From Calditrichota bacterium (GTDB lineage: Bacteria > CLD3): 64,000 bases of DNA. Where the stretch lies: contig QQUF01000040.1 in the NCBI GenBank assembly GCA_008501735.1, forward strand, positions 134,431 to 198,430. The letters are read 5' to 3'. This document shows, piece after piece, positions 1 through 64,000 of the stretch (the first letter of the stretch is position 1; the number at the start of each line of letters is the position of its first letter). The notes under the pieces were generated by a model. The model saw nothing but the letters and a program-made list of their open reading frames with translations. It was not told where the DNA came from and ran no database searches. The position numbers and the translations under genes are program-made.

Positions 1-154
1 TGTACTTACTTCCAACTTTTCCTTCTGCTCCGTGTAAGGTTTCGATTCCGCGAAAACCTGTTAGCCATTTATTCATATTTTCAAAATTCATAAATTCAGA
101 GTAAACAGTTTCAAGGGGTTTGTTGATTTTTACTTTTACTTCAAATTCAGGCAT
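1..154 (-). CDS. SRPBCC-family protein, N-terminal fragment (runs off window start)
   Basis: The minus strand starting at the ATG at 154 encodes about 51 residues beginning MPEFEVKVKINKPLETVYSE and continuing with NKWLTGF. This is the first strand and helix of the SRPBCC (polyketide cyclase/START-like) fold, in which the opening line 'v.i..p.e.VW..l.d......W' is diagnostic. The rest lies outside the window, so substrate and role cannot be judged. It starts about 20 bp after the stop of the DUF1761 gene on the same strand, so the two are probably cotranscribed; such pairs are common among small hydrophobic-ligand-binding proteins. Confidence 0.7.
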   Translation of the reverse strand, partial: MPEFEVKVKINKPLETVYSEFMNFENMNKWLTGFRGIETLHGAEGKVGSKY

Positions 155-173
155 AATTTTTTGTCTTTCAAAG

Positions 174-593
174 TTAAATTGCATACCTTTTCCAAGTAGA
201 AAGCAAGATTCCTGTTAGAATTAAATTCACTAAAATGTATCCCGAATTAATCAAAGACAAAGCAAAAGGTTTGAGTGAAAACATATCAACTACAGCAATT
301 TGTCCGACAACAAAAGCTAACCAAAAGAAGAACGAAAGTTTGATTCCATCAAGAACGTTTTCAGTTTTCAATTCCTTAAAGAGCCAAGCAATTAAGTAAC
401 AGACAAAAATTGAAACCAAAAATGAAGCGATGAAAGGAATAGAGCTTGGATTCGCAAAATCCTCTTCTTTAAGAACTGAAAGTTCCATCCATTTCTCGCC
501 AAAAAGCAACTCTGAAAACCAAAGTGCAGGAATTACTTGCTGTAAAATGATACAAATCCAAACAGCAAAATGATTTATTTTAAGTTTTTGCAT
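174..593 (-). CDS. DUF1761-family integral membrane protein
   Basis: This 139-residue protein has four hydrophobic stretches (about residues 7-27, 52-72, 85-105 and 112-132) and few charged residues apart from a short loop near 75-82, so it should span the inner membrane four times. Length, the opening NHFAVWICIILQQVIPALWFS and the glycine/tryptophan spacing resemble DUF1761 proteins, which have no assigned biochemical function. It begins a minus-strand pair with the SRPBCC fragment. The family call is from general resemblance and is moderate; the membrane topology is seen directly. Confidence 0.6.
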   Translation of the reverse strand: MQKLKINHFAVWICIILQQVIPALWFSELLFGEKWMELSVLKEEDFANPSSIPFIASFLVSIFVCYLIAWLFKELKTENVLDGIKLSFFFWLAFVVGQIAVVDMFSLKPFALSLINSGYILVNLILTGILLSTWKRYAI

Positions 594-855
594 AGCATTC
601 TCTAATGAATAATTTTTAATTATAAATGACTAATAATTAGTCAAGCAGAATTGTTTGACACTTTTAAAATTAGGATTGCGGACTTTAGTCCTTTAGTGCC
701 TCAGAAACGGACTAAAGTCCGCAATCCCGTTTTATCAAATAAATGTGCTTGACTACTTAGTCAACTCTGTTTAACGGTAATCTTTACAATTTTAGTTTTG
801 TATAAAGTCATTAGATTTTACCACAAAACCAAAAATTCTTAATTCTTAATTGAAT
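594..855. other. Intergenic stretch carrying one long perfect hairpin
   Basis: No open frame of interest lies here. The stretch between the DUF1761 start and the DinB stop is AT-rich apart from the hairpin at 673-727. The side near 600-660 should hold the promoter for the minus-strand DUF1761 gene, but I see no clear consensus. The side near 780-855 shows only A/T-rich sequence. Confidence 0.5.
673..727. repeat. Perfect 19-bp inverted repeat with 17-nt loop (palindromic element, family A)
   Basis: The arm GGATTGCGGACTTTAGTCC at 673-691 is exactly complementary to 709-727. The arm itself contains the smaller palindrome GGACTTTAGTCC, so each arm can also fold alone. There is no T-run directly after either arm, so it is not a textbook terminator, although it lies just upstream of a minus-strand operon and just downstream of another. 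The form fits a REP- or MITE-like palindromic element; only one copy is in this window. Confidence 0.75.
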
Positions 856-1326
856 TTAAGCGTAAGGCATTTTGGGTTCTTTGCCGAGAAGTCTTGAGTA
901 AACTGCTAATGAACCTCTGTGGTGAGAAGTGTGTTCCTCGATTCCACCGATTGCAGAATTTCTTGGACATCCGCCCATAACTGGATTATCAACAATTGGC
1001 AAATTTAATTCTTCTTCAGTTGAATTTTCAATTTTAGAAATTGCACTCTCATAAGATTCGTCTAACCATTTTCGTGCTTCTGAAACAGTTTGGATTTTGC
1101 CAATTTGAGTAAAGTGTTTTTCAAAGTTCATATCAAAACCGTTAGGGCTAAAAGCTCCTTCCATAAACCAGTCAAATGTTTGTGCGACGTGAGCGATTTG
1201 TTGTGCAGTTGTGAGCATTCCATCTTTAGGGCTAAAATTAGAGTCCTCATCAGTTAAACAGTCTGTGCTTCTATCAAAAAACATTTTTGTTACTTTGAGT
1301 TTTGTAATTAATCGTTCTTTGTCCAT
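856..1326 (-). CDS. DinB-family (DinB/YfiT-like) putative metalloenzyme
   Basis: A four-helix-bundle protein of about 156 residues. The start at 1326 (MDKERLITK) is preferred over the upstream ATG at 1365 because AAAGGT lies just before it and the upstream version overlaps the preceding gene. The family's metal-binding histidines are visible as QQIAHVAQ and, near the C-terminus, EEHTSHHRG, the usual three-His arrangement. DinB relatives include thiol-dependent transferases and nuclease-like proteins of unknown substrate, so no reaction can be assigned. It is the last gene of a minus-strand run VOC-tag-hypothetical-dinB, with about 20 bp between it and the preceding stop. Confidence 0.75.
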   Translation of the reverse strand: MDKERLITKLKVTKMFFDRSTDCLTDEDSNFSPKDGMLTTAQQIAHVAQTFDWFMEGAFSPNGFDMNFEKHFTQIGKIQTVSEARKWLDESYESAISKIENSTEEELNLPIVDNPVMGGCPRNSAIGGIEEHTSHHRGSLAVYSRLLGKEPKMPYA

Positions 1327-1346
1327 TTTTCTACCTTTCTTTAAAA

Positions 1347-1823
1347 TTATTTCATTCCAAACCAAGGTTCTGATTTTAAATCTTGGTCAAACCATTTTTT
1401 ATCTTCTTCACCTGCGATTTTTTCGCCAGCTTCTTCTGCAAGTTTGTGATTTCTTTCAAATTCTTCTCTGTTGCCAGCCAAAGCATTTGCTCTTGCTAAA
1501 GCTTCGTAGTTGTAAGCCAAATCAAAGTCTTTTAAGTCGAGCTCAGTTGTTCTTTTATTGCATCTTTGTGCGTGATAAAGTGCAGACTCTGTTCTTTCCA
1601 AAACCGTGTAAACTCTTGCAATTAACCAATCACCTCTTTGGAAATTTAAAGGTTTTCCAATTTGCAACCAGTGGAACATTGAAGCGTGAGCAGAGCTAAT
1701 CATTGTCTCGTCGTCTGTTCTACTTCTGTCTTTTTTGCCAAGAAGGCTCCAAGTTAAGCCATTTAATTTTACAGCAAAATGTTTGTGTGCTTCTTCGATT
1801 GACATCAATTTTTCTTCCGACAT
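1347..1823 (-). CDS. Conserved-type hypothetical protein, helical
   Basis: A soluble 158-residue protein I cannot name. It starts with a good AGGT Shine-Dalgarno and has no signal peptide or membrane segment. The second half (YNYEALARANALAGNREEFE and a helix beyond) reads like one or two tetratricopeptide-type helical hairpins, and the first half contains a His-rich helix (AHKHF, SAHASMFHW). Its position between tag and a DinB gene in a tight run suggests a role alongside those small, possibly stress-related enzymes, but that is inference from context only. Confidence 0.6.
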   Translation of the reverse strand: MSEEKLMSIEEAHKHFAVKLNGLTWSLLGKKDRSRTDDETMISSAHASMFHWLQIGKPLNFQRGDWLIARVYTVLERTESALYHAQRCNKRTTELDLKDFDLAYNYEALARANALAGNREEFERNHKLAEEAGEKIAGEEDKKWFDQDLKSEPWFGMK

Positions 1824-1830
1824 TCTTACC

Positions 1831-2394
1831 TCAAAATTTTAATTCTTTGTATCTAAAACAATCAGTTGTGTGGTCATTTACCATTCCTGCACTTTGCATA
1901 TAAGCGTAACAAATCGTCGAACCTACAAAACTAAATCCTCGTTTCTTTAAGTCTTTACTCATTGAATCGGATTCCTTGGAAGTTGCAGGAACTTCTTGCC
2001 TACTTTTCCAATCATTTTGAATAGTTTGAAAATTAACAAATTGCCAAATGTATTTGTCAAAACTTTCAAATTCTTTTTGGACTTTCAAAAAAGCCTTAGC
2101 ATTTTTGATTGCAGAATTGATTTTTAATTTATTACGAATAATCCCTGAGTCTTGGAGTAATGAAGCAATTTTATTATCATCGTAAAGAGAGATTTTCTCA
2201 GGTTCGAAATTATCAAAAGCCTTTCGGTAATTTTCTCTTTTTCGCAAAATTGTAATCCAACTAAGTCCTGCTTGAGCTCCGTCGAGAACTAAAAACTCAA
2301 AATGAGTTCTGTCGTCGTGAAGTGGAACTCCCCATTCTTTGTCGTGATAATCAATTTCAATTTGGTCATTTATTACCCAACCACAACGATTCAT
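1831..2394 (-). CDS. tag: DNA-3-methyladenine glycosylase I
   Basis: This base-excision-repair enzyme hydrolyses the N-glycosidic bond of 3-methyladenine in alkylated DNA. The 187-residue length equals the Escherichia coli enzyme, and the four zinc ligands of the family's zinc snap are at matching positions: Cys4 (MNRCGW), His17 (YHDKEWG), His175 and Cys179 (DHTTDCF). The helix-hairpin-helix region GAQAGLSWITILRKRENYR carries the conserved catalytic/binding Glu. The gene sits 7 bp upstream of the next minus-strand gene, so it is probably cotranscribed with it; a hairpin separates it from the VOC gene upstream. Confidence 0.93.
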   Translation of the reverse strand: MNRCGWVINDQIEIDYHDKEWGVPLHDDRTHFEFLVLDGAQAGLSWITILRKRENYRKAFDNFEPEKISLYDDNKIASLLQDSGIIRNKLKINSAIKNAKAFLKVQKEFESFDKYIWQFVNFQTIQNDWKSRQEVPATSKESDSMSKDLKKRGFSFVGSTICYAYMQSAGMVNDHTTDCFRYKELKF

Positions 2395-2404
2395 TTCTTT
2401 CCTA

Positions 2405-2439
2405 TAAAATAAAAAGAAGGCAAGTAAAACCTCGCCTTC
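2405..2439 (-). terminator. Rho-independent terminator after the VOC gene
   Basis: Read on the minus strand, GAAGGC at 2439-2434 pairs with GCCTTC at 2421-2416, followed at once by TTTTTATTTT. It lies in the 60-bp gap between the VOC stop and the tag start, so it probably reduces read-through from VOC into tag. Confidence 0.7.
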
Positions 2440-2453
2440 AGAATTTCAAATAT

Positions 2454-2801
2454 TTATTGTTGTGGAGATGTATAAAGCCCCATAACGTTTCCTTCGCTGT
2501 CATTAAAATGAGCAAAAGAACCGTGTTCATCAGAAATCTTTGTTTTAGGAACAATAGTTTTTCCACCTTTGCCACCAATGACTTTTAAGGTTGCGTCAAT
2601 GTCTTCAACTTGAATGTAAACAATTGGACCACCAGCTTTTACTTCTTCTACTTTTGACAAACCTCCACCGATTCCGTCTGTTTCGAAGGTAGCATAATTT
2701 TCGTCCATAGGGTGAAATTCCCAACCGAAAATTTCATTGTAGAAAGCTTTTGCTCTTTCCATATTTGTTGCCGAAAATTCAGCGTAACAGAGACCATTCA
2801 T
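2454..2801 (-). CDS. VOC (glyoxalase/bleomycin-resistance) family protein
   Basis: A single-unit vicinal-oxygen-chelate protein of 115 residues. It opens CYAEFSATNMERAKAFYNEI, the typical first beta-alpha unit in which a short helix leads into FY, then WEF, and it ends with the beta strand GNVMGLYTS. Two such modules, usually from a homodimer, build a metal site; the candidate ligand acidic residue is in DSEGNVMGL. Substrate cannot be predicted. It is the first gene of a minus-strand cluster of small enzymes but is followed by a terminator-like hairpin. Confidence 0.8.
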   Translation of the reverse strand: MNGLCYAEFSATNMERAKAFYNEIFGWEFHPMDENYATFETDGIGGGLSKVEEVKAGGPIVYIQVEDIDATLKVIGGKGGKTIVPKTKISDEHGSFAHFNDSEGNVMGLYTSPQQ

Positions 2802-3062
2802 TTTTACCTCTTCATTTTTTTGTTAAAGTTAGGGTGAATTATTTTAATACTTTTTCAATTTAAGAAATGGAATTGACAACTGTATGTCAGTCAAAAAACT
2901 CTATTTTCACTTTTTTATATTTTTAGCATTTAAAATATTTAGAATTAAGTTTTTCAAACTAAAAATCACTTGCAAAGAGGAGTTTTACTTGTTTAATTTG
3001 CAAAAATTAACTTGAAAAGTTGTTAATAAAAAAATGTTTGTTACAGGGATTTTACAAAGAAT
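2802..3062. other. Divergent intergenic region between VOC gene and sigma-54 activator
   Basis: About 260 bp of A/T-rich sequence with no open frame. It must carry promoters for both flanking genes, but I see no clear -24/-12 element, no inverted repeat longer than about 7 bp and no obvious -35/-10 pair. Confidence 0.4.
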
Positions 3063-4328
3063 ATGAATGAAGAAAAATTAAAGCAGATTCGAAGTTTTCA
3101 AATAAGGCACGGAATAATTTCACGTTCTCCATTAGTTGCTAAAATCATTGGCACAATCTTAGAAATTGCAGAAACAGATATTTCAGTTTTGATTACAGGT
3201 GAAAGTGGGACAGGAAAAGAAGTTTTTGCTCAAGCCTTACACAACGCAAGTAAAAGAAAGAACAATAAAATAATCGCTGTAAACTGTGCTGCAATTCCTG
3301 AAAGCATTTTGGAAAGTGAACTTTTTGGACACGAAAAAGGTTCTTTCACAGGAGCTCAAGCACAACGAAAAGGTTATTTTGAAATGGCTGACGGTGGGAC
3401 GATTTTTCTTGATGAAATTGGAGAAATGCCTCTTTCGGTTCAAGTTAAATTTCTGCGTGTTCTTGAAACAAAAGAAATTATGCGTGTAGGTTCGGAACAG
3501 TCTGTAAAAATTGATGTTAGAATCGTGGCAGCCACTAACATTCCGTTGGAAAAAGCTGTTGCAAAAGGTAAATTTCGCGAAGATTTATTTTACCGCCTGA
3601 ACACAATTCGGCTCAAACTTCCACCACTAAGACATCGTAAAGAAGACATTCCGTTACTTGCAGATTTTTTCATAAATTCTTTCGCAAAGCAAAACGACAT
3701 TGATTTTACAGGAATGACAAAGGAGGCTTATTTAGCTTTGATGGAATACGGTTGGCAAGGAAATGTTCGCGAACTCAAGAATGTTTTGGAAAGCGTTACA
3801 GTCTTGGAAAGGAATAATCTTGTTACTCCCGAAATCGTCAGAAATTATTTACCAAAAGATAAAATCTTTAGTCAAAATGCAAACTTGCCTGTACACACAG
3901 GAAAATCTCCAGAACAAGCAGAACGTGAAATAATTTACAGAATGTTACTTTCTTTACGTTCGGAGATTGCAGAAATCAAAAGTTTAGTTCTAAAAAAAGA
4001 AAGTGTAATTTCGCAAGAAGGGGATTTCTCAACGGCAATTGTTCCTTTTAGTAACTTATCGAATTTGCCTGAAATTAATCTTCCTGTTGCAACACCTTCT
4101 GAAAATCGCACAAAAGAGGAAGAAATCTCAAGACTTCAAGATTTATCTAATTTTAGTGTAATCAGTGATGCAGAAGATGTTAGACCAATTGATGAATTAA
4201 TTAAAGATGAAATTTATAAAGCACTAAGAATCACAAATCAAAACAGGCGAAAAGCGTCGAAAATGTTAGGGATTTCGGAGCGAACACTTTACAGAAAAAT
4301 TGATGAATACGAGAAAAATGACAAATAA
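3063..4328 (+). CDS. Sigma-54-dependent transcriptional activator (AAA+ and Fis-type HTH, no receiver domain)
   Basis: A 421-residue enhancer-binding protein that should remodel sigma-54 RNA polymerase using ATP. The Walker A motif GESGTGKE is at about residues 46-53. The sigma-54-contacting loop reads GSFTGA rather than the usual GAFTGA, the Walker B region is GGTIFLDEIGEM, and the arginine-finger stretch FREDLFYRLN follows. A roughly 90-residue linker leads to a C-terminal Fis-type helix-turn-helix (NRRKASKMLGISERTLYRKI). Only some 20 residues precede the AAA+ domain, so there is no phospho-receiver or GAF domain. It may be constitutively active or controlled by a partner. The next gene overlaps its 3' end. 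Confidence 0.93.
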   Translation: MNEEKLKQIRSFQIRHGIISRSPLVAKIIGTILEIAETDISVLITGESGTGKEVFAQALHNASKRKNNKIIAVNCAAIPESILESELFGHEKGSFTGAQAQRKGYFEMADGGTIFLDEIGEMPLSVQVKFLRVLETKEIMRVGSEQSVKIDVRIVAATNIPLEKAVAKGKFREDLFYRLNTIRLKLPPLRHRKEDIPLLADFFINSFAKQNDIDFTGMTKEAYLALMEYGWQGNVRELKNVLESVTVLERNNLVTPEIVRNYLPKDKIFSQNANLPVHTGKSPEQAEREIIYRMLLSLRSEIAEIKSLVLKKESVISQEGDFSTAIVPFSNLSNLPEINLPVATPSENRTKEEEISRLQDLSNFSVISDAEDVRPIDELIKDEIYKALRITNQNRRKASKMLGISERTLYRKIDEYEKNDK

Positions 4329-4833
4329 AAACTTTAATTCAAATCTTAGAATTAAACTGCTAATTTCACTTTCTTTTCTAATTCTTAGCGGTTGCTTTTC
4401 TTACAGTTTCAAAGGTTCTGGTCTTCCCGGAGTCGAGACAATTCACATTGAATTTTTTCAAGACAGAACAAACGAACCCGAACTTGGAGTTGATTTAAGC
4501 AATTCCTTAATCAACAAATTTCAAGGCGATAACACACTAAAAGTTGTAAATGAAGAAGACGCACAAGTCAAACTTGCTGGAGTTGTTTCTTCAATTAGCG
4601 ATGCACCTTTTACGTTCGACGAATCAGAAGTTGTAACTTCTTACAAAGTAACAGTCAACGTTGAAGCAACTTTGACGGATATTTTTCAGGAAAAAGTAAT
4701 GTGGCGACAGGGTTTCGCCGAATTTGGAACTTACACAGCAGCAAGTGGTAATTCGGGAAGAGAGTCAGCAATTAATGAAGCAATTACGAAAACAACAGAC
4801 TTAATTTTTTCACAAACTTTTTCAGGTTGGTAA
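4318..4833 (+). CDS. LptE-like LPS-assembly lipoprotein
   Basis: A probable outer-membrane lipoprotein of about 171 residues. A signal peptide (KLLISLSFLILSGC) ends at a lipobox cysteine. The mature part is beta-rich with a pattern (HIEFFQDRTNEPELG, VVNEEDAQVKLAGVV, YKVTVNVEATLTD) typical of the LptE family, which plugs the LptD pore for lipopolysaccharide export. I place the start at 4318 inside the end of the activator gene (11-bp overlap); an in-frame ATG at 4300 is also possible. Translational coupling to the activator is likely. Family assignment is by pattern, so moderate. Confidence 0.72.
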   Translation: MTNKNFNSNLRIKLLISLSFLILSGCFSYSFKGSGLPGVETIHIEFFQDRTNEPELGVDLSNSLINKFQGDNTLKVVNEEDAQVKLAGVVSSISDAPFTFDESEVVTSYKVTVNVEATLTDIFQEKVMWRQGFAEFGTYTAASGNSGRESAINEAITKTTDLIFSQTFSGW

Positions 4834-4837
4834 AAAA

Positions 4838-5218
4838 ATGACAAAAAAAATATTTGAAACTTCAAAAGCACCAAAACCGATTGGACCTTACAACCAAGCG
4901 ACAGGTTTTGGAAATTTAATTTTTACTTGTGGAAACATTGCTCTTGATGCAGAAACAGGCGAAATGGAAACAGGCGGAATTCAAGCCGAAGCAGAAAAAT
5001 CAATCGAAAATATGAAAGCAATTCTTGAAGAATCGGGAAGCGATTTGAGCAAAGTTTTAAAGACAACGGTTTTTCTAAAAAATATGTCTGACTTTATTGC
5101 CTTTAACGAAATTTATGCAAAATATTTTTCTGAAAATTCACCTGCAAGAAGTGCTGTCGAAGTTGCAGCTTTACCAAAAAATGCATTAATTGAAATTGAG
5201 TGCATTGCTTACGTTTAG
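4838..5218 (+). CDS. ridA: RidA-family reactive enamine/imine deaminase
   Basis: A 126-residue YjgF/YER057c/UK114 protein, the usual length. RidA proteins hydrolyse the enamine/imine intermediates released by PLP-dependent dehydratases. Visible signatures are the N-terminal KAPKPIGPYNQA, GNIALDAETGEM, the strand LSKVLKTTVFLKNMSDF, and NSPARSAVEVAALPKNA with the conserved substrate-binding Arg, then IEIECIAYV. It begins 4 bp after the LptE-like stop. A PLP-dependent fold-type-II enzyme lies two genes downstream in the same run, which fits the known detoxifying role. Confidence 0.94.
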   Translation: MTKKIFETSKAPKPIGPYNQATGFGNLIFTCGNIALDAETGEMETGGIQAEAEKSIENMKAILEESGSDLSKVLKTTVFLKNMSDFIAFNEIYAKYFSENSPARSAVEVAALPKNALIEIECIAYV

Positions 5219-5708
5219 GGTTCAAATTTTAGCTTTTTTGCTTTGTTGTTCAACAAGTCTTTTTGCACAAAAAAACAAAGTTGAGCCAATTCAGCCAAAA
5301 CAAAAAAGTGGGAAAGCAGCACTTTGGAGAGGAATTGTTTTCCCTGGTTGGGGACAATTTTACAACGGCGGAAAGTGGAACAACTTAAAAGGATTGGTTG
5401 CAACAACCACAGAATTAACTTGTCTTTACTATGCTTTTCAAAGGAATGACAGACTCAAAGATTTGAAAAAACGTTACGCAACGGCTTTTAAGGAAAGTTC
5501 AACTTCTTCTGAAACTCAAAGTCTTGCAAAAGATTACGAGGACTTACAACACGACAGAAACACAATGCTTTGGCTTTTTTCAGCGATTCACATAATTAGT
5601 TTTGGTGAAGCATTTGTTGAAGCCCATCTTTCAAATTTTGAATACAATTTTCAAATCAAAAATTTTGACAACGACGTAAAAGGAATTTCGTTAAACTACG
5701 AATTTTAA
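5190..5708 (+). CDS. DUF5683-family exported/membrane protein
   Basis: A 172-residue protein whose first ATG lies inside the 3' end of ridA (29-bp overlap in another frame). An N-terminal hydrophobic stretch ending LLCCSTSLFAQ looks like a cleavable signal or lipobox-like leader. It is followed by the hallmark WRGIVFPGWGQFYNGG, the glycine-rich first membrane hairpin of DUF5683 proteins common in Bacteroidota and Chlorobiota. A second hydrophobic segment (TMLWLFSAIHIISFGEAFVE) is near residue 130. Function is unknown in the family. The start is uncertain because of the overlap. Confidence 0.75.
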   Translation: MKLSALLTFRVQILAFLLCCSTSLFAQKNKVEPIQPKQKSGKAALWRGIVFPGWGQFYNGGKWNNLKGLVATTTELTCLYYAFQRNDRLKDLKKRYATAFKESSTSSETQSLAKDYEDLQHDRNTMLWLFSAIHIISFGEAFVEAHLSNFEYNFQIKNFDNDVKGISLNYEF

Positions 5709-5709
5709 A

Positions 5710-6603
5710 ATGAACCTTCTCAATTTCATTCCACAAGTTCAAACTGTCAGTTTTAGAGGAAGAAAGATTCACGTTGTTAGAGATGACCTTTCCGATAAAT
5801 TCATTTCAGGAAATAAATTTCGTAAACTCTATTTTCTTTTAAAGAAGGACTTCCTTCCACTAAAAATCATTACAAGTGGTGGAATCCAAAGTAATTTTCT
5901 TTTGGCAATTTCAAGGTTTTGCTTCCTCAAAAAAATAGAACTTGTTTACGTCGTGCGTCAAATTCCAAAGTTTCTAAAAGAAAACCCAATCGGTAACTAC
6001 AAATTTGCAAAAGAGTTCGGCACAAAATTTTATGAACTTGAGACTCAAATTTTCAGAAATTCCGAGTTAAGAGACAAACTAATTAAAGAAAAATTTAGTG
6101 GAGAGAAAGCTCTGTTTATTGAATTTGGTGGAGCTGAAAACAAAACTTTAGAAGGAATGCAGAACCTTGTAAAGTCTGTAAATTTTGTGAAAAATCTAAA
6201 AGTAATTCTTCCTTCGGGAACAGGCTCAAGTTCTTACTTTTTGCAAAAAGCACTTTTGGAAATTGGGAAAGAAAATGAAGTTCACACCGTTTCTTGTGTC
6301 GGAAATTCAGATTACCTTAAGAAACAATTTTCTCACTACAAAGGCTTAGTGCCACTAAAATTTCCAGTAATAATTGAAAATGACCTTAAGAGACCTTTTG
6401 GGAAAGTGCCAAAAGAAATTGGTGATTTTTACTTTGAGTTTTTGGAGGAAACAGGAATTGAGCTTGATTTGCTTTACGGTTCCTACACACTTTTTCACGT
6501 TTTGAAAAATACAGACTTTAACGATTTTTGCTACATTCACACAGGTGGAATTATTGGCAACGAAAGTTTGAAAATCTCTGGTAAAAAAATTAGTGAAATT
6601 TAA
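5710..6603 (+). CDS. PLP-dependent enzyme, ACC deaminase/D-cysteine desulfhydrase family
   Basis: A 297-residue fold-type-II PLP enzyme. The Schiff-base lysine lies in SGNKFRKLYFLL, which matches the family GGNKxRKLE motif. SGGIQSNFL corresponds to the usual SN-H/Q loop, and ILPSGTGSS is the phosphate-binding glycine-rich turn. D-cysteine desulfhydrases and ACC deaminases cannot be separated here; the protein is shorter than both (about 330-340) and has Phe where ACC deaminase has His after SN. It starts one base after the DUF5683 stop and overlaps the convergent gene by 14 bp. RidA upstream fits enamine chemistry. Confidence 0.82.
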   Translation: MNLLNFIPQVQTVSFRGRKIHVVRDDLSDKFISGNKFRKLYFLLKKDFLPLKIITSGGIQSNFLLAISRFCFLKKIELVYVVRQIPKFLKENPIGNYKFAKEFGTKFYELETQIFRNSELRDKLIKEKFSGEKALFIEFGGAENKTLEGMQNLVKSVNFVKNLKVILPSGTGSSSYFLQKALLEIGKENEVHTVSCVGNSDYLKKQFSHYKGLVPLKFPVIIENDLKRPFGKVPKEIGDFYFEFLEETGIELDLLYGSYTLFHVLKNTDFNDFCYIHTGGIIGNESLKISGKKISEI

Positions 6604-8482
6604 ATTCGGAAGAATAGCTTAGCCCGATTAAGATTTCAAAAGTCGAAGCCCATTTCCTTCCGTTATCACCTTTGAAGAGGAAAACATTGATTTCGGGTTT
6701 GAAGGAAAGGCTTTCCGAAATTGGAACTTTTAGCTTCGTATTTAAGTCAAGTTTAAAAACTCTTCCTTCAGAACCTTCGAGACTATCGTCAAAGTAAAAA
6801 ATAGTCTCCAAGTTACTTCTAAGTCTAATTTTTTTGTTTGAAGGAGCAGATTGGTTGAAAGTCATTTGGTGAAAAGATTCAAATTGAATTCCATTTAAGA
6901 CAACTCGGTTGTTTCGTGAAAGGTCGAAAATCCTAGCGTAAGAAATTCTTGAATTCCTAAAACCGATAAATCTTGGTAATTCGAATCCAATGTCGAATTG
7001 AAAATCTTTTTGGCGTTGTTCTCTACCTTTTGTGATTTCAGAGTCGAATTTGAATGAAGTGAATGGCGAAAGATTGTAAATTTTTGAATTCCAGTCCAAT
7101 CCACTTTTGACAAAAATATCATCTTTACTTTCGACGAATTCATCTTTTCTAAGTTTTATTCTACCAAATTCAGTAAAAAATTGATTTTTCCATCTAACGT
7201 AACGAGTAGTTCTTGTGAGGAAAATATTCGAGCTTAATTGAATGTCTAAGTAGTTTTCACCCTGCAATTCGCTCTCTGAAATTTCTGAATAGCTTTGTCT
7301 ATTTTTTACACGATTGAGACCAAAATTTAAATTAATATCTTCAAAACTTAGATTCCAAATTGGCTGGGTTACATAGCCATTTTCTTGAAAGAACCTTTGA
7401 GAGTCTAAAAATTCTAAACCTGTGAAATTTTCAAAATCAACTAAAAATGCTTCTCTTAAATTTAGGGTTTTTGTTGGAGAATTTTGGAAACTAGTTTCAT
7501 AGTTTTGTAAAAATCTTTCATCAAAGCAGACCTTGTAATTCGCATTAGAATTAATCTCTTCTTGCCAAATTAGTGATTCATCGTTTTTGAAATTTCTCTT
7601 TGACAAGTGGTCAACTGTTAGAAATTCACTTTCTGAATTTTTCATTAATTCTTTAAGAATCCTACCACTCATTTTCACTTGATAAAAATTATTTTCAGAA
7701 TAAATTTGCTCATTACACTCAGAAATCTTTAGGTGAAAGTCTTCTGTATTTTTACTCCAATTGGAAAAATCAAAATCGTTGTTTTGGTAAAAAATTACTT
7801 CTGATTTGGAATTCTTTAAAGTAGAGTGAAGAACTAAATTTTTGAAACTGTTTTGCGTAAAATCTTTGTTTATCAAAAAATCGGATTGAGCATTTTTTTT
7901 AAGTTTCTTTACCCAAAAGTCATTTTTGATTTCTGCTGAATAAAGTGACTCAAATTTTGAGTTTGTTAAATCCAAAATTTCAAAGTCGTAAAAATTACTT
8001 TTAGATTTAAGAAGAATTGCTTCAAAATTTTGTGTAAGAAACAAAACCTTCTGACCGTTTGGGTTCACTAAATAAAAGTTTTGTTCCAAGTCTGAATTTT
8101 GTGTAATAAAAACAACTTTAACTTTCGGAAAAGAAGAAATTATTTTGTAAAAGTTATTAAAGTTAGTCGAAGAGTTTTCTAAGTAAAAAACAAGACTATC
8201 CAAAGAAAATTTACCTTGTCGAAGAAATTCAAACTTATTTGTAAGTCCTTTTGATTCTAATATTTTGGCAGAATCAATGAAAGTTTCTTTGTAGCCGATG
8301 AGGCTTCGGGTGGCAATTAAATTCTTTGGACTTTGCAAATTCTCAAAGTTGCTTACAACTTCTTGAATTAATTTTGAATCGCCTTTTAGATTCCTTGTAA
8401 GTAAAATATTTGGCATCTCTGCAAATAGATTTGTTACAAAAATTGCAGTGAGCAAAATGTAGATTTTAAAAGTTTGATTCAA
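6590..8482 (-). CDS. Exported protein of unknown function, 5'-nucleotidase-like N-terminal half and probable beta-barrel C-terminal half
   Basis: A 630-residue protein with a signal peptide (MNQTFKIYILLTAIFVTNLFAE). I do not recognise the whole. The middle stretch (YQVKMSGRILKELMKNSES, then DHLSK) resembles the C-terminal domain of 5'-nucleotidases, where a 'v.vsG..ik..le' strand-helix is typical, but the metallophosphatase metal motifs are absent. From about residue 400 onward the sequence alternates polar and hydrophobic residues with many aromatic-ended strands (for example RTTRYVRWKNQFFTEFGR), as in outer-membrane beta-barrels. Composition is strongly Asn/Ser/Phe/Lys-rich. It overlaps the convergent PLP-enzyme gene by 14 bp. 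Confidence 0.55.
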   Translation of the reverse strand: MNQTFKIYILLTAIFVTNLFAEMPNILLTRNLKGDSKLIQEVVSNFENLQSPKNLIATRSLIGYKETFIDSAKILESKGLTNKFEFLRQGKFSLDSLVFYLENSSTNFNNFYKIISSFPKVKVVFITQNSDLEQNFYLVNPNGQKVLFLTQNFEAILLKSKSNFYDFEILDLTNSKFESLYSAEIKNDFWVKKLKKNAQSDFLINKDFTQNSFKNLVLHSTLKNSKSEVIFYQNNDFDFSNWSKNTEDFHLKISECNEQIYSENNFYQVKMSGRILKELMKNSESEFLTVDHLSKRNFKNDESLIWQEEINSNANYKVCFDERFLQNYETSFQNSPTKTLNLREAFLVDFENFTGLEFLDSQRFFQENGYVTQPIWNLSFEDINLNFGLNRVKNRQSYSEISESELQGENYLDIQLSSNIFLTRTTRYVRWKNQFFTEFGRIKLRKDEFVESKDDIFVKSGLDWNSKIYNLSPFTSFKFDSEITKGREQRQKDFQFDIGFELPRFIGFRNSRISYARIFDLSRNNRVVLNGIQFESFHQMTFNQSAPSNKKIRLRSNLETIFYFDDSLEGSEGRVFKLDLNTKLKVPISESLSFKPEINVFLFKGDNGRKWASTFEILIGLSYSSEFKFH

Positions 8483-8496
8483 TTTTGATTTCTAAT

Positions 8497-9234
8497 TTAG
8501 AAGGTTTTTTGTTTTACTTTAGTCTGCTTCGTAAAATTATCTTTTTTGACTTCTTTGATTTCTTTGGCAATTAATTCTTCAAACTTTTCAGGGACTTCAA
8601 TGTCAGCAGGTTTGTTGTCTGGAATGTCTAAGAAGTATCTCACTGCTACAAAACCTTCTGCAAATTTGACTCTTCCTTTTATCCCACGAAAACTTGCTGT
8701 TGATTCCATAAACCTTGTAATGGCAACATCTTTGATATTTGTTTTTTCAACTTGTGAGTAATGAGCACTCAAAAGGGCTTGTTTCTTTGTTATTACTTCT
8801 TCAACGTCAACATAAATGTTTGGATTAAAATTTTGTGTCGTTGGACCTTCAAAAAATAAAAAATCTTTTACAAAACGGGTCGCCGATTTTGCACAAGTTG
8901 AAAGGTTTCTGTGGTCTTGGTGAGTGTCGTCTGGGTAATGAGTAAAAATTAAATCAGGTTTGATTCGGTTAATTTCATTTTCTAACCTTTGGATCAATTC
9001 TTGGTTCATTGGAACTTGAGTGTCTATGTAGTCGCCAAAGATAACTTCTTTCGCACCAATGATTTCTGCTGCATTAAGTTGTTCTTGTTTTCTTATTTCT
9101 GGAGAACCTCCAAAATTTCCACAAGTTGCAACGAAGAGGTAAACTTCGTGTCCTTGTTCGGCAAATCTGATTAATGTTCCGCCACAACCGTATTCGATGT
9201 CGTCAGGATGAGAACCAATCGCTAAAATTTTCAT
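8497..9234 (-). CDS. PIG-L family zinc-dependent deacetylase
   Basis: A 245-residue LmbE/PIG-L enzyme. The first metal motif SHPDDIEYGCGG is at residues 8-19 and the second, HYPDDTHQDHR, near 100-110, so the catalytic Asp and the zinc His residues are all present. Members remove N-acetyl groups from GlcNAc-linked small molecules such as GlcNAc-malate (bacillithiol), mycothiol precursors or GlcNAc-PI. The substrate is open here. A Lys-rich tail after residue 215 is extra compared with many relatives. It lies 14 bp upstream of the exported protein gene on the same strand. Confidence 0.9.
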   Translation of the reverse strand: MKILAIGSHPDDIEYGCGGTLIRFAEQGHEVYLFVATCGNFGGSPEIRKQEQLNAAEIIGAKEVIFGDYIDTQVPMNQELIQRLENEINRIKPDLIFTHYPDDTHQDHRNLSTCAKSATRFVKDFLFFEGPTTQNFNPNIYVDVEEVITKKQALLSAHYSQVEKTNIKDVAITRFMESTASFRGIKGRVKFAEGFVAVRYFLDIPDNKPADIEVPEKFEELIAKEIKEVKKDNFTKQTKVKQKTF

Positions 9235-9353
9235 AAAATTCCTCTGAGTTAACTTCTACTAAAAATTAAAAGTCTAATTTACGAATTTGTTCTTTTGAAA
9301 AACAAAGAATAAATGATTACTTTCTCGGCAAAGAAAAAAACGGAGCTATTTTT

Positions 9354-10463
9354 ATGTTCGAATCTATAAATTTTCAGCAAGAATTTTTAGGTATTCCTTT
9401 AGGAAGAGTTACAATTTCATTTTTAATTTTATTAGCGACTTTTGTTTTTCGCAAAATTTTTGACTCTATAATTTCAAAGCAAATCAGAAAATTATCTGAT
9501 AAGACTAAAATCAAGTATGATGACATAATTGTTAGCTCAATAATTCCGCCAATAAATGCATTAATTATAGTGATTGGCTGTTTTTATGCAGTTTCAGTTT
9601 TGAAACTAAACTTCATTGAGGGTGTAGATTTTAAAGAGTTTCTTGCTAAAAGCTACAAAACAGCTTTTGCGGTTATTGGAATTTGGTGTGTTTTTAGATT
9701 GACCGAACTTTTTGTCGAGATAATTAAAAACCTAATTGAAAAGTCTTCAGCTGATTCAGAGTTAGCTCACCAATTTACTCCTATGTTAAGACAATCTCTT
9801 AGAGTAACAATTGTAGTTCTGGGTGGAATTTTAGTAATTCAAAACCTTGGTTACTCTGTTGGGAGCTTGCTTGCTGGAGTTGGAATTGGAGGTTTAGCGA
9901 TTGCTCTTGCTGCTCAAGATACTTTAGCAAATCTCTTTGGTACAATTGTAATGCTTACAGACAAGCCATTCAAAGTTGGTGATTGGATTGAGTTTAAAGG
10001 TGTTGACGGAGATGTTGAGTCAGTTGGATTTCGTTCAGTAAAAATCAGAACTTGGGCAAAGTCTTTAGTAACGATTCCAAATAAATTAATTACTTCCGAA
10101 GTTATTGAAAATTGGTCTGCAATGCCAAAACGGAGAGTGAAAATGAAAATTGGAGTAACTTACGAAAGTAAACCTGAACAAGTTGAAAAACTCGTCATTA
10201 AAATTCGTGAGCTACTTAAGAACTCACCTGAAGTTAGCCAAGACTTTTTCTTAGTTAATTTTACAGAATTCAACGCTTATTCATTAGACATTTTAATTTA
10301 TTACTTTACTGTCTCAACTGCTTGGGCAGAGCATTTAGCTACTCGGCAAAAACTGAATTTAGAAATTATGAAACTTGTGGAAGAGCTCGGACTAAGTTTT
10401 GCTTTCCCAACTCACTCTCTCTACTTTGAAAACCAACTTAGTTCAGTGAACAGCGAAAAGTGA
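9354..10463 (+). CDS. MscS-family mechanosensitive ion channel
   Basis: A 369-residue small-conductance channel subunit. About four hydrophobic segments occupy the first 165 residues. The pore-lining TM3 and its glycine/alanine packing stretch (LLAGVGIGGLAIALAAQDTLANLFG) are at about 175-200. The beta domain follows (FKVGDWIEFKGVDGDVESVG and TWAKSLVTIPNKLI), then an alpha/beta cytoplasmic cage. These channels open under membrane tension to release solutes in osmotic downshock. GGAG lies upstream of the start. The gene stands alone between divergent and convergent neighbours. Confidence 0.93.
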   Translation: MFESINFQQEFLGIPLGRVTISFLILLATFVFRKIFDSIISKQIRKLSDKTKIKYDDIIVSSIIPPINALIIVIGCFYAVSVLKLNFIEGVDFKEFLAKSYKTAFAVIGIWCVFRLTELFVEIIKNLIEKSSADSELAHQFTPMLRQSLRVTIVVLGGILVIQNLGYSVGSLLAGVGIGGLAIALAAQDTLANLFGTIVMLTDKPFKVGDWIEFKGVDGDVESVGFRSVKIRTWAKSLVTIPNKLITSEVIENWSAMPKRRVKMKIGVTYESKPEQVEKLVIKIRELLKNSPEVSQDFFLVNFTEFNAYSLDILIYYFTVSTAWAEHLATRQKLNLEIMKLVEELGLSFAFPTHSLYFENQLSSVNSEK

Positions 10464-10494
10464 ACAGTAAAAAGTTCAAAAAAAGACAAAAAAA

Positions 10495-10521
10495 TGCGGA
10501 TTTCATTTTATGAAATCCGCA
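10495..10521. terminator. Bidirectional terminator between mscS-like gene and rny
   Basis: TGCGGATTTCA at 10495-10505 pairs exactly with TGAAATCCGCA at 10511-10521 around a 5-nt loop. The genes on either side converge, and an A-run precedes the hairpin on the plus strand, giving a T-run for transcripts of the minus-strand rny gene. Confidence 0.75.
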
Positions 10522-10540
10522 CAAATATTAATCATTAAAA

Positions 10541-12157
10541 TCAGGAAGCGATTGCTTTTTCAAATGATTTGTTACGATAATTGTTGTAGAAATTTTTCGG
10601 GTCGTCTGTAAGTTGAACTGCTTTTTTCTCGCGAATCACAGTTACTTTAATTTGACCTGCGAAACGTAACTCTTCACGAATTTTATCCGCAATGTCTTCT
10701 GACAAAATGTTTGCTTCCAAATCATTAATTTGGTTTGCATCGGCAATAACTCGGATTTCACGCCCTGCATTAATTGCGTAAACATTTCTAATTCCTTGAA
10801 ATTGGTCAGTGATTTTTTCAAGGTTTTCAATTCTTTGAGCATAACTTTCGACACTGTCTCTTCTTGCTCCCGGACGAGAACTACTGATTTTGTCAGCAGC
10901 AGTTACGAGGACTGAAATTGGGTGAATCGGTTCTGCTTCGTCGTGATGTGCAAAAATACAATTGATAACAATAGGATGTTCTTTTGCTCTTTCGGCAATG
11001 TCAGCACCAAGAGTAATATGACTTCCTTCGGCATCTCCTGTTGCAGCTTTCCCAATATCGTGTAAAAGTCCAGCTCTCTTTGCTAAAATTGGGTCATAGC
11101 CCATTTCTGCTGCCATTTTGCCTGCAAGTGTTGCAACTTCAATTGAGTGAATTAAAACATTTTGTCCATAACTTGTTCGGTATTTTAACTTGCCAAGATT
11201 TTCTCTAATTTCTCTAGAAACATTTCTAATTCCAAGGTGTTTCAAAGTGTCATCAGCAGCTTTTCTTACAGAATCATCAACAACCTTTGTTGCTTTCTTA
11301 ACAGCAATTTCAATGTTTCGAGGACTGAAATTATTTTTCTGAATGAGGCTTTTGATTGCAATTTTAGCGATTTCACGTTTTACAGGATTAAAGCAAGAAA
11401 GAGCAATGTTTTCAGGAATGTCGTCAAAAACTATGTTTACTCCTGTGTATTCTTCGAACGCTTTGATGTTTCTTCCTTCGCGTCCAATGATTGCTCCTCT
11501 CATTCTTTCGTTTGGCAAAGTTACCACACTAACAGTTGAGTCAGAAGTGTGTTCTGCTGCAAGTCTTTGGATTGCCATCGAAATAATCCGTTTAGCTTCT
11601 CTGTCAGCATTTTCCATTGCTTGTTCTTTGGTGCGTGTTAAGTATTCGTAAGAATCTTTTTTGATTTGACGTTCAAAGTTATTGAAGATAATTTTCTTAG
11701 CTTCTTCTTTGTTCAATTCAGAAATTTGTTCTAATTTTTTTACTTCCTCTTGAATTATTTCATCAAGTTCTTTTTCACGTACAGTAATTTTTGTTTCATA
11801 GGATTTGAGTTGTTGCTCTTTTTTACTATTAAGTTTTTCCAAATCCTTTTGTTCGGAAATTAATTGCTTGATTTTAAAACGTTCTTCCGAAAAGTGTCTT
11901 TCTTGTTGCTTGGACTTATTTTTTACGACATCATTTTGTTTCTTAGCTTCGTTTGACGCTTGTTGAATTCTTTGTTTCGCTTTTTGCTTAGCTTCGTCAA
12001 TTACTTTGCTTGCTTCTTGGTGTGCATTTTTAATGATTTCGTCAGCTTTTTTACCAGATTGAGAAACCTCATTTTGAATCAATTTATTTTTAATAAAAAA
12101 TCCAATTAAAGCTCCAACAACAATAGAAAGCACTACAGGTACGAGTAATTCTAACAT
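10541..12157 (-). CDS. rny: Ribonuclease Y
   Basis: This membrane-anchored endoribonuclease starts mRNA decay. The 538-residue protein has an N-terminal membrane helix (LLVPVVLSIVVGALIGFFI) and a long charged coiled coil to about residue 200. A KH domain (MRGAIIGREGRNIKAFEEYT) follows at about 215-280, and then an HD domain whose GLLHDIGKA and HHDEAEP motifs carry the metal ligands. Length and order match the family. AAAGGT precedes the start. It lies downstream of pepA on the same strand with a hairpin between them. Confidence 0.97.
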   Translation of the reverse strand: MLELLVPVVLSIVVGALIGFFIKNKLIQNEVSQSGKKADEIIKNAHQEASKVIDEAKQKAKQRIQQASNEAKKQNDVVKNKSKQQERHFSEERFKIKQLISEQKDLEKLNSKKEQQLKSYETKITVREKELDEIIQEEVKKLEQISELNKEEAKKIIFNNFERQIKKDSYEYLTRTKEQAMENADREAKRIISMAIQRLAAEHTSDSTVSVVTLPNERMRGAIIGREGRNIKAFEEYTGVNIVFDDIPENIALSCFNPVKREIAKIAIKSLIQKNNFSPRNIEIAVKKATKVVDDSVRKAADDTLKHLGIRNVSREIRENLGKLKYRTSYGQNVLIHSIEVATLAGKMAAEMGYDPILAKRAGLLHDIGKAATGDAEGSHITLGADIAERAKEHPIVINCIFAHHDEAEPIHPISVLVTAADKISSSRPGARRDSVESYAQRIENLEKITDQFQGIRNVYAINAGREIRVIADANQINDLEANILSEDIADKIREELRFAGQIKVTVIREKKAVQLTDDPKNFYNNYRNKSFEKAIAS

Positions 12158-12191
12158 ATTTTACCTTTCAGTTTCAGGTTGTACCATAAGC

Positions 12192-12222
12192 AAACTGCCC
12201 TTGAAATATTCAAGAGCAGTTT
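12192..12222 (-). terminator. Hairpin after pepA
   Basis: AAACTGCCCTTGAA at 12192-12205 pairs with TTCAAGAGCAGTTT at 12209-12222 with one mismatch and a 3-nt loop. It lies just after the pepA stop. The T-run after it on the minus strand is short, so termination before rny may be partial. Confidence 0.55.
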
Positions 12223-12231
12223 CTAAAAATT

Positions 12232-13713
12232 TTATTGATTTTGCATTTTGTCAATGATTGCAGGAAGAGTTCTAACCATAACTCCTGTTGCACCAGAGTC
12301 TAAATGTGATTTTCCACTTGTATCCCAAGCAGTTCCTGCGATGTCAAGGTGAACCCATTTAGTTGGCTCTTTTACAAAGTGTTTTAGGAAAAGTCCTGCT
12401 GTAATTGTACCGCCTAATCGACCACCAATATTTTTGAGGTCGCAGTAAGTACTTTTCAATAAATCTGCATATTCAGGATCTGTTGGGAGTTCCCAAACAA
12501 GTTCACCTGTAGAATCAGCAGTTTCAGCAACCAAGTTCCCGAAATCTTCATCATTGGTTAAATAAGCACTTCTGATTTTTGCGAAAGTAGCAACACACAT
12601 TCCTGTAAGAGTTGCGAGGTCAATTATGTAATCTACTTTGTGGTGAGATTGTGCATAGTTGATTGCATCACAAAGAACCAAACGACCTTCTGCATCAGTG
12701 TTAATGATTTCGATTGTTGTTCCGTCCATTGCAGTAATAACATCGCCAGGTTTTGTGGCTCTTGCACTTGGCATATTTTCAGCACAAGCAATCATTCCGA
12801 TAACATTGTAGTCTGGTTTTAATGTTCCAATAATTTTCATTGCTCCAACAACTGCTGCAGATCCACACATATCGAATTTCATTTCTTCCATTCCTGCTCC
12901 AGGTTTGAGAGAAATTCCACCTGCGTCGAAAGAAATACCTTTTCCTATTAAAGCGATTGTAGGCTTGTTAGCAGATTTTGCTTTGTGAAACATTGAAAGT
13001 AAAAATGAAGGTTCATCGGAACCGTGTCCAACACTATAAAGTGAACCCATTCCGAGTTCTAAAATTTTTGCTTCATCAAGAAGTTCTGTTTCCATTCCAA
13101 CTTCTTTACACATTTCCATTGCAGTGTCAACGATGCCTTTTGGAGTCATAATGTTTCCAGGGTTGTTTCCGAGAGTTCTTCCCAAATTCACACTATCGCC
13201 GACTGTTTTCCCGTTTGCTAAAGCTGTTGGACTAACTTCAGTTGATGCACCAATTGTACATTCTTTGATATTCGATTTTCTTTTTTTCTCGTCGTTTGAT
13301 TTCAAAAAGTCTGATTGGTATTCAGCGATAATTGAACCTTCAACAACTGCCTGAGCATTTGCTAAAACTTCATCTCCTTCTAAGTAAAATGCCAAAGAAG
13401 AAATATCTTCTGTTTGGAATTTTCTAATTACAGTTCCAGCAGCATTTCTGATGGCTTGTGCATTAAATTTATCTTTCTTACCGAGACCGACTAAAGCTAA
13501 TCTTTTTAGTCCACCGTTAAGGCTTGCTACGAAATCATAAACATTGTTCTTTTTACCAGAAAGGTTTCCTTGTTTTTTGGCAAAAGAAATTACTCCGCCA
13601 ACTTTGGAATCTAATTCATTTAAAAAAGTATTTTCGTCTTCTTCAAAGTAGAAAATTGCAGTAATATCTGCGTTGATGTTTTCGAGTGAGCCACTAAAGG
13701 ATTTTATTTCCAT
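12232..13713 (-). CDS. pepA: Leucyl aminopeptidase (M17)
   Basis: A cytosolic two-metal aminopeptidase that removes N-terminal residues from peptides, 493 residues, the standard length. The M17 signature NTDAEGRLVLCDAI is intact and supplies metal ligands Asp and Glu and the bicarbonate-site Arg. GKGISFDAGGISLKPG supplies the catalytic Lys and a metal Asp, and FDMCGSAAVVGAM follows. The N-terminal macro-like domain (residues 1-160) is divergent, as usual. GGAG lies before the start. The gene is divergent from ggt across 180 bp, so peptide and glutathione turnover genes are neighbours. Confidence 0.96.
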   Translation of the reverse strand: MEIKSFSGSLENINADITAIFYFEEDENTFLNELDSKVGGVISFAKKQGNLSGKKNNVYDFVASLNGGLKRLALVGLGKKDKFNAQAIRNAAGTVIRKFQTEDISSLAFYLEGDEVLANAQAVVEGSIIAEYQSDFLKSNDEKKRKSNIKECTIGASTEVSPTALANGKTVGDSVNLGRTLGNNPGNIMTPKGIVDTAMEMCKEVGMETELLDEAKILELGMGSLYSVGHGSDEPSFLLSMFHKAKSANKPTIALIGKGISFDAGGISLKPGAGMEEMKFDMCGSAAVVGAMKIIGTLKPDYNVIGMIACAENMPSARATKPGDVITAMDGTTIEIINTDAEGRLVLCDAINYAQSHHKVDYIIDLATLTGMCVATFAKIRSAYLTNDEDFGNLVAETADSTGELVWELPTDPEYADLLKSTYCDLKNIGGRLGGTITAGLFLKHFVKEPTKWVHLDIAGTAWDTSGKSHLDSGATGVMVRTLPAIIDKMQNQ

Positions 13714-13894
13714 TCAATTCTCCAGAATTCTTTATTAATAAGTTACATTTATCTAAGTTATTGAGATTTAATCTAACAAAATTATGTTTTTAATGCAATA
13801 ATCATTAATTTTACAAAATCTAAATTTTTATAAGTTTTTTTCAATTTAATTTGCAATTTTTTCTTACCAAATACAACAATTCTAAGGACTCCAA

Positions 13895-15625
13895 ATGACA
13901 CGTATTTTAGGAATTTTGACACTAATATTTTTTCTCTTTTCACAAAACTCTTTTGCAGCTTTTCCAAGACCGATTAAAGCAGATAGCGGAATGGTTGTTG
14001 CCGCCGAACAAATCGCTTCTGACGTTGGACTTGAGATTCTGAAAAAAGGTGGAAATGCAATTGATGCTTCCGTCGCAACTGCTTTTGCTTTAGCAGTAAC
14101 CTATCCGCAAGCAGGAAATCTTGGTGGTGGCGGATTTATGCTCATCAGACTTGCTGACGGAACTGAAAACTTCATTGACTACAGAGAAACTGCACCGAAA
14201 AAAGCAAACAAAAATATGTACTTGGACAAAGAAGGAAATGTCATTGAAAACTTAAGCCTTTTTTCACACTTAGCGGTTGGAGTTCCCGGAACTGTTGCCG
14301 GAATGGCTTTAGCTTTGGAAAAATACGGAACAATGACTTGGCAAGAAGTTCTTGAGCCTGCAATAAATTTGGCTGAAAATGGTTTTGAAGTCGCAGGAGA
14401 ACTTGCTTACAAACTCGAATCCAAAAGACCCGAAATGACTTTTCACGAAGCAACTCGCAAAATATTTTACAAAGACAGTCTTCATTTTTCAGTCGAAGAT
14501 TCAACTTTACAAGACAGTTTGTTTGCTTACAAGGAAGGCGAAATTTTGGTTCAAAAAGATTTGGCAGAGACTTTAAAACGAATTCAGCAACTTGGTTGGC
14601 GAGAATTTTACGAAGGTGAAACAGCCGAAAAAATTGTCCGAGAAATGAAAAACAACAAAGGTCTCATTTCTGCGGAAGATTTGAAAACTTACACTCCGAT
14701 TGAGCGAAAACCTGTTAGTGGAACTTACAGAGGTTACAAAATAATTTCTGCTCCTCCACCAAGTTCAGGTGGAATTTTGTTAATTCAAATGTTGAATATG
14801 CTTGAGACTTTTCCGCTTGACTACATCGGACACGGTTCTTCGGAGCAAATTCATCATTTTACAGAAGTGCAAAGAAGAGCTTACGCAGACAGAAGCGTTT
14901 ACCTTGGCGACCCAGATTTTTGGCAAATTCCTGACAGTGTTTTGACTTCAAAAACTTATGCGATGGAAAGACTCAGAGATTTGAGACGCTACAAACACAC
15001 TCCAAGTAGCAGAGTCAAAGAAGGGAAAATCGAAAGCGAAGAAACGACACATTTTTCGATTGTTGACAAATTCGGAAATGCGGTTTCAAACACTTACACT
15101 TTGAACGGTAATTTTGGTTCTTGCATTGTTGCAGAAGGAACAGGAATTTTGCTCAACAACGAAATGGACGATTTTAGTGCAAAAAGCGGAAGTGCAAATA
15201 TGTTCGGACTTCTCGGCAACGAAGCAAATTCGATTGCTCCTAACAAAAGAATGCTTAGCTCAATGACTCCGACAATTGTTACAAAAAATGATTCGCTTTT
15301 TATGGTAATCGGTTCTCCTGGAGGTTCGACAATCATCACAACTGTTTTGCAAATCATTACAAATGTGATTGATTTCAGAATGAACATTGCTTCGGCGATT
15401 TGTGCAAGACGTTTTCATCATCAATGGCAACCTGACGCAATTTTCCTTGAACCCGGACAAATTTCACAAGACGTAATTCGCAACTTGGAAAATATGGCTT
15501 ACAAATTTATCCCAAGAAGCAAAATTGGAAACGCACAAGGGATTTTGATAAATTACGAAAAAAACAGAATTGAAGGCTTTTCCGACCCAAGAGGTTTTGG
15601 AAAGGTTTCTTTTTTGAATGAATGA
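13895..15625 (+). CDS. ggt: Gamma-glutamyltransferase
   Basis: A periplasmic N-terminal-nucleophile enzyme that cleaves or transfers the gamma-glutamyl group of glutathione. It is 576 residues with a signal peptide (GILTLIFFLFSQNSFAAFP). The self-cleavage site is at TTHFSIVD, with the nucleophile Thr at about residue 384, the new N-terminus of the small subunit. Other family marks are GGNAIDASVATAFAL, NLGGGGFMLIR, DYRETAP, the large-subunit end and SPGGSTIITTVLQ. AAGGA precedes the ATG. The catalytic residues appear complete, so it should be active. Confidence 0.96.
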   Translation: MTRILGILTLIFFLFSQNSFAAFPRPIKADSGMVVAAEQIASDVGLEILKKGGNAIDASVATAFALAVTYPQAGNLGGGGFMLIRLADGTENFIDYRETAPKKANKNMYLDKEGNVIENLSLFSHLAVGVPGTVAGMALALEKYGTMTWQEVLEPAINLAENGFEVAGELAYKLESKRPEMTFHEATRKIFYKDSLHFSVEDSTLQDSLFAYKEGEILVQKDLAETLKRIQQLGWREFYEGETAEKIVREMKNNKGLISAEDLKTYTPIERKPVSGTYRGYKIISAPPPSSGGILLIQMLNMLETFPLDYIGHGSSEQIHHFTEVQRRAYADRSVYLGDPDFWQIPDSVLTSKTYAMERLRDLRRYKHTPSSRVKEGKIESEETTHFSIVDKFGNAVSNTYTLNGNFGSCIVAEGTGILLNNEMDDFSAKSGSANMFGLLGNEANSIAPNKRMLSSMTPTIVTKNDSLFMVIGSPGGSTIITTVLQIITNVIDFRMNIASAICARRFHHQWQPDAIFLEPGQISQDVIRNLENMAYKFIPRSKIGNAQGILINYEKNRIEGFSDPRGFGKVSFLNE

Positions 15626-15643
15626 TTTAATAGGAGCAGTAAA

Positions 15644-17701
15644 ATGGAATTAAGTGAAACCTGTAAATATAAATTTACAGGTGAGCAAACAAAATGCTCT
15701 CAACCTAATTATCAAAATGAAAAATTTTGTATTTTTCATTTTGATAATGTGGAACAAAAAAAACAGGATTTTACTATTGCCTTTGAAAATTACATAATGA
15801 GGTGTGAAGAAAACGTATTTATGGAACGTTATGATTTCAGAGGCTTCGTTTTTCCTGAAATATCCTTCAAAGGAAAAGAATTTTATAAAATTGTTGATTT
15901 TAGCTCAAGTAAATTTGTTGAAAATACTTTTTTTGAAAAAAGTCAATTTAATGAGGCTGCGGTCTTTAGAGATTGTGTCTTTTCAAGATTTGCATGGTTT
16001 CATTTATGTAAATTTTATGGAAATGCTGTTTTCAATGGTTGTAAGTTCTCGGGTAATGTAGATTTTGGTGAAAGTATATTTTCATACTATGCTCATTTCT
16101 TTGATATTGAATTTTTGGGAAATAGTACTTTTTATAAATGTGCATTTAAAGGGATTGCCAATTTTTCACAAAGCAAATTCATTAACGATGTTGACTTTTC
16201 TCAAGCCACATTTTGGGGATACTCAAGTTTTAATAATGCCTGTTTCCTTAATCGTGTGGACTTTTTTCAGGCAAATTTCAATGAAGAAATAAAAATGAAT
16301 GAATCTCATTTTACTTTCATGAAAAACCTGAAAGCATCAGGAATAAATTTTGAAAATTCAGTTCTTGAATCCGCTCATCTTTGGAAAATTGATAAACTTG
16401 AGGATTACTCTTTCAAAAATTCCTTTTTACTTTCAATCAGCTTTGCAAACAAGAGATTTATAAACTGTAATTTCACAGGTGCTTTATTCGATGCTGTTCA
16501 CACAAGAGGCTGGCAACCTGATGATAAAACACTTAAAAATACAAAATACATTTACACAAATTATTCAAAAGATGAAGACGGAAACTTAACTGTTGACCCA
16601 GAAAGTCGTGTTCCTGCTGACGGAAATTTTGGCGAAGGAGAACACAAAGATTTTACAATTGCACACTACTTGAGAGAGCCAATAAAATGGAGTTTTGCTT
16701 TAAAACTTCCTTTGGAAATCAGAACAGGAATTACAAACTACATTCAGTTTTTCAAAGACTTTGTCCGAATTACTTTAGGAGTTGAAGTTGAAATTAGGTC
16801 TAAAAAAGAAGGCGGAAGAATTAGAGTTGAATTTGAAGCAGAGAACGAAGATGACAAGAAAGTGCTTAAAGGTAGTTTTGTAGAATTTATGAGGAAAGTT
16901 TTTGAAGACACCGAAAATCTAAATCTTGAAATTCGAGGTGGAACTGCAAAAGTTGAAGAAATTGAAAAGCTACAATTCAAGATGGAAAACAATATCAAAA
17001 ACTTACAAATGGAACTCAAACTTGAGAAATATTTAAATCTTAGTTTGAAAGAAGATAAAAGTGATTTTAAAGAACAAAACAAATTACTTGCTAGAGTAAT
17101 TGAAAGCATTGAACAAAAGTCTTTACCTGAAAAAACTACTTCCGAAAAATGCGATGTTAACACTTTTGCACTTTTCGCAGACTTAGCAGGTTTTTCAAAA
17201 GCAACGGCAGAAGACGAATCAATTCATAAAATCATTCAGGATTTTTTCCTAAAAGAAAGAGATGAAATTGAGCCAAAAGATGGAGTTGAAGAAGTCAAAT
17301 CAAACGGTGATGACATTATCGCTTTTGGGCTTGACGGAATGAGTTTAGTTTGGGTTGCCGAAGATTTGATAAATGATTTTCAAAAACTAAAAAGAGACTT
17401 TCAAGACTTTCCAATTAAAGGTTTTCGAGTTGTTCTTGGTTACGGAACTTGTACGAGACAAAAGGTCGGAGATAAAATTAGCTTTTCAGGAAATCCAATA
17501 ATTGACACTGCTCGTGTTGACCAGCCAATGAAAAGATACATTCAAGAAAACAACGAAGATTTGAATCAAATTTGGTGTACGGAAGATTTTAAAGATGAAA
17601 TGACCCGAAGAGGTGAAAAAAGAATTTCTTTTGAGGAACTTCCTGAAATGGATTTAGCCAAAGGTTATGAAAAGAAATTTAAACTTTTTAGGGTGAAGTA
17701 A
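15644..17701 (+). CDS. Pentapeptide-repeat protein fused to a class III nucleotidyl-cyclase-like domain
   Basis: A 685-residue, leaderless protein. Residues 7-32 hold C-x10-C-x10-C-x2-H, a small zinc-ribbon-like lead-in often seen before pentapeptide repeats. Residues about 60-290 are pentapeptide-like repeats with Phe at the centre position (for example NAVFNGCKFSGNVDFGES), a right-handed quadrilateral helix. A middle region (about 330-500) is partly coiled coil. Residues about 505-680 resemble class III cyclases: FADLAGFS (Asp513), KSNGDDIIAFG (Asp556) and GNPIIDTARVD (Arg624). The usual transition-state Asn four residues before the Arg is Ile. Activity is therefore unsure. AGGAG sits before the ATG, 18 bp after ggt, and hairpin repeats follow. 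Confidence 0.72.
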   Translation: MELSETCKYKFTGEQTKCSQPNYQNEKFCIFHFDNVEQKKQDFTIAFENYIMRCEENVFMERYDFRGFVFPEISFKGKEFYKIVDFSSSKFVENTFFEKSQFNEAAVFRDCVFSRFAWFHLCKFYGNAVFNGCKFSGNVDFGESIFSYYAHFFDIEFLGNSTFYKCAFKGIANFSQSKFINDVDFSQATFWGYSSFNNACFLNRVDFFQANFNEEIKMNESHFTFMKNLKASGINFENSVLESAHLWKIDKLEDYSFKNSFLLSISFANKRFINCNFTGALFDAVHTRGWQPDDKTLKNTKYIYTNYSKDEDGNLTVDPESRVPADGNFGEGEHKDFTIAHYLREPIKWSFALKLPLEIRTGITNYIQFFKDFVRITLGVEVEIRSKKEGGRIRVEFEAENEDDKKVLKGSFVEFMRKVFEDTENLNLEIRGGTAKVEEIEKLQFKMENNIKNLQMELKLEKYLNLSLKEDKSDFKEQNKLLARVIESIEQKSLPEKTTSEKCDVNTFALFADLAGFSKATAEDESIHKIIQDFFLKERDEIEPKDGVEEVKSNGDDIIAFGLDGMSLVWVAEDLINDFQKLKRDFQDFPIKGFRVVLGYGTCTRQKVGDKISFSGNPIIDTARVDQPMKRYIQENNEDLNQIWCTEDFKDEMTRRGEKRISFEELPEMDLAKGYEKKFKLFRVK

Positions 17702-17725
17702 ATTAAGTTTTGTTGTGCGTTTTTT

Positions 17726-17809
17726 GTGCGTTTTGCCCGCTAAAGCGTTCAACCCGCTGAGAGGAATGTTCGGATTTAGCGGGTCGAATGCGAATGCAGG
17801 CGAAACGCA
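17726..17809 (+). repeat. REP-like 84-bp hairpin repeat, left copy
   Basis: One of two direct copies (other at 18475-18558), 79 of 84 positions identical. It folds as a nested hairpin. The outer arm GCGTTTTGCCCGC pairs with GCAGGCGAAACGC, an internal bulge follows, the inner arm GCGTTCAACCCGCT pairs with AGCGGGTCGAATGC, and a loop of about 19 nt closes it. Arm mismatches are G-T, so pairing survives in RNA or single-stranded DNA. Four of the five differences between copies fall in the loop. It follows the cyclase-like gene and lies just 3' of the transposase gene. Confidence 0.85.
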
Positions 17810-17871
17810 CCGCACTACACTCTCACTCTCTACGCACAGACCAAAATTATAAGTCATACAAACACAACATT

Positions 17872-18426
17872 CTAAAGCCAATACTTTTGCTTTACCTCTT
17901 TAATCATATCTTGTGAGAATTGATAGAACTCCTCTTTTGAGTTTTGTGGAAAGTCTTTTAAAATTAATTCCATTTTTGGTAGAGTGCCGTTTCGGTAGCC
18001 TGTAAAATCTCTGAAACTACTGTAATGCCAATCCTCTTGCTTTTCTACAAAACCAGCTCTAACAGGATTTTGATGAATGTAAATGACTAAGGTTAAAAAA
18101 TATTTTGAGTCTTGAACAAGTTTTGCTTTACTGTGTCTTTGAAATAAACTTCCTGTTCTTTTGTACTTTCTGTTGAAGACTTGTGCATAAGAACTTAAAA
18201 CGTAACTAAATTGTCTGACTAACTCTTTTAAATTTTCAGTTTCAACTTTAATCAAAAAATGAAAGTGGTTTGGCATCAAACAGTAAGCAATTACTTCTAA
18301 ATGTTCGTCCAAATGGTAGCGGAATTTTTTTAGAAAAAGTAGGTAGTCTTTAGAATCCTTAAAAATATTCTCAGAGTTGATTCCACGATTGTAAAGGTGG
18401 TAAAATTCTCCATTTAGTAAATTCAT
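17872..18426 (-). CDS. REP-associated tyrosine transposase (RAYT, Y1_Tnp domain)
   Basis: A 184-residue HUH-family nuclease related to IS200/IS605 TnpA. It opens with GEFYHLYNRG, carries the metal-binding HUH pair in CLMPNHFHFLIKVE, and has the nucleophile helix with Tyr in the second half (FSYVLSSYAQVFNRKYKRTG), then LFQRHSKAKLV and YIHQNPVRAGFV, all RAYT hallmarks. It would nick and rejoin single-stranded DNA at REP hairpins. AAGGAC precedes the start. Both sides carry direct copies of an 84-bp hairpin repeat, the likely substrate. No tnpB-type accessory is present. Confidence 0.92.
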   Translation of the reverse strand: MNLLNGEFYHLYNRGINSENIFKDSKDYLLFLKKFRYHLDEHLEVIAYCLMPNHFHFLIKVETENLKELVRQFSYVLSSYAQVFNRKYKRTGSLFQRHSKAKLVQDSKYFLTLVIYIHQNPVRAGFVEKQEDWHYSSFRDFTGYRNGTLPKMELILKDFPQNSKEEFYQFSQDMIKEVKQKYWL

Positions 18427-18474
18427 TTTTTGTCCTTAAATTTATTTGAGAAAGTTGTGCATTCTATTCTTTCT

Positions 18475-18558
18475 GTGCGTTTTGCCCGCTGAAGCGTTCA
18501 ACCCGCTGTAAATAATGTTCGGATTTAGCGGGTCGAATGCGAATGCAGGCGAAACGCA
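18475..18558 (+). repeat. REP-like 84-bp hairpin repeat, right copy
   Basis: Direct copy of the element at 17726-17809, with the same outer and inner arms. It differs at one arm position (A to G, still pairing with T or C by wobble rules) and at four positions in the loop. It lies 48 bp upstream of the transposase start codon, so it may also affect transcription of that gene, and 90 bp upstream of the YfhO-like gene. Confidence 0.85.
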
Positions 18559-18648
18559 ACAGACTCAATCTAATCTTTTGTTTTTGAAAAACAAATTTCC
18601 TAACTTAATCGCCACTTAAAACTTACATCAAAAAATAGGTCTTTAAAA

Positions 18649-20985
18649 ATGTTGGAAAAACGTCCTGTTCTGCTTGCTTCAATAATTTTAGCCGTTCTTG
18701 TAGCGGTAATTTTTTACGCTCCGATTTTTCAAGGGAAAGTCTTTGTCTCAGGAGATTCTCTTGCTCCTGCTGCAGCCGTAAAACCACTCGCAAAACATTT
18801 TTGGGAAACTTTTGAGTATCCGACTTGGAGTCCTTACATTTTTGGAGGAATGCCTTCTGTCGGTTCCGTGATGTACACTCCTTTTGGTTATTTCCCTTAC
18901 ATTCCTTTCGAACTTTTGAACCAAGTTATTGACGTAAATTTCCTACTGATTCACATTTTACATTTTCTTGCAACAGGGATTTTTATGTTCATCTTCTGCC
19001 GAAGTAAAGACCTTGACTTTTTTCCTTCACTTTTTGGAGCGATTGCGTGGACTTTTGCACCGTTTTTAATTGTGATGGAAACAGTTGGTCACGGCTCGCA
19101 ACTTATGACAACTGCCTACATTCCGATAGTTTTTTGGGCGATTGACAAACTTTTTGAAAAACAGAATTTTTACTACCTTGCTCTCAGTAGCCTTTTGGTT
19201 GGAATGCAGTTTCAACGTTCGCACCCACAGATTTCTTATTACACTTTGCTTCTTGTCGGGCTTTATTTTTTATTCAAAGTCGTTTACAACTTTAAGGACA
19301 AAGCAGAGCCTGTTGAGTCAGCAAAAATTCTCGGATTTCTTGCTGGTGCAGTTGCGATTGGACTTGGACTTGCAGCGATGATTTACTTACCAATTCACGA
19401 ATACACACCTTACTCAATTCGCGGAATTTCAGATGGAAGTGGAGGTTCTGGAGGAGCAGGTTTTGAATACGCAACTCAATGGTCTTTGCACCCAAAAGAA
19501 ATGATTACGTTTCTGGTTCCTTCATTTTTCGGATTTGGAGGGCAAACCTATTGGGGTTTTATGCCTTTCACCGATTATCCGAATTACGTCGGAATTGGAA
19601 CAGTTCTTCTTGCAATTTTTACACTTGTTTACAAACGTGAAAGAATTACAGTTTTCTTTTGGACAGTTGTGATTTTGGCTTTTGTAATTTCTTGGGGAAA
19701 AGAGGCACCGATTCTTTACAAACCGCTCTACGACATTCTTCCTTACTTCAATAAGTTCAGAGTTCCTTCAATGATTATGGTTTTGGTTCAGTTCGGGCTA
19801 ACATTTTTGGCTGCGAAAGGAATTCAGAACATTTTTGAAATTGCAAAACTTAAAGAAAATGACAAAGCCTTGGCAGATTTGACTAAAAAATTTATGTACG
19901 TTGGTGGCGGACTTTTGGCAGTTTTTGTAATAATTTTGGTTTCTCAAAGTGAGATTACAGATTCTTACAACATTTACAATTCGACAAAAGGAATCCCACA
20001 GCAATATTACAAACAGGTAAACTCTCAAAGATGGGATTTGCTTTCAAATGATTTGACACTTGGTTTTGTGTTCCTAATTGCTTCATTCGGTTTAGGATTT
20101 GCAGCAATTAAAAAATCAATTTCACCAATGATTCTTGGAGTTGGGCTTTGTGTTGTTTTGGTGTTTGATGTTTTCAGACTTGGTTTTGATTTGCAAGACC
20201 CGAAACCTTCAAAAAGTATTGAAAATTACTTGAAACCTACTGCTGACGTGAATTTCCTCAAAAAAGACAAATCTGCTTACAGAATTTTACCGCTTGGTCG
20301 TTCAATTCAGAATTCAAATGTTTGGGCTGCTCACGAAATCAGTACAATTCTCGGTTATCACCCTGCAAAAATTGGTCGTTACCAAAAAGCACTCGACAAA
20401 ATCACACTTCAAAACCGAAGTTTTTTGAATATGCTTAACGTGAAATATTTCGTTGTTGAAGGACAAAAAGGGCAGTTTCCTGGGACAAAGGAAGTTTTTT
20501 CGGCAGGCCAAAGAACTGTTTACGAAAACACTCTTGTAATGCCAAGAGCCTTTTTTGTGAAAAGTTTTGAGACAGTAAAAGAAGAAGGTGAGACTTTCAG
20601 AAAAATGTCGGTTTTCGACCCGAATCAATTGGCTTTTGTTGAAGGCGAGTTGAATTTGCAAATTTCACCAAATTTCAACGGGCAAGTAAAAAGTATCAAA
20701 ACTTCACTTCACACTCTTGAAGTCGAAACAGAAAGTAATTCCGACGGGCTTTTGGTTTTGAGCGAAATTGGTTTTGAACCCGGTTGGAAAGCCTACATTG
20801 ATGGAAATGAAACTGAAATTTTTCCTACAAATTATGTTTTACAAAGTGTCAAAGTTCCTGCTGGAAATCACAAAGTTGAGTTGAGAATGGAATTGGATTC
20901 TTTTCAATACGGAAAAATGGCAACAATTTTTTGTGCATTGTTTTGCTTTGGAGCTTTAATTTTCTTTAGGAAACAACGTGAATAA
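18649..20985 (+). CDS. YfhO-family integral membrane protein (putative glycosyltransferase-like)
   Basis: A 778-residue protein with a large multi-pass N-terminal region of about 12-13 hydrophobic segments up to residue ~520 and a last one at 750-770. Between them is a roughly 220-residue extracytoplasmic domain. The first loop after TM1 (FVSGDSLAPAAAVKPLA and ETFEYPTWSPYIFGGMP) matches the YfhO family opening, in which an acidic residue follows TM1 as in GT-C transferases. The C-terminal portion (LLVLSEIGFEPGWKAYIDG) is the family's conserved end. YfhO proteins are implicated in teichoic-acid glycosylation in Firmicutes; the substrate here is unknown. It overlaps the kinase gene by 8 bp. Confidence 0.82.
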   Translation: MLEKRPVLLASIILAVLVAVIFYAPIFQGKVFVSGDSLAPAAAVKPLAKHFWETFEYPTWSPYIFGGMPSVGSVMYTPFGYFPYIPFELLNQVIDVNFLLIHILHFLATGIFMFIFCRSKDLDFFPSLFGAIAWTFAPFLIVMETVGHGSQLMTTAYIPIVFWAIDKLFEKQNFYYLALSSLLVGMQFQRSHPQISYYTLLLVGLYFLFKVVYNFKDKAEPVESAKILGFLAGAVAIGLGLAAMIYLPIHEYTPYSIRGISDGSGGSGGAGFEYATQWSLHPKEMITFLVPSFFGFGGQTYWGFMPFTDYPNYVGIGTVLLAIFTLVYKRERITVFFWTVVILAFVISWGKEAPILYKPLYDILPYFNKFRVPSMIMVLVQFGLTFLAAKGIQNIFEIAKLKENDKALADLTKKFMYVGGGLLAVFVIILVSQSEITDSYNIYNSTKGIPQQYYKQVNSQRWDLLSNDLTLGFVFLIASFGLGFAAIKKSISPMILGVGLCVVLVFDVFRLGFDLQDPKPSKSIENYLKPTADVNFLKKDKSAYRILPLGRSIQNSNVWAAHEISTILGYHPAKIGRYQKALDKITLQNRSFLNMLNVKYFVVEGQKGQFPGTKEVFSAGQRTVYENTLVMPRAFFVKSFETVKEEGETFRKMSVFDPNQLAFVEGELNLQISPNFNGQVKSIKTSLHTLEVETESNSDGLLVLSEIGFEPGWKAYIDGNETEIFPTNYVLQSVKVPAGNHKVELRMELDSFQYGKMATIFCALFCFGALIFFRKQRE

Positions 20986-22216
20986 AATTAGACAGCTTAT
21001 TAATTTTTTTCATAATAAACTAAATGTTTACAAGTTTAAAACAAAGTTCAAGCTAATCTTAATAATAATTGGCGGAATCTTTTCGATTGGGCTTGTTTGG
21101 TACATTCAAACTTTAGTTGATAAACTTCGCCAAGAATCTCGTGAACTTGTAAATTTTTATGCTGAAACTTACATCCTTGCTGCTACTCACGAATCAAGCG
21201 ACAATTTGGATTTTATTTTTAATTCAATCATTCAGCGAATAAACTTCCCAATAATCTATTCAAACACTGATAATGTGCCAAGTTACTGGAAAAATATTGA
21301 AATTCCACCAGAAGACATTACTCCCGAAAATGTTGCTTTGGTAAGTAAAATCATCGAAGAATTTGATGAGCTAAATGCACCGATTGCACTTTCTTACGGA
21401 GACGCAACTTTGGGCTATTTTCATTATGGGGATTCAGTTCTTATTGAAGATTTGGAGCGACTTCCGTTCATTGCTTTGACAGGAGTTGTGGTTTACATTC
21501 TCGTTGGGTTTATTGGGTTTACGAATATTCGTCAATCGGAAAGACAATACCTTTGGGTTGGACTTGCAAAGGAAACTGCTCATCAAATTGGAACTCCACT
21601 TTCTTCACTTTTGGGTTGGCTCGAACTTCTTTCTACGAATGAAACGGACAAGGAAATTATCCAAATGTCCGTGAAAGAAATGGAAAATGATGTTAAAAGA
21701 TTGAATTTGATTTCGCAAAGATTCTCGCAAATCGGCTCAGAGCCTGACTTAAAACCAACTCCAATTTGTCAAATTATTGAGGAAACAGTTGGTTACTTTC
21801 AGCGAAGAGTTCCGCAAACAGGAAAGTCAATTGTCGTTAGTTTTACCACAAAAATTTCGCCAACAGTGAATTTGAACGCAGGACTTTTTCAATGGGTTTT
21901 GGAGAATTTAATCAAGAATGCTTTGGACGCAATCGAAGCTCAAAAAGGCTTTGTAAAAGTTGAACTTACCGAATCAGCAGAAGAAGAAAATTTCATAATT
22001 GACGTAATTGACAACGGAAAAGGAATTGAAGGAACTTTCAAAAATGAGGTTTTTAATCCAGGGTTTAGCACAAAAAAAAGAGGTTGGGGTTTAGGACTTA
22101 GTCTTGCAAAACGAATTATAAACGAATACCACAACGGCAAACTCTTCGTTAAAGAGTCAAAACCCGGCAAAGGCACAACAATGAGAATTCTTTTAAACGT
22201 TAATAAAGAGGTTTAG
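20978..22216 (+). CDS. Sensor histidine kinase (orphan)
   Basis: A 412-residue membrane kinase with TM1 at about 25-45, a roughly 115-residue extracytoplasmic sensor region, and TM2 at about 165-185. The phospho-acceptor motif is AKETAHQIGTPLSSLLGW, with the variant His followed by Q-I-G-T-P seen in Bacteroidota kinases. The ATPase N box is LENLIKNALDAIEAQ, the G1 box DVIDNGKGIE, and the G2 box RGWGLGLSLAKRI. No response regulator is adjacent. It overlaps the YfhO-like gene by 8 bp, so the two are coupled. Confidence 0.93.
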   Translation: MNKIRQLINFFHNKLNVYKFKTKFKLILIIIGGIFSIGLVWYIQTLVDKLRQESRELVNFYAETYILAATHESSDNLDFIFNSIIQRINFPIIYSNTDNVPSYWKNIEIPPEDITPENVALVSKIIEEFDELNAPIALSYGDATLGYFHYGDSVLIEDLERLPFIALTGVVVYILVGFIGFTNIRQSERQYLWVGLAKETAHQIGTPLSSLLGWLELLSTNETDKEIIQMSVKEMENDVKRLNLISQRFSQIGSEPDLKPTPICQIIEETVGYFQRRVPQTGKSIVVSFTTKISPTVNLNAGLFQWVLENLIKNALDAIEAQKGFVKVELTESAEEENFIIDVIDNGKGIEGTFKNEVFNPGFSTKKRGWGLGLSLAKRIINEYHNGKLFVKESKPGKGTTMRILLNVNKEV

Positions 22217-22253
22217 TCATAAAATAAAATTTTACCATTTTATTTTATGACTA
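22214..22253. terminator. Perfect 17-bp A/T-rich hairpin beginning at the kinase stop codon
   Basis: TAGTCATAAAATAAAAT at 22214-22230 pairs exactly with 22237-22253 around a TTTACC loop. The first three bases are the kinase TAG stop codon. There is no T-run afterwards and a ribosome site for the next gene follows within 10 bp, so it may be a weak terminator, an mRNA-stabilising end or a mobile palindrome. Confidence 0.6.
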
Positions 22254-22265
22254 AAAGGAAAAACA

Positions 22266-23378
22266 ATGTTCAATAAAATTTTTTTATTTCTTTTTGTTAC
22301 TCTCATTTCCTGTAATGAGCTTACAACTGGTTCAACTGTAAAAATTTACAAAGAAGGGGATAATCTTGATGTAACAATTTATTCATCTGAACAACCCAAG
22401 AAACTCTCAGATTATAATCAATTTGCATCTATGGTTGTTGGTGACGGAATTGCTATTATTAAACCTGACACTGTTCCTAAATTGATTAAAATAATTCACC
22501 CTTATCCAGATTTAATTTACAACTTAGCAAGAATAGACAAAAACGGATATATTTGGCTTGTAGCATCTGACTACGATTTATCCATAAATGATTACATTTA
22601 TGTAATTGATCCTCATTCGGAAACCATTTACAAATCAATTAAAGTTCCAAGCGATTTAAGAGGTCCTGATGCAATCGCCTTCGGAGAAGATAAGGCATAC
22701 TTTGTTGGAATTGGTTCTGGAAGGAGTATTGGGTTAGGTTCTATTGACAGAACGAATTTTTCCGTTGAAAATCTTGCAAAAATTGATAGTATTGGGTCTG
22801 CTATTCCTCCAGGATTAGAACTATTTAACGGTAGATTATACTACTTTGGTATTTGGACAAGCCAAACTGATGACAGAAAGATTTTGCAATTTGATACTGA
22901 AAAAAATCAATTAGTTAAAACTGCACCATATTCAGGACATTACACATTTGATGATAATTACTTATATACGAATGGGTATTTTATTATTGGTGATACTACG
23001 TTACCAAAATTGTACAAAATAAATATTAACGAATTATCAGTTGAACAAGAAATCTCTTTTGGTGATAAATCGTATATAACTTGTAATGAAGAATTCATCT
23101 ATTCTGCCAATAGGAGAAATCCAATAGTTGATGTATACAACAAATTAGATCTAAAGAAAATTAAAACCATTGATTTTTCAAATCAAATTAAAATTCAAGG
23201 AAATTACTTTAATTCCAATTTTGGATTTATTTCAAAGGATCTACTTATGGTAAACCAATCCTCTTTTTATAATGTAAGAACAAATGAATTTATGGATAGC
23301 GTATTCCCATTAAGTTATCCTATTGCAGAAAGCTTAGTGCTTGCAGAAGGTTTGGAATTAAAAAGTTTTTCAGAATAA
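22266..23378 (+). CDS. Lipoprotein of unknown function, beta-propeller-like
   Basis: A 370-residue protein with a lipoprotein signal (FLFLFVTLISC, Cys16). The mature part repeats a pattern of short strands with Asp/Asn turns and phrases such as ARIDKNGYIWLVASD, YIYVIDPHSETIYKSI, KAYFVGIGSGRS and KLYKININELSVEQEI. This is how NHL/YncE-like beta-propellers look, and five to seven blades would fit the length. I cannot assign a ligand. Codon usage looks slightly more A/T-rich than its neighbours. It follows the hairpin after the kinase and converges on the L,D-transpeptidase. Confidence 0.6.
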   Translation: MFNKIFLFLFVTLISCNELTTGSTVKIYKEGDNLDVTIYSSEQPKKLSDYNQFASMVVGDGIAIIKPDTVPKLIKIIHPYPDLIYNLARIDKNGYIWLVASDYDLSINDYIYVIDPHSETIYKSIKVPSDLRGPDAIAFGEDKAYFVGIGSGRSIGLGSIDRTNFSVENLAKIDSIGSAIPPGLELFNGRLYYFGIWTSQTDDRKILQFDTEKNQLVKTAPYSGHYTFDDNYLYTNGYFIIGDTTLPKLYKININELSVEQEISFGDKSYITCNEEFIYSANRRNPIVDVYNKLDLKKIKTIDFSNQIKIQGNYFNSNFGFISKDLLMVNQSSFYNVRTNEFMDSVFPLSYPIAESLVLAEGLELKSFSE

Positions 23379-23384
23379 CAATTA

Positions 23385-23417
23385 AAAAGCGTTGCTCCCA
23401 AAAGAAGTAATGCTTTT
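23385..23417. terminator. Possible bidirectional terminator between convergent genes
   Basis: AAAAGCGTT at 23385-23393 and AATGCTTTT at 23409-23417 can pair with one mismatch across a 15-nt loop. The convergent gene ends sit on both sides, but the stem is short. Confidence 0.4.
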
Positions 23418-23935
23418 CACTCATCGCAAATCGAAACTTCCGTTCCAACTTCCACCAAACAGTAAAGAATCTTGGCATCTTCACAAGTCAATTTAATACA
23501 GCCGAGTGAAGGTTTGTGAAAGTTTTTTGTGGCGTGAATTTCGATACAACTTCCTGTTTTGCCTTCTGCGATGTCTTTTACATTTGGGTAATCTAAACAC
23601 AAAACTACTGCTTCCTCGCCTCCGTAAGAATCTCTCCAAAGTTCTTCGTCAGTTGTGCCAAACTCACGTGAAAATTCTGTGGTTTTTAGCTTAGGATTCC
23701 AAAGTGCAAATGAATTGCCTTCGGTGATTTTGTAAAGTTTCTTTGAAGGGTTGTCTTCTTGAAAAACTGACGCTTTCCAAAGGATTTTATAATTTCCGAC
23801 GGGAGTTTTTTTATCGCCTTCTTTGGTTTTACGAAGACCGTTTGCTCCGATTTTGATATGAAAAGAGTGGAGAATTTTATCTCCACTCAAAACTTCAAGA
23901 ACTAATGATTTTCCTTTAACAAGAATCTTAATCAT
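23417..23935 (-). CDS. L,D-transpeptidase catalytic-domain (YkuD) protein
   Basis: A 172-residue YkuD-fold protein. The active-site motif is visible as EIHATKNFHKPSLGCIKL: the HxxxxxxxxxS-x-GCI arrangement with catalytic Cys in SLGCIKLT. An earlier strand KKTPVGNYKI is the family's G-x-TP-x-G-x-Y signature. Such enzymes make 3-3 peptidoglycan crosslinks or anchor proteins. It has no evident signal peptide (start MIKILVKGKS), which is unusual for an enzyme acting outside the cytoplasm. It begins 10 bp after the antiporter stop. Confidence 0.88.
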   Translation of the reverse strand: MIKILVKGKSLVLEVLSGDKILHSFHIKIGANGLRKTKEGDKKTPVGNYKILWKASVFQEDNPSKKLYKITEGNSFALWNPKLKTTEFSREFGTTDEELWRDSYGGEEAVVLCLDYPNVKDIAEGKTGSCIEIHATKNFHKPSLGCIKLTCEDAKILYCLVEVGTEVSICDE

Positions 23936-23944
23936 TAGAGAAAA

Positions 23945-25351
23945 TTATAAAATAAACCAAACGATTACGAAGATTGGAACTAAAATTGGAATCGAGTATT
24001 TTACAGCATACTGAGCGAAAGCAGGCATTTCAACGCCATTTTGTTCAGCAATTGATTTTACCATAAAGTTCGGTGCATTTCCGATGTAAGTCATTGCACC
24101 AAAGAATACTGCTGCTACTGAAATTGCTTCCAAATACCTAAAACCTTCTGCTCCACTTGCAATCAAATCGTGAGGAACTGGGAAACTAACTCCAAATTTT
24201 CCTAAAGCTGCACTGAGGAAGTTTAAGTAAGTTGGTGCGTTATCCAAAACTCCTGAAAGAGCTCCTGTTGCCCAATAAAAAGTATTAACGTCAAGTTTGT
24301 CGCCGTTTGTTGCTGCAAAGTTTCCGATTAGGCTAAGAGCAGGTTGCATTGTTAAAAAGATTCCGATAAACAAGTAAGCTACTTCGAGAATTGGCTCAAA
24401 GTTGAAATCGTTTTCTTTCATTGCTTCTTTATTAGAAGTTTTATAAGCTACAAATGCGATTGCAAAAAATAGAATTTCTCTTAATCCGAAAAGGTGGAAA
24501 GTGTAACCTTTAATAGTTTTTAGAATGTCGTGTAAAGGACCGGAAGTAATTACTGCTGGGTCAAGGAAGATACAACCAACAGTTGCTAAAATATAAATTA
24601 GGCTTTTGAGTCCAACAAATTCTAATTTTCCACTCATTTCAGTTGAATCATCTTCGCCGTCTTTATTTCTTGAGTCAATTATAAAAAATACTACTACAAC
24701 AAGACCAACACCAATTATCCAGAAATGCCAAAGATGAGTTAATGTCCAAAAAAATGGAACACCTTTCAAAAATCCTAAGAAAAGTGGTGGGTCGCCGATT
24801 GGAGTCAAAACTCCACCAATGTTCGAAACAACAAAAATGAAAAATATTATGTGGTAAGGTTTCAAACGACCTTTATTAATTTTCATAAAAGGGCGAATGA
24901 GAAGCATTGAAGCTCCTGTTGTTGCCATTAAGTTTGCTAAAAAAGCACCAATTATTAAAATTGCTGAATTCAGCATTGGTGTAGCCTTTTTGTGAATTCG
25001 GATTAGGATTCCACCTGAAGCAATGAAAAGTGGTGTTAGTAAACCTATAAAAGAAAAATACTCTTCACCAGCGTGAATCAAAGTTGTTGTGTCGTGAAGA
25101 ACAAAGATGTAATAGGAACCAGTTATCAAACCAAGAAGTGCAGCAATTTTGCCGTAATTATGATGCCAAAAGTGTGCATAAAATAGAGGTCCAGTTGCAA
25201 TCATTAAAAGTAGAATCACAAATGGTAAAGTCATCCAAGGAGTTGGAAGTTCTCCTCCAGAGCCTGCAAAAACAGGTAAAGAGTTTAGTAAAATTATTGT
25301 CAGAATTAAAAACGGTGTAAGAATAACTTTATGGAGTTTTGGTCTTTTCAA
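23945..25351 (-). CDS. NhaD-type / citrate-transporter-like sodium:proton antiporter
   Basis: A 468-residue inner-membrane transporter with about 12 hydrophobic segments. It belongs to the ion transporter superfamily. Marks include LMATTGASMLLIRPFMK, the re-entrant loop SNIGGVLTPIGDPPLFLGF (T-P-x-G-D-P is characteristic) and TYIGNAPNFMVKSIAEQNG near the C-terminus. Bacteroidota and Chlorobiota homologues are annotated as NhaD antiporters or citrate transporters, so the ion is not certain. It starts 50 bp downstream of the M23 peptidase stop on the same strand. Confidence 0.85.
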   Translation of the reverse strand: MKRPKLHKVILTPFLILTIILLNSLPVFAGSGGELPTPWMTLPFVILLLMIATGPLFYAHFWHHNYGKIAALLGLITGSYYIFVLHDTTTLIHAGEEYFSFIGLLTPLFIASGGILIRIHKKATPMLNSAILIIGAFLANLMATTGASMLLIRPFMKINKGRLKPYHIIFFIFVVSNIGGVLTPIGDPPLFLGFLKGVPFFWTLTHLWHFWIIGVGLVVVVFFIIDSRNKDGEDDSTEMSGKLEFVGLKSLIYILATVGCIFLDPAVITSGPLHDILKTIKGYTFHLFGLREILFFAIAFVAYKTSNKEAMKENDFNFEPILEVAYLFIGIFLTMQPALSLIGNFAATNGDKLDVNTFYWATGALSGVLDNAPTYLNFLSAALGKFGVSFPVPHDLIASGAEGFRYLEAISVAAVFFGAMTYIGNAPNFMVKSIAEQNGVEMPAFAQYAVKYSIPILVPIFVIVWFIL

Positions 25352-25401
25352 CTTGAAATCCTTGTTTTTATTTAGTTTTTAATGAGAACTGAAGTTTTTA
25401 T

Positions 25402-26298
25402 TTAGTAATTCTCTAATGAGCTATTCAAATAAAAGTAGTCTAAAGGGTTCACAAAAGTTCCGTTGTGCTTGATTTCATAGTGAAGATGATAACCTGTAGA
25501 ACGACCACTATTTCCGACTAAACCAATTAAATCACCTTTTTTGACTTTCTGACCTCTTCTGACTTTGCTTACATAAAGATGCCCATAAGCTGTTTGGTAA
25601 CCAAATTCGTGTTTGATTCGGACAAATTTCCCATACCCACCATTCCTGCCTGAAAATCTTACAACTCCATCTGCAGTCGCATAGACAGGAGTTCTTTTCG
25701 GAGCAGCTAAGTCAATTCCGTTGTGTTTACGAATTTTTGAGGTAAAAGGGTCAAATCTTCTTCCGAATTTATCAGTTAATCTACCTCTTGGAACAGGGTT
25801 TGCTGTAGGAATTCCTCTTACGATTTGGATATTTTGCTCCAAAGTCGAAATAATTTGTTCGTATTCTTGTTGAGTGTTTTTTAACTCGGTTTCAAAATTT
25901 GAAAGTTTATTTACTACATCTTCCGAAAAAGTTCTGTAGTCGGCGACATTCATTTCTTCGTAATCATAAAATTCAAGGAAGTCAGTTTCGGAAGATTCGT
26001 CGTTCCAAACAGTTGGAAGCGAAGCCGCTAATCTGAGATCATTTTCTCTTACTTGGATTTCTTTTAGTTCTTTTTCAAATCGGTCTAACTTGTTGTTTGC
26101 TAGTTCAAACTGACGAGTTAGTTTCTGATTTTCAGAACGGAGTCTTAGAATCTCTTCGTGTCGGTAATATTTTGTGTAAAAATCAAAACCAACAAGAAAA
26201 ATCAAAACCAAAGAAATTAGGGTAGAAACAGTAAGTAAAAATTTTCTGATGCCAAATTTGCTTCTCTTAGGTTGAGCAGCTTCATTTAACTTTTGCAT
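25402..26298 (-). CDS. M23-family (LytM-like) peptidoglycan endopeptidase
   Basis: A 298-residue, type II membrane-anchored protein with an N-terminal hydrophobic helix (LLTVSTLISLVLIFLVGFDF) and a coiled coil (about 50-85 and 130-160). The C-terminal M23 domain (about 180-285) has its zinc ligands visible: His and Asp in HNGIDLAAP, and the His pair in GYHLHYEIKHNGT. These enzymes cut peptide crosslinks in peptidoglycan and often act with division or shape complexes. All ligands are present, so it looks active rather than an EnvC-like degenerate form. Confidence 0.92.
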   Translation of the reverse strand: MQKLNEAAQPKRSKFGIRKFLLTVSTLISLVLIFLVGFDFYTKYYRHEEILRLRSENQKLTRQFELANNKLDRFEKELKEIQVRENDLRLAASLPTVWNDESSETDFLEFYDYEEMNVADYRTFSEDVVNKLSNFETELKNTQQEYEQIISTLEQNIQIVRGIPTANPVPRGRLTDKFGRRFDPFTSKIRKHNGIDLAAPKRTPVYATADGVVRFSGRNGGYGKFVRIKHEFGYQTAYGHLYVSKVRRGQKVKKGDLIGLVGNSGRSTGYHLHYEIKHNGTFVNPLDYFYLNSSLENY

Positions 26299-26410
26299 TC
26301 AAAAAATTCTCTTTCGTTTAGTTAAAAGATTGCCGAATTTAATTCTTTAAGTTTTAATCTCCAAGAAAAATTGAATTCGGGATTTCGGTAAGCAAAATAA
26401 TTTTTGCAAA

Positions 26411-26440
26411 AAAAAAGCCGAGACTTTTAAATCTCGGCTT
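26411..26440 (-). terminator. Rho-independent terminator of the cmk-rpsA unit
   Basis: On the minus strand AAGCCGAGA (26440-26432) pairs with TCTCGGCTT (26423-26415) around an 8-nt loop and is followed by an unbroken T-run. It lies 20 bp after the rpsA stop codon. Confidence 0.93.
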
Positions 26441-26458
26441 TAAAAAGAAAGTAAGATT

Positions 26459-28624
26459 CTATTTTTTTTCTTTTTTAGGTTTTTCTTCAGATGAAGTTTC
26501 TTCTTTAGTTTCAGCAGGAGCTTCTTCTGTTTTTTCTTCTGCAACAGGTTCAGCAACTTCTTCAACTTCTGCTTTAATGTCTTCGACAGCTTCTTTAACT
26601 TCCTCGACTACATCTTTAACAGTTTCGACTACATCTTCGACTTTTTCCTTAACGGTTTCGACTACTTCCTCAACTGCTTCTACAACAGTTTCAGTTTCTT
26701 CTTTAGCTTTTTCTACAACTTCTTCGACTACTGTTTCAGTAACTTCTTCAACAGTTTCTTCCGCTTTTGCAGATTCTTTTTCATTGTATTCGTCAACAAG
26801 CTTAGACTCTTCTTTTTTCAAGTGCTCAGTTTGTGAGAAAACAATTTTCTTTTCATCTTTGCTAAATTCGATAACAGCAAGGTCTAAAATATCACCTTCT
26901 TGAACATTTCTGTCATTTTCAAGGTGAGAATTAGGAACGAAACCTTCAACTCCATCAAGCACTTCGACAATGACACCTTTATCAATCATTCTGATAATTG
27001 CACCTTTGACAGAAGTTCCTTCTGCAAGTTGTGATTCGAAACTATCCCAAGGGTTTTCGTCGATTTGTTTGTGTCCAAGAGCGATTCTTCTTTCTTCTCT
27101 GTTGATTGAAAGAACAACAACTTCGATTTCTTGTCCTTTAGAAACTATTTCGCCAGGGTGGCGAACTTTTTTCGTCCAAGAAAGGTCAGAAATGTGGACT
27201 AAACCGTCGATTCCTTCTTCGAGTTCAACGAATGCACCAAAGTTTGTTAAGTTTCTAACAATTCCTTTGTGAGTTGAACCGATTGGAAATCTGTCTTCAA
27301 GACTTTCCCAAGGATCTGGTTCGATTTGTTTTAATCCGAGAGAAATTTTTCTGACTTCTGGTTCGATGCTGAGAATTACAGCTTCAACTTGTTCACCAAC
27401 AGTCAAAAGTTTAGAAGGGTGTTTGATATGTTGACTCCAAGACATTTCTGAAATGTGAATCAAACCTTCGATACCTTTTTCAAGTTCGACAAAAGCACCG
27501 TAATCAGTGATACTCACAACTTTACCTTTAACGATATCGTTGACGTTGTACCTAGTTTCCATATTTTCCCAAGGCTGTGGTTTCAAGAGTTTCAAGCTAA
27601 GTGAAATTCTTGTTTTCTCTTCATCGTAATCGGTAATCATAACGTCTAATTCTTCATCTAAGCTGACAACTTCGCTTGGGTGAGAAATTCTTCCCCAAGA
27701 AAGGTCTGTGATGTGAAGAAGTCCGTCAACTCCGCCAAGGTCAATAAATGCACCAAAGTCAGTGATGTTTTTGACTGTTCCTTTAAGAGTAACACCTTTT
27801 TCGATTTTTTCGAGAGTCTCAACACGTTTGCCTTTGAGTGATTCTTCAATCAATGCTCTGTGTGAAACGACGATATTTTTTCTTGCTTCATTAACTTTAG
27901 CAATTTTGAATTCCATCTCTTTTCCGATGAGAGCATCAAAATCACGAACTGGTTTGACATCGATTTGCGAACCAGGTAAGAAAGCGTCAACACCACGAAG
28001 GTCAACAACGATTCCACCTTTAATTCTACGAGTACAAACACCTGTGATAATTTCTTCACTTTCGGCTTTTGCGACAAGTTCGCTCCAACGTTCCATAAAC
28101 TCGGCTTTTCTTCTCGAAAGAATCATATTGCCGTGTCTGTCTTCCATTGTTTGAATATAAACTTTGACTGAATCTCCGACTTTAAGTTCTTCGAGATTGT
28201 CAAATTCTTCAACGGAAATGCTGCCTTCTGTTTTGAAACCGATGTCAATGATAACGTCTTTGTTACCAATTGTTACGATTTCTCCTGCGACAACTTCTTC
28301 CTCATTAATTTGAGAGAAAGTTCTGTCGTAGAGACCTTCCATTTCAGTCATTTGTTCGAGACTATATTCAGACTCTTCTTCTAAATCTTCGAGCTTGACC
28401 CAGACTTCTTCGTCTGACTCTTCTGCGATTTCGTGAGCCTTTTTCTTAGGCTCTACTTTCTTTTCTTCAACTGCTTCTACTTTAACTTCTTCAGTCTTAG
28501 TTTCTTCAGTTTTTTCTTCAACAACTTCTGCCTTTGTTTCAGAATCATTAGTTTTAGCTACTGTTTCGTTTGTCTCAGCTGCTTCAACGTTAGATGATTC
28601 TTCGTTTTTGTTTGTTTCTGTCAT
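26459..28624 (-). CDS. rpsA: 30S ribosomal protein S1
   Basis: A 721-residue protein with six S1 RNA-binding domains between about residues 105 and 600. The best three read KGTVKNITDFGAFIDLGG, KGKVVSITDYGAFVELEK and KGIVRNLTNFGAFVELEE, each followed by G-L-x-H-I-S/T. It binds mRNA and brings it to the 30S subunit. It is longer than the E. coli protein (557) because of a roughly 100-residue N-terminal and 120-residue C-terminal tail, both extremely rich in Glu, Lys, Val and Thr. It follows cmk, the widely conserved cmk-rpsA order. Confidence 0.96.
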   Translation of the reverse strand: MTETNKNEESSNVEAAETNETVAKTNDSETKAEVVEEKTEETKTEEVKVEAVEEKKVEPKKKAHEIAEESDEEVWVKLEDLEEESEYSLEQMTEMEGLYDRTFSQINEEEVVAGEIVTIGNKDVIIDIGFKTEGSISVEEFDNLEELKVGDSVKVYIQTMEDRHGNMILSRRKAEFMERWSELVAKAESEEIITGVCTRRIKGGIVVDLRGVDAFLPGSQIDVKPVRDFDALIGKEMEFKIAKVNEARKNIVVSHRALIEESLKGKRVETLEKIEKGVTLKGTVKNITDFGAFIDLGGVDGLLHITDLSWGRISHPSEVVSLDEELDVMITDYDEEKTRISLSLKLLKPQPWENMETRYNVNDIVKGKVVSITDYGAFVELEKGIEGLIHISEMSWSQHIKHPSKLLTVGEQVEAVILSIEPEVRKISLGLKQIEPDPWESLEDRFPIGSTHKGIVRNLTNFGAFVELEEGIDGLVHISDLSWTKKVRHPGEIVSKGQEIEVVVLSINREERRIALGHKQIDENPWDSFESQLAEGTSVKGAIIRMIDKGVIVEVLDGVEGFVPNSHLENDRNVQEGDILDLAVIEFSKDEKKIVFSQTEHLKKEESKLVDEYNEKESAKAEETVEEVTETVVEEVVEKAKEETETVVEAVEEVVETVKEKVEDVVETVKDVVEEVKEAVEDIKAEVEEVAEPVAEEKTEEAPAETKEETSSEEKPKKEKK

Positions 28625-28676
28625 TAAAAACTCCTGCGGTGTTTTTTTATGCTCCCCAAGGGAGACTTTTTATTTT

Positions 28677-29345
28677 CTAAATTTTCTTCGTTTTTTGGTA
28701 AATGAAATCAACTTGCTCTTCCAAACTCAAATCTGAAGTATCCAATAAAATTGAATCTTCAGCAGGTTTTAGAGGTGAATGTTTACGATTTGAATCGTAT
28801 TCATCACGCTTTTTAATTTCATCTACAATTTCGTCAAAAGAAGCCGAGATTCCTTTTGCTTCGTAATCAATAAGTCTTCTTTTGGCTCTAACTTCTGGAG
28901 TTGCGACCATAAAGATTTTCAAATCAGCATTTGTAAAAACGACTGTTCCGATGTCTCTACCGTCAACAACCCAACTTCCTGTTTGTCCGATTTGCCTTTG
29001 AAGAGCAACCATCTTTTTTCGGACTTCGGGAATGTTAGAAATTTTGCTAATCGCTTTGTTAATTTCAGGAGTTCGAATTGCTTCACTCACATCTTTTTCG
29101 TCAAGTAAGACAGTTAAGCCTTTTTCGGAATAGTTGAGAGAAATTTTTGTTGAATCCAAAACTCTCTGAATTTCGGCAATATTTTTAAGGTCAACATTTT
29201 CTTCTAAAAATTTTAGGGTAATTGCTCGATACATTGCTCCAGTGTCTAAGTAGCCGATTTTGAGTTTCGTAGCTAAAAGCTTAGCTGTTGTACTTTTTCC
29301 TGAAGCGGCAGGTCCGTCAATTGCAATCAAAATTTTGTTTGGCAA
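28677..29345 (-). CDS. cmk: Cytidylate kinase
   Basis: Phosphorylates CMP and dCMP with ATP. The 222-residue protein starts with the P-loop GPAASGKSTTAKLLA at about residues 10-24, followed by LDTGAMYRAIT, where the monophosphate binds. VVDGRDIGTVVF and the LID-type stretch AKRRLIDYEAKG supply the arginines. Length and motifs fit the bacterial Cmk family. It lies 52 bp upstream of rpsA on the same strand, so both probably share a promoter in the 90-bp gap before 29433. Confidence 0.96.
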   Translation of the reverse strand: MPNKILIAIDGPAASGKSTTAKLLATKLKIGYLDTGAMYRAITLKFLEENVDLKNIAEIQRVLDSTKISLNYSEKGLTVLLDEKDVSEAIRTPEINKAISKISNIPEVRKKMVALQRQIGQTGSWVVDGRDIGTVVFTNADLKIFMVATPEVRAKRRLIDYEAKGISASFDEIVDEIKKRDEYDSNRKHSPLKPAEDSILLDTSDLSLEEQVDFIYQKTKKI

Positions 29346-29432
29346 AAAATATTTTCTCTTTTAATTTGCACGTCATAATTAACCGTTTTTAACGATTTTT
29401 TAAAGCTAAACAATTTAAGAGATTAACTAATT

Positions 29433-30575
29433 TTGTCAAAACAAAAAATATTTTTACAAAGCATCATTTTATGCCTATCTGCTTTAGTTTCATTTGGTTG
29501 TGGTCAGAAGAAAATTATACAACCTGTTGTCCCTTTTGAAAGTGTAAAAACTCACAAAGAATTGCATTCATTTGTTGCTTTTGGTTGCCACGGAACAACT
29601 TTAATGTACCGAATTGGGAAAGATAAACTCCGACCGACGATAAAAGAATACAAACAAGAAATGGTCGCTAAAACTCTTTGGGGGAATTTTCAGAAAGACA
29701 GATTTGAGAATTTGATTTTTCTTGGAGATAATTTTTATCAAAATGGACTTTCACCAAATGTTGAAATGAGAGAAAAACAAATCGAATCTGTATTTGGTAA
29801 AAATTACCAAAACATTGTCGAGGAAATCGGTAAAGGAAATGTTCACGCAGTTCCCGGAAATCACGATTACCAAGCAAAAGATTCTGATGGAAATTTCACC
29901 ATTACTTTTCAAGAACAAGTGAATTGGACTTTTCATTACTCAACACCAACTTCAACATTTTTGGCTGATAGCACTTTACAAATAATTTGGATTGATTCCG
30001 AGACAATGTTGTCTTTGCACGAAGGTTCTGAAAAATACTACGAAGCCTTAAAGACTGAACTTCAAAAATACAATCAAAATCCAAAGGTTATTTGGCGAAG
30101 TTTGGCTTTACATCACCCAATTCAAACTTATGGTAAACACGGCGGAGCAAGAAATTATGGAAGTTTTATAAAATTTATTGAGCCTGTTTTACACTTTTTT
30201 ACGAATCCGTTTAAGCAAGACATTTACTCTGTGAGTTCACAAAATTTTCTTGAAAAATTACGAAATTCAATAATTGAGAGTGGAGTGAAAGTTGATTTTA
30301 GTTTTTCAGCACACGAACACAGTTTACACTTTATCGAAGAAGAGCAGGAAAATCCGTTGTTGCCAAAATTCGTAGTAATTTCTGGAGCAGCAGGAAAAAC
30401 CACCGAAGTTTTTGAAAGCCAACCTGAAAAAGGAATTTGGAATGCGTCAAATTTTGGTTTTGCAAGATTCTACATAAATTCAAAAGAAATCGAAGTCGTC
30501 TTTTTCGACGGAGAAACAGGCGATATAATTTCGTGGGAAAATGGCAAGAAGACTAAGTTCTTGATTAGGAAATAG
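29433..30575 (+). CDS. Calcineurin-like metallophosphoesterase lipoprotein
   Basis: A 380-residue protein that seems to start with TTG; no in-frame ATG lies before the leader. The signal ends at a lipobox (ALVSFGCG). The five metallophosphoesterase blocks are recognisable: an opening FVAFGCHGT in place of the usual D-x-H, GDNFYQNG, PGNHDYQA, ALHHPIQT, and SAHEHSLH in place of G-x-H. It resembles acid-phosphatase (tartrate-resistant type) proteins of Bacteroidota. The 3' end of this gene is repeated as a 35-bp remnant at 31459-31493. Confidence 0.8.
   Translation: MSKQKIFLQSIILCLSALVSFGCGQKKIIQPVVPFESVKTHKELHSFVAFGCHGTTLMYRIGKDKLRPTIKEYKQEMVAKTLWGNFQKDRFENLIFLGDNFYQNGLSPNVEMREKQIESVFGKNYQNIVEEIGKGNVHAVPGNHDYQAKDSDGNFTITFQEQVNWTFHYSTPTSTFLADSTLQIIWIDSETMLSLHEGSEKYYEALKTELQKYNQNPKVIWRSLALHHPIQTYGKHGGARNYGSFIKFIEPVLHFFTNPFKQDIYSVSSQNFLEKLRNSIIESGVKVDFSFSAHEHSLHFIEEEQENPLLPKFVVISGAAGKTTEVFESQPEKGIWNASNFGFARFYINSKEIEVVFFDGETGDIISWENGKKTKFLIRK
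30537..30571 (+). repeat. 35-bp direct repeat, copy 1 (3' end of phosphoesterase gene)
   Basis: The sequence GAAAATGGCAAGAAGACTAA and the 15 bases after it recur at 31459-31493 with two substitutions. This copy is coding (ENGKKTKFLIRK region). Confidence 0.85.
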
Positions 30576-30597
30576 ATTTTGGAAGAAATTACTCACC

Positions 30598-31353
30598 TTA
30601 GTTTCCAAAAACATTGTTTAAGTTAATATTTACTCCATAAGACATTATGAGCGGTTGGTATGAAAAGTCATCAAATTCCTTATTGTTCAAAAGAAATGAA
30701 AAACCGATTTGTATAACACCTTTAATATTTTCATTACCAATTTTAGATGTTAGAACAGGTTCTATAAAAAATTTTGAATAATTTTCCGTTAAATTTATCT
30801 CTTCAGAAAAAGTTGAGTACCAAAAGTATTTGGTAAGGTCTTGCTTTGCCTTTAAAAATGAAAATCGTGAAGAAAGACTTATTGAAAATAGTTTGTCCTT
30901 TCTAACAGAAAGAAAAGATGGCTGAATAAAAAAACGTTTCAATTTCACACTGTTAGAGGTATAAGGAGGTAAGAAAAACCCATCTCCGGAAGAGGCACTT
31001 TTGAGATTTCCAAATCCATAACCTCCGTAAACCTCAAAATTTAGAGAACTATTTACTTCTGTAAAATACCCAGTACCAAATTCAATAAACTTATGTTCCT
31101 GATAATTATCATCTGAGTTATTATTTTTACCGATGTAGCTACCATTCACCATTAAACCAATGTTGTCAGTTGCAGCAAATGCTAATTGTCCGTCAAGACC
31201 AGACAAACCTAAATAACCGCCAATATGAATATCATTTTTTTCTGATAATGATGGAGTGCTTATAACATTTGGAAGATAAGTTGGAGAACAGTTAAATAAG
31301 ATGAATGGAAGGAACAATATTCCCAAAATAGCTTTAATTTTCTCGTTTAACAT
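30598..31353 (-). CDS. Lipoprotein with outer-membrane-barrel-like sequence, unknown function
   Basis: A 251-residue protein with a lipoprotein signal (GILFLPFILFNCS). The mature part alternates aromatic/hydrophobic and polar residues (FEVYGGYGFGNL, LFSISLSSRFSFLKAK, VIQIGFSFLLNNKEF), as in small outer-membrane beta-barrel or porin-like proteins. It also contains the phrase HIGGYLGLSGLDGQLAFAATDNIGL, seen in Bacteroidota barrel proteins. I cannot name it. It is flanked by the two copies of a 35-bp repeat derived from the phosphoesterase gene, which suggests the gene arrived by insertion or duplication. Confidence 0.6.
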   Translation of the reverse strand: MLNEKIKAILGILFLPFILFNCSPTYLPNVISTPSLSEKNDIHIGGYLGLSGLDGQLAFAATDNIGLMVNGSYIGKNNNSDDNYQEHKFIEFGTGYFTEVNSSLNFEVYGGYGFGNLKSASSGDGFFLPPYTSNSVKLKRFFIQPSFLSVRKDKLFSISLSSRFSFLKAKQDLTKYFWYSTFSEEINLTENYSKFFIEPVLTSKIGNENIKGVIQIGFSFLLNNKEFDDFSYQPLIMSYGVNINLNNVFGN

Positions 31354-31458
31354 TTATTGTAATCCAATTTTGATATTTTTGAGTCAGATTAAAATAACAA
31401 ATTAATCGAATAAAAAAGAAATACTAAATTATACCCCACTTTTACTTTTTTTTTCGTA

Positions 31459-31493
31459 GAAAATGGCAAAAAGACTAAGTTTTTGATTAGGAA
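31459..31493 (+). pseudogene. Remnant of the phosphoesterase 3' end (35-bp repeat, copy 2)
   Basis: This stretch matches the last codons of the phosphoesterase gene (30537-30571) at 33 of 35 positions and, on the plus strand, still ends in the GATTAGGAA context. It overlaps the stop codon of the CusA gene on the opposite strand. It looks like a decayed partial duplicate rather than a functional site. Confidence 0.6.
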
Positions 31494-34400
31494 GTTAGTC
31501 TAATTTCTTTAATCCACGAATACAAAACAGGTACAACAAAAAGTGTAACCAATGCAATTACCATTCCGCCGAAAGATGGAATTGCCATTGGAACCATAAT
31601 GTCTGAACCTCTTCCAGTACTTGTCAAAATAGGAATTAAAGCCAAAAGTGTTGTTGCAGTTGTCATCAAACAAGGTCTGATTCTGCGTTTTCCTGCTTCC
31701 AAAACTAAGTCTCGAATTTGTTGTTTTGTGAGATTCGCTTTGTCTTTGAAAGATTGCTCTAAATAAGTTGCCATCACAACTCCGTCGTCGGTTGCGATTC
31801 CAAAAAGTGCGATGAAACCAACCCAAACGGCAACTGAAAGATTTACAGGGAAAATGTTAAAGACTTCTCGCAAGTTGAAGCCCAAGAGTGAGAAGTTCAA
31901 AAACCAACTTTGGTCGTAAAGCCAAATCATCAAAAAACCACCTGACCAAGCAACTAAAATTCCACTAAAAACCAACGCAGTAGTGGAAACTGACTTAAAC
32001 TGAAAGTAAAGAATTAGAAAAATTATGAAAAGTGCAAGTGGCAAAACAACGGCAAGTTTTTTCTCCGAACGAATTTGGTTTTCATAATTTCCTGCAAACT
32101 TGTAAGAAACGCCGTCAGGAACAATCAACTCACCACTTCTAATTTTACCTTTAAGAAATTCATCAGCTTCTTCAACAACTTCGACTTCTGCAAATCCGTC
32201 TTTTTTGTCCAAAAGAACGTAGCCGACAAGGAAAGTATCTTCGGATTTTATGACTTGCGGACCTCTTACGTATTCCACTGATGCGAGTTGGATTAGTGGA
32301 ATTTGAACACCTTCGGGAGTTGGAACTAAAATCTTTCCAAGTGATTCGATGTCGTCTCGAAGTTCTCTTTGGTAACGAACTCGAATCGGATAACGTTCAC
32401 GCCCTTCAACTGAAGTTGTGATTGTTTTTCCACCAATGGCAACTTCAATCACATTTTGAACTTGCCTGATTGAAATTCCGTAACGAGCAATTTCGTCTCT
32501 GTCAATTCGGATTTCCAAGTAAGGTTTTCCAACAATTCTGTCAGCGAAAACAGAAGCAGGTTCAACGGAAGGAACTTCTTTTAGTAATTTTTCAAGCTCA
32601 AGTCCAAACCTTTCGATTGTCTCTAAATTTGGACCTTTGACTTTAATTCCGATTGGAGCTCTCATTCCACTTTGTAACATCACAATTCTTGCTGCAATTG
32701 GTTGTAACTTCGGTGCAGAAGTTGTACCGGGAATTTTGGCAACTTTTACAATTTCTTTCCAAATATCATCAGGAGATTTTATTTCGGGTCGCCAATTTCT
32801 GAAAGGAAGTCCGTCTTCATTTTCAATCAAATTTTCTTCTGAATCGCGTTCGTATTCTCCATTTTCAAATTTATAATTAATCTTATTGCCGTTTTTGTCA
32901 ACATTGTATTCGGGTTTATAATTTACAATTGTTTCAACCATCGAAATTGGAGCTGGGTCAAGAGGTGAATCAGCTCTTCCAAGTTTTCCTACCACTAATT
33001 CTACTTCTGGAACAGACTTGATTTGTTTGTCTAATTTCTGAATGACATCTAAAGCTTCTCCGATTGAAGCGTGAGGCATTGTTGTTGGCATAAAAAGATA
33101 AGAACCTTCGTCAAGTGAAGGCATAAATTCCTTGCCAAGACCAGGAAATTCGTGAATTATTGTTGAGTAAATTTTATTCTCTTTTGCAAAATTTGGAATA
33201 ATTTTCCCAACTGTTTTCTCTACTCCAAGCCAAACCATAAATCCGCTTAGAACAATTCCTGACACTAAAATCAAAAATTTTGATTTGTTCTCAAGTGTCC
33301 AAAAAAGAAGGTTCGGGTAAATTCTAATGAAATATTTAAAAAGAAATAAAACACCAAAAATCAAAATTCCGACAAAAAGTAAATTCAATAAAATTCCTGC
33401 TTCGACTCCAAGAGGAAGCCAATGTTTAGTCAAAAAATAAACAACAAGTGAAATTGCAAAAATATTTACTGCCAATGAGGAATGTTCTGCCACTACTTTT
33501 GGTAATTTAGACTCAAAAATTTTGTAAAGCCCGAAAGTTATTAAAATTAACCCAAGTAAAATACTTAGTGTTACTAAAGAATAAATTCCAAGCAGAACAA
33601 GAATTCCATTTAAAGACTTTTTCAAAGAATCAGACTTAATTTTTCCTGTAAAAAGTAGTTGTGCAAAAGGTGGAATCATTGTCAAAGCAACAATCACAGA
33701 AGCGATGAGTGCAAAAGTTTTAGTGTAAGCAAGTGGTCTGAATAGCTTTCCTTCTGCGGCTTCCATTGTGAAAATTGGTAAAAATGAAATTACTGTTGTT
33801 GCTATTGCAGTCAGAATTGCTGAGCCAACTTCACTTGTAGCTTTAAAAATCACCTCAAGTTTATTGTCGTTTTCTTCTGATTTTTCGAGATGTCGAAGAA
33901 TGTTTTCAGTTACGACAATTCCCATATCGACCATTGTTCCTATTGCAATTGCGATTCCAGAAAGTGCGACAATGTTCGCCTCAATGTCAAATAGTTTCAT
34001 TCCGATAAAACACATTAAAACTGCAATCGGCAAAAGTAAAGAAATTAAAATTGAAGAATAAAAATGTCCAACCATTACTAATATTACAATGATTGTTACC
34101 AAGATTTCTTCGGTAAGAGCAGAATTTAGAGTTCCAAGAGTTTCGTTAATTAGACCAGTTCTGTCATAAAAAGGAACAATTTTTACTTTTGAAACTGTTC
34201 CGTCAGAAAGTGTTTTTTGTGGTAATCCAGTTTCGATTTCACTGATTTTCTGTTTAACATTTTTTATAACTTCGAGCGGATTTCCGCCGTAACGAGTAAC
34301 GACAACTCCTCCAACTGCTTCTGCTCCTTCTTTGTCCAAAATTCCACGTCGAAGAGCTGGACCTAAGTTTACAGTTGCAATGTCTTTGATTAGAATCGGA

Positions 34401-35215
34401 ACATTTTCGTTAGATTTTATTACGGTTTTTTCCAAATCTTCAAGAGATTTTATGTAGCCAACTCCACGAATGACGTATTCAACTTGGTTAATTTCAATTG
34501 TTTTTGCACCAACGTCAACGTTTGAATTTCGGATTGCGGTGTAAACTTCATTCAAGTTTACATTAAAATTTCTCATTGCATCTGGGTCAACGTCAATTTG
34601 GTATTCTTTGACAAATCCTCCAACCGAAGCAACTTCTGCAACTCCTTCCGCTGAACTTAGTGCGTAACGAACGTAGTAATCCTGAATAGAACGCAATTCG
34701 TGTAAATCCCAACCTCCAGTTACATTTCCATTTTCGTCTTGACCTTCCAAAGTGTACCAAAAAACTTGTCCAAGTGGAGTTGCGTCAGGTCCCAGAGTTG
34801 GTGAAACATTTTCGGGTAAAGTTCCTTTGGGTAAAGAATTTAATTTTTCCAAAACTCTTGAACGAGACCAGTAAAATTCCACGTCCTCTTTGAAAATCAA
34901 ATAAATCGAAGAAAAGCCAAACATCGAAAATGAGCGTATTGATTTAACTCCGGGAATTCCAAGTAAAGCAGTTGTGAGTGGATAAGAAATTTGGTCTTCT
35001 ACGTCTTGAGGAGATTTCCCTTTCCATTCTGTAAAAATGATTTGTTGATTTTCTCCAATGTCAGGAATCGCATCAACTCTTACAGGATTTCTTGGAAGGA
35101 TTCCTAAATCGTAGTCGAAAGGAGCAACAATTAATCCCCAAGCAATTGTGAAAAGCAGTAAAAGAATTACTACTAATTTATTTTCAAGGCAAAATCTGAT
35201 TAATTTATCTAACAT
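31487..35215 (-). CDS. cusA: CusA/CzcA-type heavy-metal RND efflux pump, inner-membrane subunit
   Basis: A 1242-residue proton-driven pump. HME-RND hallmarks are the start MLDKLIRFCLENKLVVILLL, VDAIPDIGENQQIIFTEW and GIPGVKSIRSFSMFGFSSIY, then the TM4 stretch AIAIGTMVDMGIVVTENI with the proton-relay acidic residue and the late AGKRRIRPCLMTTATTLLAL. Together with downstream-encoded CusB and CusC homologues it would export Cu+/Ag+ (or Zn2+/Co2+) across both membranes. It is about 200 residues longer than E. coli CusA because of an insert near residues 525-680 with extra hydrophobic helices. It starts 4 bp after cusB. Confidence 0.93.
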   Translation of the reverse strand: MLDKLIRFCLENKLVVILLLLFTIAWGLIVAPFDYDLGILPRNPVRVDAIPDIGENQQIIFTEWKGKSPQDVEDQISYPLTTALLGIPGVKSIRSFSMFGFSSIYLIFKEDVEFYWSRSRVLEKLNSLPKGTLPENVSPTLGPDATPLGQVFWYTLEGQDENGNVTGGWDLHELRSIQDYYVRYALSSAEGVAEVASVGGFVKEYQIDVDPDAMRNFNVNLNEVYTAIRNSNVDVGAKTIEINQVEYVIRGVGYIKSLEDLEKTVIKSNENVPILIKDIATVNLGPALRRGILDKEGAEAVGGVVVTRYGGNPLEVIKNVKQKISEIETGLPQKTLSDGTVSKVKIVPFYDRTGLINETLGTLNSALTEEILVTIIVILVMVGHFYSSILISLLLPIAVLMCFIGMKLFDIEANIVALSGIAIAIGTMVDMGIVVTENILRHLEKSEENDNKLEVIFKATSEVGSAILTAIATTVISFLPIFTMEAAEGKLFRPLAYTKTFALIASVIVALTMIPPFAQLLFTGKIKSDSLKKSLNGILVLLGIYSLVTLSILLGLILITFGLYKIFESKLPKVVAEHSSLAVNIFAISLVVYFLTKHWLPLGVEAGILLNLLFVGILIFGVLFLFKYFIRIYPNLLFWTLENKSKFLILVSGIVLSGFMVWLGVEKTVGKIIPNFAKENKIYSTIIHEFPGLGKEFMPSLDEGSYLFMPTTMPHASIGEALDVIQKLDKQIKSVPEVELVVGKLGRADSPLDPAPISMVETIVNYKPEYNVDKNGNKINYKFENGEYERDSEENLIENEDGLPFRNWRPEIKSPDDIWKEIVKVAKIPGTTSAPKLQPIAARIVMLQSGMRAPIGIKVKGPNLETIERFGLELEKLLKEVPSVEPASVFADRIVGKPYLEIRIDRDEIARYGISIRQVQNVIEVAIGGKTITTSVEGRERYPIRVRYQRELRDDIESLGKILVPTPEGVQIPLIQLASVEYVRGPQVIKSEDTFLVGYVLLDKKDGFAEVEVVEEADEFLKGKIRSGELIVPDGVSYKFAGNYENQIRSEKKLAVVLPLALFIIFLILYFQFKSVSTTALVFSGILVAWSGGFLMIWLYDQSWFLNFSLLGFNLREVFNIFPVNLSVAVWVGFIALFGIATDDGVVMATYLEQSFKDKANLTKQQIRDLVLEAGKRRIRPCLMTTATTLLALIPILTSTGRGSDIMVPMAIPSFGGMVIALVTLFVVPVLYSWIKEIRLTS

Positions 35216-35219
35216 TTTA

Positions 35220-37070
35220 TTACTCGATTTTTTCTAAAATTTCACCGCAACTGAACATTCTTGAGCCAAAATAAGGATTTTCAATTTCACTTCTTTCAGC
35301 TAACCAAGTTGCACCTTTGTTTCCAAAAGCCATTGGACATTTTGCAATAAAAACAACATTCTCAGCACCAAACATTTTTACAATTTTCGTTATTGTTTGG
35401 GAGAAAGGGGAAAAATATTTTCTTTGAGTTTCTAAGTCTTCTGAGTGAGAAAAGTGTTCTGAATCTTTGCGAAGTTGAGCAATTAAATTAAACCACTTTG
35501 TTCGATTAAGTTTATCCAAAAGTTCAATGTTGCAATCTTCAAAATCTGCCAAAATATTCTTTGCTAAATGTTTAGAGTGTTTGCTTTGGTCTTTGGAAAG
35601 TGCTTTTTGTAACGAAAAGTAAGATTCCAAAGAAATTGAGATTTGTTTGCGAAATTCTAAAGGAGAGTTCGCATTTAAAGTTTCAGACCTGACAGGTTTT
35701 AAAAACCTGTCAGGTCTATTTTCACTCATCATACTTGGTTTGGCAACGATTTGGAGAGCAGAGTCAATTTTGAAAGCACCGTTTGTAACAACTTCTTCGC
35801 CTTCTTGTAATCCATTTTTAATTACATAAAAATCTCCTGCACGAACTCCGAGATTTACTTCTCTTCCTTCAAAAGTTGGTTCATTTTTATTTGTAACTTT
35901 AACGTAAACTATTGCTCTTTTACCTGTAATCAAAACTGCTGATTTAGGGACAACCAAAGGTGCGTGAGTTTTTTGTTCTTTGTCAGCGAATCCCAATTTT
36001 TCTGCTTTTACTAAACTCATTCCACAGATGTCGCAATTCCCGGGATTGTTTTTAACGATTTCAGGATGCATCGGAGAAATCCATTTTCCTTCAAGGGAAT
36101 TCTCGATGACTGAACCGTCTTCTGTAACTGTTGCTTTCAAAGTTGCTTTCACAAACATTTCAGGTTTTAATTTTTCGTCTTTGTTCACAACATTGAGGCG
36201 AACTTTTACAGTTCGTGTTTTTGGATTTAAAGTCGGTTCGATGAATGCAACTCTTCCTGTAAAAACTTCACTTGGGAACGCCGTTACACTAAATTCGACT
36301 TTTTGTCCGTAGTGTAAAAATTGTAAATCGGATTCGTAAGCATCAAGAAAAACCCAGACTTTTGAAAAATCTGCAATTTGGTAAAGTGGAGAACCTTCTT
36401 TGACGTAAATTCCTTCCGTTGCACTTTTGTGAATCACAATTCCGTCAATTTCAGAATTAACAATTAAGTTTTGTTTTACTTTTTTAGTCTTTTCAAGTTC
36501 TTGAATTTGTTCAGAACTTACACCGAGAATCTCAAGTTTCTTTCGTGCCGATTTCTTTTGACTTTCAGAATTAGCGAATTGAAATGTTTGTAAAAATTCC
36601 TCTTGAGCAGAGACGAGTTCAGGACTGTAAATTTCTACCAAATGGTCACCTTTTCGCACTCGGACTCCAGTGTAGTCAACAAAAAGTCTTTCAAGTCTGC
36701 CGTTAGTCCAAGCGGAAATAGTTTTGACTTTGGTTTCATCGAGGACGATTTTTCCAACCATTCGGACTTCAACATCAACAAATTTTCTTTCAATTTTTGT
36801 TGTTTGTATTTCTGCAAGTTTCATCGCCGATTCGGACATTTTGATTTCTCTTTCATTGCCTTCTTCGGAAGTGTCTTCAACAAGCGGAATCAAATCCATT
36901 CTACAAATCGGGCAAAGTCCCGGTTTAGGTAAACGAACTTGTGGATGCATTGAACAAGTCCAAATTGTTGTGTTTGTTATTGAATCAGTTTCTGTTTGTG
37001 AGTGGTTGTGTTCTTCTTTTTTCTCACCACAAGCAACGAGAAACATCAAAAAAATTATTAAAATCTTCAT
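35220..37070 (-). CDS. cusB: CusB-type periplasmic adaptor with two heavy-metal-binding domains
   Basis: A 616-residue membrane-fusion lipoprotein (signal ending FLMFLVACGE). It has an N-terminal metal-binding module (TCSMHPQVRLPKPGLCPICR), then the adaptor hairpin, lipoyl and beta-barrel domains. A second metal module (SPMHPEIVKNNPGNCDICGM, about 335-360) is inserted in the membrane-proximal part, and a DUF3347-type domain lies at about 460-610. It links pump and outer-membrane channel. An exact 33-bp palindrome lies in the frame at 35685-35717, adding 11 residues (RPDRFLKPVRS) in the linker before DUF3347. Confidence 0.92.
   Translation of the reverse strand: MKILIIFLMFLVACGEKKEEHNHSQTETDSITNTTIWTCSMHPQVRLPKPGLCPICRMDLIPLVEDTSEEGNEREIKMSESAMKLAEIQTTKIERKFVDVEVRMVGKIVLDETKVKTISAWTNGRLERLFVDYTGVRVRKGDHLVEIYSPELVSAQEEFLQTFQFANSESQKKSARKKLEILGVSSEQIQELEKTKKVKQNLIVNSEIDGIVIHKSATEGIYVKEGSPLYQIADFSKVWVFLDAYESDLQFLHYGQKVEFSVTAFPSEVFTGRVAFIEPTLNPKTRTVKVRLNVVNKDEKLKPEMFVKATLKATVTEDGSVIENSLEGKWISPMHPEIVKNNPGNCDICGMSLVKAEKLGFADKEQKTHAPLVVPKSAVLITGKRAIVYVKVTNKNEPTFEGREVNLGVRAGDFYVIKNGLQEGEEVVTNGAFKIDSALQIVAKPSMMSENRPDRFLKPVRSETLNANSPLEFRKQISISLESYFSLQKALSKDQSKHSKHLAKNILADFEDCNIELLDKLNRTKWFNLIAQLRKDSEHFSHSEDLETQRKYFSPFSQTITKIVKMFGAENVVFIAKCPMAFGNKGATWLAERSEIENPYFGSRMFSCGEILEKIE
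35685..35717. repeat. 33-bp perfect palindrome inside cusB (palindromic element, family C)
   Basis: AGACCTGACAGGTTTT at 35685-35700 is exactly mirrored at 35702-35717 around one A. It is 33 bp, exactly 11 codons, and translates on the minus strand as RPDRFLKPVRS without breaking the frame. A sister palindrome with a compensated arm change lies between genes at 50056-50086. Confidence 0.85.
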
Positions 37071-37082
37071 TGTTTTAACTTT

Positions 37083-38312
37083 TTAGTTTGTAATCATTTT
37101 TAGTTTTGCTAATGAAATTGCTTTTTTAGTTTTCGCCATTTCAAGGTTTAGTTCAAATTCGAGAAGAGTTTTTTGTGCGTCAATTAAATTCAAAAAATCA
37201 AGTTTCCCGTTTTGGTAAGCCGTTTTGGTAACCTCAAGGTTTTGCTTTTCTTTTGGAATTAAAGTATTTTCGTAAAGTGTAATTTTTCTTTCTGAATCTT
37301 CAATTTCAAAGAAAAGTGATTCTGTTTCAAATTCAAATTTGTTCAATTGATTTTGTTTTTTTTGCTCAACTGAATTTTGTCTAAACTTTGATTCACGGAC
37401 TTTTGCAGAATATTTCTCACGCCAAATCGGAACGCTAATTCCAAACATTAACATCAAAGGGTCTTTTCCGTCGTCTTTTAACTGAGTCGTTCCTGATTCT
37501 GTAAAAGCGTAATCGATTCCAAAAGTGAAGTTTGGGTAAAAATCTTTTTCTGAAAGTTTGGTTTTGGCTTTTTCTTTTTCAACCAAAAATTCTAAAGACT
37601 TGATGTTTGGATTTTGCAAAATCTCTGTTTTAAGTAGTTCCTTGTTCAAAGTTAGATTCTCAAAAACAAGTTTTACTTCTGGTAAAATGGCATTTGAAGA
37701 ACGGTTTAAAAGGAAATTCAAGTTTGCTTGTCTAACTTTAAGCAGTTGGTTTAAAGTTTTGATTCTGTCTTTCAATTTCTCAATTTGAATTTCAGTTTGG
37801 ATTAGATTCGCAAAACTTGTTTTGTTGTTTTCATACTTTGATTTTGTAACCGTAAGAATGTCTTCAAGCAAAAGCAAATTTTCTTGTGAGATTTTGATTT
37901 GAATCTGTGAGAAATAAAGTTCAAAGTAAGCCTTTTTCACTTCAAAAAATAGCTTAACCTTTTCCCAGTCAAGTTCTTGTTTTAAAGATTCAGCTTCTTT
38001 TAAAACAACTTTTTCAGCAAGGTCAAGTTTACCGAAAAACGGGAATTTTTGACTCAAACTAAGTTTTGCTTTTTGAGGTCCGACTTTGGTTTCTACTTCT
38101 TTGACAAAGTATGAAAAACTCAAAGTTGGGTCAGGTAAGGAACCGACTTGTGGAACTCTTTCAAGACTTGCTTTCCACGAATGGAATTTTGCTTTTAGAG
38201 AAGGGTTGTTTTCAGCTGAAAATTCCAAAAGTTCTTGTAAAGTTGAGTTTTGTGAGATTTCCTGCCCAAATAAATTTAATGGGATTAGAAGGATTAAAAT
38301 TATGAGAAACAT
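37083..38312 (-). CDS. cusC: CusC/TolC-type outer-membrane efflux protein
   Basis: A 409-residue outer-membrane factor with a signal peptide (FLIILILLIPLNLFGQ). It is made of two OEP repeats with long alpha-helical stretches (for example KLSLSQKFPFFGKLDLAEKV, which contains the family's QxFPxFGK motif) and the second-repeat NPNIKSLE. It forms the trimeric exit duct for the RND pump. It is the first gene of a three-gene unit with cusB (12-bp gap) and cusA. A sigma-54-type promoter and two palindromic operators lie directly upstream, in the 150 bp before the P-type ATPase stop. Confidence 0.9.
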   Translation of the reverse strand: MFLIILILLIPLNLFGQEISQNSTLQELLEFSAENNPSLKAKFHSWKASLERVPQVGSLPDPTLSFSYFVKEVETKVGPQKAKLSLSQKFPFFGKLDLAEKVVLKEAESLKQELDWEKVKLFFEVKKAYFELYFSQIQIKISQENLLLLEDILTVTKSKYENNKTSFANLIQTEIQIEKLKDRIKTLNQLLKVRQANLNFLLNRSSNAILPEVKLVFENLTLNKELLKTEILQNPNIKSLEFLVEKEKAKTKLSEKDFYPNFTFGIDYAFTESGTTQLKDDGKDPLMLMFGISVPIWREKYSAKVRESKFRQNSVEQKKQNQLNKFEFETESLFFEIEDSERKITLYENTLIPKEKQNLEVTKTAYQNGKLDFLNLIDAQKTLLEFELNLEMAKTKKAISLAKLKMITN

Positions 38313-38347
38313 TTATTCAAGTATCCAAATTAATTTTCAATTCAATT

Positions 38348-38363
38348 TCCAAGTTTCGTGCCA
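38348..38363 (-). promoter_or_regulatory. Sigma-54-type -24/-12 promoter in front of cusCBA
   Basis: On the minus strand the sequence is TGGCAC-GAAAC-TTGGA. The -24 element is exact and the spacing is the canonical five bases; the -12 element has GG where the consensus has GC. It ends 36 bp before the cusC start codon, leaving a leader of about 25 nt. A near-identical element precedes the other metal operon. Confidence 0.75.
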
Positions 38364-38411
38364 AAAAGATAAACCGTTTTAATGAAGATTAGCAATGATT
38401 TTTGAAAACAA

Positions 38412-38429
38412 GTGTAGAATATTCTCCAC
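38412..38429. promoter_or_regulatory. Palindromic operator 1 upstream of cusC
   Basis: GTGTAGAATATTCTCCAC is centred on GAATATTC and shares the TGTnGAATATTCT core with 38446-38462 and 41721-41736. It lies about 50 bp upstream of the -24 element, where an enhancer-binding protein would sit. Confidence 0.65.
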
Positions 38430-38445
38430 TTGGTGTAGAGATTAA

Positions 38446-38462
38446 TGTGGAATATTCTAAAC
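38446..38462. promoter_or_regulatory. Palindromic operator 2 upstream of cusC
   Basis: TGTGGAATATTCTAAAC is the second copy, 33-34 bp (about three helical turns) from the first, so both would be on one face of the DNA. It abuts the stop codon of the P-type ATPase gene. Confidence 0.62.
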
Positions 38463-40589
38463 TCAAATTATCATTTTCTTAAGTCTAAGCGAATTTAGAA
38501 TAACTGAGACAGAACTAAAGCTCATTGCAGCTGCCGCAATCATTGGACTTAGAAGAATTCCAAAAAAAGGATAAAAAATTCCTGCCGCAATTGGAATTCC
38601 AAGAGCATTGTAAAAAAAAGCAAAAAATAAATTTTGTTTAATGTTTGACACTGTTTGGTGACTCAAATGTCTTGCTTGTAAAATCCCTCTTAAATCACCT
38701 TTTACCAAAGTTATTCCTGCACTTTCCATCGCAACATCTGTTCCTGTTCCCATTGCGATTCCAACCTGAGCTTGTGCTAAAGCTGGAGCATCATTAATTC
38801 CATCTCCTGACATTGCAACAATTGCATTTTCATTTTGTAATTTTTTGACAATTTCAGCCTTTTGATGAGGTAAAACACCACCAATAACATTGCTAATTCC
38901 AAGTTTTTGTGCAACCGTTTCAGTTGTTGTCTGACTATCTCCTGAAAGTAAAACAATTTTTATCCCTTCATCTTGTAAACCTTTTATTGCCTCAACAGTT
39001 GTATCTTTGATTGGGTCAATTATCCCAATAATTCCACTAATTAATGAATCAATTCCAATTAGAATTACAGTTTGCCCGTCTTTTCTTAAAGTTTCGATTT
39101 CCTCATTGAAATCGCTGAAATCAATTTTGAAATCAATCATTAGTTGCTCATTTCCAAGCAAAACAACAGAGTTATTGACTTTGCCTTTGATTCCTTTACC
39201 TGTAAATGATTCAAAATCAGTGGCATTTGTAATCTGGATTCCTCTTTCTTTTGCTCCTTGAATAATTGCTTCGGCTAAAGGGTGTTCACTTCCTTTTTCC
39301 AAACTTGCAGTCATTTTTAGAAGGTATTCTTCATCTATATTTTTGACAGTTCTCACAGTAATTAACTTGGGCTTTCCTTCTGTAAGAGTTCCTGTTTTAT
39401 CGACAACAATTGTATCGACTTTACGCATAATTTCAATAGCTTCGGCATTTTTGAACAAAATTCCTTTTGTTGCACCTTTTCCTGTACCAACCATAATTGA
39501 CATTGGAGTTGCAAGACCTAATGCACAAGGGCAAGCAATAATTAAAACCGAAATTGCATTAATCAAAGCAAAAGCTAAACTTGGCTCAGGTCCCCAAATC
39601 GCCCAAATTATAAAAGTAAAAAGAGAAATTAAAATTACCGTTGGGACAAAATAACCTGAAACTGTGTCAACAATTTTTTGAATTGGAGCACGACTTCTTT
39701 GAGCTTCTGAAACCATCGAAATTATTTTTGAAAGCAAAGTATCAGAGCCAATTTTTTCCGCTTTAATTATTAATGAACCTGTTCCATTAATTGTCGCACC
39801 AATTACTTTGTTACCAATTTCTTTTTGGACAGGAATTGATTCGCCTGTAACCATTGATTCATCAATTGTACTAAGACCTTCAATGACAATTCCATCAACG
39901 GGAATTTTTTCTCCCGGTCTTACACGCAAATCATCGTTAATCTTAATTAATTCTAAACTTACTTCCTCTTCTGAGCCATCAGAATTAATTCTTTTTGCAG
40001 TTTTTGGAGCTAAGTCCAACAATTTTTTGATTGCTTGGCTGGTTTGGCTTCGAGCTTTTAATTCAAGAACTTGTCCAAGCAAAATTAAAGTAACAATGAC
40101 TGCACCCGCTTCAAAGTAAACTTCAACTTGACCAAGTTCATTTCGGAAAGAATTAGGGAAAATTTCAGGAAAAATTGAGGCAACTAAACTGTAAATAAAA
40201 GCAATACTTACACCAAGTCCAATTAATGTAAACATATTTAGGCTTTTATTTTTTACGGATTGAATTGCCTTTTCATAAAATGGAAAAGCTGACCAAGTGG
40301 CAATTGGTATTGCAAGAATTAATTCAGTCCAAACCCGAAAGTTCTGAGAGAATAACTGAGAAATTGGCTTATTCGGTAACAAATCTCCCATAGCAATTAT
40401 AAAAATTGGAATTGTTAGTACTGTCGAAAACCAAAACCTTTTCGACATACTTTTAAGTTCCAAATTGTCTTCATCATCAATACTAATCTCCTTCAATTCC
40501 AAATTCATTCCACATTTTGGACAATTTCCAAAAGTTTCCTGTTGAATTTCCGGATGCATAGGACAAGTATAAATTTTTTTGTTTGGCAT
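38463..40589 (-). CDS. copA: Copper-type P1B ATPase
   Basis: A 708-residue metal-pumping ATPase. The N-terminus has a [20 protein letters not shown] heavy-metal module instead of the usual HMA domains. The transmembrane metal site is [10 protein letters not shown] (CPC class, monovalent Cu/Ag). [11 protein letters not shown] holds the phosphorylated Asp, SEHPLAEAI is the P1B-specific HP locus, and [13 protein letters not shown] is the hinge. Eight hydrophobic segments fit P1B topology. It would export Cu+ from the cytoplasm. It is the last gene of the unit that starts at 41485, 24 bp after the DUF2231 gene. The symbol follows the general Cu-ATPase family. Confidence 0.94.
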
Positions 40590-40613
40590 ATCTGCACCTA
40601 TAGATTAATTGCA

Positions 40614-41126
40614 TTAATGTTTATGGTCGCGTTCTTCCTCGTGTTTATGGTCATCGTGATGAACTGAATCTTGCTCATTTTGAGTAGTATTAACTCCGTG
40701 TCCATAATTAAAAACTAAATTCGCTCCAATGTCTGCACCGTAAATTAATAGAGAAGAAATTATGAGAAGCGATAAGATGAGAGTTTTCCTAAGGAACTTA
40801 ATATCATATTTTTGTGATAAAAAAGTTGTGATTGCTGTTAGGACTAAAATTCCACTCATACAAATCATAATATCTCTATGAGAATGCACAATATTATGTC
40901 CGGGAGCACTGTGTCCGAAAAAATCTGTGTCTTTAAAACCACTCAAAACTGCGATAATTGCCATAAAAGCTCCTGAATAAATTAACCATTCAGCAAACTT
41001 TTTAAACCTTTCATCTTTTTTGAAAATGAAAATAATTTCCATAACTAATGCACCAATTACAAATGCAATTGGAAAATGCACGAAAATCGGATGGATTGCG
41101 TTTATATTTTGAAAACCTTCAAGCAT
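40614..41126 (-). CDS. DUF2231-family membrane protein with His-rich tail
   Basis: A 170-residue protein with four hydrophobic segments. The first helices carry the DUF2231 pattern AIHPIFVHFPIAFVIGALV, with two conserved histidines. A C-terminal tail (SVHHDDHKHEEERDHKH) is exceptionally rich in His, Asp and Glu and could bind metal. DUF2231 proteins recur beside copper- and haem-handling genes but have no defined activity. It lies between the Met/His-rich protein and the copper ATPase in one minus-strand unit, so a role in metal handling in the membrane is likely by context. Confidence 0.8.
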   Translation of the reverse strand: MLEGFQNINAIHPIFVHFPIAFVIGALVMEIIFIFKKDERFKKFAEWLIYSGAFMAIIAVLSGFKDTDFFGHSAPGHNIVHSHRDIMICMSGILVLTAITTFLSQKYDIKFLRKTLILSLLIISSLLIYGADIGANLVFNYGHGVNTTQNEQDSVHHDDHKHEEERDHKH

Positions 41127-41149
41127 TGAATTTCTTTATTTTTAAAATA

Positions 41150-41485
41150 TTAGTGTTTGTGGTTGCTGTGAGTGTCTTTTTCTTTTGAATCAGAATCGTC
41201 TTTATGCATCATTCCTTCCATCATTTTCATCATAGTAGAATGCATTTCGCCATCTTTCATCATCATTTTACACATTTTCATCATTTCATCTTTTTTGCCG
41301 TGCATTGTTTCCATCATTTTGGACATCATTTCCATTCTCATTTCCGGATTTGTGGCAATGTGATTCATTACTTGTTCAGTTTTTTTTGAGTCTTTCATTA
41401 ACTCTTTAACATCGTCTGAACCAGCTTGTAAATTTTGGATTAATGCAAATCCAATTAAGAATGAAACAAAGATTAATGTTTTCAT
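41150..41485 (-). CDS. Exported Met/His-rich putative metal-binding protein
   Basis: A protein of about 111 residues. I use the ATG at 41485 (MKTLIFVSFLIGFALIQNLQA) because AGGAG lies just before it and a clean signal peptide follows; the longer frame from 41539 would bury the leader. The mature part is rich in Met (MRMEMMSKMMETMHGKKDEM), with a single CKMMM and a tail DTHSNHKH, typical of periplasmic Cu+/Ag+ buffers. It is not a recognisable CusF or CopC fold. It is the first gene of the ATPase unit and lies behind a sigma-54-type promoter. Confidence 0.8.
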   Translation of the reverse strand: MKTLIFVSFLIGFALIQNLQAGSDDVKELMKDSKKTEQVMNHIATNPEMRMEMMSKMMETMHGKKDEMMKMCKMMMKDGEMHSTMMKMMEGMMHKDDSDSKEKDTHSNHKH

Positions 41486-41552
41486 TTTGAACTCCTGTAA
41501 AAGTTTAGTTTTTAGTTTATCAAAATACCACTGAAACATTTTTATTTAAACA

Positions 41553-41589
41553 AAGGCACCTTGGATTTTGGAAAGAAACAAGGTGCCTT
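41553..41589. repeat. 11-bp stem hairpin in the leader of the copper ATPase unit
   Basis: AAGGCACCTTG at 41553-41563 pairs exactly with CAAGGTGCCTT at 41579-41589 around a 15-nt loop. If transcription starts near 41612 on the minus strand, this hairpin is in the 5' leader about 70 nt before the start codon. There is no T-run directly behind it in either direction. Confidence 0.6.
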
Positions 41590-41622
41590 CAAAAAAATGG
41601 TTTTGGGAGCGATTAATTTTCT

Positions 41623-41638
41623 TCCAATATTTGTGCCA
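41623..41638 (-). promoter_or_regulatory. Sigma-54-type -24/-12 promoter in front of the copper ATPase unit
   Basis: The minus-strand sequence is TGGCAC-AAATA-TTGGA. It differs from the cusCBA element only in the five spacer bases, including the same GG in place of GC at -12. It is about 138 bp upstream of the first start codon and about 85 bp downstream of the palindrome at 41721-41736, a normal enhancer distance. Confidence 0.75.
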
Positions 41639-41720
41639 AAATCATTTATAGAAAATTAGTCAAGTAAAAAGCAAATCATTGTAACTTTAGAGGTCTCATT
41701 GGAGAAATAGCTACAACTAC

Positions 41721-41736
41721 TGTTGAATATTCTACA
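41721..41736. promoter_or_regulatory. Palindromic operator between the divergent metal units
   Basis: TGTTGAATATTCTACA is the most symmetric of three copies of TGTnGAATATTCTnnA. It sits 15 bp before the kinase ATG on the plus strand and upstream of the sigma-54-type promoter on the minus strand. One bound regulator could therefore activate the efflux genes and limit its own operon. Confidence 0.68.
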
Positions 41737-41750
41737 ATTTTGGAGTAATA

Positions 41751-42851
41751 ATGCTTGCAATTTTGAAATCCAAAAACGGTTTTTTAATTTTTCTGCTAAT
41801 CCTTTTTATCAGTCTTGTGCATTACTCGATTCACTTGGATATTAGTTACTTGCACGTAATTCTAAGACGACTTTATTACCTTCCTGTGATTTTAGCTTCG
41901 CTGACTTTTGGGCTTCGTGGTGGAATATTTTTTTCAGGAATTGTAACACTTTTTTATCTTCCTCATATTCTGCAACACGCTCATCATTCACAAAGTTTCC
42001 TTGCACAAATTGATAGATTTATTGAAGTTGGGTTCATCTTTGGATTTTCTTTTTTAATTGGGAGATTTACGGATTACCAACGTAAATCTCAAAAAATTGC
42101 TGAGCAAAAAACTATGGAAATTGAAGAACAATCCAAACAAATTTTGTTGCTTGAGCAAAAATTAAATTTTGCTGACAAGCTCTCAATTCTCGGTGAACTT
42201 TTTGCAACAATGGCTCACGAAGTCAGAAATCCACTTGGTTCAATAAAAGGTGTTGCTGAGATTCTTGAAAGAAGATTTAAGGGTTCTAAAGAAGTAGAAT
42301 TGATGCAAGTTTTGAATGAAGAAGTTGGTCGTCTTGAGGAAGTAGTTAGTAATTATTTGACTTTTGTAAAAAAGAAACCCGAAGAAAAATCCGAAGTTAG
42401 AACTCGAGATTTACTTGAATCTGTTGTAAAATTATTGAAACCTAAATTTGAAAAAAATGGCTTTGAAATTAAACTAATTTACGAAACTCAAGAAATTAAA
42501 AATTTTATGATTTTTGTTGATAAAATTCAACTTCAACAACTTTTTTTGAATTTAATTTTAAACGCATTCTATTCTTTAAAATCAGGTGGTGAAGTTAAAA
42601 TTGAAGTTTCACAAAATGAAAATTCAATAGTTTTCAAAGTAGTTGACAATGGGATTGGAGTCGAAGAAGAAAATAAAAAAAAGATTTTTGACTCATTTTT
42701 TACGACTCGTTCAAACGGAACAGGTTTGGGACTCTCAATTTGTAAAAAAATAACAGAAGAGCACAAAGGAACAATTTCATTTTTTAGCGAAATTGAAAAA
42801 GGTACGACTTTTGTTATTACGTTGCCAATTGATGAAAAAACTTTAAACTAA
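41751..42851 (+). CDS. Membrane sensor histidine kinase of the metal island
   Basis: A 366-residue kinase. Residues 10-105 contain three or four hydrophobic segments with very short loops, one of which holds PHILQHAHHSQSF, a possible metal-sensing His cluster. A coiled coil (about 108-142) leads to the phospho-acceptor MAHEVRNPLGSIKG (His156). The ATPase domain has LFLNLILNAFYSL, VVDNGIGVEEE and TGLGLSICKKITEEH, which is complete. It has no large periplasmic domain, unlike CusS or ZraS. It is followed by a metal-binding lipoprotein and an NtrC-type regulator, its obvious partner. Confidence 0.92.
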   Translation: MLAILKSKNGFLIFLLILFISLVHYSIHLDISYLHVILRRLYYLPVILASLTFGLRGGIFFSGIVTLFYLPHILQHAHHSQSFLAQIDRFIEVGFIFGFSFLIGRFTDYQRKSQKIAEQKTMEIEEQSKQILLLEQKLNFADKLSILGELFATMAHEVRNPLGSIKGVAEILERRFKGSKEVELMQVLNEEVGRLEEVVSNYLTFVKKKPEEKSEVRTRDLLESVVKLLKPKFEKNGFEIKLIYETQEIKNFMIFVDKIQLQQLFLNLILNAFYSLKSGGEVKIEVSQNENSIVFKVVDNGIGVEEENKKKIFDSFFTTRSNGTGLGLSICKKITEEHKGTISFFSEIEKGTTFVITLPIDEKTLN

Positions 42852-42870
42852 AATCTAAAAAAGGAAAAAA

Positions 42871-43209
42871 ATGTTTAAATCAATTTTACTAATCGCTTTA
42901 GTTGCGATAGTTTCCGTTTTTTACTCTTGTGCCGATAAGAAGGCAGTTGCTGAAACGACACAAATCAACCTTCCTTCAATGCAGTGTGAATCTTGCGTGG
43001 CAACAATCACGAAAGTTCTAAAATCTGTTGAAGGAGTCGAATCTGTAGAGATTAACCAAGAAACCAAAATTGCAAACGTAAGTTTTGACAAGACAAAAAC
43101 CGAATTGTCAAAATTGGAAACTGCGATTACAAAAGCAGGTTACGATGCAAATGATTCTCAAAAAGACGGAACAGCTTACAATAATTTGCCTGAATGTTGT
43201 AAAATGTAA
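42871..43209 (+). CDS. MerP-like heavy-metal-associated (HMA) lipoprotein
   Basis: A 112-residue exported protein. The leader (LLIALVAIVSVFYSCADKK) ends at a lipobox Cys. The rest is one ferredoxin-like HMA domain with the metal-binding loop MQCESCVATI and the usual VEGVESVEI strand. The C-terminus ends ECCKM, giving two more cysteines. It would bind Cu+ or Hg2+ in the periplasm. It sits between kinase and regulator genes with AAAAGG before its start and a hairpin after it, so it may pass metal to the sensor or simply buffer it. Confidence 0.88.
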   Translation: MFKSILLIALVAIVSVFYSCADKKAVAETTQINLPSMQCESCVATITKVLKSVEGVESVEINQETKIANVSFDKTKTELSKLETAITKAGYDANDSQKDGTAYNNLPECCKM

Positions 43210-43218
43210 TTTAAATTT

Positions 43219-43255
43219 AAAGTCTGCAATTTTTATGATTTTGCAGACTTTTTTA
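43219..43255 (+). terminator. Rho-independent terminator between the HMA gene and the regulator
   Basis: AAAGTCTGCAA at 43219-43229 pairs exactly with TTGCAGACTTT at 43241-43251, followed by further T's. It should reduce transcription of the regulator relative to the two genes before it. Confidence 0.82.
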
Positions 43256-43271
43256 TTTCTGGATTAACCAA

Positions 43272-44600
43272 ATGAAAATTTTATTAATTGACGACGACAA
43301 AAACCTTCTCAAAGTAAACAAAATTCAACTTGAAGATTCAGGTTACAAAGTTATCACAGCAAACGACGGACAAGAAGGTCTGAGTGCTTTCAAAAAGTAT
43401 GAATTCGATTTGATTCTTTGTGATATTCAAATGCCCAAAATGTCGGGTAAAGAAGTTCTTCAAGAAATTAGAAAGATAAATTCAGAAATTCCATTTATTG
43501 TAATTACGGCTTACGGCAGTGTTGACGATTCGATGGAAATGGTTCGTTTTGGTGCAAATGATTACATTCAAAAGCCTTTTGGAGTCGAAAGGCTGGTTTT
43601 TACAATTGAGAAAAATTATCGACTTTCAAGGCTTAACAAAGAGAATAAATTCCTCAAACAAGAACTTAAAAACAAAGATTTTATTGAATTTAAAAGTGAA
43701 TCTCCAAAATGTGAATTCATAAAAAATATTATCACAAAAATTAAAGATTCCTCTGCGACAGTTTTAATTACAGGTGAAACAGGTGTAGGAAAAGAAATTA
43801 TCGCAAAAAATATTCACTTCTCGGGCAACAGACAAAACTCTCCTTTTGTGGAAATAAATTGTGCTTCCGTTCCTGACACTTTAATCGAGTCAGAACTCTT
43901 TGGACACGAAAAAGGAGCTTTTACAGGAGCAAATGAAAAGCGAATCGGTAAATTTGAATTTGCCGACAAAGGCACTATTTTTTTAGATGAGATTGGCGAT
44001 TTGAAACCTGATTTACAAGCAAAACTCCTGAGAGTTTTACAAGAGAAAAAAATTGAAAGAATTGGCGGTAATAAACAGTTAGAAATTGATGTTCGGGTAA
44101 TTGCCGCAACGCATAGAAATTTATTAGAGCAAATTCCAAAAGGGCTTTTCCGTGAAGACTTATTTTTTCGACTGAATGTGATTCCAATTCAAGTTCCGTC
44201 ACTTCGGGAACGTAAGGAAGATATTTTGCCATTGGCAGAATTTTTCCTAAAAAAATATAATATTTTTAATAAAAATTTATTCTTATCCGAAAAATCTAAA
44301 AATGAACTGTTGGAGAATATTTGGAAAGGTAATGTGAGAGAATTGGAAAACACAATTGAAAGAGCTGTTTTACTTTCCGATTCAGAAAATATCGATTTAG
44401 GCTCTTATTCGAATGCTTCGATTCCAATTACTGGATTGACAGAATTCCTCCAAACTTCTGAGATGGGACTTGAAGAAATTGAAATTCAAATCATTAAATC
44501 GGCTTTAGAAAAATTTGGTGGAAATAAATCACAAACGGCAAAAGCACTAAAAATTGAAAGACACATCTTACTTTACAAACTCAAAAAGTATAAAATTTAA
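43272..44600 (+). CDS. NtrC-family sigma-54 response regulator of the metal island
   Basis: A 442-residue regulator. The receiver domain has the acidic pocket IDDDKN and the phosphorylatable Asp51 (ILCDIQMPKMSG). The AAA+ domain has GETGVGKE, the intact sigma-54 loop GAFTGA, GTIFLDEIGDL and FREDLFFRLN. The C-terminal Fis-type helix-turn-helix is GGNKSQTAKALKIERHIL. It would be phosphorylated by the kinase two genes upstream and activate sigma-54 promoters. The two TGGCAC-type promoters and three GAATATTC palindromes nearby are natural targets. Confidence 0.95.
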   Translation: MKILLIDDDKNLLKVNKIQLEDSGYKVITANDGQEGLSAFKKYEFDLILCDIQMPKMSGKEVLQEIRKINSEIPFIVITAYGSVDDSMEMVRFGANDYIQKPFGVERLVFTIEKNYRLSRLNKENKFLKQELKNKDFIEFKSESPKCEFIKNIITKIKDSSATVLITGETGVGKEIIAKNIHFSGNRQNSPFVEINCASVPDTLIESELFGHEKGAFTGANEKRIGKFEFADKGTIFLDEIGDLKPDLQAKLLRVLQEKKIERIGGNKQLEIDVRVIAATHRNLLEQIPKGLFREDLFFRLNVIPIQVPSLRERKEDILPLAEFFLKKYNIFNKNLFLSEKSKNELLENIWKGNVRELENTIERAVLLSDSENIDLGSYSNASIPITGLTEFLQTSEMGLEEIEIQIIKSALEKFGGNKSQTAKALKIERHILLYKLKKYKI

Positions 44601-44622
44601 TAAAGATTTATGGGAGTAAAAA

Positions 44623-44688
44623 ATGAAGTTCAAGTTAGGCGAGATTAATATTGTTTGTAAAGACTTAGAGATAAAATTTTATTTGTAA
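44623..44688 (+). pseudogene. Truncated duplicate of the VOC gene at 45884
   Basis: The 21 codons MKFKLGEINIVCKDLEIKFY and one more match the first 16 residues of the VOC protein at 45884 (MNFKLGEFNIVCKDLE) at 14 positions. A small deletion follows and an early stop. GGGAG precedes the ATG. It is a gene remnant, with the intact methyltransferase gene now lying between remnant and full copy. Confidence 0.75.
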
Positions 44689-44794
44689 AATCATTAGAAA
44701 TCAAAGGTAAATTTCTAAACAATTAATTTCTTTTTTGAATTTGATTACATTTTGGGAATTCAAATTCAAAAAAGAAAAATGTTAGAATTTAAAA

Positions 44795-45862
44795 ATGCAG
44801 CAAAATCTAAAACCGAATAGACCGAAAATAATTACAACTGAAATTGAAGGATTAGTTTTCAATCGCAGAATGAATATCGCTCATGCAATCGAAGCACTTT
44901 TGAGTAAAGAGTTCGTCCTTGTTGACGATTTTTACAGCACAGGTTTACAGATTTTGGAAGAGCTAAACTTTTACTTAAAACAGAAATTTTCAAAGAAAGA
45001 TTACAATTCGCAACGTGAAGCTCGTTCTGTTTTCAGAGAACTTTCGCACAAATTATTGTTGATGGTTAGTGACAATAGATTGGAAGTTCGGAAGTCACCG
45101 AAAATTGGTTGGCTGAAAATTTTGTATCCCGAAATTTCAGAATTTTTCATCTCGTTTCCTGACGTTCAAGGTTTGAACAGTTCGTGGCAATGGTTTCAAA
45201 ATGGAATCAAGTTAGATATTTTGCCATTTCGTCTAAAACCATATTTTGGCACTTACTTTCCGACAAGGTTTGACCATTTGGAACTTTTTGAAAATTGGTT
45301 GAAAACTTACAATGGAACTAAAAAGAATGCAATTGACATTGGAGTTGGAAGCGGAGTTTTGTCTTTTCAAATGTTGCAAAACGGATTCCAAAATATTTAT
45401 GGAACTGACTCTAATCCAAATTCAATTATTGGCTTAACACAAGAAGTTGAAAGATTGAAGTTTGGAAATAAATTCAATCTAAGTTGTGGAGATTTGTTTG
45501 CAAGTTTGGATTTTGCAACTGAATTGATTGTATTTAATCCACCTTGGCTAATTGCAAATCACGAATTAGAAGAAGGAATTGATAAAGCGATTTACTACGA
45601 ACCTGATTTGTTTCCGAGATTCTTTGAACAAGCTAAAAATCATTTGGCAAAAGATGGTAAAATTGTAATGATTTTTTCAAATTTTGCAAAAGTTGTTGGT
45701 CAGGAAGTTAAAAACCCAATAAATGTTGAGTTAGGAAATTTTAACCGATTTAGAAGAGTGGAATTTTTTCAAAAGAAACCAAAACCTTCCTCAAAAAAGA
45801 CAAGGCGTAAAGATTGGCGACAAAACGAAAAAGTCGAGCTATGGGTTTTGTCGCACAAATAA
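44795..45862 (+). CDS. Class I SAM-dependent methyltransferase (small-domain / RsmC-PrmC-like)
   Basis: A 355-residue enzyme. The SAM-binding motif I is AIDIGVGSGVLSFQML at about residues 183-198 and the catalytic NPPW motif (IVFNPPWLI) is at about 246-254. NPPY/NPPW is typical of amino-N or exocyclic-N methylation of RNA, DNA or protein glutamine. The first 150 residues have no family I recognise, and a Lys-rich segment (KKPKPSSKKTRRKDWR) near the end suggests nucleic-acid contact. Target unknown. It lies between the VOC remnant and the intact VOC gene. Confidence 0.8.
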   Translation: MQQNLKPNRPKIITTEIEGLVFNRRMNIAHAIEALLSKEFVLVDDFYSTGLQILEELNFYLKQKFSKKDYNSQREARSVFRELSHKLLLMVSDNRLEVRKSPKIGWLKILYPEISEFFISFPDVQGLNSSWQWFQNGIKLDILPFRLKPYFGTYFPTRFDHLELFENWLKTYNGTKKNAIDIGVGSGVLSFQMLQNGFQNIYGTDSNPNSIIGLTQEVERLKFGNKFNLSCGDLFASLDFATELIVFNPPWLIANHELEEGIDKAIYYEPDLFPRFFEQAKNHLAKDGKIVMIFSNFAKVVGQEVKNPINVELGNFNRFRRVEFFQKKPKPSSKKTRRKDWRQNEKVELWVLSHK

Positions 45863-45883
45863 AAAATTAATAAAGGTCTAAAA

Positions 45884-46246
45884 ATGAATTTCAAATTGGG
45901 TGAGTTCAACATTGTTTGTAAAGACTTGGAAAAGAGTTTACACTTTTATCAGGAAATTCTTGGTTTTGAATTTGTTGAAAAGGATTCGGGTGCAATGCGA
46001 CTAAAATTCGGAGGTAATTATTTTCTACTTTTACCTTTCGCGAAAAATGAAAATATTAAAACTCCTTACTGTGAAAACCCTACTTTTTCTTTTGATATTT
46101 TAGTCGATGAAATTTCAGAAGCTAAAAAATATTTTCTCTCAAAAGGAGTAACAATCGAAGACGAAGAAACAGAAATTAGTGAAAGTTTTTGGATTCGAGA
46201 CCCAGACAATCTTGTAATTGAAGTTGTTTCAAGTAGTTTGCAGTAA
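45884..46246 (+). CDS. VOC (glyoxalase-like) family protein
   Basis: A 120-residue vicinal-oxygen-chelate protein with the opening FNIVCKDLEKSLHFYQEILG, the central strand MRLKFGGNYFLLLPF and the closing WIRDPDNLVIEVVSS, where the last Glu is a usual metal ligand. It is probably a dimer. Substrate cannot be read from sequence. AAAGG lies before its start, and it begins 21 bp after the methyltransferase, so both are likely in one transcript. A broken copy of its 5' end is at 44623. Confidence 0.85.
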   Translation: MNFKLGEFNIVCKDLEKSLHFYQEILGFEFVEKDSGAMRLKFGGNYFLLLPFAKNENIKTPYCENPTFSFDILVDEISEAKKYFLSKGVTIEDEETEISESFWIRDPDNLVIEVVSSSLQ

Positions 46247-46249
46247 ACT

Positions 46250-46265
46250 TGTGATACAAATCACT
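46250..46265. promoter_or_regulatory. CRP/FNR-family-like box, distal
   Basis: TGTGATACAAATCACT matches TGTGA-N6-TCACA at all but the last base. It lies immediately after the VOC gene, about 350 bp before the next start codon. Confidence 0.45.
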
Positions 46266-46373
46266 TATCGAAAACTATAAGGCTTTCGCCGATAGTTCTG
46301 ATAATTCAATTCATTTGTAGCTACTTTTACTTTCGGAAGTAGCATTTGAAGTAGCATTTCATAAAATCCCCTC

Positions 46374-46407
46374 AAAGTCGTTTGAATTTTTTCAAGCGGC
46401 TTTTTTT
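46374..46407 (+). terminator. Rho-independent terminator after the VOC gene transcript
   Basis: AAAGTCGTTTGAA at 46374-46386 pairs with TTCAAGCGGCTTT at 46391-46403 (two G-T pairs in RNA), followed by a run of T's. Confidence 0.8.
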
Positions 46408-46473
46408 GTTCTCAAACCCAAATCACAATTCTCTAAAAAAGCTCAAGTTGCGAAATATCGCTAACAAATTGCT

Positions 46474-46489
46474 TGTGATATTTAACACA
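46474..46489. promoter_or_regulatory. CRP/FNR-family-like box, proximal
   Basis: TGTGATATTTAACACA is part of the longer symmetric CTTGTG-N8-CACAAG (46472-46491). This resembles the TTGTGA-N6-TCACAA sites of the HcpR/DNR branch of CRP/FNR regulators. It is about 37 bp upstream of the sigma-54-like element. Confidence 0.5.
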
Positions 46490-46527
46490 AGTTCAGTTTA
46501 AAGTCTTTGAAATCGCAATTTTGTTTT

Positions 46528-46543
46528 TGGCACTGCTTTTGAA
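46528..46543 (+). promoter_or_regulatory. Sigma-54-like promoter of the type IX-secreted protein gene
   Basis: TGGCAC-TGCTT-TTGAA has an exact -24 element and canonical spacing; the -12 element deviates (GA for GC). It ends 57 bp before the ATG. The match is weaker than those in the metal island. Confidence 0.5.
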
Positions 46544-46600
46544 ATAACTAAAGCGAAACAACAAACGAAAACTTAAACTTAATTTTTTAGAGGTAATAAA

Positions 46601-48280
46601 ATGAAAACTTTAACAAACTTCACAACAACGATTTCACTTTTAGTGGGAATTTTTTCAGCAGCAAACTCACAGTCATTAACTTTTAGTGTTGATAATTACA
46701 CAGGCACAACAACTGCTGGTCCTTTTATGTTTGTAAACACAGAAGGACAAAATGTTTTTGCTTACAAAGATTTTGATTGGAAATTTGGTAACGGACCTCA
46801 AGGACAAGCTCCAACAAGTTCTTCTTGCACAGCAGAAAACTTGAATGTAGTAGCAGGAACAGGTGGAATAACACTTTTTGTAACTGGCTACGATTTAACA
46901 AGTTTCCACCACTTAGGAACCGGAGACAAAAGAATTTACTCACACGGAAATGCTACTATCAATCTAAATGGAAATCCGGTTCTTGTTTTGACAGACTTGG
47001 TTTCTGAAGTTACAGTTTCTTATCCACCACCTCACGGAGCAGGAAATTTTGAATCAGGTTTTGGACAAGGTGTAATTGATGTTGGAGCAAGTGATGCAAA
47101 TTGGGTTGCTGAGTTAGATCCATTTGGAACAGGAAATGTAGCTTTTGAATTCTCTTCTGTTTCACCGGTTGAGCAAAACCAAATTGGCTATTACGATTTT
47201 AATATCGAAATTAAGCCGATAACTGTAAACCGTCAAATTATTATTAACCAACTTGCAGACGGTAACAACGAAAATGTGAATATGAATGGAATCGGTTTGG
47301 ATTTCCAATTTGCAAACGCAACTTTTGGTGGTGGTGGACAAGGAACTAATAATTTATTCGGAATGTTTGTTCCTGAAGACCCAACAGGCGATTTGCCTGC
47401 AGGAATTGAAATGATGAACAATGCTTCTTTCTGGCATCTCGGAACAACAATGTCTTCATTCTCAACTGAAATAACTTTTGATTTAACTCAACTTGGAATG
47501 GCTTTTGACCAAAATAAAGTTAGAATTTTAAGACGTGCTAATGCAGACTCAGAATGGGAAATTTATAATGACATTACAGTTGTCAATGGAACAACTGTTA
47601 AAGCTAACAATGTTACAGGTTTTAGTGACTGGAATATCGGGGAAGCAGAAGACGAACCACTTCCTGTAGAACTTTCAGCTTTCACAGCACAACAAAATGG
47701 CAGAGAAATTCAACTTAATTGGACAACCGCAACTGAGTTAGAAAACAAAGGTTTTGTAATCGAAAGAGCAACAAACGGCTTAGAATTTATTGAAATTTCA
47801 AGCTATGAAAATAACACAAGTTTAATCGGGCAAGGAAGTGTTAGCCACGAAACTAACTACACTTTTACCGACAAAAATGTAAATTTTGGAAACACTTACT
47901 CTTACAGATTAATTGACGTTGACTACAATCAAACAAAGAATACAAGTGAAGAAGTCTTTATAAAATTAGTTTTTGAAAATGAAGAAACAAACAACGCTAA
48001 ACTTAGCTACGAATTGAAACAAAATTTCCCAAACCCTTTCAACCCAACTACAACAATAAGTTTCTTGATGAAAAAAGACGGTTTAGCAAAAGTAAGCGTT
48101 TACAACATTACAGGACAATTAGTAAAAACTTTAGTTTCAAAAGGATTGGCAAAAGGCGAACACAGTTTGACTTGGGACGGAACAGACAATTTCGGACAAA
48201 GTGTCGCAAGTGGAATCTACTACTACAAACTTGAAAGCGGAAACTTCACTGACATCAAAAAAATGACACTACTCAAATAA
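46601..48280 (+). CDS. Type IX-secreted surface/extracellular protein
   Basis: A 559-residue secreted protein. The signal peptide (TTISLLVGIFSAANSQ) is followed by a roughly 300-residue beta-rich region of unknown family with Gly/Asn-rich turns. A fibronectin-like region (PVELSAFTAQQNGREIQLNW, ending YSYRLIDVDYN) comes next, and the C-terminal sorting domain of about 85 residues has NFPNPFNPTTTISF, VSVYNITGQLVKTL and GIYYYKLESG. The sorting domain directs export by the type IX secretion system and is removed or anchored at the surface. The FNIII-like 'LNWTTATELENKGFVIER' is typical of Bacteroidota/Ignavibacteria. A complex promoter region precedes it. Confidence 0.85.
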   Translation: MKTLTNFTTTISLLVGIFSAANSQSLTFSVDNYTGTTTAGPFMFVNTEGQNVFAYKDFDWKFGNGPQGQAPTSSSCTAENLNVVAGTGGITLFVTGYDLTSFHHLGTGDKRIYSHGNATINLNGNPVLVLTDLVSEVTVSYPPPHGAGNFESGFGQGVIDVGASDANWVAELDPFGTGNVAFEFSSVSPVEQNQIGYYDFNIEIKPITVNRQIIINQLADGNNENVNMNGIGLDFQFANATFGGGGQGTNNLFGMFVPEDPTGDLPAGIEMMNNASFWHLGTTMSSFSTEITFDLTQLGMAFDQNKVRILRRANADSEWEIYNDITVVNGTTVKANNVTGFSDWNIGEAEDEPLPVELSAFTAQQNGREIQLNWTTATELENKGFVIERATNGLEFIEISSYENNTSLIGQGSVSHETNYTFTDKNVNFGNTYSYRLIDVDYNQTKNTSEEVFIKLVFENEETNNAKLSYELKQNFPNPFNPTTTISFLMKKDGLAKVSVYNITGQLVKTLVSKGLAKGEHSLTWDGTDNFGQSVASGIYYYKLESGNFTDIKKMTLLK

Positions 48281-48314
48281 TGATTAATGTTTAATGACTA
48301 ATGAATAATATTTT

Positions 48315-48339
48315 AGAGAGGCTCTGCCTCTCTTTTTTT
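48315..48339 (+). terminator. Rho-independent terminator of the type IX-secreted protein gene
   Basis: AGAGAGGC at 48315-48322 pairs exactly with GCCTCTCT at 48326-48333 around TCT and runs into a T-tract. Confidence 0.9.
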
Positions 48340-48367
48340 GTTGGGAACAAAAATTTTTGTTCCCAAC
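48340..48367. repeat. 28-bp perfect palindrome (palindromic element, family B), copy 1
   Basis: GTTGGGAACAAAAA at 48340-48353 is exactly mirrored at 48354-48367. The same element with a compensated T/A swap in the arms is at 61675-61702. It lies right behind a terminator and is framed by ATTAAT/ATTGAT-rich sequence on both sides (48281-48310 and 48385-48420) that is itself loosely inverted. Confidence 0.8.
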
Positions 48368-48420
48368 ATTTTGTGTTACATTCCCAATTAATCATTAACC
48401 ATTAATCAATAATCATTAGA

Positions 48421-50046
48421 ATGTTTTCAAATTATTTTACATTAAAAAAGTTCGTTTCTGAATCACTTACGGAGCTTGTTGACTACAAGTTTTTACAGGC
48501 TTATTCTCAAAGAAAAAACAAACTTACTCTTGAGTTTAGCAAGGGCGAAGAAATTAGAAAATACGATTTTTGTGTTCACAGTAAAATTGCGGGTTTCGTA
48601 CCGCAAAAGTTTTTGAAGCGTGCAAGGCAATCAATTGAGTTTTTCCAAGAACTCAAAGGTAAAAAAATCACAAAAATTCTTTTGGATTCGGAAGAAAGAA
48701 TTATCCGAATTGAAATTGAAGAACGAGAATTGATTTTCAGAATTTTTGGTAAAGACTCAAACGTTTTTTTAGTGAAAGATGAAATTTGTATTGACGCTTT
48801 TAAGAGGTTGGGTTTCATTGGTGGACAAAAATTTGAAACTAAAAAGCGTGTCGGAAATATTTTTCCAAATTCAGAATTTCAAATTTGGGAAAATGCCTTT
48901 ACGGAGTCAGAACTAGAACCTGAGAAGTTTTTACAAAAAAAAGTAAATCACTTAGGCAAAACCTTAGCTCAAGAAATTCTTTTTAGAACAAACGAAAAAA
49001 CTTTAGAAGAAATTTATAACGTAACTCAAGAAGTCCTAAAAGAATTTGTTACCTCAAAAGCTAAGATTTACTTAGACGAAAATGCTCCTGTAAAATTCTC
49101 ACTTTGTGAACTCAAATCTCTTGGTAAAATGGAGTTCCAAGAGTTTGAAAACTTGGAAGAAGCGGTTCAATTTTTCGGCTCAAAATTTGAGAAGGCAGAA
49201 GCGTTTCAAAATCGAAAAGGTGCTTGTAAGAAAGTCCTATCAAGCAAAAAAAAATCAGCTACAAAAGCCTTAAAAGAAAATTATCGAGTTTTTGAAAAAC
49301 CTGACAACTCTGCTGAACTTCGGAAGTTCGGCGAAATGATTTTGGCTTACTTTCACGAAGTCAAGCAAGGACAAAAGTCTGTAACTTTAAATGATTTTGA
49401 AACAGGTGAGCCGATTGAAATTCAGTTAAATCCTGAATTTGCACCTGATGTGAATGCTAAAAATTATTTTAAAAGGTCTAAAAAACAAGTTCGTGCAATC
49501 GAAGGAGCTGAGAAAAGGATTAACGAGCTTGAACCCGAACTTGAAGTAATTAATTCACTTTTAGAAGAGTTAGAGGAGAGTAAAACATTCAAAGAAATTG
49601 CGAGTGTTGAGCAAAAGTTAGCTGAACTCGGATTTTTCACAAGCCAAAATGCACCGAATAAAAAAATCGGCAAAAGTATCACAAAAAAATATCGTGAAGT
49701 TGATTTGGGTGAGAATTGGAATGTTTGGGTCGGGCGAAACAAAAATGAAAATGATGAGCTTACTTTAAAAGTTGCGAAAAAAGACGATTGGTTTTTCCAC
49801 TTTTACGGAGGAGCAGGTTCTCATGTAATTCTTCGTCAAGAAGGTCGAAAAGGAAATCCGCCTTCTTACATTTTTGAAAAAGCAGCTTCTGTGGCAGCGT
49901 TTTACAGCGACGGAAAACACTCGTCAGTTGCACCTGTAACTTACACACAAGTCAAGCACGTTTCAAAACCTCGTAAAGCACCAAAAGGCTTGGTAAAATT
50001 AAAATTTGAAAAGATTTTATACGTAGAACCGAAGAAAGAATTTTAG
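48421..50046 (+). CDS. NFACT-family protein (RqcH/FbpA-like)
   Basis: A 541-residue protein of the NEMF/FbpA/Caliban/Tae2 family. It has an N-terminal NFACT-N domain (about 1-230), a helical coiled-coil hairpin (about 350-400, EGAEKRINELEPELEVINSL) and the C-terminal NFACT-R domain (WNVWVGRNKNENDELTLKVA, DDWFFHFYGGAGSHVILRQE, then VTYTQVKHVSKPRKAPKG). Relatives bind stalled 50S subunits and tRNA-Ala to add alanine tails. The D-R dyad needed by RqcH appears replaced by E-R in DSEERIIRI, so tailing activity is unsure. The N-terminal half is quite divergent. Confidence 0.88.
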   Translation: MFSNYFTLKKFVSESLTELVDYKFLQAYSQRKNKLTLEFSKGEEIRKYDFCVHSKIAGFVPQKFLKRARQSIEFFQELKGKKITKILLDSEERIIRIEIEERELIFRIFGKDSNVFLVKDEICIDAFKRLGFIGGQKFETKKRVGNIFPNSEFQIWENAFTESELEPEKFLQKKVNHLGKTLAQEILFRTNEKTLEEIYNVTQEVLKEFVTSKAKIYLDENAPVKFSLCELKSLGKMEFQEFENLEEAVQFFGSKFEKAEAFQNRKGACKKVLSSKKKSATKALKENYRVFEKPDNSAELRKFGEMILAYFHEVKQGQKSVTLNDFETGEPIEIQLNPEFAPDVNAKNYFKRSKKQVRAIEGAEKRINELEPELEVINSLLEELEESKTFKEIASVEQKLAELGFFTSQNAPNKKIGKSITKKYREVDLGENWNVWVGRNKNENDELTLKVAKKDDWFFHFYGGAGSHVILRQEGRKGNPPSYIFEKAASVAAFYSDGKHSSVAPVTYTQVKHVSKPRKAPKGLVKLKFEKILYVEPKKEF

Positions 50047-50055
50047 AAAAAAGAA

Positions 50056-50086
50056 AACCTGAAAGGTTTTAAAAACCTTTCAGGTT
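50056..50086. terminator. 31-bp palindrome between convergent genes (family C), likely bidirectional terminator
   Basis: AACCTGAAAGGTTTT at 50056-50070 is mirrored at 50072-50086 around one A. T- and A-runs lie in the loop and flanks. It shares the ACCTGA-x-AGGTTTT layout with the 33-bp palindrome inside cusB, differing by a compensated base pair. It sits 10 bp after the NFACT stop and 8 bp after the PruA stop on the other strand. Confidence 0.75.
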
Positions 50087-50094
50087 AAAATAAA

Positions 50095-51714
50095 TTATCC
50101 TAAAAATGGATAGCGGTAATTTGTAGGTGGAACGAAAGTTTCTTTGATTGAGCGAGGTGAACACCAACGCATTAAGTTGATTGCTGAACCTGCTTTGTCG
50201 TTTGTACCAGAAGCTCTTGCTCCTCCAAAAGGTTGTTGTCCGACAACTGCACCTGTTGGTTTGTCGTTAATATAAAAGTTTCCTGCTGCGTGAACTAAGG
50301 CTTTGCTCATTTTTTCAATTACATAACGGTCTTGAGAGAAAATCGCTCCCGTCAACGCATACTCGGAAGTTGAGTCAACAAGTGCTAAAGTCTCTTCAAA
50401 TTTGTTCGGGTCGTAAACATAAATTGTGAGAATCGGTCCGAAGATTTCTTCACACATCGATTTGAATTTTGGATTAGAAGTAAGAATTACTGTTGGTTCA
50501 ACAAAGTAACCTTTAGATTTGTCGCAGTTTCCACCGAAAACAACCTCTGAGTCGTCAGAATTAATTGCGTGGTCAATGTAAGATTTACATTTGTCAAAAG
50601 ACGCTTCGTCAATTACAGCGTTTACAAAATTGCTGAAATCTTCGACATCACCCATTGTAATTTCTGCCAAATCTTGTCCGACGTAAGTTTTGACTTCTTC
50701 CCAAAGATTTGAAGGAATGTAAGCTCTTGAAGCCGCAGAACATTTTTGCCCTTGATACTCAAAAGCACCTCTTGTAATTGCTGTTGCTAAAGCTTTTGGG
50801 TCTGCTGCTTCGTGTGCAAAAATGAAGTCTTTTCCACCTGTTTCACCGACAATTCTTGGGTAAGTTTTGTAGTTTGAAACATTTGCACCGATTGTTTTCC
50901 AAAAGCTATTGAAAACTCTTGTTGAACCTGTGAAGTGAATTCCTGCAAAATTTCTGTCATTCAAAACAACGTCGGTAATGTCAGCACCACTTCCATAAAC
51001 CAAGTTAATCACACCTTCAGGGACTCCTGCTTCTTTGAAGAGTTCCATCAAGTAGTGAGCAGAAAAAATTTGAGTTCTTGAAGGTTTCCAAAGAACAACA
51101 TTTCCCATCAAAGCCGGAGCAGTTGGTAAGTTTCCTGCAATCGAAGTGAAGTTAAAAGGCGTGATTGCGTAAACAAAACCTTCGAGTGGTCTTTGCTCGG
51201 TTCTGTTCCAAATTCCTTGAGAAGAAATTGGTTGTTGTTCGCAAATTTCTTGCATAAACTGAACGTTGAATCTGAAAAAATCAATCAATTCACAAGCAGC
51301 GTCAATTTCAGCTTGAAAAGCATTTTTGGATTGTCCAAGCATCGTTGAAGCGTTGAGTAAATCTCTGTGAGTTGTTGTGAGGAGTTCAGCAGCTTTCAAG
51401 AAAATCGAAGCTCTATGTTCCCAAGACATTGCAGCCCAAGCCGGAGCAGCTTTCATTGCAGAATCAATTGCCATTTGAACGTGTTCTTTGTTTCCTTTGT
51501 GGTAACGAGCCAAAACGTGCTGATGGTCGTGTGGACAAACAACTGTGTCCAAATTTCCTGTTTCGATTTTTTTACCACCGATTTCCAAAGGTAAGTTCAA
51601 TTCTTCGGATTTCATTTTTTTGAGTGCCGCTTGCAAAGACACTTTTTCAGGAGAGTTAGGAGCGTAACCTTTTACAGGTTCATTAACCGCTCTTGGAACT
51701 TTAAACATTGACAT
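50095..51714 (-). CDS. pruA: L-glutamate gamma-semialdehyde dehydrogenase (1-pyrroline-5-carboxylate dehydrogenase)
   Basis: A 539-residue aldehyde dehydrogenase that oxidises glutamate semialdehyde to glutamate with NAD+, the second step of proline breakdown. The start FKVPRAVNEPVKGYAPNSPE is the eukaryote-like (ALDH4A1) form of the family. The NAD-binding FTGSTRVFN, the Glu loop PRIVGETGGKDFIF, the catalytic Cys in YQGQKCSAASRAYIP, and CEEIFGPILTIYVYD follow. No proline dehydrogenase gene is adjacent. It begins 20 bp after the Uma2 stop on the same strand. Confidence 0.95.
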   Translation of the reverse strand: MSMFKVPRAVNEPVKGYAPNSPEKVSLQAALKKMKSEELNLPLEIGGKKIETGNLDTVVCPHDHQHVLARYHKGNKEHVQMAIDSAMKAAPAWAAMSWEHRASIFLKAAELLTTTHRDLLNASTMLGQSKNAFQAEIDAACELIDFFRFNVQFMQEICEQQPISSQGIWNRTEQRPLEGFVYAITPFNFTSIAGNLPTAPALMGNVVLWKPSRTQIFSAHYLMELFKEAGVPEGVINLVYGSGADITDVVLNDRNFAGIHFTGSTRVFNSFWKTIGANVSNYKTYPRIVGETGGKDFIFAHEAADPKALATAITRGAFEYQGQKCSAASRAYIPSNLWEEVKTYVGQDLAEITMGDVEDFSNFVNAVIDEASFDKCKSYIDHAINSDDSEVVFGGNCDKSKGYFVEPTVILTSNPKFKSMCEEIFGPILTIYVYDPNKFEETLALVDSTSEYALTGAIFSQDRYVIEKMSKALVHAAGNFYINDKPTGAVVGQQPFGGARASGTNDKAGSAINLMRWCSPRSIKETFVPPTNYRYPFLG

Positions 51715-51733
51715 TTATTTTTTCCTTAATTTA

Positions 51734-52312
51734 TTAATTTTCTAAGAGTGAAAAATCAACTCTTTCGTAAATTTTTTTAACTGCTACTTCACAATTTGGA
51801 GAATTTAATGAAAAAAAATCTTCTAAAGAAACAATCTCTTTCAAACTCCAAACTCCTTTTTCATCTTTATGAAAATGTTCAATTCTTACTTCCGATTGAG
51901 AAACCAAAACGTAATCGGTTAAGCTTTCCAAACTTCTGTAAAGCATAAATTTTGTTCCTCTGTCGTAATCCTTTGTTGACTCCGATAGAACGTCAAAAAT
52001 GACTTTGGGATTTGAAATCGTGTCTTGTCGATTTTCATAAAATTTAATTTCACCACAAACTACAAAAATATCAGGGTAAGTGAAAAACTCATTTTGCGCT
52101 TGAACTCTTAAGCCAATGAAAAAGACTTCACAGATTTCCTTTTCTAAACAATCCATTAATAAAGCCGTCAAACTTCCAGAAATTCGATTATGGTTTGCTG
52201 TTCCACTTTCCATTTCTTGAATTTTTCCTTTGTGAAATTGATGTCTTGATTCAGAAAATTCTTCCAAATCAAAGTACTCTTGCAAAGTCGAATTTTTTTC
52301 TAAGTTTTTCAT
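51734..52312 (-). CDS. Uma2-family (DUF820, PD-(D/E)XK-like) protein
   Basis: About 192 residues. I take the ATG at 52312 (MKNLEKNSTLQEYF, with GGAA before it); the frame extends to a TTG at 52342. The Uma2 core is visible as YPDIFVVCGEI, VIFDVLSESTKDYDRGTKF and YRSLESLTDYVLVSQSEVRI. The PD and E residues of the restriction-endonuclease-like fold are in place and the usual K of E-x-K is replaced by S (EVLS-type in the family). Biological role is unclear; Uma2 genes are common in cyanobacteria and mobile contexts. It begins about 33 bp downstream of the ispG stop. Confidence 0.88.
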   Translation of the reverse strand: MKNLEKNSTLQEYFDLEEFSESRHQFHKGKIQEMESGTANHNRISGSLTALLMDCLEKEICEVFFIGLRVQAQNEFFTYPDIFVVCGEIKFYENRQDTISNPKVIFDVLSESTKDYDRGTKFMLYRSLESLTDYVLVSQSEVRIEHFHKDEKGVWSLKEIVSLEDFFSLNSPNCEVAVKKIYERVDFSLLEN

Positions 52313-52344
52313 TTTTTCCAATTTTGCGGTGCTAACGCTCAAAA

Positions 52345-54402
52345 CTACACTTTTTCAATCCATTTATCATTTTCTTTAATCAAGTCAACAAGTCGGTCAA
52401 CCGCTTCAATTTCTGGAATTCCCGTTTTGACACACTCTTTTCCGACAAACAAATTTATCTTTCCCGGAACTGAACCAACGTAACCAAAATCTGCGTCAGC
52501 CATTTCTCCCGGACCATTTACGATGCAACCCATTATTGCGATTTTTACACCTACTAAGTGGTCAGTTCGTTTTTTGATTTTTTCGGTTACTTCTTGTAAG
52601 TCAAAAAGAGTTCTTCCACAACTCGGGCAAGAAATGAAATCAGTTTTGGAAATTCTTGTTCTTGTCGCTTGTAAAATTCCGTAAGAGACACGAGCCAAAA
52701 TTTCAGGATTTCCACTTCCGACAACCAAAACCGAGTCGCCAATTCCGTCGCAAAGCAAAGAACCGATTTCTGTCGCACTTCGCAAAAGTTGTTCCTCTTC
52801 TTCACCGAATGTGTTGGCAATTAAAGTGATGGGCAGTTTTGATTCTTTGTTTTCTAAAAACGCAGTTAGAAATCTGTAAAAAGGGACTGAACTAATTCCG
52901 GGTGAAGTTTTGAACGAAAAAGTAAGGTTTTCAAAATCCGTTTTTAAAATGGAATTAAGTTTTTCTTCTAAAATTTCAAAAGTAGAATCGGAGTCAATTT
53001 TAAAACAAATCTCTAACAACCTTTCTGAATTTTTTGCGAAAGAAATTGATTGAGTCAAAGTAGAGTTTTTTGTCCCATTTTCAACTAAAAGTGCAAACTT
53101 TGAAGCAACACTTTTGAACTTTTCAAAAACTTTTGCACTTGAAGATTCAACTGTTAAAGCATTAAAAAAATCAGAGTTAAGTTTTTGTGCTTTTTTTACG
53201 AAGGTCTCAAATTTTTCAGCTTCACTTTCCTCAATCCAAAATCTAATAATTTCGGTTTTTGATTCTGCTTTTAAGCAATCATTTATAATTTTTACTGTTT
53301 CGGGGAAGTGTTCAAAGTCCTCAAAAAATTGCGTTTCAACAGGAAGTGTGTAGTTTCCACCAAAGTTGAAAGTGCCGTTTTGGAGTTCAATTGTCTCACG
53401 TTTCTCGTAAACAAAAGGATTCCGTTTTTCTGAAATCTCTGAGTGTCTCACTCCGAGTGAGGCTCTCAGTTTTGATTCCGACTGAGAGCCTGAACTTGAA
53501 GTCAGACCCTCAGAAGAAATAAATTGATTGTATTTTTTAGCTAAAGCATAGGCGACAGGAATTTCGTGAATTGAGTCCTCTGTTAGCGAAACTCGAATTG
53601 TGTCGCCAATTCCGTCTTCAAGCAAAGAGCCAATTCCGACAGCGGATTTAATTCTTCCGTCTTCTCCATCGCCTGCTTCCGTTACTCCAAGATGAAACGG
53701 ATAATCCATTCCAAACTCGTACATTCTTGAGGCAAGAAGCCTGTAAGCCTGAATCATTACTTGAGCATTTGAGGCTTTCATCGAAATTATTAAATCTTTG
53801 TAGTTGTAAGATTCGCAGATTCTGACAAACTCTAGTGCTGACTCAACCATTCCTTCAGGAGTGTCGCCAAAACGATTCATAATTCTGTCTGAAAGTGAAC
53901 CGTGATTTGTTCCGATTCTCATTGAAACGCCGTTAGTTTTACATTTTTTTACGAGAGGTGCAAATTTTTTTTCTATTCTTTCAAGTTCAGCTTGGTACTC
54001 AGAATCTGTGTATTCCAAAATTGCAAATTTCTTTTTGTCTGCAAAATTACCTGGATTGATTCTGACTTTATCCACAAAATCTGCTGCAATCATTGCTGCG
54101 TCAGGTTTGAAGTGAATGTCTGCAACGAGTGGAATTTTATAGCCTCGTTTATGAATTGCCTCACGAATATTTTTTAAATTTTGGGCTTCTTTTAGTGAAG
54201 GAGCTGTGATTCTTACGACTTCACAACCTGCTTCGTAAAGTTCGATTGCCTCTTTTACGGTCTTTTCCGTGTCCATTGTGTGGGAAATTGTCATTGACTG
54301 AATTCGGATTGGATTGTTTCCGCCGACAGGAACATCACCGACATTTACAACTCGTGTTGGTCTGCGTTTCCAAGAAAAATTATTTTCACAATATTTTTGC
54401 AT
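52345..54402 (-). CDS. ispG: (E)-4-hydroxy-3-methylbut-2-enyl-diphosphate synthase, long form
   Basis: A 685-residue iron-sulfur enzyme of the MEP isoprenoid pathway that reduces MEcPP to HMBPP. The TIM-barrel domain (about 1-290: PIRIQSMTISHTMDTEKTV, PLVADIHFKPDAAM, KVRINPGNF) is separated from the C-terminal cluster domain (FISCPSCGRTLFDLQ and GCIVNGPGEMADADFGYVG, giving three Cys and a Glu for the 4Fe-4S cluster) by a roughly 270-residue insert. That is the layout of Bacteroidota, Chlorobi and plant enzymes. A palindrome-rich stretch lies inside the frame at 53447-53491. Confidence 0.95.
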   Translation of the reverse strand: MQKYCENNFSWKRRPTRVVNVGDVPVGGNNPIRIQSMTISHTMDTEKTVKEAIELYEAGCEVVRITAPSLKEAQNLKNIREAIHKRGYKIPLVADIHFKPDAAMIAADFVDKVRINPGNFADKKKFAILEYTDSEYQAELERIEKKFAPLVKKCKTNGVSMRIGTNHGSLSDRIMNRFGDTPEGMVESALEFVRICESYNYKDLIISMKASNAQVMIQAYRLLASRMYEFGMDYPFHLGVTEAGDGEDGRIKSAVGIGSLLEDGIGDTIRVSLTEDSIHEIPVAYALAKKYNQFISSEGLTSSSGSQSESKLRASLGVRHSEISEKRNPFVYEKRETIELQNGTFNFGGNYTLPVETQFFEDFEHFPETVKIINDCLKAESKTEIIRFWIEESEAEKFETFVKKAQKLNSDFFNALTVESSSAKVFEKFKSVASKFALLVENGTKNSTLTQSISFAKNSERLLEICFKIDSDSTFEILEEKLNSILKTDFENLTFSFKTSPGISSVPFYRFLTAFLENKESKLPITLIANTFGEEEEQLLRSATEIGSLLCDGIGDSVLVVGSGNPEILARVSYGILQATRTRISKTDFISCPSCGRTLFDLQEVTEKIKKRTDHLVGVKIAIMGCIVNGPGEMADADFGYVGSVPGKINLFVGKECVKTGIPEIEAVDRLVDLIKENDKWIEKV
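53447..53491. repeat. Nested inverted repeats inside the ispG frame
   Basis: CTCACTCCGAGTGAG (53447-53461) is a 15-bp palindrome. It overlaps AGGCTCTCAGT at 53460-53470, which pairs exactly with ACTGAGAGCCT at 53481-53491. Translated, the area gives a low-complexity Ser-rich linker (TSSSGSQSESKLRASLG) between the barrel and the inserted domain. It looks like an acquired palindromic element kept in frame. Confidence 0.6.
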
Positions 54403-54584
54403 TTTTTGACTTTCAGTGTTTTAATAAAATCGGGAAAATTTAAGTTTTTGTAAAATTTTTTACACTAAAAAAAGAAATTAAGGGCTAAATTATATTTATC
54501 TCAATTCATTTCTTAGGAATTTATTTGTTTACGAATGGATTTAAAACCTTTAGATAAGCAAACTTTTAAATAGTAGAAGTAAAA

Positions 54585-55355
54585 ATGCAAGAAACACAAG
54601 TTGAAAAATTAAATCAAGACATCAAATCTTTACAAGAACAACTTGAAAAGGCAGAACAAAAAATTGCTACAACAGAAAAGAATTTTGAAAAACTTCGTGA
54701 AAAATTTGACTTAGTTTTTAAAAATACAATTGATATTTTTATGTTAGTTAGTGCGGTTACAGGAAAAATTTTTGATGTTAGTAGTTCTGTAAAGGAACAT
54801 TTGGGGTATGAATCTGATGAATTAATAGGTAAAAAATTTGTTGAACTTTTTCCTCCTGAAGCAGAGGCACAAGGTGAGGTGATATTCGATAAAATAAGAA
54901 TTTTCGATGGTGTTTTTGCTGAAGAAACTTTTTACAAAAATGATGGTTCTATTTGTTTTATGGATTTATCTGCTTTTATGGGAGAAATGGCTGGGACTAA
55001 GGTAATTTTTGCAACTTTAAGAGACGTTTCGGAAAGAAAGAAGAGAATTGAAGAAGTTGAAAAAGTTAAAAAAATGGAAGGTGCCTTAGCTATGTCAGGA
55101 GCTGTTAGTCACGAATTAAACCAACCTTTACAAATAATCATAGGCTTTTCAGACTTAATAATTAAGGATAAAATAGACAAAGAAAAACTTGATGTTTATC
55201 TAAGTAAAATTAAAATTCAGTCGAAAAGAATGTCTAAAATAATTGGCAAACTCACAAATATTACAGAATATAAAACTTTAAAATATATTGATTCATTTGA
55301 AATTATGGATATAAATGGTACAGAAGAAGAAACTGAGAATCAAAATCTAACCTAA
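54585..55355 (+). CDS. PAS-HisKA protein lacking the kinase ATPase domain
   Basis: A soluble 256-residue protein. Residues 1-45 form a coiled coil, 50-155 a PAS domain (FKNTIDIFMLVSAVTGKIFD, LGYESDELIGKKFVELFP, TLRDVSERKK), and 165-230 a HisKA dimerisation domain with SHELNQPLQIIIGFSDL, where the phospho-His is present. The frame stops at 256 and no HATPase_c N, G1 or G2 box follows. It cannot autophosphorylate alone. It may accept phosphate or act as a dimer partner or sensor. It is 19 bp upstream of the fusion protease, with AGGAGG-type spacing, so the two are cotranscribed. Confidence 0.82.
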   Translation: MQETQVEKLNQDIKSLQEQLEKAEQKIATTEKNFEKLREKFDLVFKNTIDIFMLVSAVTGKIFDVSSSVKEHLGYESDELIGKKFVELFPPEAEAQGEVIFDKIRIFDGVFAEETFYKNDGSICFMDLSAFMGEMAGTKVIFATLRDVSERKKRIEEVEKVKKMEGALAMSGAVSHELNQPLQIIIGFSDLIIKDKIDKEKLDVYLSKIKIQSKRMSKIIGKLTNITEYKTLKYIDSFEIMDINGTEEETENQNLT

Positions 55356-55374
55356 AAATTCGGAGGAATTCGAG

Positions 55375-58173
55375 ATGACTTCCAAAGAATCAAAATCATT
55401 TGTTCAATCCACAATAGAATACTTTTGGGACGTGAACGACCTTGAGAAACGAACTCACCAATTACGTAAAAAAATCAAAAACATTTTTGAACACGAAAGT
55501 CTTAACTACGAAAGCCTAAGGGATTTAGCAGTTTTAATGATTTTCTACGGAACTCCACTTGACATTAGTGAAATTGTTGGAATGAAAGTCAGCAATTTAG
55601 AAAAAGTTGAAATGGGAAGATTTAAGCTAAACCTTAAATCAGATGATGGTAGAAAGGAAAGGACTTTTGTGTTATCTACAGAAGTTTCAAATGCAATCGA
55701 GAAAATGATTCAAGTTGCTGAAATTCCCGAATATGCTCATCTTTTTGTAAACCAAAACGAAAATCCGCTTTCGCACCCCGAACTTTTCAGAATTGTCCAA
55801 AATTATTCGAATGAAAAACTGCTTCGTCAAGTTGGTGCAGATTCGCGTTTGACTGTTCGTGACCAATATATGGTTTTACCAACTCCTGCAAGGCTTCAAG
55901 CAAACCCGAATTACTCTGGCAAAGATGTTACAATTGCATTTTTAGATTCAGGGTTTTATCCACACCCAGATTTAGTTCAGCCGACAAACCGAATTTTGAA
56001 ATACATTGATTTGACAGGAAGAAACGTTCCTTTAGAAGAACCAAATCTTGATGCTTGGCACGGAACGATGACAACTGTTTGTTGTGCTGGAAACGGCTAT
56101 TCTTCAAATGGACTTTACAGTGGAATTGCCAAAAATGCGAATCTCGTTTTACTCGCAGTCGGTGAAGATGGCGGAATTGACAGAGACAATATTTTAAAAG
56201 GAATTCGTTGGGTAATTTCAAATCGTGAAAAATATAACATTAAGGTTTTAAACATTTCTTTAGGAAGTGGACTTGAAATTTCCTTCAGAAGCAGTCCGAT
56301 TGATGAAGCCGCAGAACTTGCGATTCAAGCTGGAATTGTTGTCGTTGCAGCTGCTGGAAATGACCCGTTTAGACCGAGTGTTCCTCCTGCAAATTCGCCA
56401 AATGTAATTACTGTTGGTGGTTTCAATGACAAAAATGTTCCTTTTGAAACAAATTACTCGGCTTACCATTCGCAGTTTGGAAAAACAATTGACGGCTTGA
56501 CTAAACCGGAAATTACTGCTCCTGGAACTTTAATCGCTGCTCCGATTCTACCCAAAACTCCACTCTTTGACAAAGCAAGAGTTCTGTTTTATTTGAAGTC
56601 AATTCCAGATTCTGACTTAAAGCAAGAAATTAAAAAGCTGACTAAAGTTCTTGAACTTGAAAAAGAAGAGATTCCAAAAATACCTCAAGAATTAAGGAAA
56701 TTAATAGACTCACTAATTCAAAGAAACAAACTAATTTCTCCAACTTTTCAGCACGTTGACGGAACTTCTTTTGGAGCTCCTGTTGTTTGTTCGGTTGTTG
56801 CTCAAATGGTTGAAGCGAACCCAAATTTGCCACCTGATTTGATTCGTGAAGTTTTGATTAGCACAGCAGTTTCTATCCCTCACATTCCACGAGAACGTCA
56901 AGGTTACGGAACAATTAATGCGATGGAAGCAGTTGAATCGGTTGAAAGAGATGAATTTTTGCACTTTGTTACCCAAAAAGATTTCCCAAAAGTAGAAGGA
57001 AACCAAGTTACTTTTCATTTTGACGGTGGTGAAGATTGGGAAAAAGTTTCAGTTGCAGGAGATTTTAATAAATGGGACTCTAAAGCTAATCCACTCACTA
57101 AAATTAATGGAAATTGGGAAGCAAAAGTTGAAGTTAAGTTTCCTGGTCAGTACCGTTATAAATTTGTTCTTAACAATCATTTTTGGATTGAAGACCAGAA
57201 AAATAATGATGCCGAACCCGATTCTTTTGGTGGAATGAATTCAGTTTTTGAAATAAATGAATACTCTTACTCCGAAGAGTCTTTTAATGAAATTTTCAAA
57301 ATTTTGCACGTTGATAAAAACGAAAATTTGCGTGAAAATGCTCTCAGTGCTTTGGATTTTAATTTTCGTTGGCAATCCTCTGCGAGAAGTTCTCAAGTTT
57401 TCAATTACTTCCAAAAATGTATGGAAAATGTTTTAGCAAAACTTGATTCTGAACCACCCAAAAAAGGCTTAGAAATTATTCAACTTTATAACTGTGGAAC
57501 AATTCTTAGAACTAAAGATTTTTGCATTGGAATTGACATTGTTACAACTCGTCACGTTTGGGGAGTGAACTGGAAAATTTCTGAAAAAATTGCATCAAAA
57601 TTGACTGACAAATTAGATTTACTTCTTGTTACTCAAAGACTTCCTGACCATTTAGACATCGACATTATTCACCAAATGCTTCGAAGAGACAAAGATGTTG
57701 TTGTTCCACAAGAAGACAAAGATTTGATTTCAAGCGAATGCCAAGGGATAATGCCTTCAGGAAATCTTAATTTCAAATTTGGGAAAACAAATCTAAAGAT
57801 TAACGCCTCAAGAGCTTTGCACAGTTTTGACGGAGGTCGCAAAATCACGCAAAGAAATTATGAGTTGAAGTTTAACCGCAAAAAAATACTTTTTCTTGCC
57901 GACCACGATTACACAAAGTTCTTGGACTCCGGTGGAAAAGTTGATATTTTATTTGCTAAAATTGGTGAGCTAAATCTTGATTTTACACCGATTGAAGCAA
58001 GGGAAATTTTACTTAAAAAAGTTCAACCAAAACTTTTAATTCCAACTCACATTGCCGAACTTGGTCATCCTGTTGAATCTGGTCAAGGAAGTTACGACAA
58101 AGTTGCTGACAGTCTTAGAGGGTGTGAAATTAATTATAAAATGTTAAGTTGGAGTGAAAGTTTATTCATTTAA
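55375..58173 (+). CDS. Multidomain cytoplasmic subtilase: recombinase-like + S8 peptidase + CBM48/AMPK-type + metallo-beta-lactamase-like
   Basis: A 932-residue protein without a signal peptide. Residues about 40-150 look like the first half of a tyrosine-recombinase catalytic domain (RDLAVLMIFYGTPLDISEIVG), but the catalytic Arg position is Asp63 and no H-x-x-R or Tyr follows. Residues 180-510 are a subtilisin domain with Asp191 (LDSGFYPHPD), His229 (WHGTMT) and Ser465 (GTSFGAP) intact. Residues about 545-630 are a CBM48/AMPK1 glycogen-binding domain (GDFNKW at 562). Residues about 690-932 are UlaG-like metallo-beta-lactamase, with the first motif degraded to TQRLPDH (753-759) while H844 and H892 remain. 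GGAGGAATT precedes the ATG. Confidence 0.85.
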   Translation: MTSKESKSFVQSTIEYFWDVNDLEKRTHQLRKKIKNIFEHESLNYESLRDLAVLMIFYGTPLDISEIVGMKVSNLEKVEMGRFKLNLKSDDGRKERTFVLSTEVSNAIEKMIQVAEIPEYAHLFVNQNENPLSHPELFRIVQNYSNEKLLRQVGADSRLTVRDQYMVLPTPARLQANPNYSGKDVTIAFLDSGFYPHPDLVQPTNRILKYIDLTGRNVPLEEPNLDAWHGTMTTVCCAGNGYSSNGLYSGIAKNANLVLLAVGEDGGIDRDNILKGIRWVISNREKYNIKVLNISLGSGLEISFRSSPIDEAAELAIQAGIVVVAAAGNDPFRPSVPPANSPNVITVGGFNDKNVPFETNYSAYHSQFGKTIDGLTKPEITAPGTLIAAPILPKTPLFDKARVLFYLKSIPDSDLKQEIKKLTKVLELEKEEIPKIPQELRKLIDSLIQRNKLISPTFQHVDGTSFGAPVVCSVVAQMVEANPNLPPDLIREVLISTAVSIPHIPRERQGYGTINAMEAVESVERDEFLHFVTQKDFPKVEGNQVTFHFDGGEDWEKVSVAGDFNKWDSKANPLTKINGNWEAKVEVKFPGQYRYKFVLNNHFWIEDQKNNDAEPDSFGGMNSVFEINEYSYSEESFNEIFKILHVDKNENLRENALSALDFNFRWQSSARSSQVFNYFQKCMENVLAKLDSEPPKKGLEIIQLYNCGTILRTKDFCIGIDIVTTRHVWGVNWKISEKIASKLTDKLDLLLVTQRLPDHLDIDIIHQMLRRDKDVVVPQEDKDLISSECQGIMPSGNLNFKFGKTNLKINASRALHSFDGGRKITQRNYELKFNRKKILFLADHDYTKFLDSGGKVDILFAKIGELNLDFTPIEAREILLKKVQPKLLIPTHIAELGHPVESGQGSYDKVADSLRGCEINYKMLSWSESLFI

Positions 58174-58187
58174 AAAAGGGCAAAATT

Positions 58188-58562
58188 ATGAAATTAGAAC
58201 ACTTGAAAACAATACTCATCATTTTTATGGTTGGGGTAATTTGGAATATTTTCCAAATGGCTTATAATTTTGATACTTCAACAACAGTAATTTTTATTGA
58301 TTTAGCAATAATTATCTTATCAATTATTGCTTGTTTTGCCTTTGCTAAAAATTATAACCAAACAGCAGGAATGTTTATCATTGCAAGTTCAAATATTCAC
58401 TTGGTCAGTTTTTTAATGGATATTTTTACAGGAAGATTTGAACTTAATTTATTTCTGTTTCAAATTCCTTCAATCATAATTGGGTTATTAATTTTAAAAT
58501 GGTTCGCTAAAACTCGTAATGAGCGAAAAGAAATGCATACAAAAGGTGAGTTCTGCGTTTAG
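58188..58562 (+). CDS. Small integral membrane protein, unknown function
   Basis: A 124-residue protein with four hydrophobic segments (about 7-22, 30-51, 58-80 and 88-106) and a charged C-terminal tail (AKTRNERKEMHTKGEF). I do not recognise a family. It begins 14 bp after the protease fusion with an AAGGG ribosome site, so it probably belongs to the same transcript and could be its membrane partner; that is inference from position only. It ends 6 bp before the convergent sulfotransferase gene. Confidence 0.6.
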   Translation: MKLEHLKTILIIFMVGVIWNIFQMAYNFDTSTTVIFIDLAIIILSIIACFAFAKNYNQTAGMFIIASSNIHLVSFLMDIFTGRFELNLFLFQIPSIIIGLLILKWFAKTRNERKEMHTKGEFCV

Positions 58563-58568
58563 TTTTAG

Positions 58569-59447
58569 TTAAAGATACCCATATTTTTTAAGGTGATTTT
58601 CAAGGGCTTGCGAAAGGTCATTTTGTTGCTTTTTGTTTAAGTCCTTTTTCCATTTAGAGTTTGTATCTCTCACACTAAAATTATTAATCGTTTTTTCGAA
58701 TTCACTGCTCCATTTGAGTTCCGAAAATTCTGTTACCATTTTGAATATTCTCATTGGATTTTCACACAAATCTTCATATTTGATTTCAAGAAGATTTTCT
58801 TTTTTTACTAATTTCTTAGATATTTCATAAGAATCCATCATAATCTTCCACTGAATTCCAGCTAAAACAATAAATGACTGTTCGGAATCTTCCCATTCTT
58901 TACGGTAATTTGATGGTAGTTTTCCCCAACGCCACTTATAATCTCCTTGCCAACCTAACCAAAAATTTACATTCACAAGAGAATTTGCTACTGCTCTGCC
59001 ATCTCGAATTACGTGAATAAACTTTGCGTCTTCAAAAATTTCTGACAAAAACCCAACTCTTGACCAACCTGTAATTTTTACTAACAATCTGTTTCGTTTT
59101 TCTGTTTTGAGTTGTGAAATTATTTTTAGAAGTTTGTATCTGTTTCGTTCTGAAACATCTTCTGCATAAATATCTCTAAAGGTTGAACTAAAACCATTAC
59201 AATGAAAATCCCAAAAAGAATATCTTTCGCTTGCTTCAAACTTCTTTTTTAAAAATTTCCCAATTATTGGGTAATCAATCAGTTCCATCAGTTGAGTATT
59301 ATATTGGGGTTTATTCGGGTATTTATCGCAAAGTTGTGAAAGCCAGTAAAGGTTCGGGTGTTCGGAAAACATTGTGTTAAAAATCGTAGTTCCACTTCTT
59401 CCTGTGCCGAAAATAAAAATAGGTTTTTGGATTTTTTCTAAGGACAT
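58569..59447 (-). CDS. Sulfotransferase-family protein
   Basis: A 292-residue enzyme using PAPS as sulfate donor. The 5'-phosphosulfate loop FIFGTGRSGTTIFNTMFSEH is at about residues 11-30 and the 3'-phosphate site is in KFIHVIRDGRAVANSLV at about 145-160. Bacterial members sulfate lipids, sugars or Nod-like factors, or are cell-surface tailoring enzymes; the acceptor is unknown. No signal peptide or membrane segment is seen. It stands alone between convergent and divergent genes. Confidence 0.9.
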   Translation of the reverse strand: MSLEKIQKPIFIFGTGRSGTTIFNTMFSEHPNLYWLSQLCDKYPNKPQYNTQLMELIDYPIIGKFLKKKFEASERYSFWDFHCNGFSSTFRDIYAEDVSERNRYKLLKIISQLKTEKRNRLLVKITGWSRVGFLSEIFEDAKFIHVIRDGRAVANSLVNVNFWLGWQGDYKWRWGKLPSNYRKEWEDSEQSFIVLAGIQWKIMMDSYEISKKLVKKENLLEIKYEDLCENPMRIFKMVTEFSELKWSSEFEKTINNFSVRDTNSKWKKDLNKKQQNDLSQALENHLKKYGYL

Positions 59448-59550
59448 AAAATTAAGTTTATTAAAATTTAGTGAGAAACTATTTGGAATTTACTTAATTT
59501 CTTTAAATCGTAAACAGGTTTTGTTTTTAATTTTTTATCAAGATTTTAAA

Positions 59551-60228
59551 ATGCGAATTCTAATTATTGAAGACGACAAAAAAATTGTCAATGCTCTAAC
59601 GAAAGGTCTAAAATCCGAAGGGTTTGCTATTGACTTTGCAAACGACGGCGAAAGCGGTGAAGAACTTGCTTTTGTCAATGATTACGACGCAATAATTTTG
59701 GATTTGATGCTTCCAAAACAAGACGGTTGGACAACTTGCAAAAATCTCCGTGAACAAAAAATTCTCACTCCAATCTTAATGCTTACAGCTCTTGATGACG
59801 TAGAAGATCGAATCAAAGGTCTCAATCTTGGTGCTGACGATTACCTTCCAAAGCCTTTTCACTTCGGTGAACTTTTGGCAAGACTTCGTTCTTTAATCCG
59901 CAGAAACAGTGAAGACAGAACTTCGGTTCTTGAGCATTTTGGAATCACTTTGAACTTGGATTCTCACACTGCTTTTCGTGAAGGAAAGGAGATTTCTTTG
60001 ACAACAAAAGAGTTTGCACTGCTCGAACTTTTTATGCTAAACCCAAATAAAATCTTGAGCCAAAGTCGAATTTTTGAACATTTGTGGGATATGAATTTTG
60101 ACCCGAAAAGTAATGTCTTGGTAGCTTTTATAAAATATTTGCGAAAGAAAATTGACAACGATTTTGACAAAAGATTGATTCACACTGTTCGAGGTTCGGG
60201 TTACATTTTTAGCGATAAAGAGTCGTAA
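59551..60228 (+). CDS. OmpR-family response regulator
   Basis: A 225-residue regulator. The start at 59551 (MRILIIEDDKK) is chosen because the receiver domain begins there; the frame is open upstream to 59374, but that part overlaps the sulfotransferase and codes nothing typical. The receiver holds Asp51 (IILDLMLPKQDG), the switch Thr (MLTALDD) and Lys (YLPKPF). The winged-helix domain has LTTKEFALLELFMLNPNKIL and HTVRGSGYIF. It is followed at once (TAA then ATG) by its kinase, a coupled pair of the CusRS/ArlRS type. Confidence 0.95.
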   Translation: MRILIIEDDKKIVNALTKGLKSEGFAIDFANDGESGEELAFVNDYDAIILDLMLPKQDGWTTCKNLREQKILTPILMLTALDDVEDRIKGLNLGADDYLPKPFHFGELLARLRSLIRRNSEDRTSVLEHFGITLNLDSHTAFREGKEISLTTKEFALLELFMLNPNKILSQSRIFEHLWDMNFDPKSNVLVAFIKYLRKKIDNDFDKRLIHTVRGSGYIFSDKES

Positions 60229-61656
60229 ATGTTTTCGATTAAATCGAAAATCAATCTTGCTTACACACTCGTTTTTGGTGTCCTAATAATTTCATTTTCA
60301 TTTGTAATTTATAAGAATGTCGAGCAAATTTTACTCAATGAAATTGATGCAAATCTCAAAAGTTTTTTTGTAATTCTTGACAATGAAATCGAAGATGCTT
60401 TGATTGAAAGCAAAGGTGATTTTGAAATTCTTTACGAGTTGAAAAACCAAAAACCTCAAGGTTTGGAAAAGGCAGGTTTTCAGCTTTACTCACCCCAAAA
60501 ACAAAAAATTATTCCTGACTCAATTTTACAAAATCTCACTGAAATCGTTTCTTTAGAGGAAAAACTTGTCAATGGCGAACCGAACAACCTTTTCCAAATA
60601 ATTGAAATTGATGGAGAAAAATTCAGAGTTCTTTGGATTTTGCTTGAACTTCACGCTGACTACGAAAATTTCATCGAAGACGAAGAAAACGACATTTTTT
60701 ACACGCTCCAACTTTACGCTTCAATGGAAAATATCGACTCAAAGTTAAACAAGCTAATTTGGATTTTCTCGCTTGCGATTCCTCTTGGCTTGCTTTTTAC
60801 GGCTTTTTTAAGTTTTTTTCTCTCAAAAGCTGCCTTCAAACCAATTTTGCAAATGGCAGAAACAGCCGAAAATATTTCCGCACAAAGCCTTGATTTACGT
60901 TTGGAACTTCCGGAAGCAAAAGACGAAATCAGAAACCTTGCCGAGACTCTTAACAAAATGATTGCACGAATTGACGACACTTTTAAAAGTCAAAAACAGT
61001 TCATTGCAAACGCTTCTCACGAGTTCAGAACACCACTTACAATTATTCAAGCCGAACTTGAGTTAGCAGAAAAACAAACTGAAAATGAGGATTTAAAGGA
61101 AAGTCTAAAAATTGCACTTTCAGAAATTGACAATTTAACAAACTTGACAATTTCACTTCTTACTCTGACAAAACTTGATGCTTTTCAGCTAAAATTGCAC
61201 AAGAAACAAATCCGTCTCGATGAGCTTTTAATTGACGTTTACCAGTCTTTTAAAGCTCTTGCCGAATCCAAAAATATTAATTTGAATCTTGAAATTTCGG
61301 AAGCCGTTGAGATTTTGGCTGACCAAGAGAAACTCAAACAAGTTCTTTTTAATTTGCTCAACAATGCTCTAAAATATTCCTCAGAGAATGGCGAAATTTC
61401 TTTGTCTTTAAATAAAATTTCAGAGCAAAAAATTGAAGTAATTGTTTCTGACAACGGTTTGGGGATTTTGGAAGAGGAATTACCTTTTGTGTTTAAAAGG
61501 TTCTTTCGCTCAAAAGAAACTCGTTCAAACATTCAAGGTTCAGGACTTGGCTTGGCGATTGTTAAAGAATTGGTTGAACTTCACGATGGCGAGATTTTGG
61601 TAGAAAGCAAAATCGGCAAAGGAACAAAAGTAATTGTTTCTCTACCGATAACTTAA
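60229..61656 (+). CDS. Sensor histidine kinase, partner of the OmpR regulator
   Basis: A 475-residue membrane kinase with TM1 at about 8-28, a roughly 150-residue acidic periplasmic sensor region, TM2 at about 180-203 and a HAMP domain (about 204-256). The phospho-acceptor NASHEFRTPLTIIQAELE has His264. The ATPase domain follows with LLNNALKYSSENGEIS, VSDNGLGILEEELPFVFKRF and GSGLGLAIVKELVELH. Everything needed for signalling is there. The gene follows its regulator without a gap. A TonB-dependent receptor gene lies convergently downstream and is a possible target. Confidence 0.95.
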   Translation: MFSIKSKINLAYTLVFGVLIISFSFVIYKNVEQILLNEIDANLKSFFVILDNEIEDALIESKGDFEILYELKNQKPQGLEKAGFQLYSPQKQKIIPDSILQNLTEIVSLEEKLVNGEPNNLFQIIEIDGEKFRVLWILLELHADYENFIEDEENDIFYTLQLYASMENIDSKLNKLIWIFSLAIPLGLLFTAFLSFFLSKAAFKPILQMAETAENISAQSLDLRLELPEAKDEIRNLAETLNKMIARIDDTFKSQKQFIANASHEFRTPLTIIQAELELAEKQTENEDLKESLKIALSEIDNLTNLTISLLTLTKLDAFQLKLHKKQIRLDELLIDVYQSFKALAESKNINLNLEISEAVEILADQEKLKQVLFNLLNNALKYSSENGEISLSLNKISEQKIEVIVSDNGLGILEEELPFVFKRFFRSKETRSNIQGSGLGLAIVKELVELHDGEILVESKIGKGTKVIVSLPIT

Positions 61657-61674
61657 AGAGAGTAAAATTTGAAA

Positions 61675-61702
61675 GTAGGGAACAAAAATTTTTGTTCCCT
61701 AC
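61675..61702. repeat. 28-bp perfect palindrome (family B), copy 2; likely bidirectional terminator
   Basis: GTAGGGAACAAAAA at 61675-61688 is exactly mirrored at 61689-61702. It differs from the copy at 48340 by one base pair swapped on both arms. It fills the 49-bp gap between the convergent kinase and TonB-dependent receptor genes. Confidence 0.82.
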
Positions 61703-61705
61703 ACA

Positions 61706-64000
61706 TTAAAATTCCCAACTTAGCCCAATAATTGGAGTTAAGCCGAAGTAAAGTGTGTCGTCTCGGAAATATCGAAAACCACCTTCTCCGTCTGGAACAG
61801 GAAGTTCGTCGTCGCCTAAAACGTCAAGGTCAAATTTTCTTAAGTTTTCGTGGTTGTAAACATTAATCACGTGCAGAAATGCTGACAAACGACTTTTGTT
61901 AAATTGAAAATGTCTGTTGATTCGTAAATCCATTCTTTGGTAAGCTGGGTAATCCGTGTCGTTGTAAACTTCGTGAACGGCATAAAAATGCAAAGAATCA
62001 ACAGAAGCTCCTGGACTTCCTTGTAAAAATTTATGCTCGTAATGATAATTTGTTCTTGGCCAACCTGTGTAATATTGCCACGAAAGATTAAAGTGCCATT
62101 TTGCATTCGGGCGATAATTTAAATCTGCAAAAACAGTGTGCCTTTGGTTGTTCAAACGCGGAACTTTTCCTGTTCTTTCTGTTACTTGACCATCGTATTC
62201 AATGCTCTGAATGTCGTCTTCGGCTTTTGCTAAAGCGTAACTAAACCACCAAGAGATTTTTTTGCCCATATCGTATTTCAAAAAAACTTCGATTCCTTGA
62301 GCTAATGCACTGTTTATGTTTATTTTTACAAGGTCGTTTCTTTGTTCGAGAAACATTTCCATTGGGTCTCGCAAGTTTCTGTAAGTTGGATTTATTCGGG
62401 ATAAATCCTTCCTGTAGGCTTCTGCCCTAAAATTAATTCCTTTGTCAAAAGTGTGTTCAAAACTCAAAACGTAGTGCTTAGCTAATTCGGCTTTGTTGAA
62501 AGTATCTTTTCCGTAGTTCACTTCGAGGTCGTTCATAAATTGTGTTTGGTAGTAGTAACCCCAAGCACCTCTTAAGTAAGTATTTCTTCCGAAAGAGTAA
62601 GCCAAACTTAGTCTTGGACTCAAAAGTTTGTCGTTTGTGTAAGAAGCGTAATCGTAACGCAAACCTGCTTCCATAAATAATTTCGGCAAAACTTTGAAAC
62701 GACTTGAAAGGTAAAAATTAGCTTGTTCGCCAGAAGGTTTAGTTTCAATGTCAACTTTGTCTTCATACTGATAAAGCTCGTCGTTTTGGTTGACTCTTAG
62801 CTCACTGATGAAAAAGTGATACTTGTAATCGGCATTTTGTTTTTTGAGTTCAAATCCTGTTTTGAGGAGGAAATTCTTTGTTGGAGACCAATTCCAGTCT
62901 TGTCTTAAACCAAAAAAATTGTAATTCCTTTTGTCTGAAACTGAAAAATCGCCTTTGTCTGCAAATTCGTATTTGTGAAAAGCACCAACTCTTTTGTGAG
63001 TTAGCAAACCTGTGGAAAGAATTGTTCGTGAAAATAATTTGTTATTGTAAGTATTTTTCCAAGTTCCCCAAAAGTAGGTGTTTCCGTATTCGGTGTCGTT
63101 TCGGTCAAAGTTTCCGTCAGATTCATCGCGAACTTTCGTTTGGTCGCCTGCGTGAAGTGTGTGAAAAGTTACAGCATTTTTTGAGTCCATTTGGTACTCG
63201 ACTTTTCCAAGTGCATCGTAGTAAGTCGGAATAATTTCGTCAAAACCTACTGCTTTTGCAATTTGGTCAAGCATTCCTCTTCGCACTGAAATTAAGTAAG
63301 AACCTTTTTCTTTTGCAAAAGCTCCTTGCGTGTAAAATCTTGCATTCATAATGCTTAGCCCGACGGAAGTTTTCCGTTCACCGTTTCTGACCTTTTTCGT
63401 TCGCATATTAAAAACACCACTTTGTCTGTTTCCGTAATCAGCCGAAAAACCGCCTGTGTAAAGGTCAATTCCTTCAATCGTCTCAACGTCAACAATGCTA
63501 AAAAGTCCGCCAACAAAATCTTTTTGGTGGAATGGGTCGTAAAGTTCCATTCCGTCAAGGTTAATCATAACTTCGTCAGCTTCACCGCCACGAATTGTAA
63601 ATTTTGAAGAAAAATCATTTGCGGCGATTCCCGGAAGTCTTGCAACTACGCGAGTGATGTCTTCTGCCCAAGACATATTTTTGATGTCTCTTTCTGTCAA
63701 AGTTTGTCGTGAAGCTGGAGTTGCTTTGCTCAAAACTGTAAAAGAACCCGGGGTTACGACGACTTCACTCAAAGTTAAAGCGGATTCTTGGAGTCCGACT
63801 TTACCGAGATTTAGAGTATTTCCACTTTTCAAAACTACATTGGTTTTAGTGGTTGATTTGTAACCAATGAAGGAAAATGTAATTTCATAAGTTCCAGCTG
63901 ATAAGTTTGGAATGACGAAATTTCCTTCTAAATCGGAAAAAGCACCTTTTTCAATTCCTTCAATTTGAATTGTAGCACTTGGCAAAGATTCTTGTGTTTT
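61706..64000 (-). CDS. TonB-dependent outer-membrane receptor with N-terminal carboxypeptidase-like regulatory domain (N-terminus outside window)
   Basis: At least 764 residues are visible, and the frame is open through base 64000 without a credible start (the first start-like codon is a TTG at 63985). The visible N-terminus is the end of a CarboxypepD_reg-like domain (IQIEGIEKGAFSDLEGNFVI, YEITFSFIGYKS). The plug domain follows (ITRVVARLPGIAANDFSSKF, IRGGEADEVMINLDGMELYD), then a beta-barrel that ends LGLTPIIGLSWEF-like with a terminal Phe. It imports a ligand using TonB energy. The closest pattern is FCB-group receptors with HEDNLRKFD-like ends; the ligand is unknown. Confidence 0.92.
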   Translation of the reverse strand, partial: KTQESLPSATIQIEGIEKGAFSDLEGNFVIPNLSAGTYEITFSFIGYKSTTKTNVVLKSGNTLNLGKVGLQESALTLSEVVVTPGSFTVLSKATPASRQTLTERDIKNMSWAEDITRVVARLPGIAANDFSSKFTIRGGEADEVMINLDGMELYDPFHQKDFVGGLFSIVDVETIEGIDLYTGGFSADYGNRQSGVFNMRTKKVRNGERKTSVGLSIMNARFYTQGAFAKEKGSYLISVRRGMLDQIAKAVGFDEIIPTYYDALGKVEYQMDSKNAVTFHTLHAGDQTKVRDESDGNFDRNDTEYGNTYFWGTWKNTYNNKLFSRTILSTGLLTHKRVGAFHKYEFADKGDFSVSDKRNYNFFGLRQDWNWSPTKNFLLKTGFELKKQNADYKYHFFISELRVNQNDELYQYEDKVDIETKPSGEQANFYLSSRFKVLPKLFMEAGLRYDYASYTNDKLLSPRLSLAYSFGRNTYLRGAWGYYYQTQFMNDLEVNYGKDTFNKAELAKHYVLSFEHTFDKGINFRAEAYRKDLSRINPTYRNLRDPMEMFLEQRNDLVKININSALAQGIEVFLKYDMGKKISWWFSYALAKAEDDIQSIEYDGQVTERTGKVPRLNNQRHTVFADLNYRPNAKWHFNLSWQYYTGWPRTNYHYEHKFLQGSPGASVDSLHFYAVHEVYNDTDYPAYQRMDLRINRHFQFNKSRLSAFLHVINVYNHENLRKFDLDVLGDDELPVPDGEGGFRYFRDDTLYFGLTPIIGLSWEF

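What the first reader, a model, noticed from the sequence alone, without database searches (positions are those of the whole stretch)
17726..18558. RAYT gene bracketed by direct copies of its probable hairpin substrate
The 84-bp repeats are 94% identical, fold as a two-level hairpin with an internal bulge, and vary almost only in the loop. Both are in the same orientation on either side of a Y1 transposase gene. It is a compact REP-RAYT pair outside the Proteobacteria, where most work was done.
Basis: partly seen in the sequence, partly recalled or inferred. Interest (0 to 1): 0.65.

Follow-up and report, generated by a model that had tools for sequence, protein, structure and literature searches.

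The report
RAYT gene flanked by hairpin doublets
A single-strand-DNA transposase gene is bracketed by two copies of the small inverted-hairpin element it probably moves, and its relatives in several bacterial phyla are bracketed by hairpins of nearly fixed size, a group of these enzymes reported to lack such partners.

Summary
Two 84-85 nt repeats (17726-17810, 18475-18558) lie in the same orientation around a 184-aa RAYT/TnpAREP-type Y1 gene (17872-18426, minus strand). A second RAYT in the genome (55% identical) has its own unrelated hairpin family (25 matches), so each transposase has its own repeat. The repeat is better read as an inverted pair of ~30-nt hairpins (a REPIN) than as one two-level hairpin: each arm folds alone, and the arms differ by two compensated base pairs. 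The gene belongs to a ~185-200 aa clade across at least six phyla. Of 77 clade genes 35 are bracketed by matching hairpins (0 of 119 control window pairs, 0 of 34 other genes, 0 of 13 long HTH-type RAYTs). Those hairpins cluster at a 15-bp stem and 3-nt loop; the window's copies have no GTAG foot. By motifs and spacing the clade is near subclass 2.1, reported in print to lack REPs, and not 2.6. Known kind (REPIN-RAYT), new variant. Cleavage and mobility are inferred.

The parts
17726..17810 (+). REP1 doublet, copy a (REPIN-like: two inverted arm hairpins with a 21-nt spacer)
17728..17757 (-). left arm hairpin of copy a (REP orientation on minus strand): 3 bp / 2x2 / 3 bp / 2x2 / 3 bp / 4-nt loop
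   Evidence: folds alone; aligned in A3
17775..17778 (+). TTTA at the 5' foot of the right arm, candidate guide tetranucleotide (inferred)
   Evidence: 7 of 7 right-arm copies in the genome
17779..17808 (+). right arm hairpin of copy a, the most conserved part
   Evidence: of 7 right arms 5 are identical, one lacks one loop base, and C47 differs only in internal-loop and terminal-loop bases
17872..18426 (-). RAYT/TnpAREP-type Y1 HUH transposase, 184 aa
18259..18267 (-). HUH motif H54-F55-H56
   Evidence: both His invariant in the 36-sequence alignment; coordinates
18079..18081 (-). probable catalytic Tyr116 (YIHQNP)
   Evidence: invariant; aligned with the Tyr of YIYINP in E. coli TnpAREP
18475..18558 (+). 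REP1 doublet, copy b
18477..18506 (-). left arm hairpin of copy b
18524..18527 (+). TTTA at the foot of the right arm of copy b
18528..18557 (+). right arm hairpin of copy b
   Evidence: identical to the right arm of copy a, which stands for both in alignment A3

Best explanation
This is a REPtron: a domesticated single-strand HUH/Y1 transposase (RAYT) with its own REPIN. Shown: the gene, the bracketing doublets, the dispersed copies, the predicted arm-hairpin fold, and a second RAYT in the same genome with an unrelated hairpin family. Inferred: the protein, probably as a dimer, binds the single-stranded ~30-nt arm hairpin (REP orientation 5'-TTTA-GCGGGTCGAATGC-GAAT-GCAGGCGAAACGC-A) exposed during replication. 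It reads hairpin size, mismatch positions and the foot rather than a GTAG tag, cuts beside the hairpins through Tyr116, and rejoins, so that doublets are copied or moved in trans to other intergenic sites. The gene with its two doublets does not seem to travel as an insertion sequence. Half copies elsewhere are decayed remnants.
For: HUH and Y---NP motifs and fold. Genome-wide REP1: 10 places at E<=1, six of them doublets; 8 at E<=0.01, none in the other 59 genomes. Nine of ten places overlap no ORF of >=90 aa; the tenth overlaps a 90-aa ORF. Arm pairing 95.6% of cells, two pairs with both-sided change, slid controls 11-60%. Second RAYT C52:116465-117007 (55%) flanked by its own doublets (14-nt arms, 3-nt loop) with 25 genome matches. 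The same layout in a related Ignavibacteriota RAYT (L070): doublets on both sides, 45 distinct places in that genome. Clade-wide bracketing 35 of 77 versus 0 of 119 and 0 of 34.
Against: No GT[AG]G foot. REP1 copy number is low. NCBIfam score is below its cut-off. No empty site was found: the nearest relative holding the neighbouring gene (67% identical YfhO) has a different upstream gene, so insertion history could not be read. The two covarying pairs in REP1 may be one historical split between arms. 42 of 77 clade genes were not bracketed by this filter, the window's own gene among them because its mismatched arms score under the threshold.
Confidence: 0.78

Rival explanations
1. An IS200/IS605-type insertion sequence: the two same-strand hairpins are its left and right ends and the whole 834-bp unit moves.
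For: Same-orientation hairpins on both sides of a Y1 transposase gene; the fold also matches IS200/IS608/ISDra2 TnpA.
Against: One copy of the gene plus one 55% paralogue with different repeats in the genome; motif Y---NP, while PMC6006769 gives Y---Q for IS200; REP1 occurs without the gene at eight other places, four of them doublets; each repeat is itself a doublet.
Confidence: 0.08
2. The repeats are RNA-level elements (terminators, mRNA stabilisers or a structured RNA), and the transposase is a chance neighbour.
For: REP1 places are almost all intergenic; the doublets fold well.
Against: No terminator-like site and no Rfam match; two RAYTs in one genome each carry their own family on both sides; clade-wide bracketing with controls at zero. 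Co-option for RNA roles is not excluded.
Confidence: 0.08
3. Integron attC-like cassette: same-orientation bulged hairpins around one gene.
For: Direct orientation, extra-helical bases and variable loop recall attC sites (recalled).
Against: Solo and half copies at scattered sites, no cassette array around the gene, and a better-fitting arm-hairpin model. An integron integrase was not searched for.
Confidence: 0.02

Closest known systems
REPIN-RAYT systems of Pseudomonas fluorescens SBW25 (Bertels and Rainey 2011, PMC3116915; passages read)
   Same: Inverted REP doublets with a spacer, a different doublet family beside each RAYT, singlets as decayed remnants.
   Different: No GTAG-type foot here; arms carry two 2x2 mismatches; few copies; a different protein clade.
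E. coli TnpAREP and its REPs (PMC8266576 passages read; PDB 4er8)
   Same: HUH/Y1 fold; hairpins with a 2x2 mismatch (an AA-GC mismatch needed for activity there; GC/AA in the genome's second family here).
   Different: 17% identity in the aligned fold; W94 replaced by F95; no GTAG.
TnpAREP subclass 2.6 = Bertels group 5 (PMC6006769; passages and two sections read)
   Same: Atypical hairpins without GT[AG]G, copies elsewhere in the genome, about 179 aa; mostly Bacteroidetes, where part of the present clade also lies.
   Different: 2.6 has NH[LIV]H, WQ and a 21-aa insertion; here NHFH, FQ and HUH-to-Tyr spacing about 57 against about 76 in 2.6-like references.
TnpAREP subclass 2.1 = Bertels group 1 (PMC6006769)
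   Same: Alternative motif set NH[YF]H / FQ / Y[IV]HLNP; nearest neighbours in the tree are long HTH-tailed RAYTs.
   Different: 2.1 is long (median 238 aa) with HTH tails and was reported to have no REP-like sequences; this clade is mostly 176-205 aa and often hairpin-bracketed.

Membership tests
RAYT/TnpAREP (class 2 TnpAY1) | HUH motif, single Tyr in Y---NP | tested here: met
   PNHFH and YIHQNP, invariant His and Tyr in 36 sequences
RAYT/TnpAREP (class 2 TnpAY1) | TnpAREP core fold | tested here: met
   4er8 best PDB match, E 5.2e-9, TM 0.59/0.66
RAYT/TnpAREP (class 2 TnpAY1) | NCBIfam NF047646 equivalog cut-off (a model score, not a biological feature) | tested here: not met
   72.6 bits against 80
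RAYT/TnpAREP (class 2 TnpAY1) | low copy number, divergent paralogues | tested here: met
   two Y1 genes in 4.14 Mb, 55% identical
RAYT/TnpAREP (class 2 TnpAY1) | GT[AG]G at the REP foot (canonical subclasses only; 2.6 and class 3 lack it in print) | tested here: not met
   TTTA at 7 of 7 right arms
RAYT/TnpAREP (class 2 TnpAY1) | cleaves/rejoins its REP | not testable with these tools
   needs protein
REPIN | two inverted REPs with a spacer | tested here: met
   6 of 10 places are doublets, spacer variable
REPIN | dispersed, RAYT-linked | tested here: met
   own family for each RAYT
REPIN | excision or transposition | not testable with these tools
   one genome of the species; no empty site
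subclass 2.6 | WQ motif and 21-aa insertion before beta-4 | tested here: not met
   FQ; clade median HUH-Tyr spacing 57 versus 76 in 2.6-like references
subclass 2.6 | groups with 2.6 in a tree | tested here: inconclusive
   clade apart with SH-aLRT 97; joining 2.6-like references not rejected, p-AU 0.08
subclass 2.1 | long protein with HTH tail | tested here: not met
   184 aa; clade 166-208 aa
subclass 2.1 | NH[YF]H, FQ, Y[IV]HLNP | tested here: inconclusive
   NHFH and FQ fit, YIHQNP in place of Y[IV]HLNP; in the clade NHYH/FQ/YIHLNP is common but FE and other YIHxNP also occur
IS200/IS605 | Y---Q motif and multiple near-identical copies | tested here: not met
   Y---NP; one copy plus a 55% paralogue

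The most novel reading that the evidence does not exclude
A RAYT clade spread over Cyanobacteriota, Chloroflexota, Ignavibacteriota, Bacteroidota and several candidate phyla, in the region of subclass 2.1 that was reported to lack REPs, recognises its partners by size: hairpins with a 15-bp stem and 3-nt loop (33 nt), with A at stem position 1 and pyrimidine-T next to the loop, while most of the stem sequence changes from genome to genome in compensated pairs. The window's own family is a mismatched, doubled variant. This makes hairpin size a testable recognition code separate from the GTAG code.
Probability: 0.5. Interest if true: 0.68.

Novelty: new variant of a known kind. Interest (0 to 1): 0.52.

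Why it matters
REP-RAYT pairs are a leading example of a domesticated prokaryotic transposase that keeps small repeats alive in genomes, and the work read here centres on GTAG-tagged forms. A large clade with a near-fixed hairpin geometry but changing sequence would show that partner recognition can rest on size and fold. It would also give the short palindromes scattered through some cyanobacterial and chloroflexotal genomes a candidate mover, and it offers two different RAYT-REP pairs in one genome for swap tests.

Tried and rejected
Long two-level hairpin as the functional fold: within-arm pairing fits better, but both folds may form. IS unit: see rivals. Empty-site search through the YfhO neighbour: the closest relative has a different upstream gene. 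The first genome pattern for REP1 found nothing because it mixed the two arms. Subclass 2.6 placement: motif and spacing against, tree not decisive. The null is imperfect: some random pairs share real repeats (maximum 136), so I rely on the hairpin test. The displaced windows are not tied to gene ends, so other genes in the same loci were added as a control. The bracket filter misses mismatched arms, the window's own included, and E. coli-type REPs (2.2-like references 0 of 6; 2.8-like 0 of 3; 2.6-like 3 of 5). Literature: nine searches. The stem words searched gave two papers, both unrelated by title. From the listings, abstracts and passages seen, no paper reports a 15/3 hairpin class for this clade, but subscription papers, Bertels 2017 and the supplements of PMC6006769 were not seen. 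Papers opened: PMC6006769 (passages, sections 13 and 17), PMC3733652, PMC8266576, PMC3116915 and PMC12306157 (passages only).

Full report
Observation. Two repeats of 84-85 nt, 17726-17810 and 18475-18558, lie in the same orientation on either side of a 184-aa ORF on the minus strand (17872-18426). They agree at 79 of 85 positions, and both strands of both copies fold better than every one of 200 shuffles. The ORF matches Y1_Tnp, NCBIfam REP-associated tyrosine transposase below its cut-off, E. coli TnpAREP by sequence and by predicted fold. His54, His56 and Tyr116 are invariant among 36 aligned sequences.

Copies in the genome. The genome (4.14 Mb, 59 contigs) holds ten places with REP1 at E<=1 and eight at E<=0.01. 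Six are doublets: the two here, C38, C30, C52 and C12 (in C52 the left arm is shortened). Four are partial: C44:203841, C47, C55 and C32; the last two are weak on their own (E 0.19 and 0.65), and C47 keeps a right arm with a decayed left one. None of the other 59 genomes has a match; these include one of the same family and seven of the same class. Nine of ten places lie outside ORFs of >=90 aa; the tenth (C55) overlaps a 90-aa ORF. C38 and C30 lie within 400 bases of contig starts, so repeats may have broken the assembly there.

Structure. The window arms and several others fold alone as 3 bp / 2x2 / 3 bp / 2x2 / 3 bp around a 3-5 nt loop; two left arms do not fold so cleanly (C32 on either strand, C12 on one strand). 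Across ten distinct arms 95.6% of pair cells are standard; two pairs change on both sides, and sliding the partner by 1-3 columns drops pairing to 11-60%. Related rows inflate such counts; the two changes may be one old split between left and right arms. The right arm is nearly invariant and is preceded by TTTA in 7 of 7 copies, while spacer length and sequence vary. This is the REPIN layout described for Pseudomonas (PMC3116915, passages read).

A second pair in the same genome. The other Y1 gene (C52:116465-117007, 55% identical) carries a different family: doublets of 31-nt hairpins, 6 bp / 2x2 / 6 bp / 3-nt loop, with 25 matches in the genome at E<=0.01. Its two hairpin types differ at three stem pairs, each compensated (read from the sequences). 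Each RAYT with its own repeat is the expected pattern for REP-RAYT co-evolution.

Relatives. 80 loci were kept from a scan of named genomes (the best 80 of 566 relatives), plus loci. The window protein falls in a clade of 53 rows (SH-aLRT 97) in a 91-row tree, with Ignavibacteriota, Bacteroidota, Chloroflexota, Cyanobacteriota, Cloacimonadota, Fidelibacterota, Poribacteria and a Parcubacteria record. The 82 rows labelled 'clade' by profile score were thinned to 44 for that tree; 9 rows of the looser group also fall inside. References for other subclasses were chosen by motif, not from the published set. The clade lies next to long HTH-type RAYTs (support 89, not strong). Joining it to 2.6-like references is not rejected (p-AU 0.08). 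Median HUH-to-Tyr spacing is 57 (clade), 56 (long) and 76 (2.6-like), and motifs are mostly P[NT]H[YF]H, F[QE], YIHxNP. PMC6006769 (passages and sections 13 and 17 read; its supplements not seen) lists NH[YF]H/FQ/Y[IV]HLNP under subclass 2.1 and states that neither automatic nor manual search found REP-like sequences there.

Bracketing. With one hairpin filter, 35 of 77 clade genes with usable flanks have similar hairpins on both sides; 3 of 11 of a looser group; 0 of 13 long RAYTs; 0 of 119 displaced window pairs; and 0 of 34 other genes of the same loci. The 35 include the second RAYT of this genome but not the window's own, whose mismatched arms fall under the threshold. The 38 brackets (35 plus 3) are in Chloroflexota (14), Cyanobacteriota (12), Bacteroidota (4), one each in Ignavibacteriota, Fidelibacterota and Poribacteria, and five in unnamed or unassigned records.

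A size rule. In 108 kb of clade flanks there are 91 perfect hairpins of >=10 bp, 48 with a stem of exactly 15 bp; of the 79 with a stem of >=13 bp, 64 have a 3-nt loop. The rest of the same loci has 51 in 301 kb (19 of them 15 bp), and long-RAYT flanks have 2 in 20 kb. Among 38 distinct 15-nt arms, position 1 is A in 37, position 14 is C or T in 38, and position 15 is T in 38. These arms chain into 8 loose families, one of them with 46 of 62 hairpins, so they are not 38 independent inventions. Left and right hairpins of one locus differ at 19 of 377 stem pairs compared, 17 of them on both sides with pairing kept (only pairs with 3-nt loops could be compared). Template switching between arms could give this without selection for structure.

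Dispersal elsewhere. The hairpin beside the Komarekiella RAYT occurs 30 times in that genome, always with a 3-nt loop although 1-5 were allowed, with four copies within about 1.5 kb of the gene; 9 times in one Nostoc, once in Stenomitos, and never in nine other genomes. The Ignavibacteriota L070 doublet has 45 distinct places on 25 contigs, three at the gene; only 40 of 145 candidates were scored. The window's genome also has seven 15-bp palindromes with 2-4 nt loops of another sequence.

Mechanism. From E. coli, Stenotrophomonas and Marinomonas work (PMC8266576, passages read) TnpAREP binds folded ssDNA of one strand, and mismatches, foot and loop matter to different degrees. By analogy this RAYT should act on the arm hairpin with TTTA or its terminal A as foot. 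This step is inferred.

Verdict. The window pair is a REPIN-RAYT system, a known kind. What is new is the protein group, the mismatched doublets without GTAG, and the clade-wide hairpin size rule.

Noticed in passing
window 35685-35717: Perfect palindrome AGACCTGACAGGTTT-3 nt-AAACCTGTCAGGTCT (15-bp stem), one of 7 in the genome with 2-4 nt loops; same geometry as the hairpins beside clade RAYTs, but neither RAYT of this genome carries it as its bracket.
   Followed up: partly
window 53438-53469: Solo hairpin of the second RAYT's family (REP2), 91% to the copy beside that gene.
   Followed up: partly
window 48339-48370 and 61672-61703: Two copies of a palindrome (GGGAACAAAAATTTTTGTTCCC); another copy adjoins the REP1 doublet on contig C30 (L006).
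   Followed up: no
window 15644-17701: 685-aa protein: pentapeptide repeats (Pfam) with a C-terminal part that recalls class III nucleotide cyclases; no Pfam match for that part and only weak PDB hits to adenylate cyclases (E 0.08-0.55).
   Followed up: partly
L070:2881-3696: Ignavibacteriota RAYT with two tandem doublets on its right side, 110 nt apart; the internal-loop trinucleotides of the right-hand hairpins are swapped between copies.
   Followed up: partly

Follow-up and report, generated by a model that had tools for sequence, protein, structure and literature searches.

A subtilase fused in one reading frame to half a recombinase domain, a CBM48 and a metallo-beta-lactamase fold: a candidate glycogen-docked bacterial protease

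Results

Gene structure and domain composition

The stretch of DNA analysed here (64,000 nucleotides, hereafter the window) encodes a 932-amino-acid protein of composite architecture, preceded on the same strand by a PAS-HisKA gene. The features of the locus are the following:

54585..55355, + strand: gene with PAS and HisKA domains and no ATPase domain, upstream of the protease gene with a 19-nt gap
55375..58173, + strand: whole gene (932 aa; half-recombinase, S8 protease, CBM48, helical linker, metallo-beta-lactamase or MBL)
55471..55815, + strand: N-terminal half of a tyrosine-recombinase catalytic domain (residues 33-147; Pfam, PDB profile search, Foldseek)
55918..56910, + strand: subtilase (S8), residues 182-512 (Pfam; D191, H229, N329 and S465 present)
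56542..56742, + strand: charged-residue-rich, family-typical segment (about residues 390-456; in aligned relatives)
57034..57261, + strand: CBM48 of the AMPK-beta glycogen-binding type (residues 554-629; Pfam, Foldseek, alignment)
57274..57447, + strand: helical linker (about residues 634-691), shared with free-standing CBM48-MBL proteins
57472..58170, + strand: UlaG-like MBL fold (about residues 700-932; Pfam, model, Foldseek)
57631..57651, + strand: TQRLPDH (residues 753-759), where relatives have THxHxDH or SHLHPDH

The frame starts with ATG behind a Shine-Dalgarno-like GGAGG and contains no internal stop. All four domains lie above the Pfam curated cut-offs (the MBL when the C-terminal piece is scanned alone), and they follow one another in the order proposed by the first-pass annotation, which had described a four-domain fusion in a single frame and had pointed to the motifs GTPLDISEI, GDFNKW and TQRLPDH, all of them present. 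Predicted structures back the recombinase, CBM48 and MBL folds; for the recombinase and MBL, whose folds the annotation had proposed to check by structure prediction and Foldseek, both appear. The genome search for the same architecture that it also suggested found two further four-domain copies. One, a full-length orthologue from another genome of the window's family (G001, JADZEA010000201.1), is 60% identical; the other, from the unrelated MAG Zod_Metabat.886 (L031, JAFGSJ010000088.1), is 36% identical. Since full-length relatives exist in a second and a third genome, the frame is no assembly artefact, and an assembly chimera or a frameshift can be ruled out. Between the window and G001, identity amounts to 51% in the half-recombinase, 69% in the S8 domain, 59% in the CBM48, 53% in the linker and 52% in the MBL; every domain is conserved, and codon position 3 changes more than positions 1 or 2.

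The Peptidase_S8 match (residues 182-512) has an E-value of 1.4e-36 in Pfam. The catalytic triad D191/H229/S465 is intact, as had been claimed, and conserved among relatives, as is N329, the probable oxyanion Asn judging from the sequence. The charged segment sits between this Asn and the catalytic Ser and is shared with the aligned relatives. Pfam finds no match to an I9-type prodomain in the 932-aa protein, and inspection reveals no signal peptide. The subtilase is indeed leaderless, but this does not make it unusual, as had been supposed: leaderless subtilases such as ISP and AprX are already known (PMC9549277, PMC6220982). Nor does the lack of a leader imply a cytoplasmic location, because PopC, which has no signal peptide, is nevertheless secreted (PMC6434023).

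Residues 554-629 match the Pfam families CBM_48 and AMPK1_CBM (E-values of 2e-7 and 3e-7, respectively). When the domain is aligned with AMPK-beta2, it agrees with the latter at W, K, W and N of the glucan site. Its earlier description as a glycogen-type domain thus agrees with both the family score and the conserved ligand positions, binding itself being predicted. A glycogen-synthase-type protein is encoded in the genome of the window.

The head of the protein is clearly related to tyrosine recombinases. The N-terminal piece matches Phage_integrase at residues 33-147 (Pfam, E-value of 1.6e-11), and the best match in a profile search of PDB sequences is the XerC-like 4a8e (2e-11). A model of residues 1-175, built from an alignment of ten relatives, has a confident core at residues 45-145 (block pLDDT of about 79-93), and Foldseek assigns it to Cre/XerA, that is, to the N-lobe of recombinases, with a probability of 1.00. 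The Pfam match covers the family model only to about position 115-120 of 172 and ends just before HxxR. The Arg I position is occupied by D63 (YGTPLD) and is likewise not Arg in nine of the ten family members, the exception being L040 (YGTPVR). Box II HxxR, the H/W position and the nucleophilic Tyr are absent from the head in the Pfam comparison, the S8 domain coming next. The first-pass annotation was therefore right in seeing a catalytically dead head, but the domain is not merely mutated: it is half a domain, from which the part carrying HxxR, H/W and Tyr is missing.

At the other end of the protein, Lactamase_B_3 matches residues 744-892 with 26 bits (cut-off of 24) when the C-terminal piece is scanned alone and with 23.3 bits within the whole protein. 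The model of residues 536-932 (mean pLDDT of 87) comprises CBM48 and MBL, and its Foldseek matches are UlaG-type MBLs and AMPK-beta. In both genomes of the window's family, QRLPDH stands in the place of HxHxDH, the first two histidines being replaced by Q and L; among the MBLs compared, TQRLPDH is confined to this family. The other usual metal-ligand positions are kept: the Asp-His pair (DH 758-759), the third His (H816), the bridging Asp (D843) and the last His (H892), with HSFD, ADHDY and PTH as the motifs retained, so that a single-metal site is possible on the basis of these residues. The fused MBL of L031 has the intact motif THRHPDH, and separate CBM48-MBL proteins of about 400 aa, found in four sampled genomes, have intact SHLHPDH or THNHSDH. 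The tail had been called decayed, which is an overstatement: two metal positions of its first motif are lost, whereas the remaining positions are kept and related MBLs are intact.

A wider family of S8 proteases

The 932-aa protein is not a lone oddity. A genome scan combined with ORF mapping, by which its family was delimited, places it among short S8 proteases without a leader, a widespread family of which it is a more elaborate member. Most members are shorter than 600 aa and lack an evident signal peptide; many have a C-terminal CBM48 and some do not. They occur in Acidobacteriota, Chloroflexota, Sericytochromatia, Myxococcota, Bacteroidota/Chlorobi/Ignavibacteria, KSB1 and others as well as in the window's own class, and 8 of the 9 genomes of the window's phylum carry one. 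NCBIfam has no dedicated model for the family, the best match being the T7SS mycosin, far under its cut-off. A viral origin of the protease gene was rejected, a scan of viral contigs having found nothing.

What varies among members is the N-terminal slot, which is almost empty in some and in others holds a two-Cys-pair module (fused in 40 ORFs) or a half-recombinase. Seven acidobacteriotal loci (L035, L037, L038, L041, L044, L061 and L073) have short His-rich N-termini before the S8 domain (for example HNHSHAPN and HDHHHAPN). An 880-aa protein of Ardenticatena (L056, 4774-7416) joins a PfkB sugar kinase, the Cys-pair module, S8 and CBM48 in one frame.

The half-recombinase also occurs in front of S8 and CBM48 without an MBL at seven loci, six from Sericytochromatia or related Cyanobacteriota and one from Myxococcota; at one of them (L077, 5375-7229) the gene is split in two ORFs, probably by a frameshift. 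In S8 trees, the six placeable members of this kind form one supported group, and the window pair and L031 sit on long branches. The free S8 tree leaves the recombinase-S8 fusions unjoined; a single origin of the fusion (p-AU = 0.34) and a single four-domain clade (p-AU = 0.42) are neither rejected nor demonstrated.

All seven of these loci (7/7) have a small ORF of about 55-65 aa with a CPxCxREVDD-like motif upstream of the protease gene, at the following positions of their contigs:

L032, 365-637: small Cys-pair ORF
L033, 320-517: small Cys-pair ORF
L034, 5614-5808: small Cys-pair ORF
L036, 1810-2109: small Cys-pair ORF
L040, 5596-5829: small Cys-pair ORF
L043, 5273-5722: small Cys-pair ORF
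L077, 5174-5371: small Cys-pair ORF

Six of these ORFs lie 0-27 nt from the start of the protease gene; in L043, for which the start was picked by hand, the gap is 104 nt. In other phyla, the Cys-pair module fused to S8 is a homologue of the small ORF (hmmsearch E-values of 1e-8 to 4e-16), whose product is therefore probably a partner protein. Pfam gives the module only sub-threshold zinc-finger matches. Because some lineages carry the module in cis and others in trans, it may well be a physical partner of the protease or its regulator. No Cys-pair ORF is detectable at the four-domain loci, so this kind of regulation is not directly transferable to them.

Gene neighbourhood

A conserved operon for the four-domain gene was rejected, as the neighbours differ in all three genomes. 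The upstream gene encodes the PAS-HisKA protein in the window, an ABC-transporter auxiliary protein in G001 and LptF/LptG in L031, where an LpxC gene is also a neighbour. The PAS-HisKA protein is a possible operon partner of the protease, although not a conserved one, its gene being absent beside the 60% orthologue. Any carbohydrate or stress context consequently comes from relatives only. Their commonest neighbour family is aquaporin (MIP), found in 9 of the 112 proteins scanned, followed by ECF sigma factors. Several acidobacteriotal loci have genes for an ECF sigma factor, a zf-HC2 anti-sigma-like protein, S8-CBM48 and aquaporin in succession; the first three are found at L038, L048, L054, L059, L061 and L083, with the aquaporin gene where the contig reaches. 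Near the Cys-pair-S8-CBM48 protease of two loci from Ignavibacteria and Chlorobi (L049, 1902-4772, and L051, 1906-4871), genes for glucokinase, 6-phosphogluconolactonase and OpcA lie on the opposite strand, those of L051 being assigned by sequence similarity only. Such neighbours fit carbohydrate or stress signalling.

Discussion

Within a widespread and apparently unnamed family of proteases that are not exported, the four-domain protein is a rare elaboration. Several scenarios may explain its composition. The one that fits best, to which we would give a probability of roughly 0.4, is a regulated cytoplasmic protease anchored to alpha-glucan, with non-catalytic modules that gate proteolysis or select the substrate. 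It is preferred because the protease is intact, the CBM positions are AMPK-like, the N-terminal slot swaps and the neighbours of the relatives are of a suitable kind. A non-exported subtilisin-type protease would be held on a glycogen-like polymer by its CBM48, which would bring it onto storage polysaccharide. Gating of the protease or choice of its substrate would fall to the N-terminal slot, whether occupied by the Cys-pair module (fused, or encoded just ahead of the gene), by the half-recombinase or by both. The MBL-like tail, presumably derived from CBM48-MBL proteins, could act as a sensor, bind proteins or be a weak enzyme with a single metal. The half-recombinase and the MBL may be recognition parts of the fusion, as first proposed. 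A change in carbon or stress state would lead to limited cleavage of a regulator or of a polymer-bound protein.

A more specific version extends to the family as a whole: glycogen-docked cytoplasmic subtilases with swappable N-terminal modules, in which the half-recombinase would have been recruited once as a non-catalytic regulatory part with a small Cys-pair partner in trans, and to which the four-domain form would have added a single-metal or ligand-sensing MBL tail that reads carbohydrate state. Taken with all its parts, this version is speculative and rather unlikely.

The protease could alternatively be an arm of stress signalling that cleaves an anti-sigma factor or another regulator, the CBM48 reporting carbohydrate status and, in the window, the PAS-HisKA protein feeding in the signal. 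The sigma, anti-sigma-like and aquaporin genes that flank S8-CBM48 in Acidobacteriota argue for it, as does the PAS-HisKA gene only 19 nt away. Yet no sigma or anti-sigma gene was seen beside the four-domain or half-recombinase members, the PAS-HisKA gene is not retained beside the orthologue and co-location is not evidence of a substrate, which leaves this scenario unlikely. Somewhat less plausible again is a passive fusion, in which the recombinase half and the MBL tail would be structural add-ons of little function and S8-CBM48 alone would matter. It would account for the faster evolution of both modules (51-52% identity against 69% in S8) and for the usual catalytic residues missing from each. 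Nevertheless, two diverged genomes have both kept the modules in frame, a third lineage shows the architecture again and the third codon position is the most changed.

The small ORF immediately upstream of the protease gene and secondary NCBIfam matches to QhpE and PatA would also be compatible with a maturation protease resembling these cytoplasmic subtilases, the Cys-pair ORF of Sericytochromatia then encoding the substrate and not a regulator. This appears improbable: the NCBIfam matches are far under the curated cut-offs, no modification enzyme was found adjoining the half-recombinase genes examined and the fusion of the module in cis in about 40 relatives looks more regulatory or structural. 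Least likely of all, and very much so, is a defence effector acting against mobile elements, in which the recombinase-derived head would sense integrases or their DNA, or serve as a decoy for them, and the protease would kill or cleave upon recognition, since the weak PADLOC matches of the S8 domain to the "subtilase" and IetS models are partial and limited to the generic S8 fold, without the full-length family match and partner gene of IetAS-type anti-phage subtilases, the only adjacent gene scanned with PADLOC (PAS-HisKA) has no match, and relatives are near-universal in the phylum, have ordinary neighbours and were absent from the one set of viral contigs scanned.

If the glucan-anchored protease is the correct reading, a protease tethered to storage polysaccharide would connect controlled proteolysis in bacteria with their carbon stores, a link that was not found described in the open-licence papers searched. 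Neither a subtilase with CBM48, a recombinase/MBL/subtilisin combination nor a glycogen-granule protease with CBM48 was found in them, and the first-pass statement that no described system has this domain order agrees with that search. The recruitment of a half-recombinase and the occurrence of the Cys-pair module as a fused or separate protein lead to testable predictions on how the protease is kept inactive in the cell.

Comparison with known systems

Each part of the protein has a known counterpart. Like the ISPs of Bacillus and Planococcus, it is an S8 protease that has neither an export signal nor an I9 prodomain. ISPs use an inhibitory LIPY/F propeptide (PMC6220982). Ahead of the catalytic domain here, VLPT (residues 167-170) resembles the [VIL][IFLV]P pattern of that strand and may be its counterpart, but the distance from the motif to the catalytic Asp is 22 residues (P169 to D191) as opposed to about 41 in the ISP numbering of PMC6220982. 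Descriptions of ISPs mention no CBM48, recombinase or MBL module. PopC of Myxococcus xanthus is another signal-peptide-less subtilisin, made up of an N-terminal part without recognizable domains and a subtilisin domain; in starvation it is controlled by a separate partner protein, PopD (PMC6434023). The head resembles the tyrosine recombinases (XerA/XerC/XerD, Cre) in both fold and sequence over the N-terminal lobe of their catalytic domain, but it lacks Arg I, box II, the catalytic Tyr and a full core-binding domain. The tail resembles UlaG-like MBLs in its fold and second-metal ligand positions and differs from them in the Q and L that replace the first two His of HxHxDH. Finally, the CBM48 has the fold and the key aromatic, Lys and Asn positions of those of AMPK-beta, GlgB and SEX4, whose role is tethering to alpha-glucan. 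In these proteins the domain accompanies a kinase regulator, a glucan enzyme or a phosphatase, whereas here its partner is a protease.
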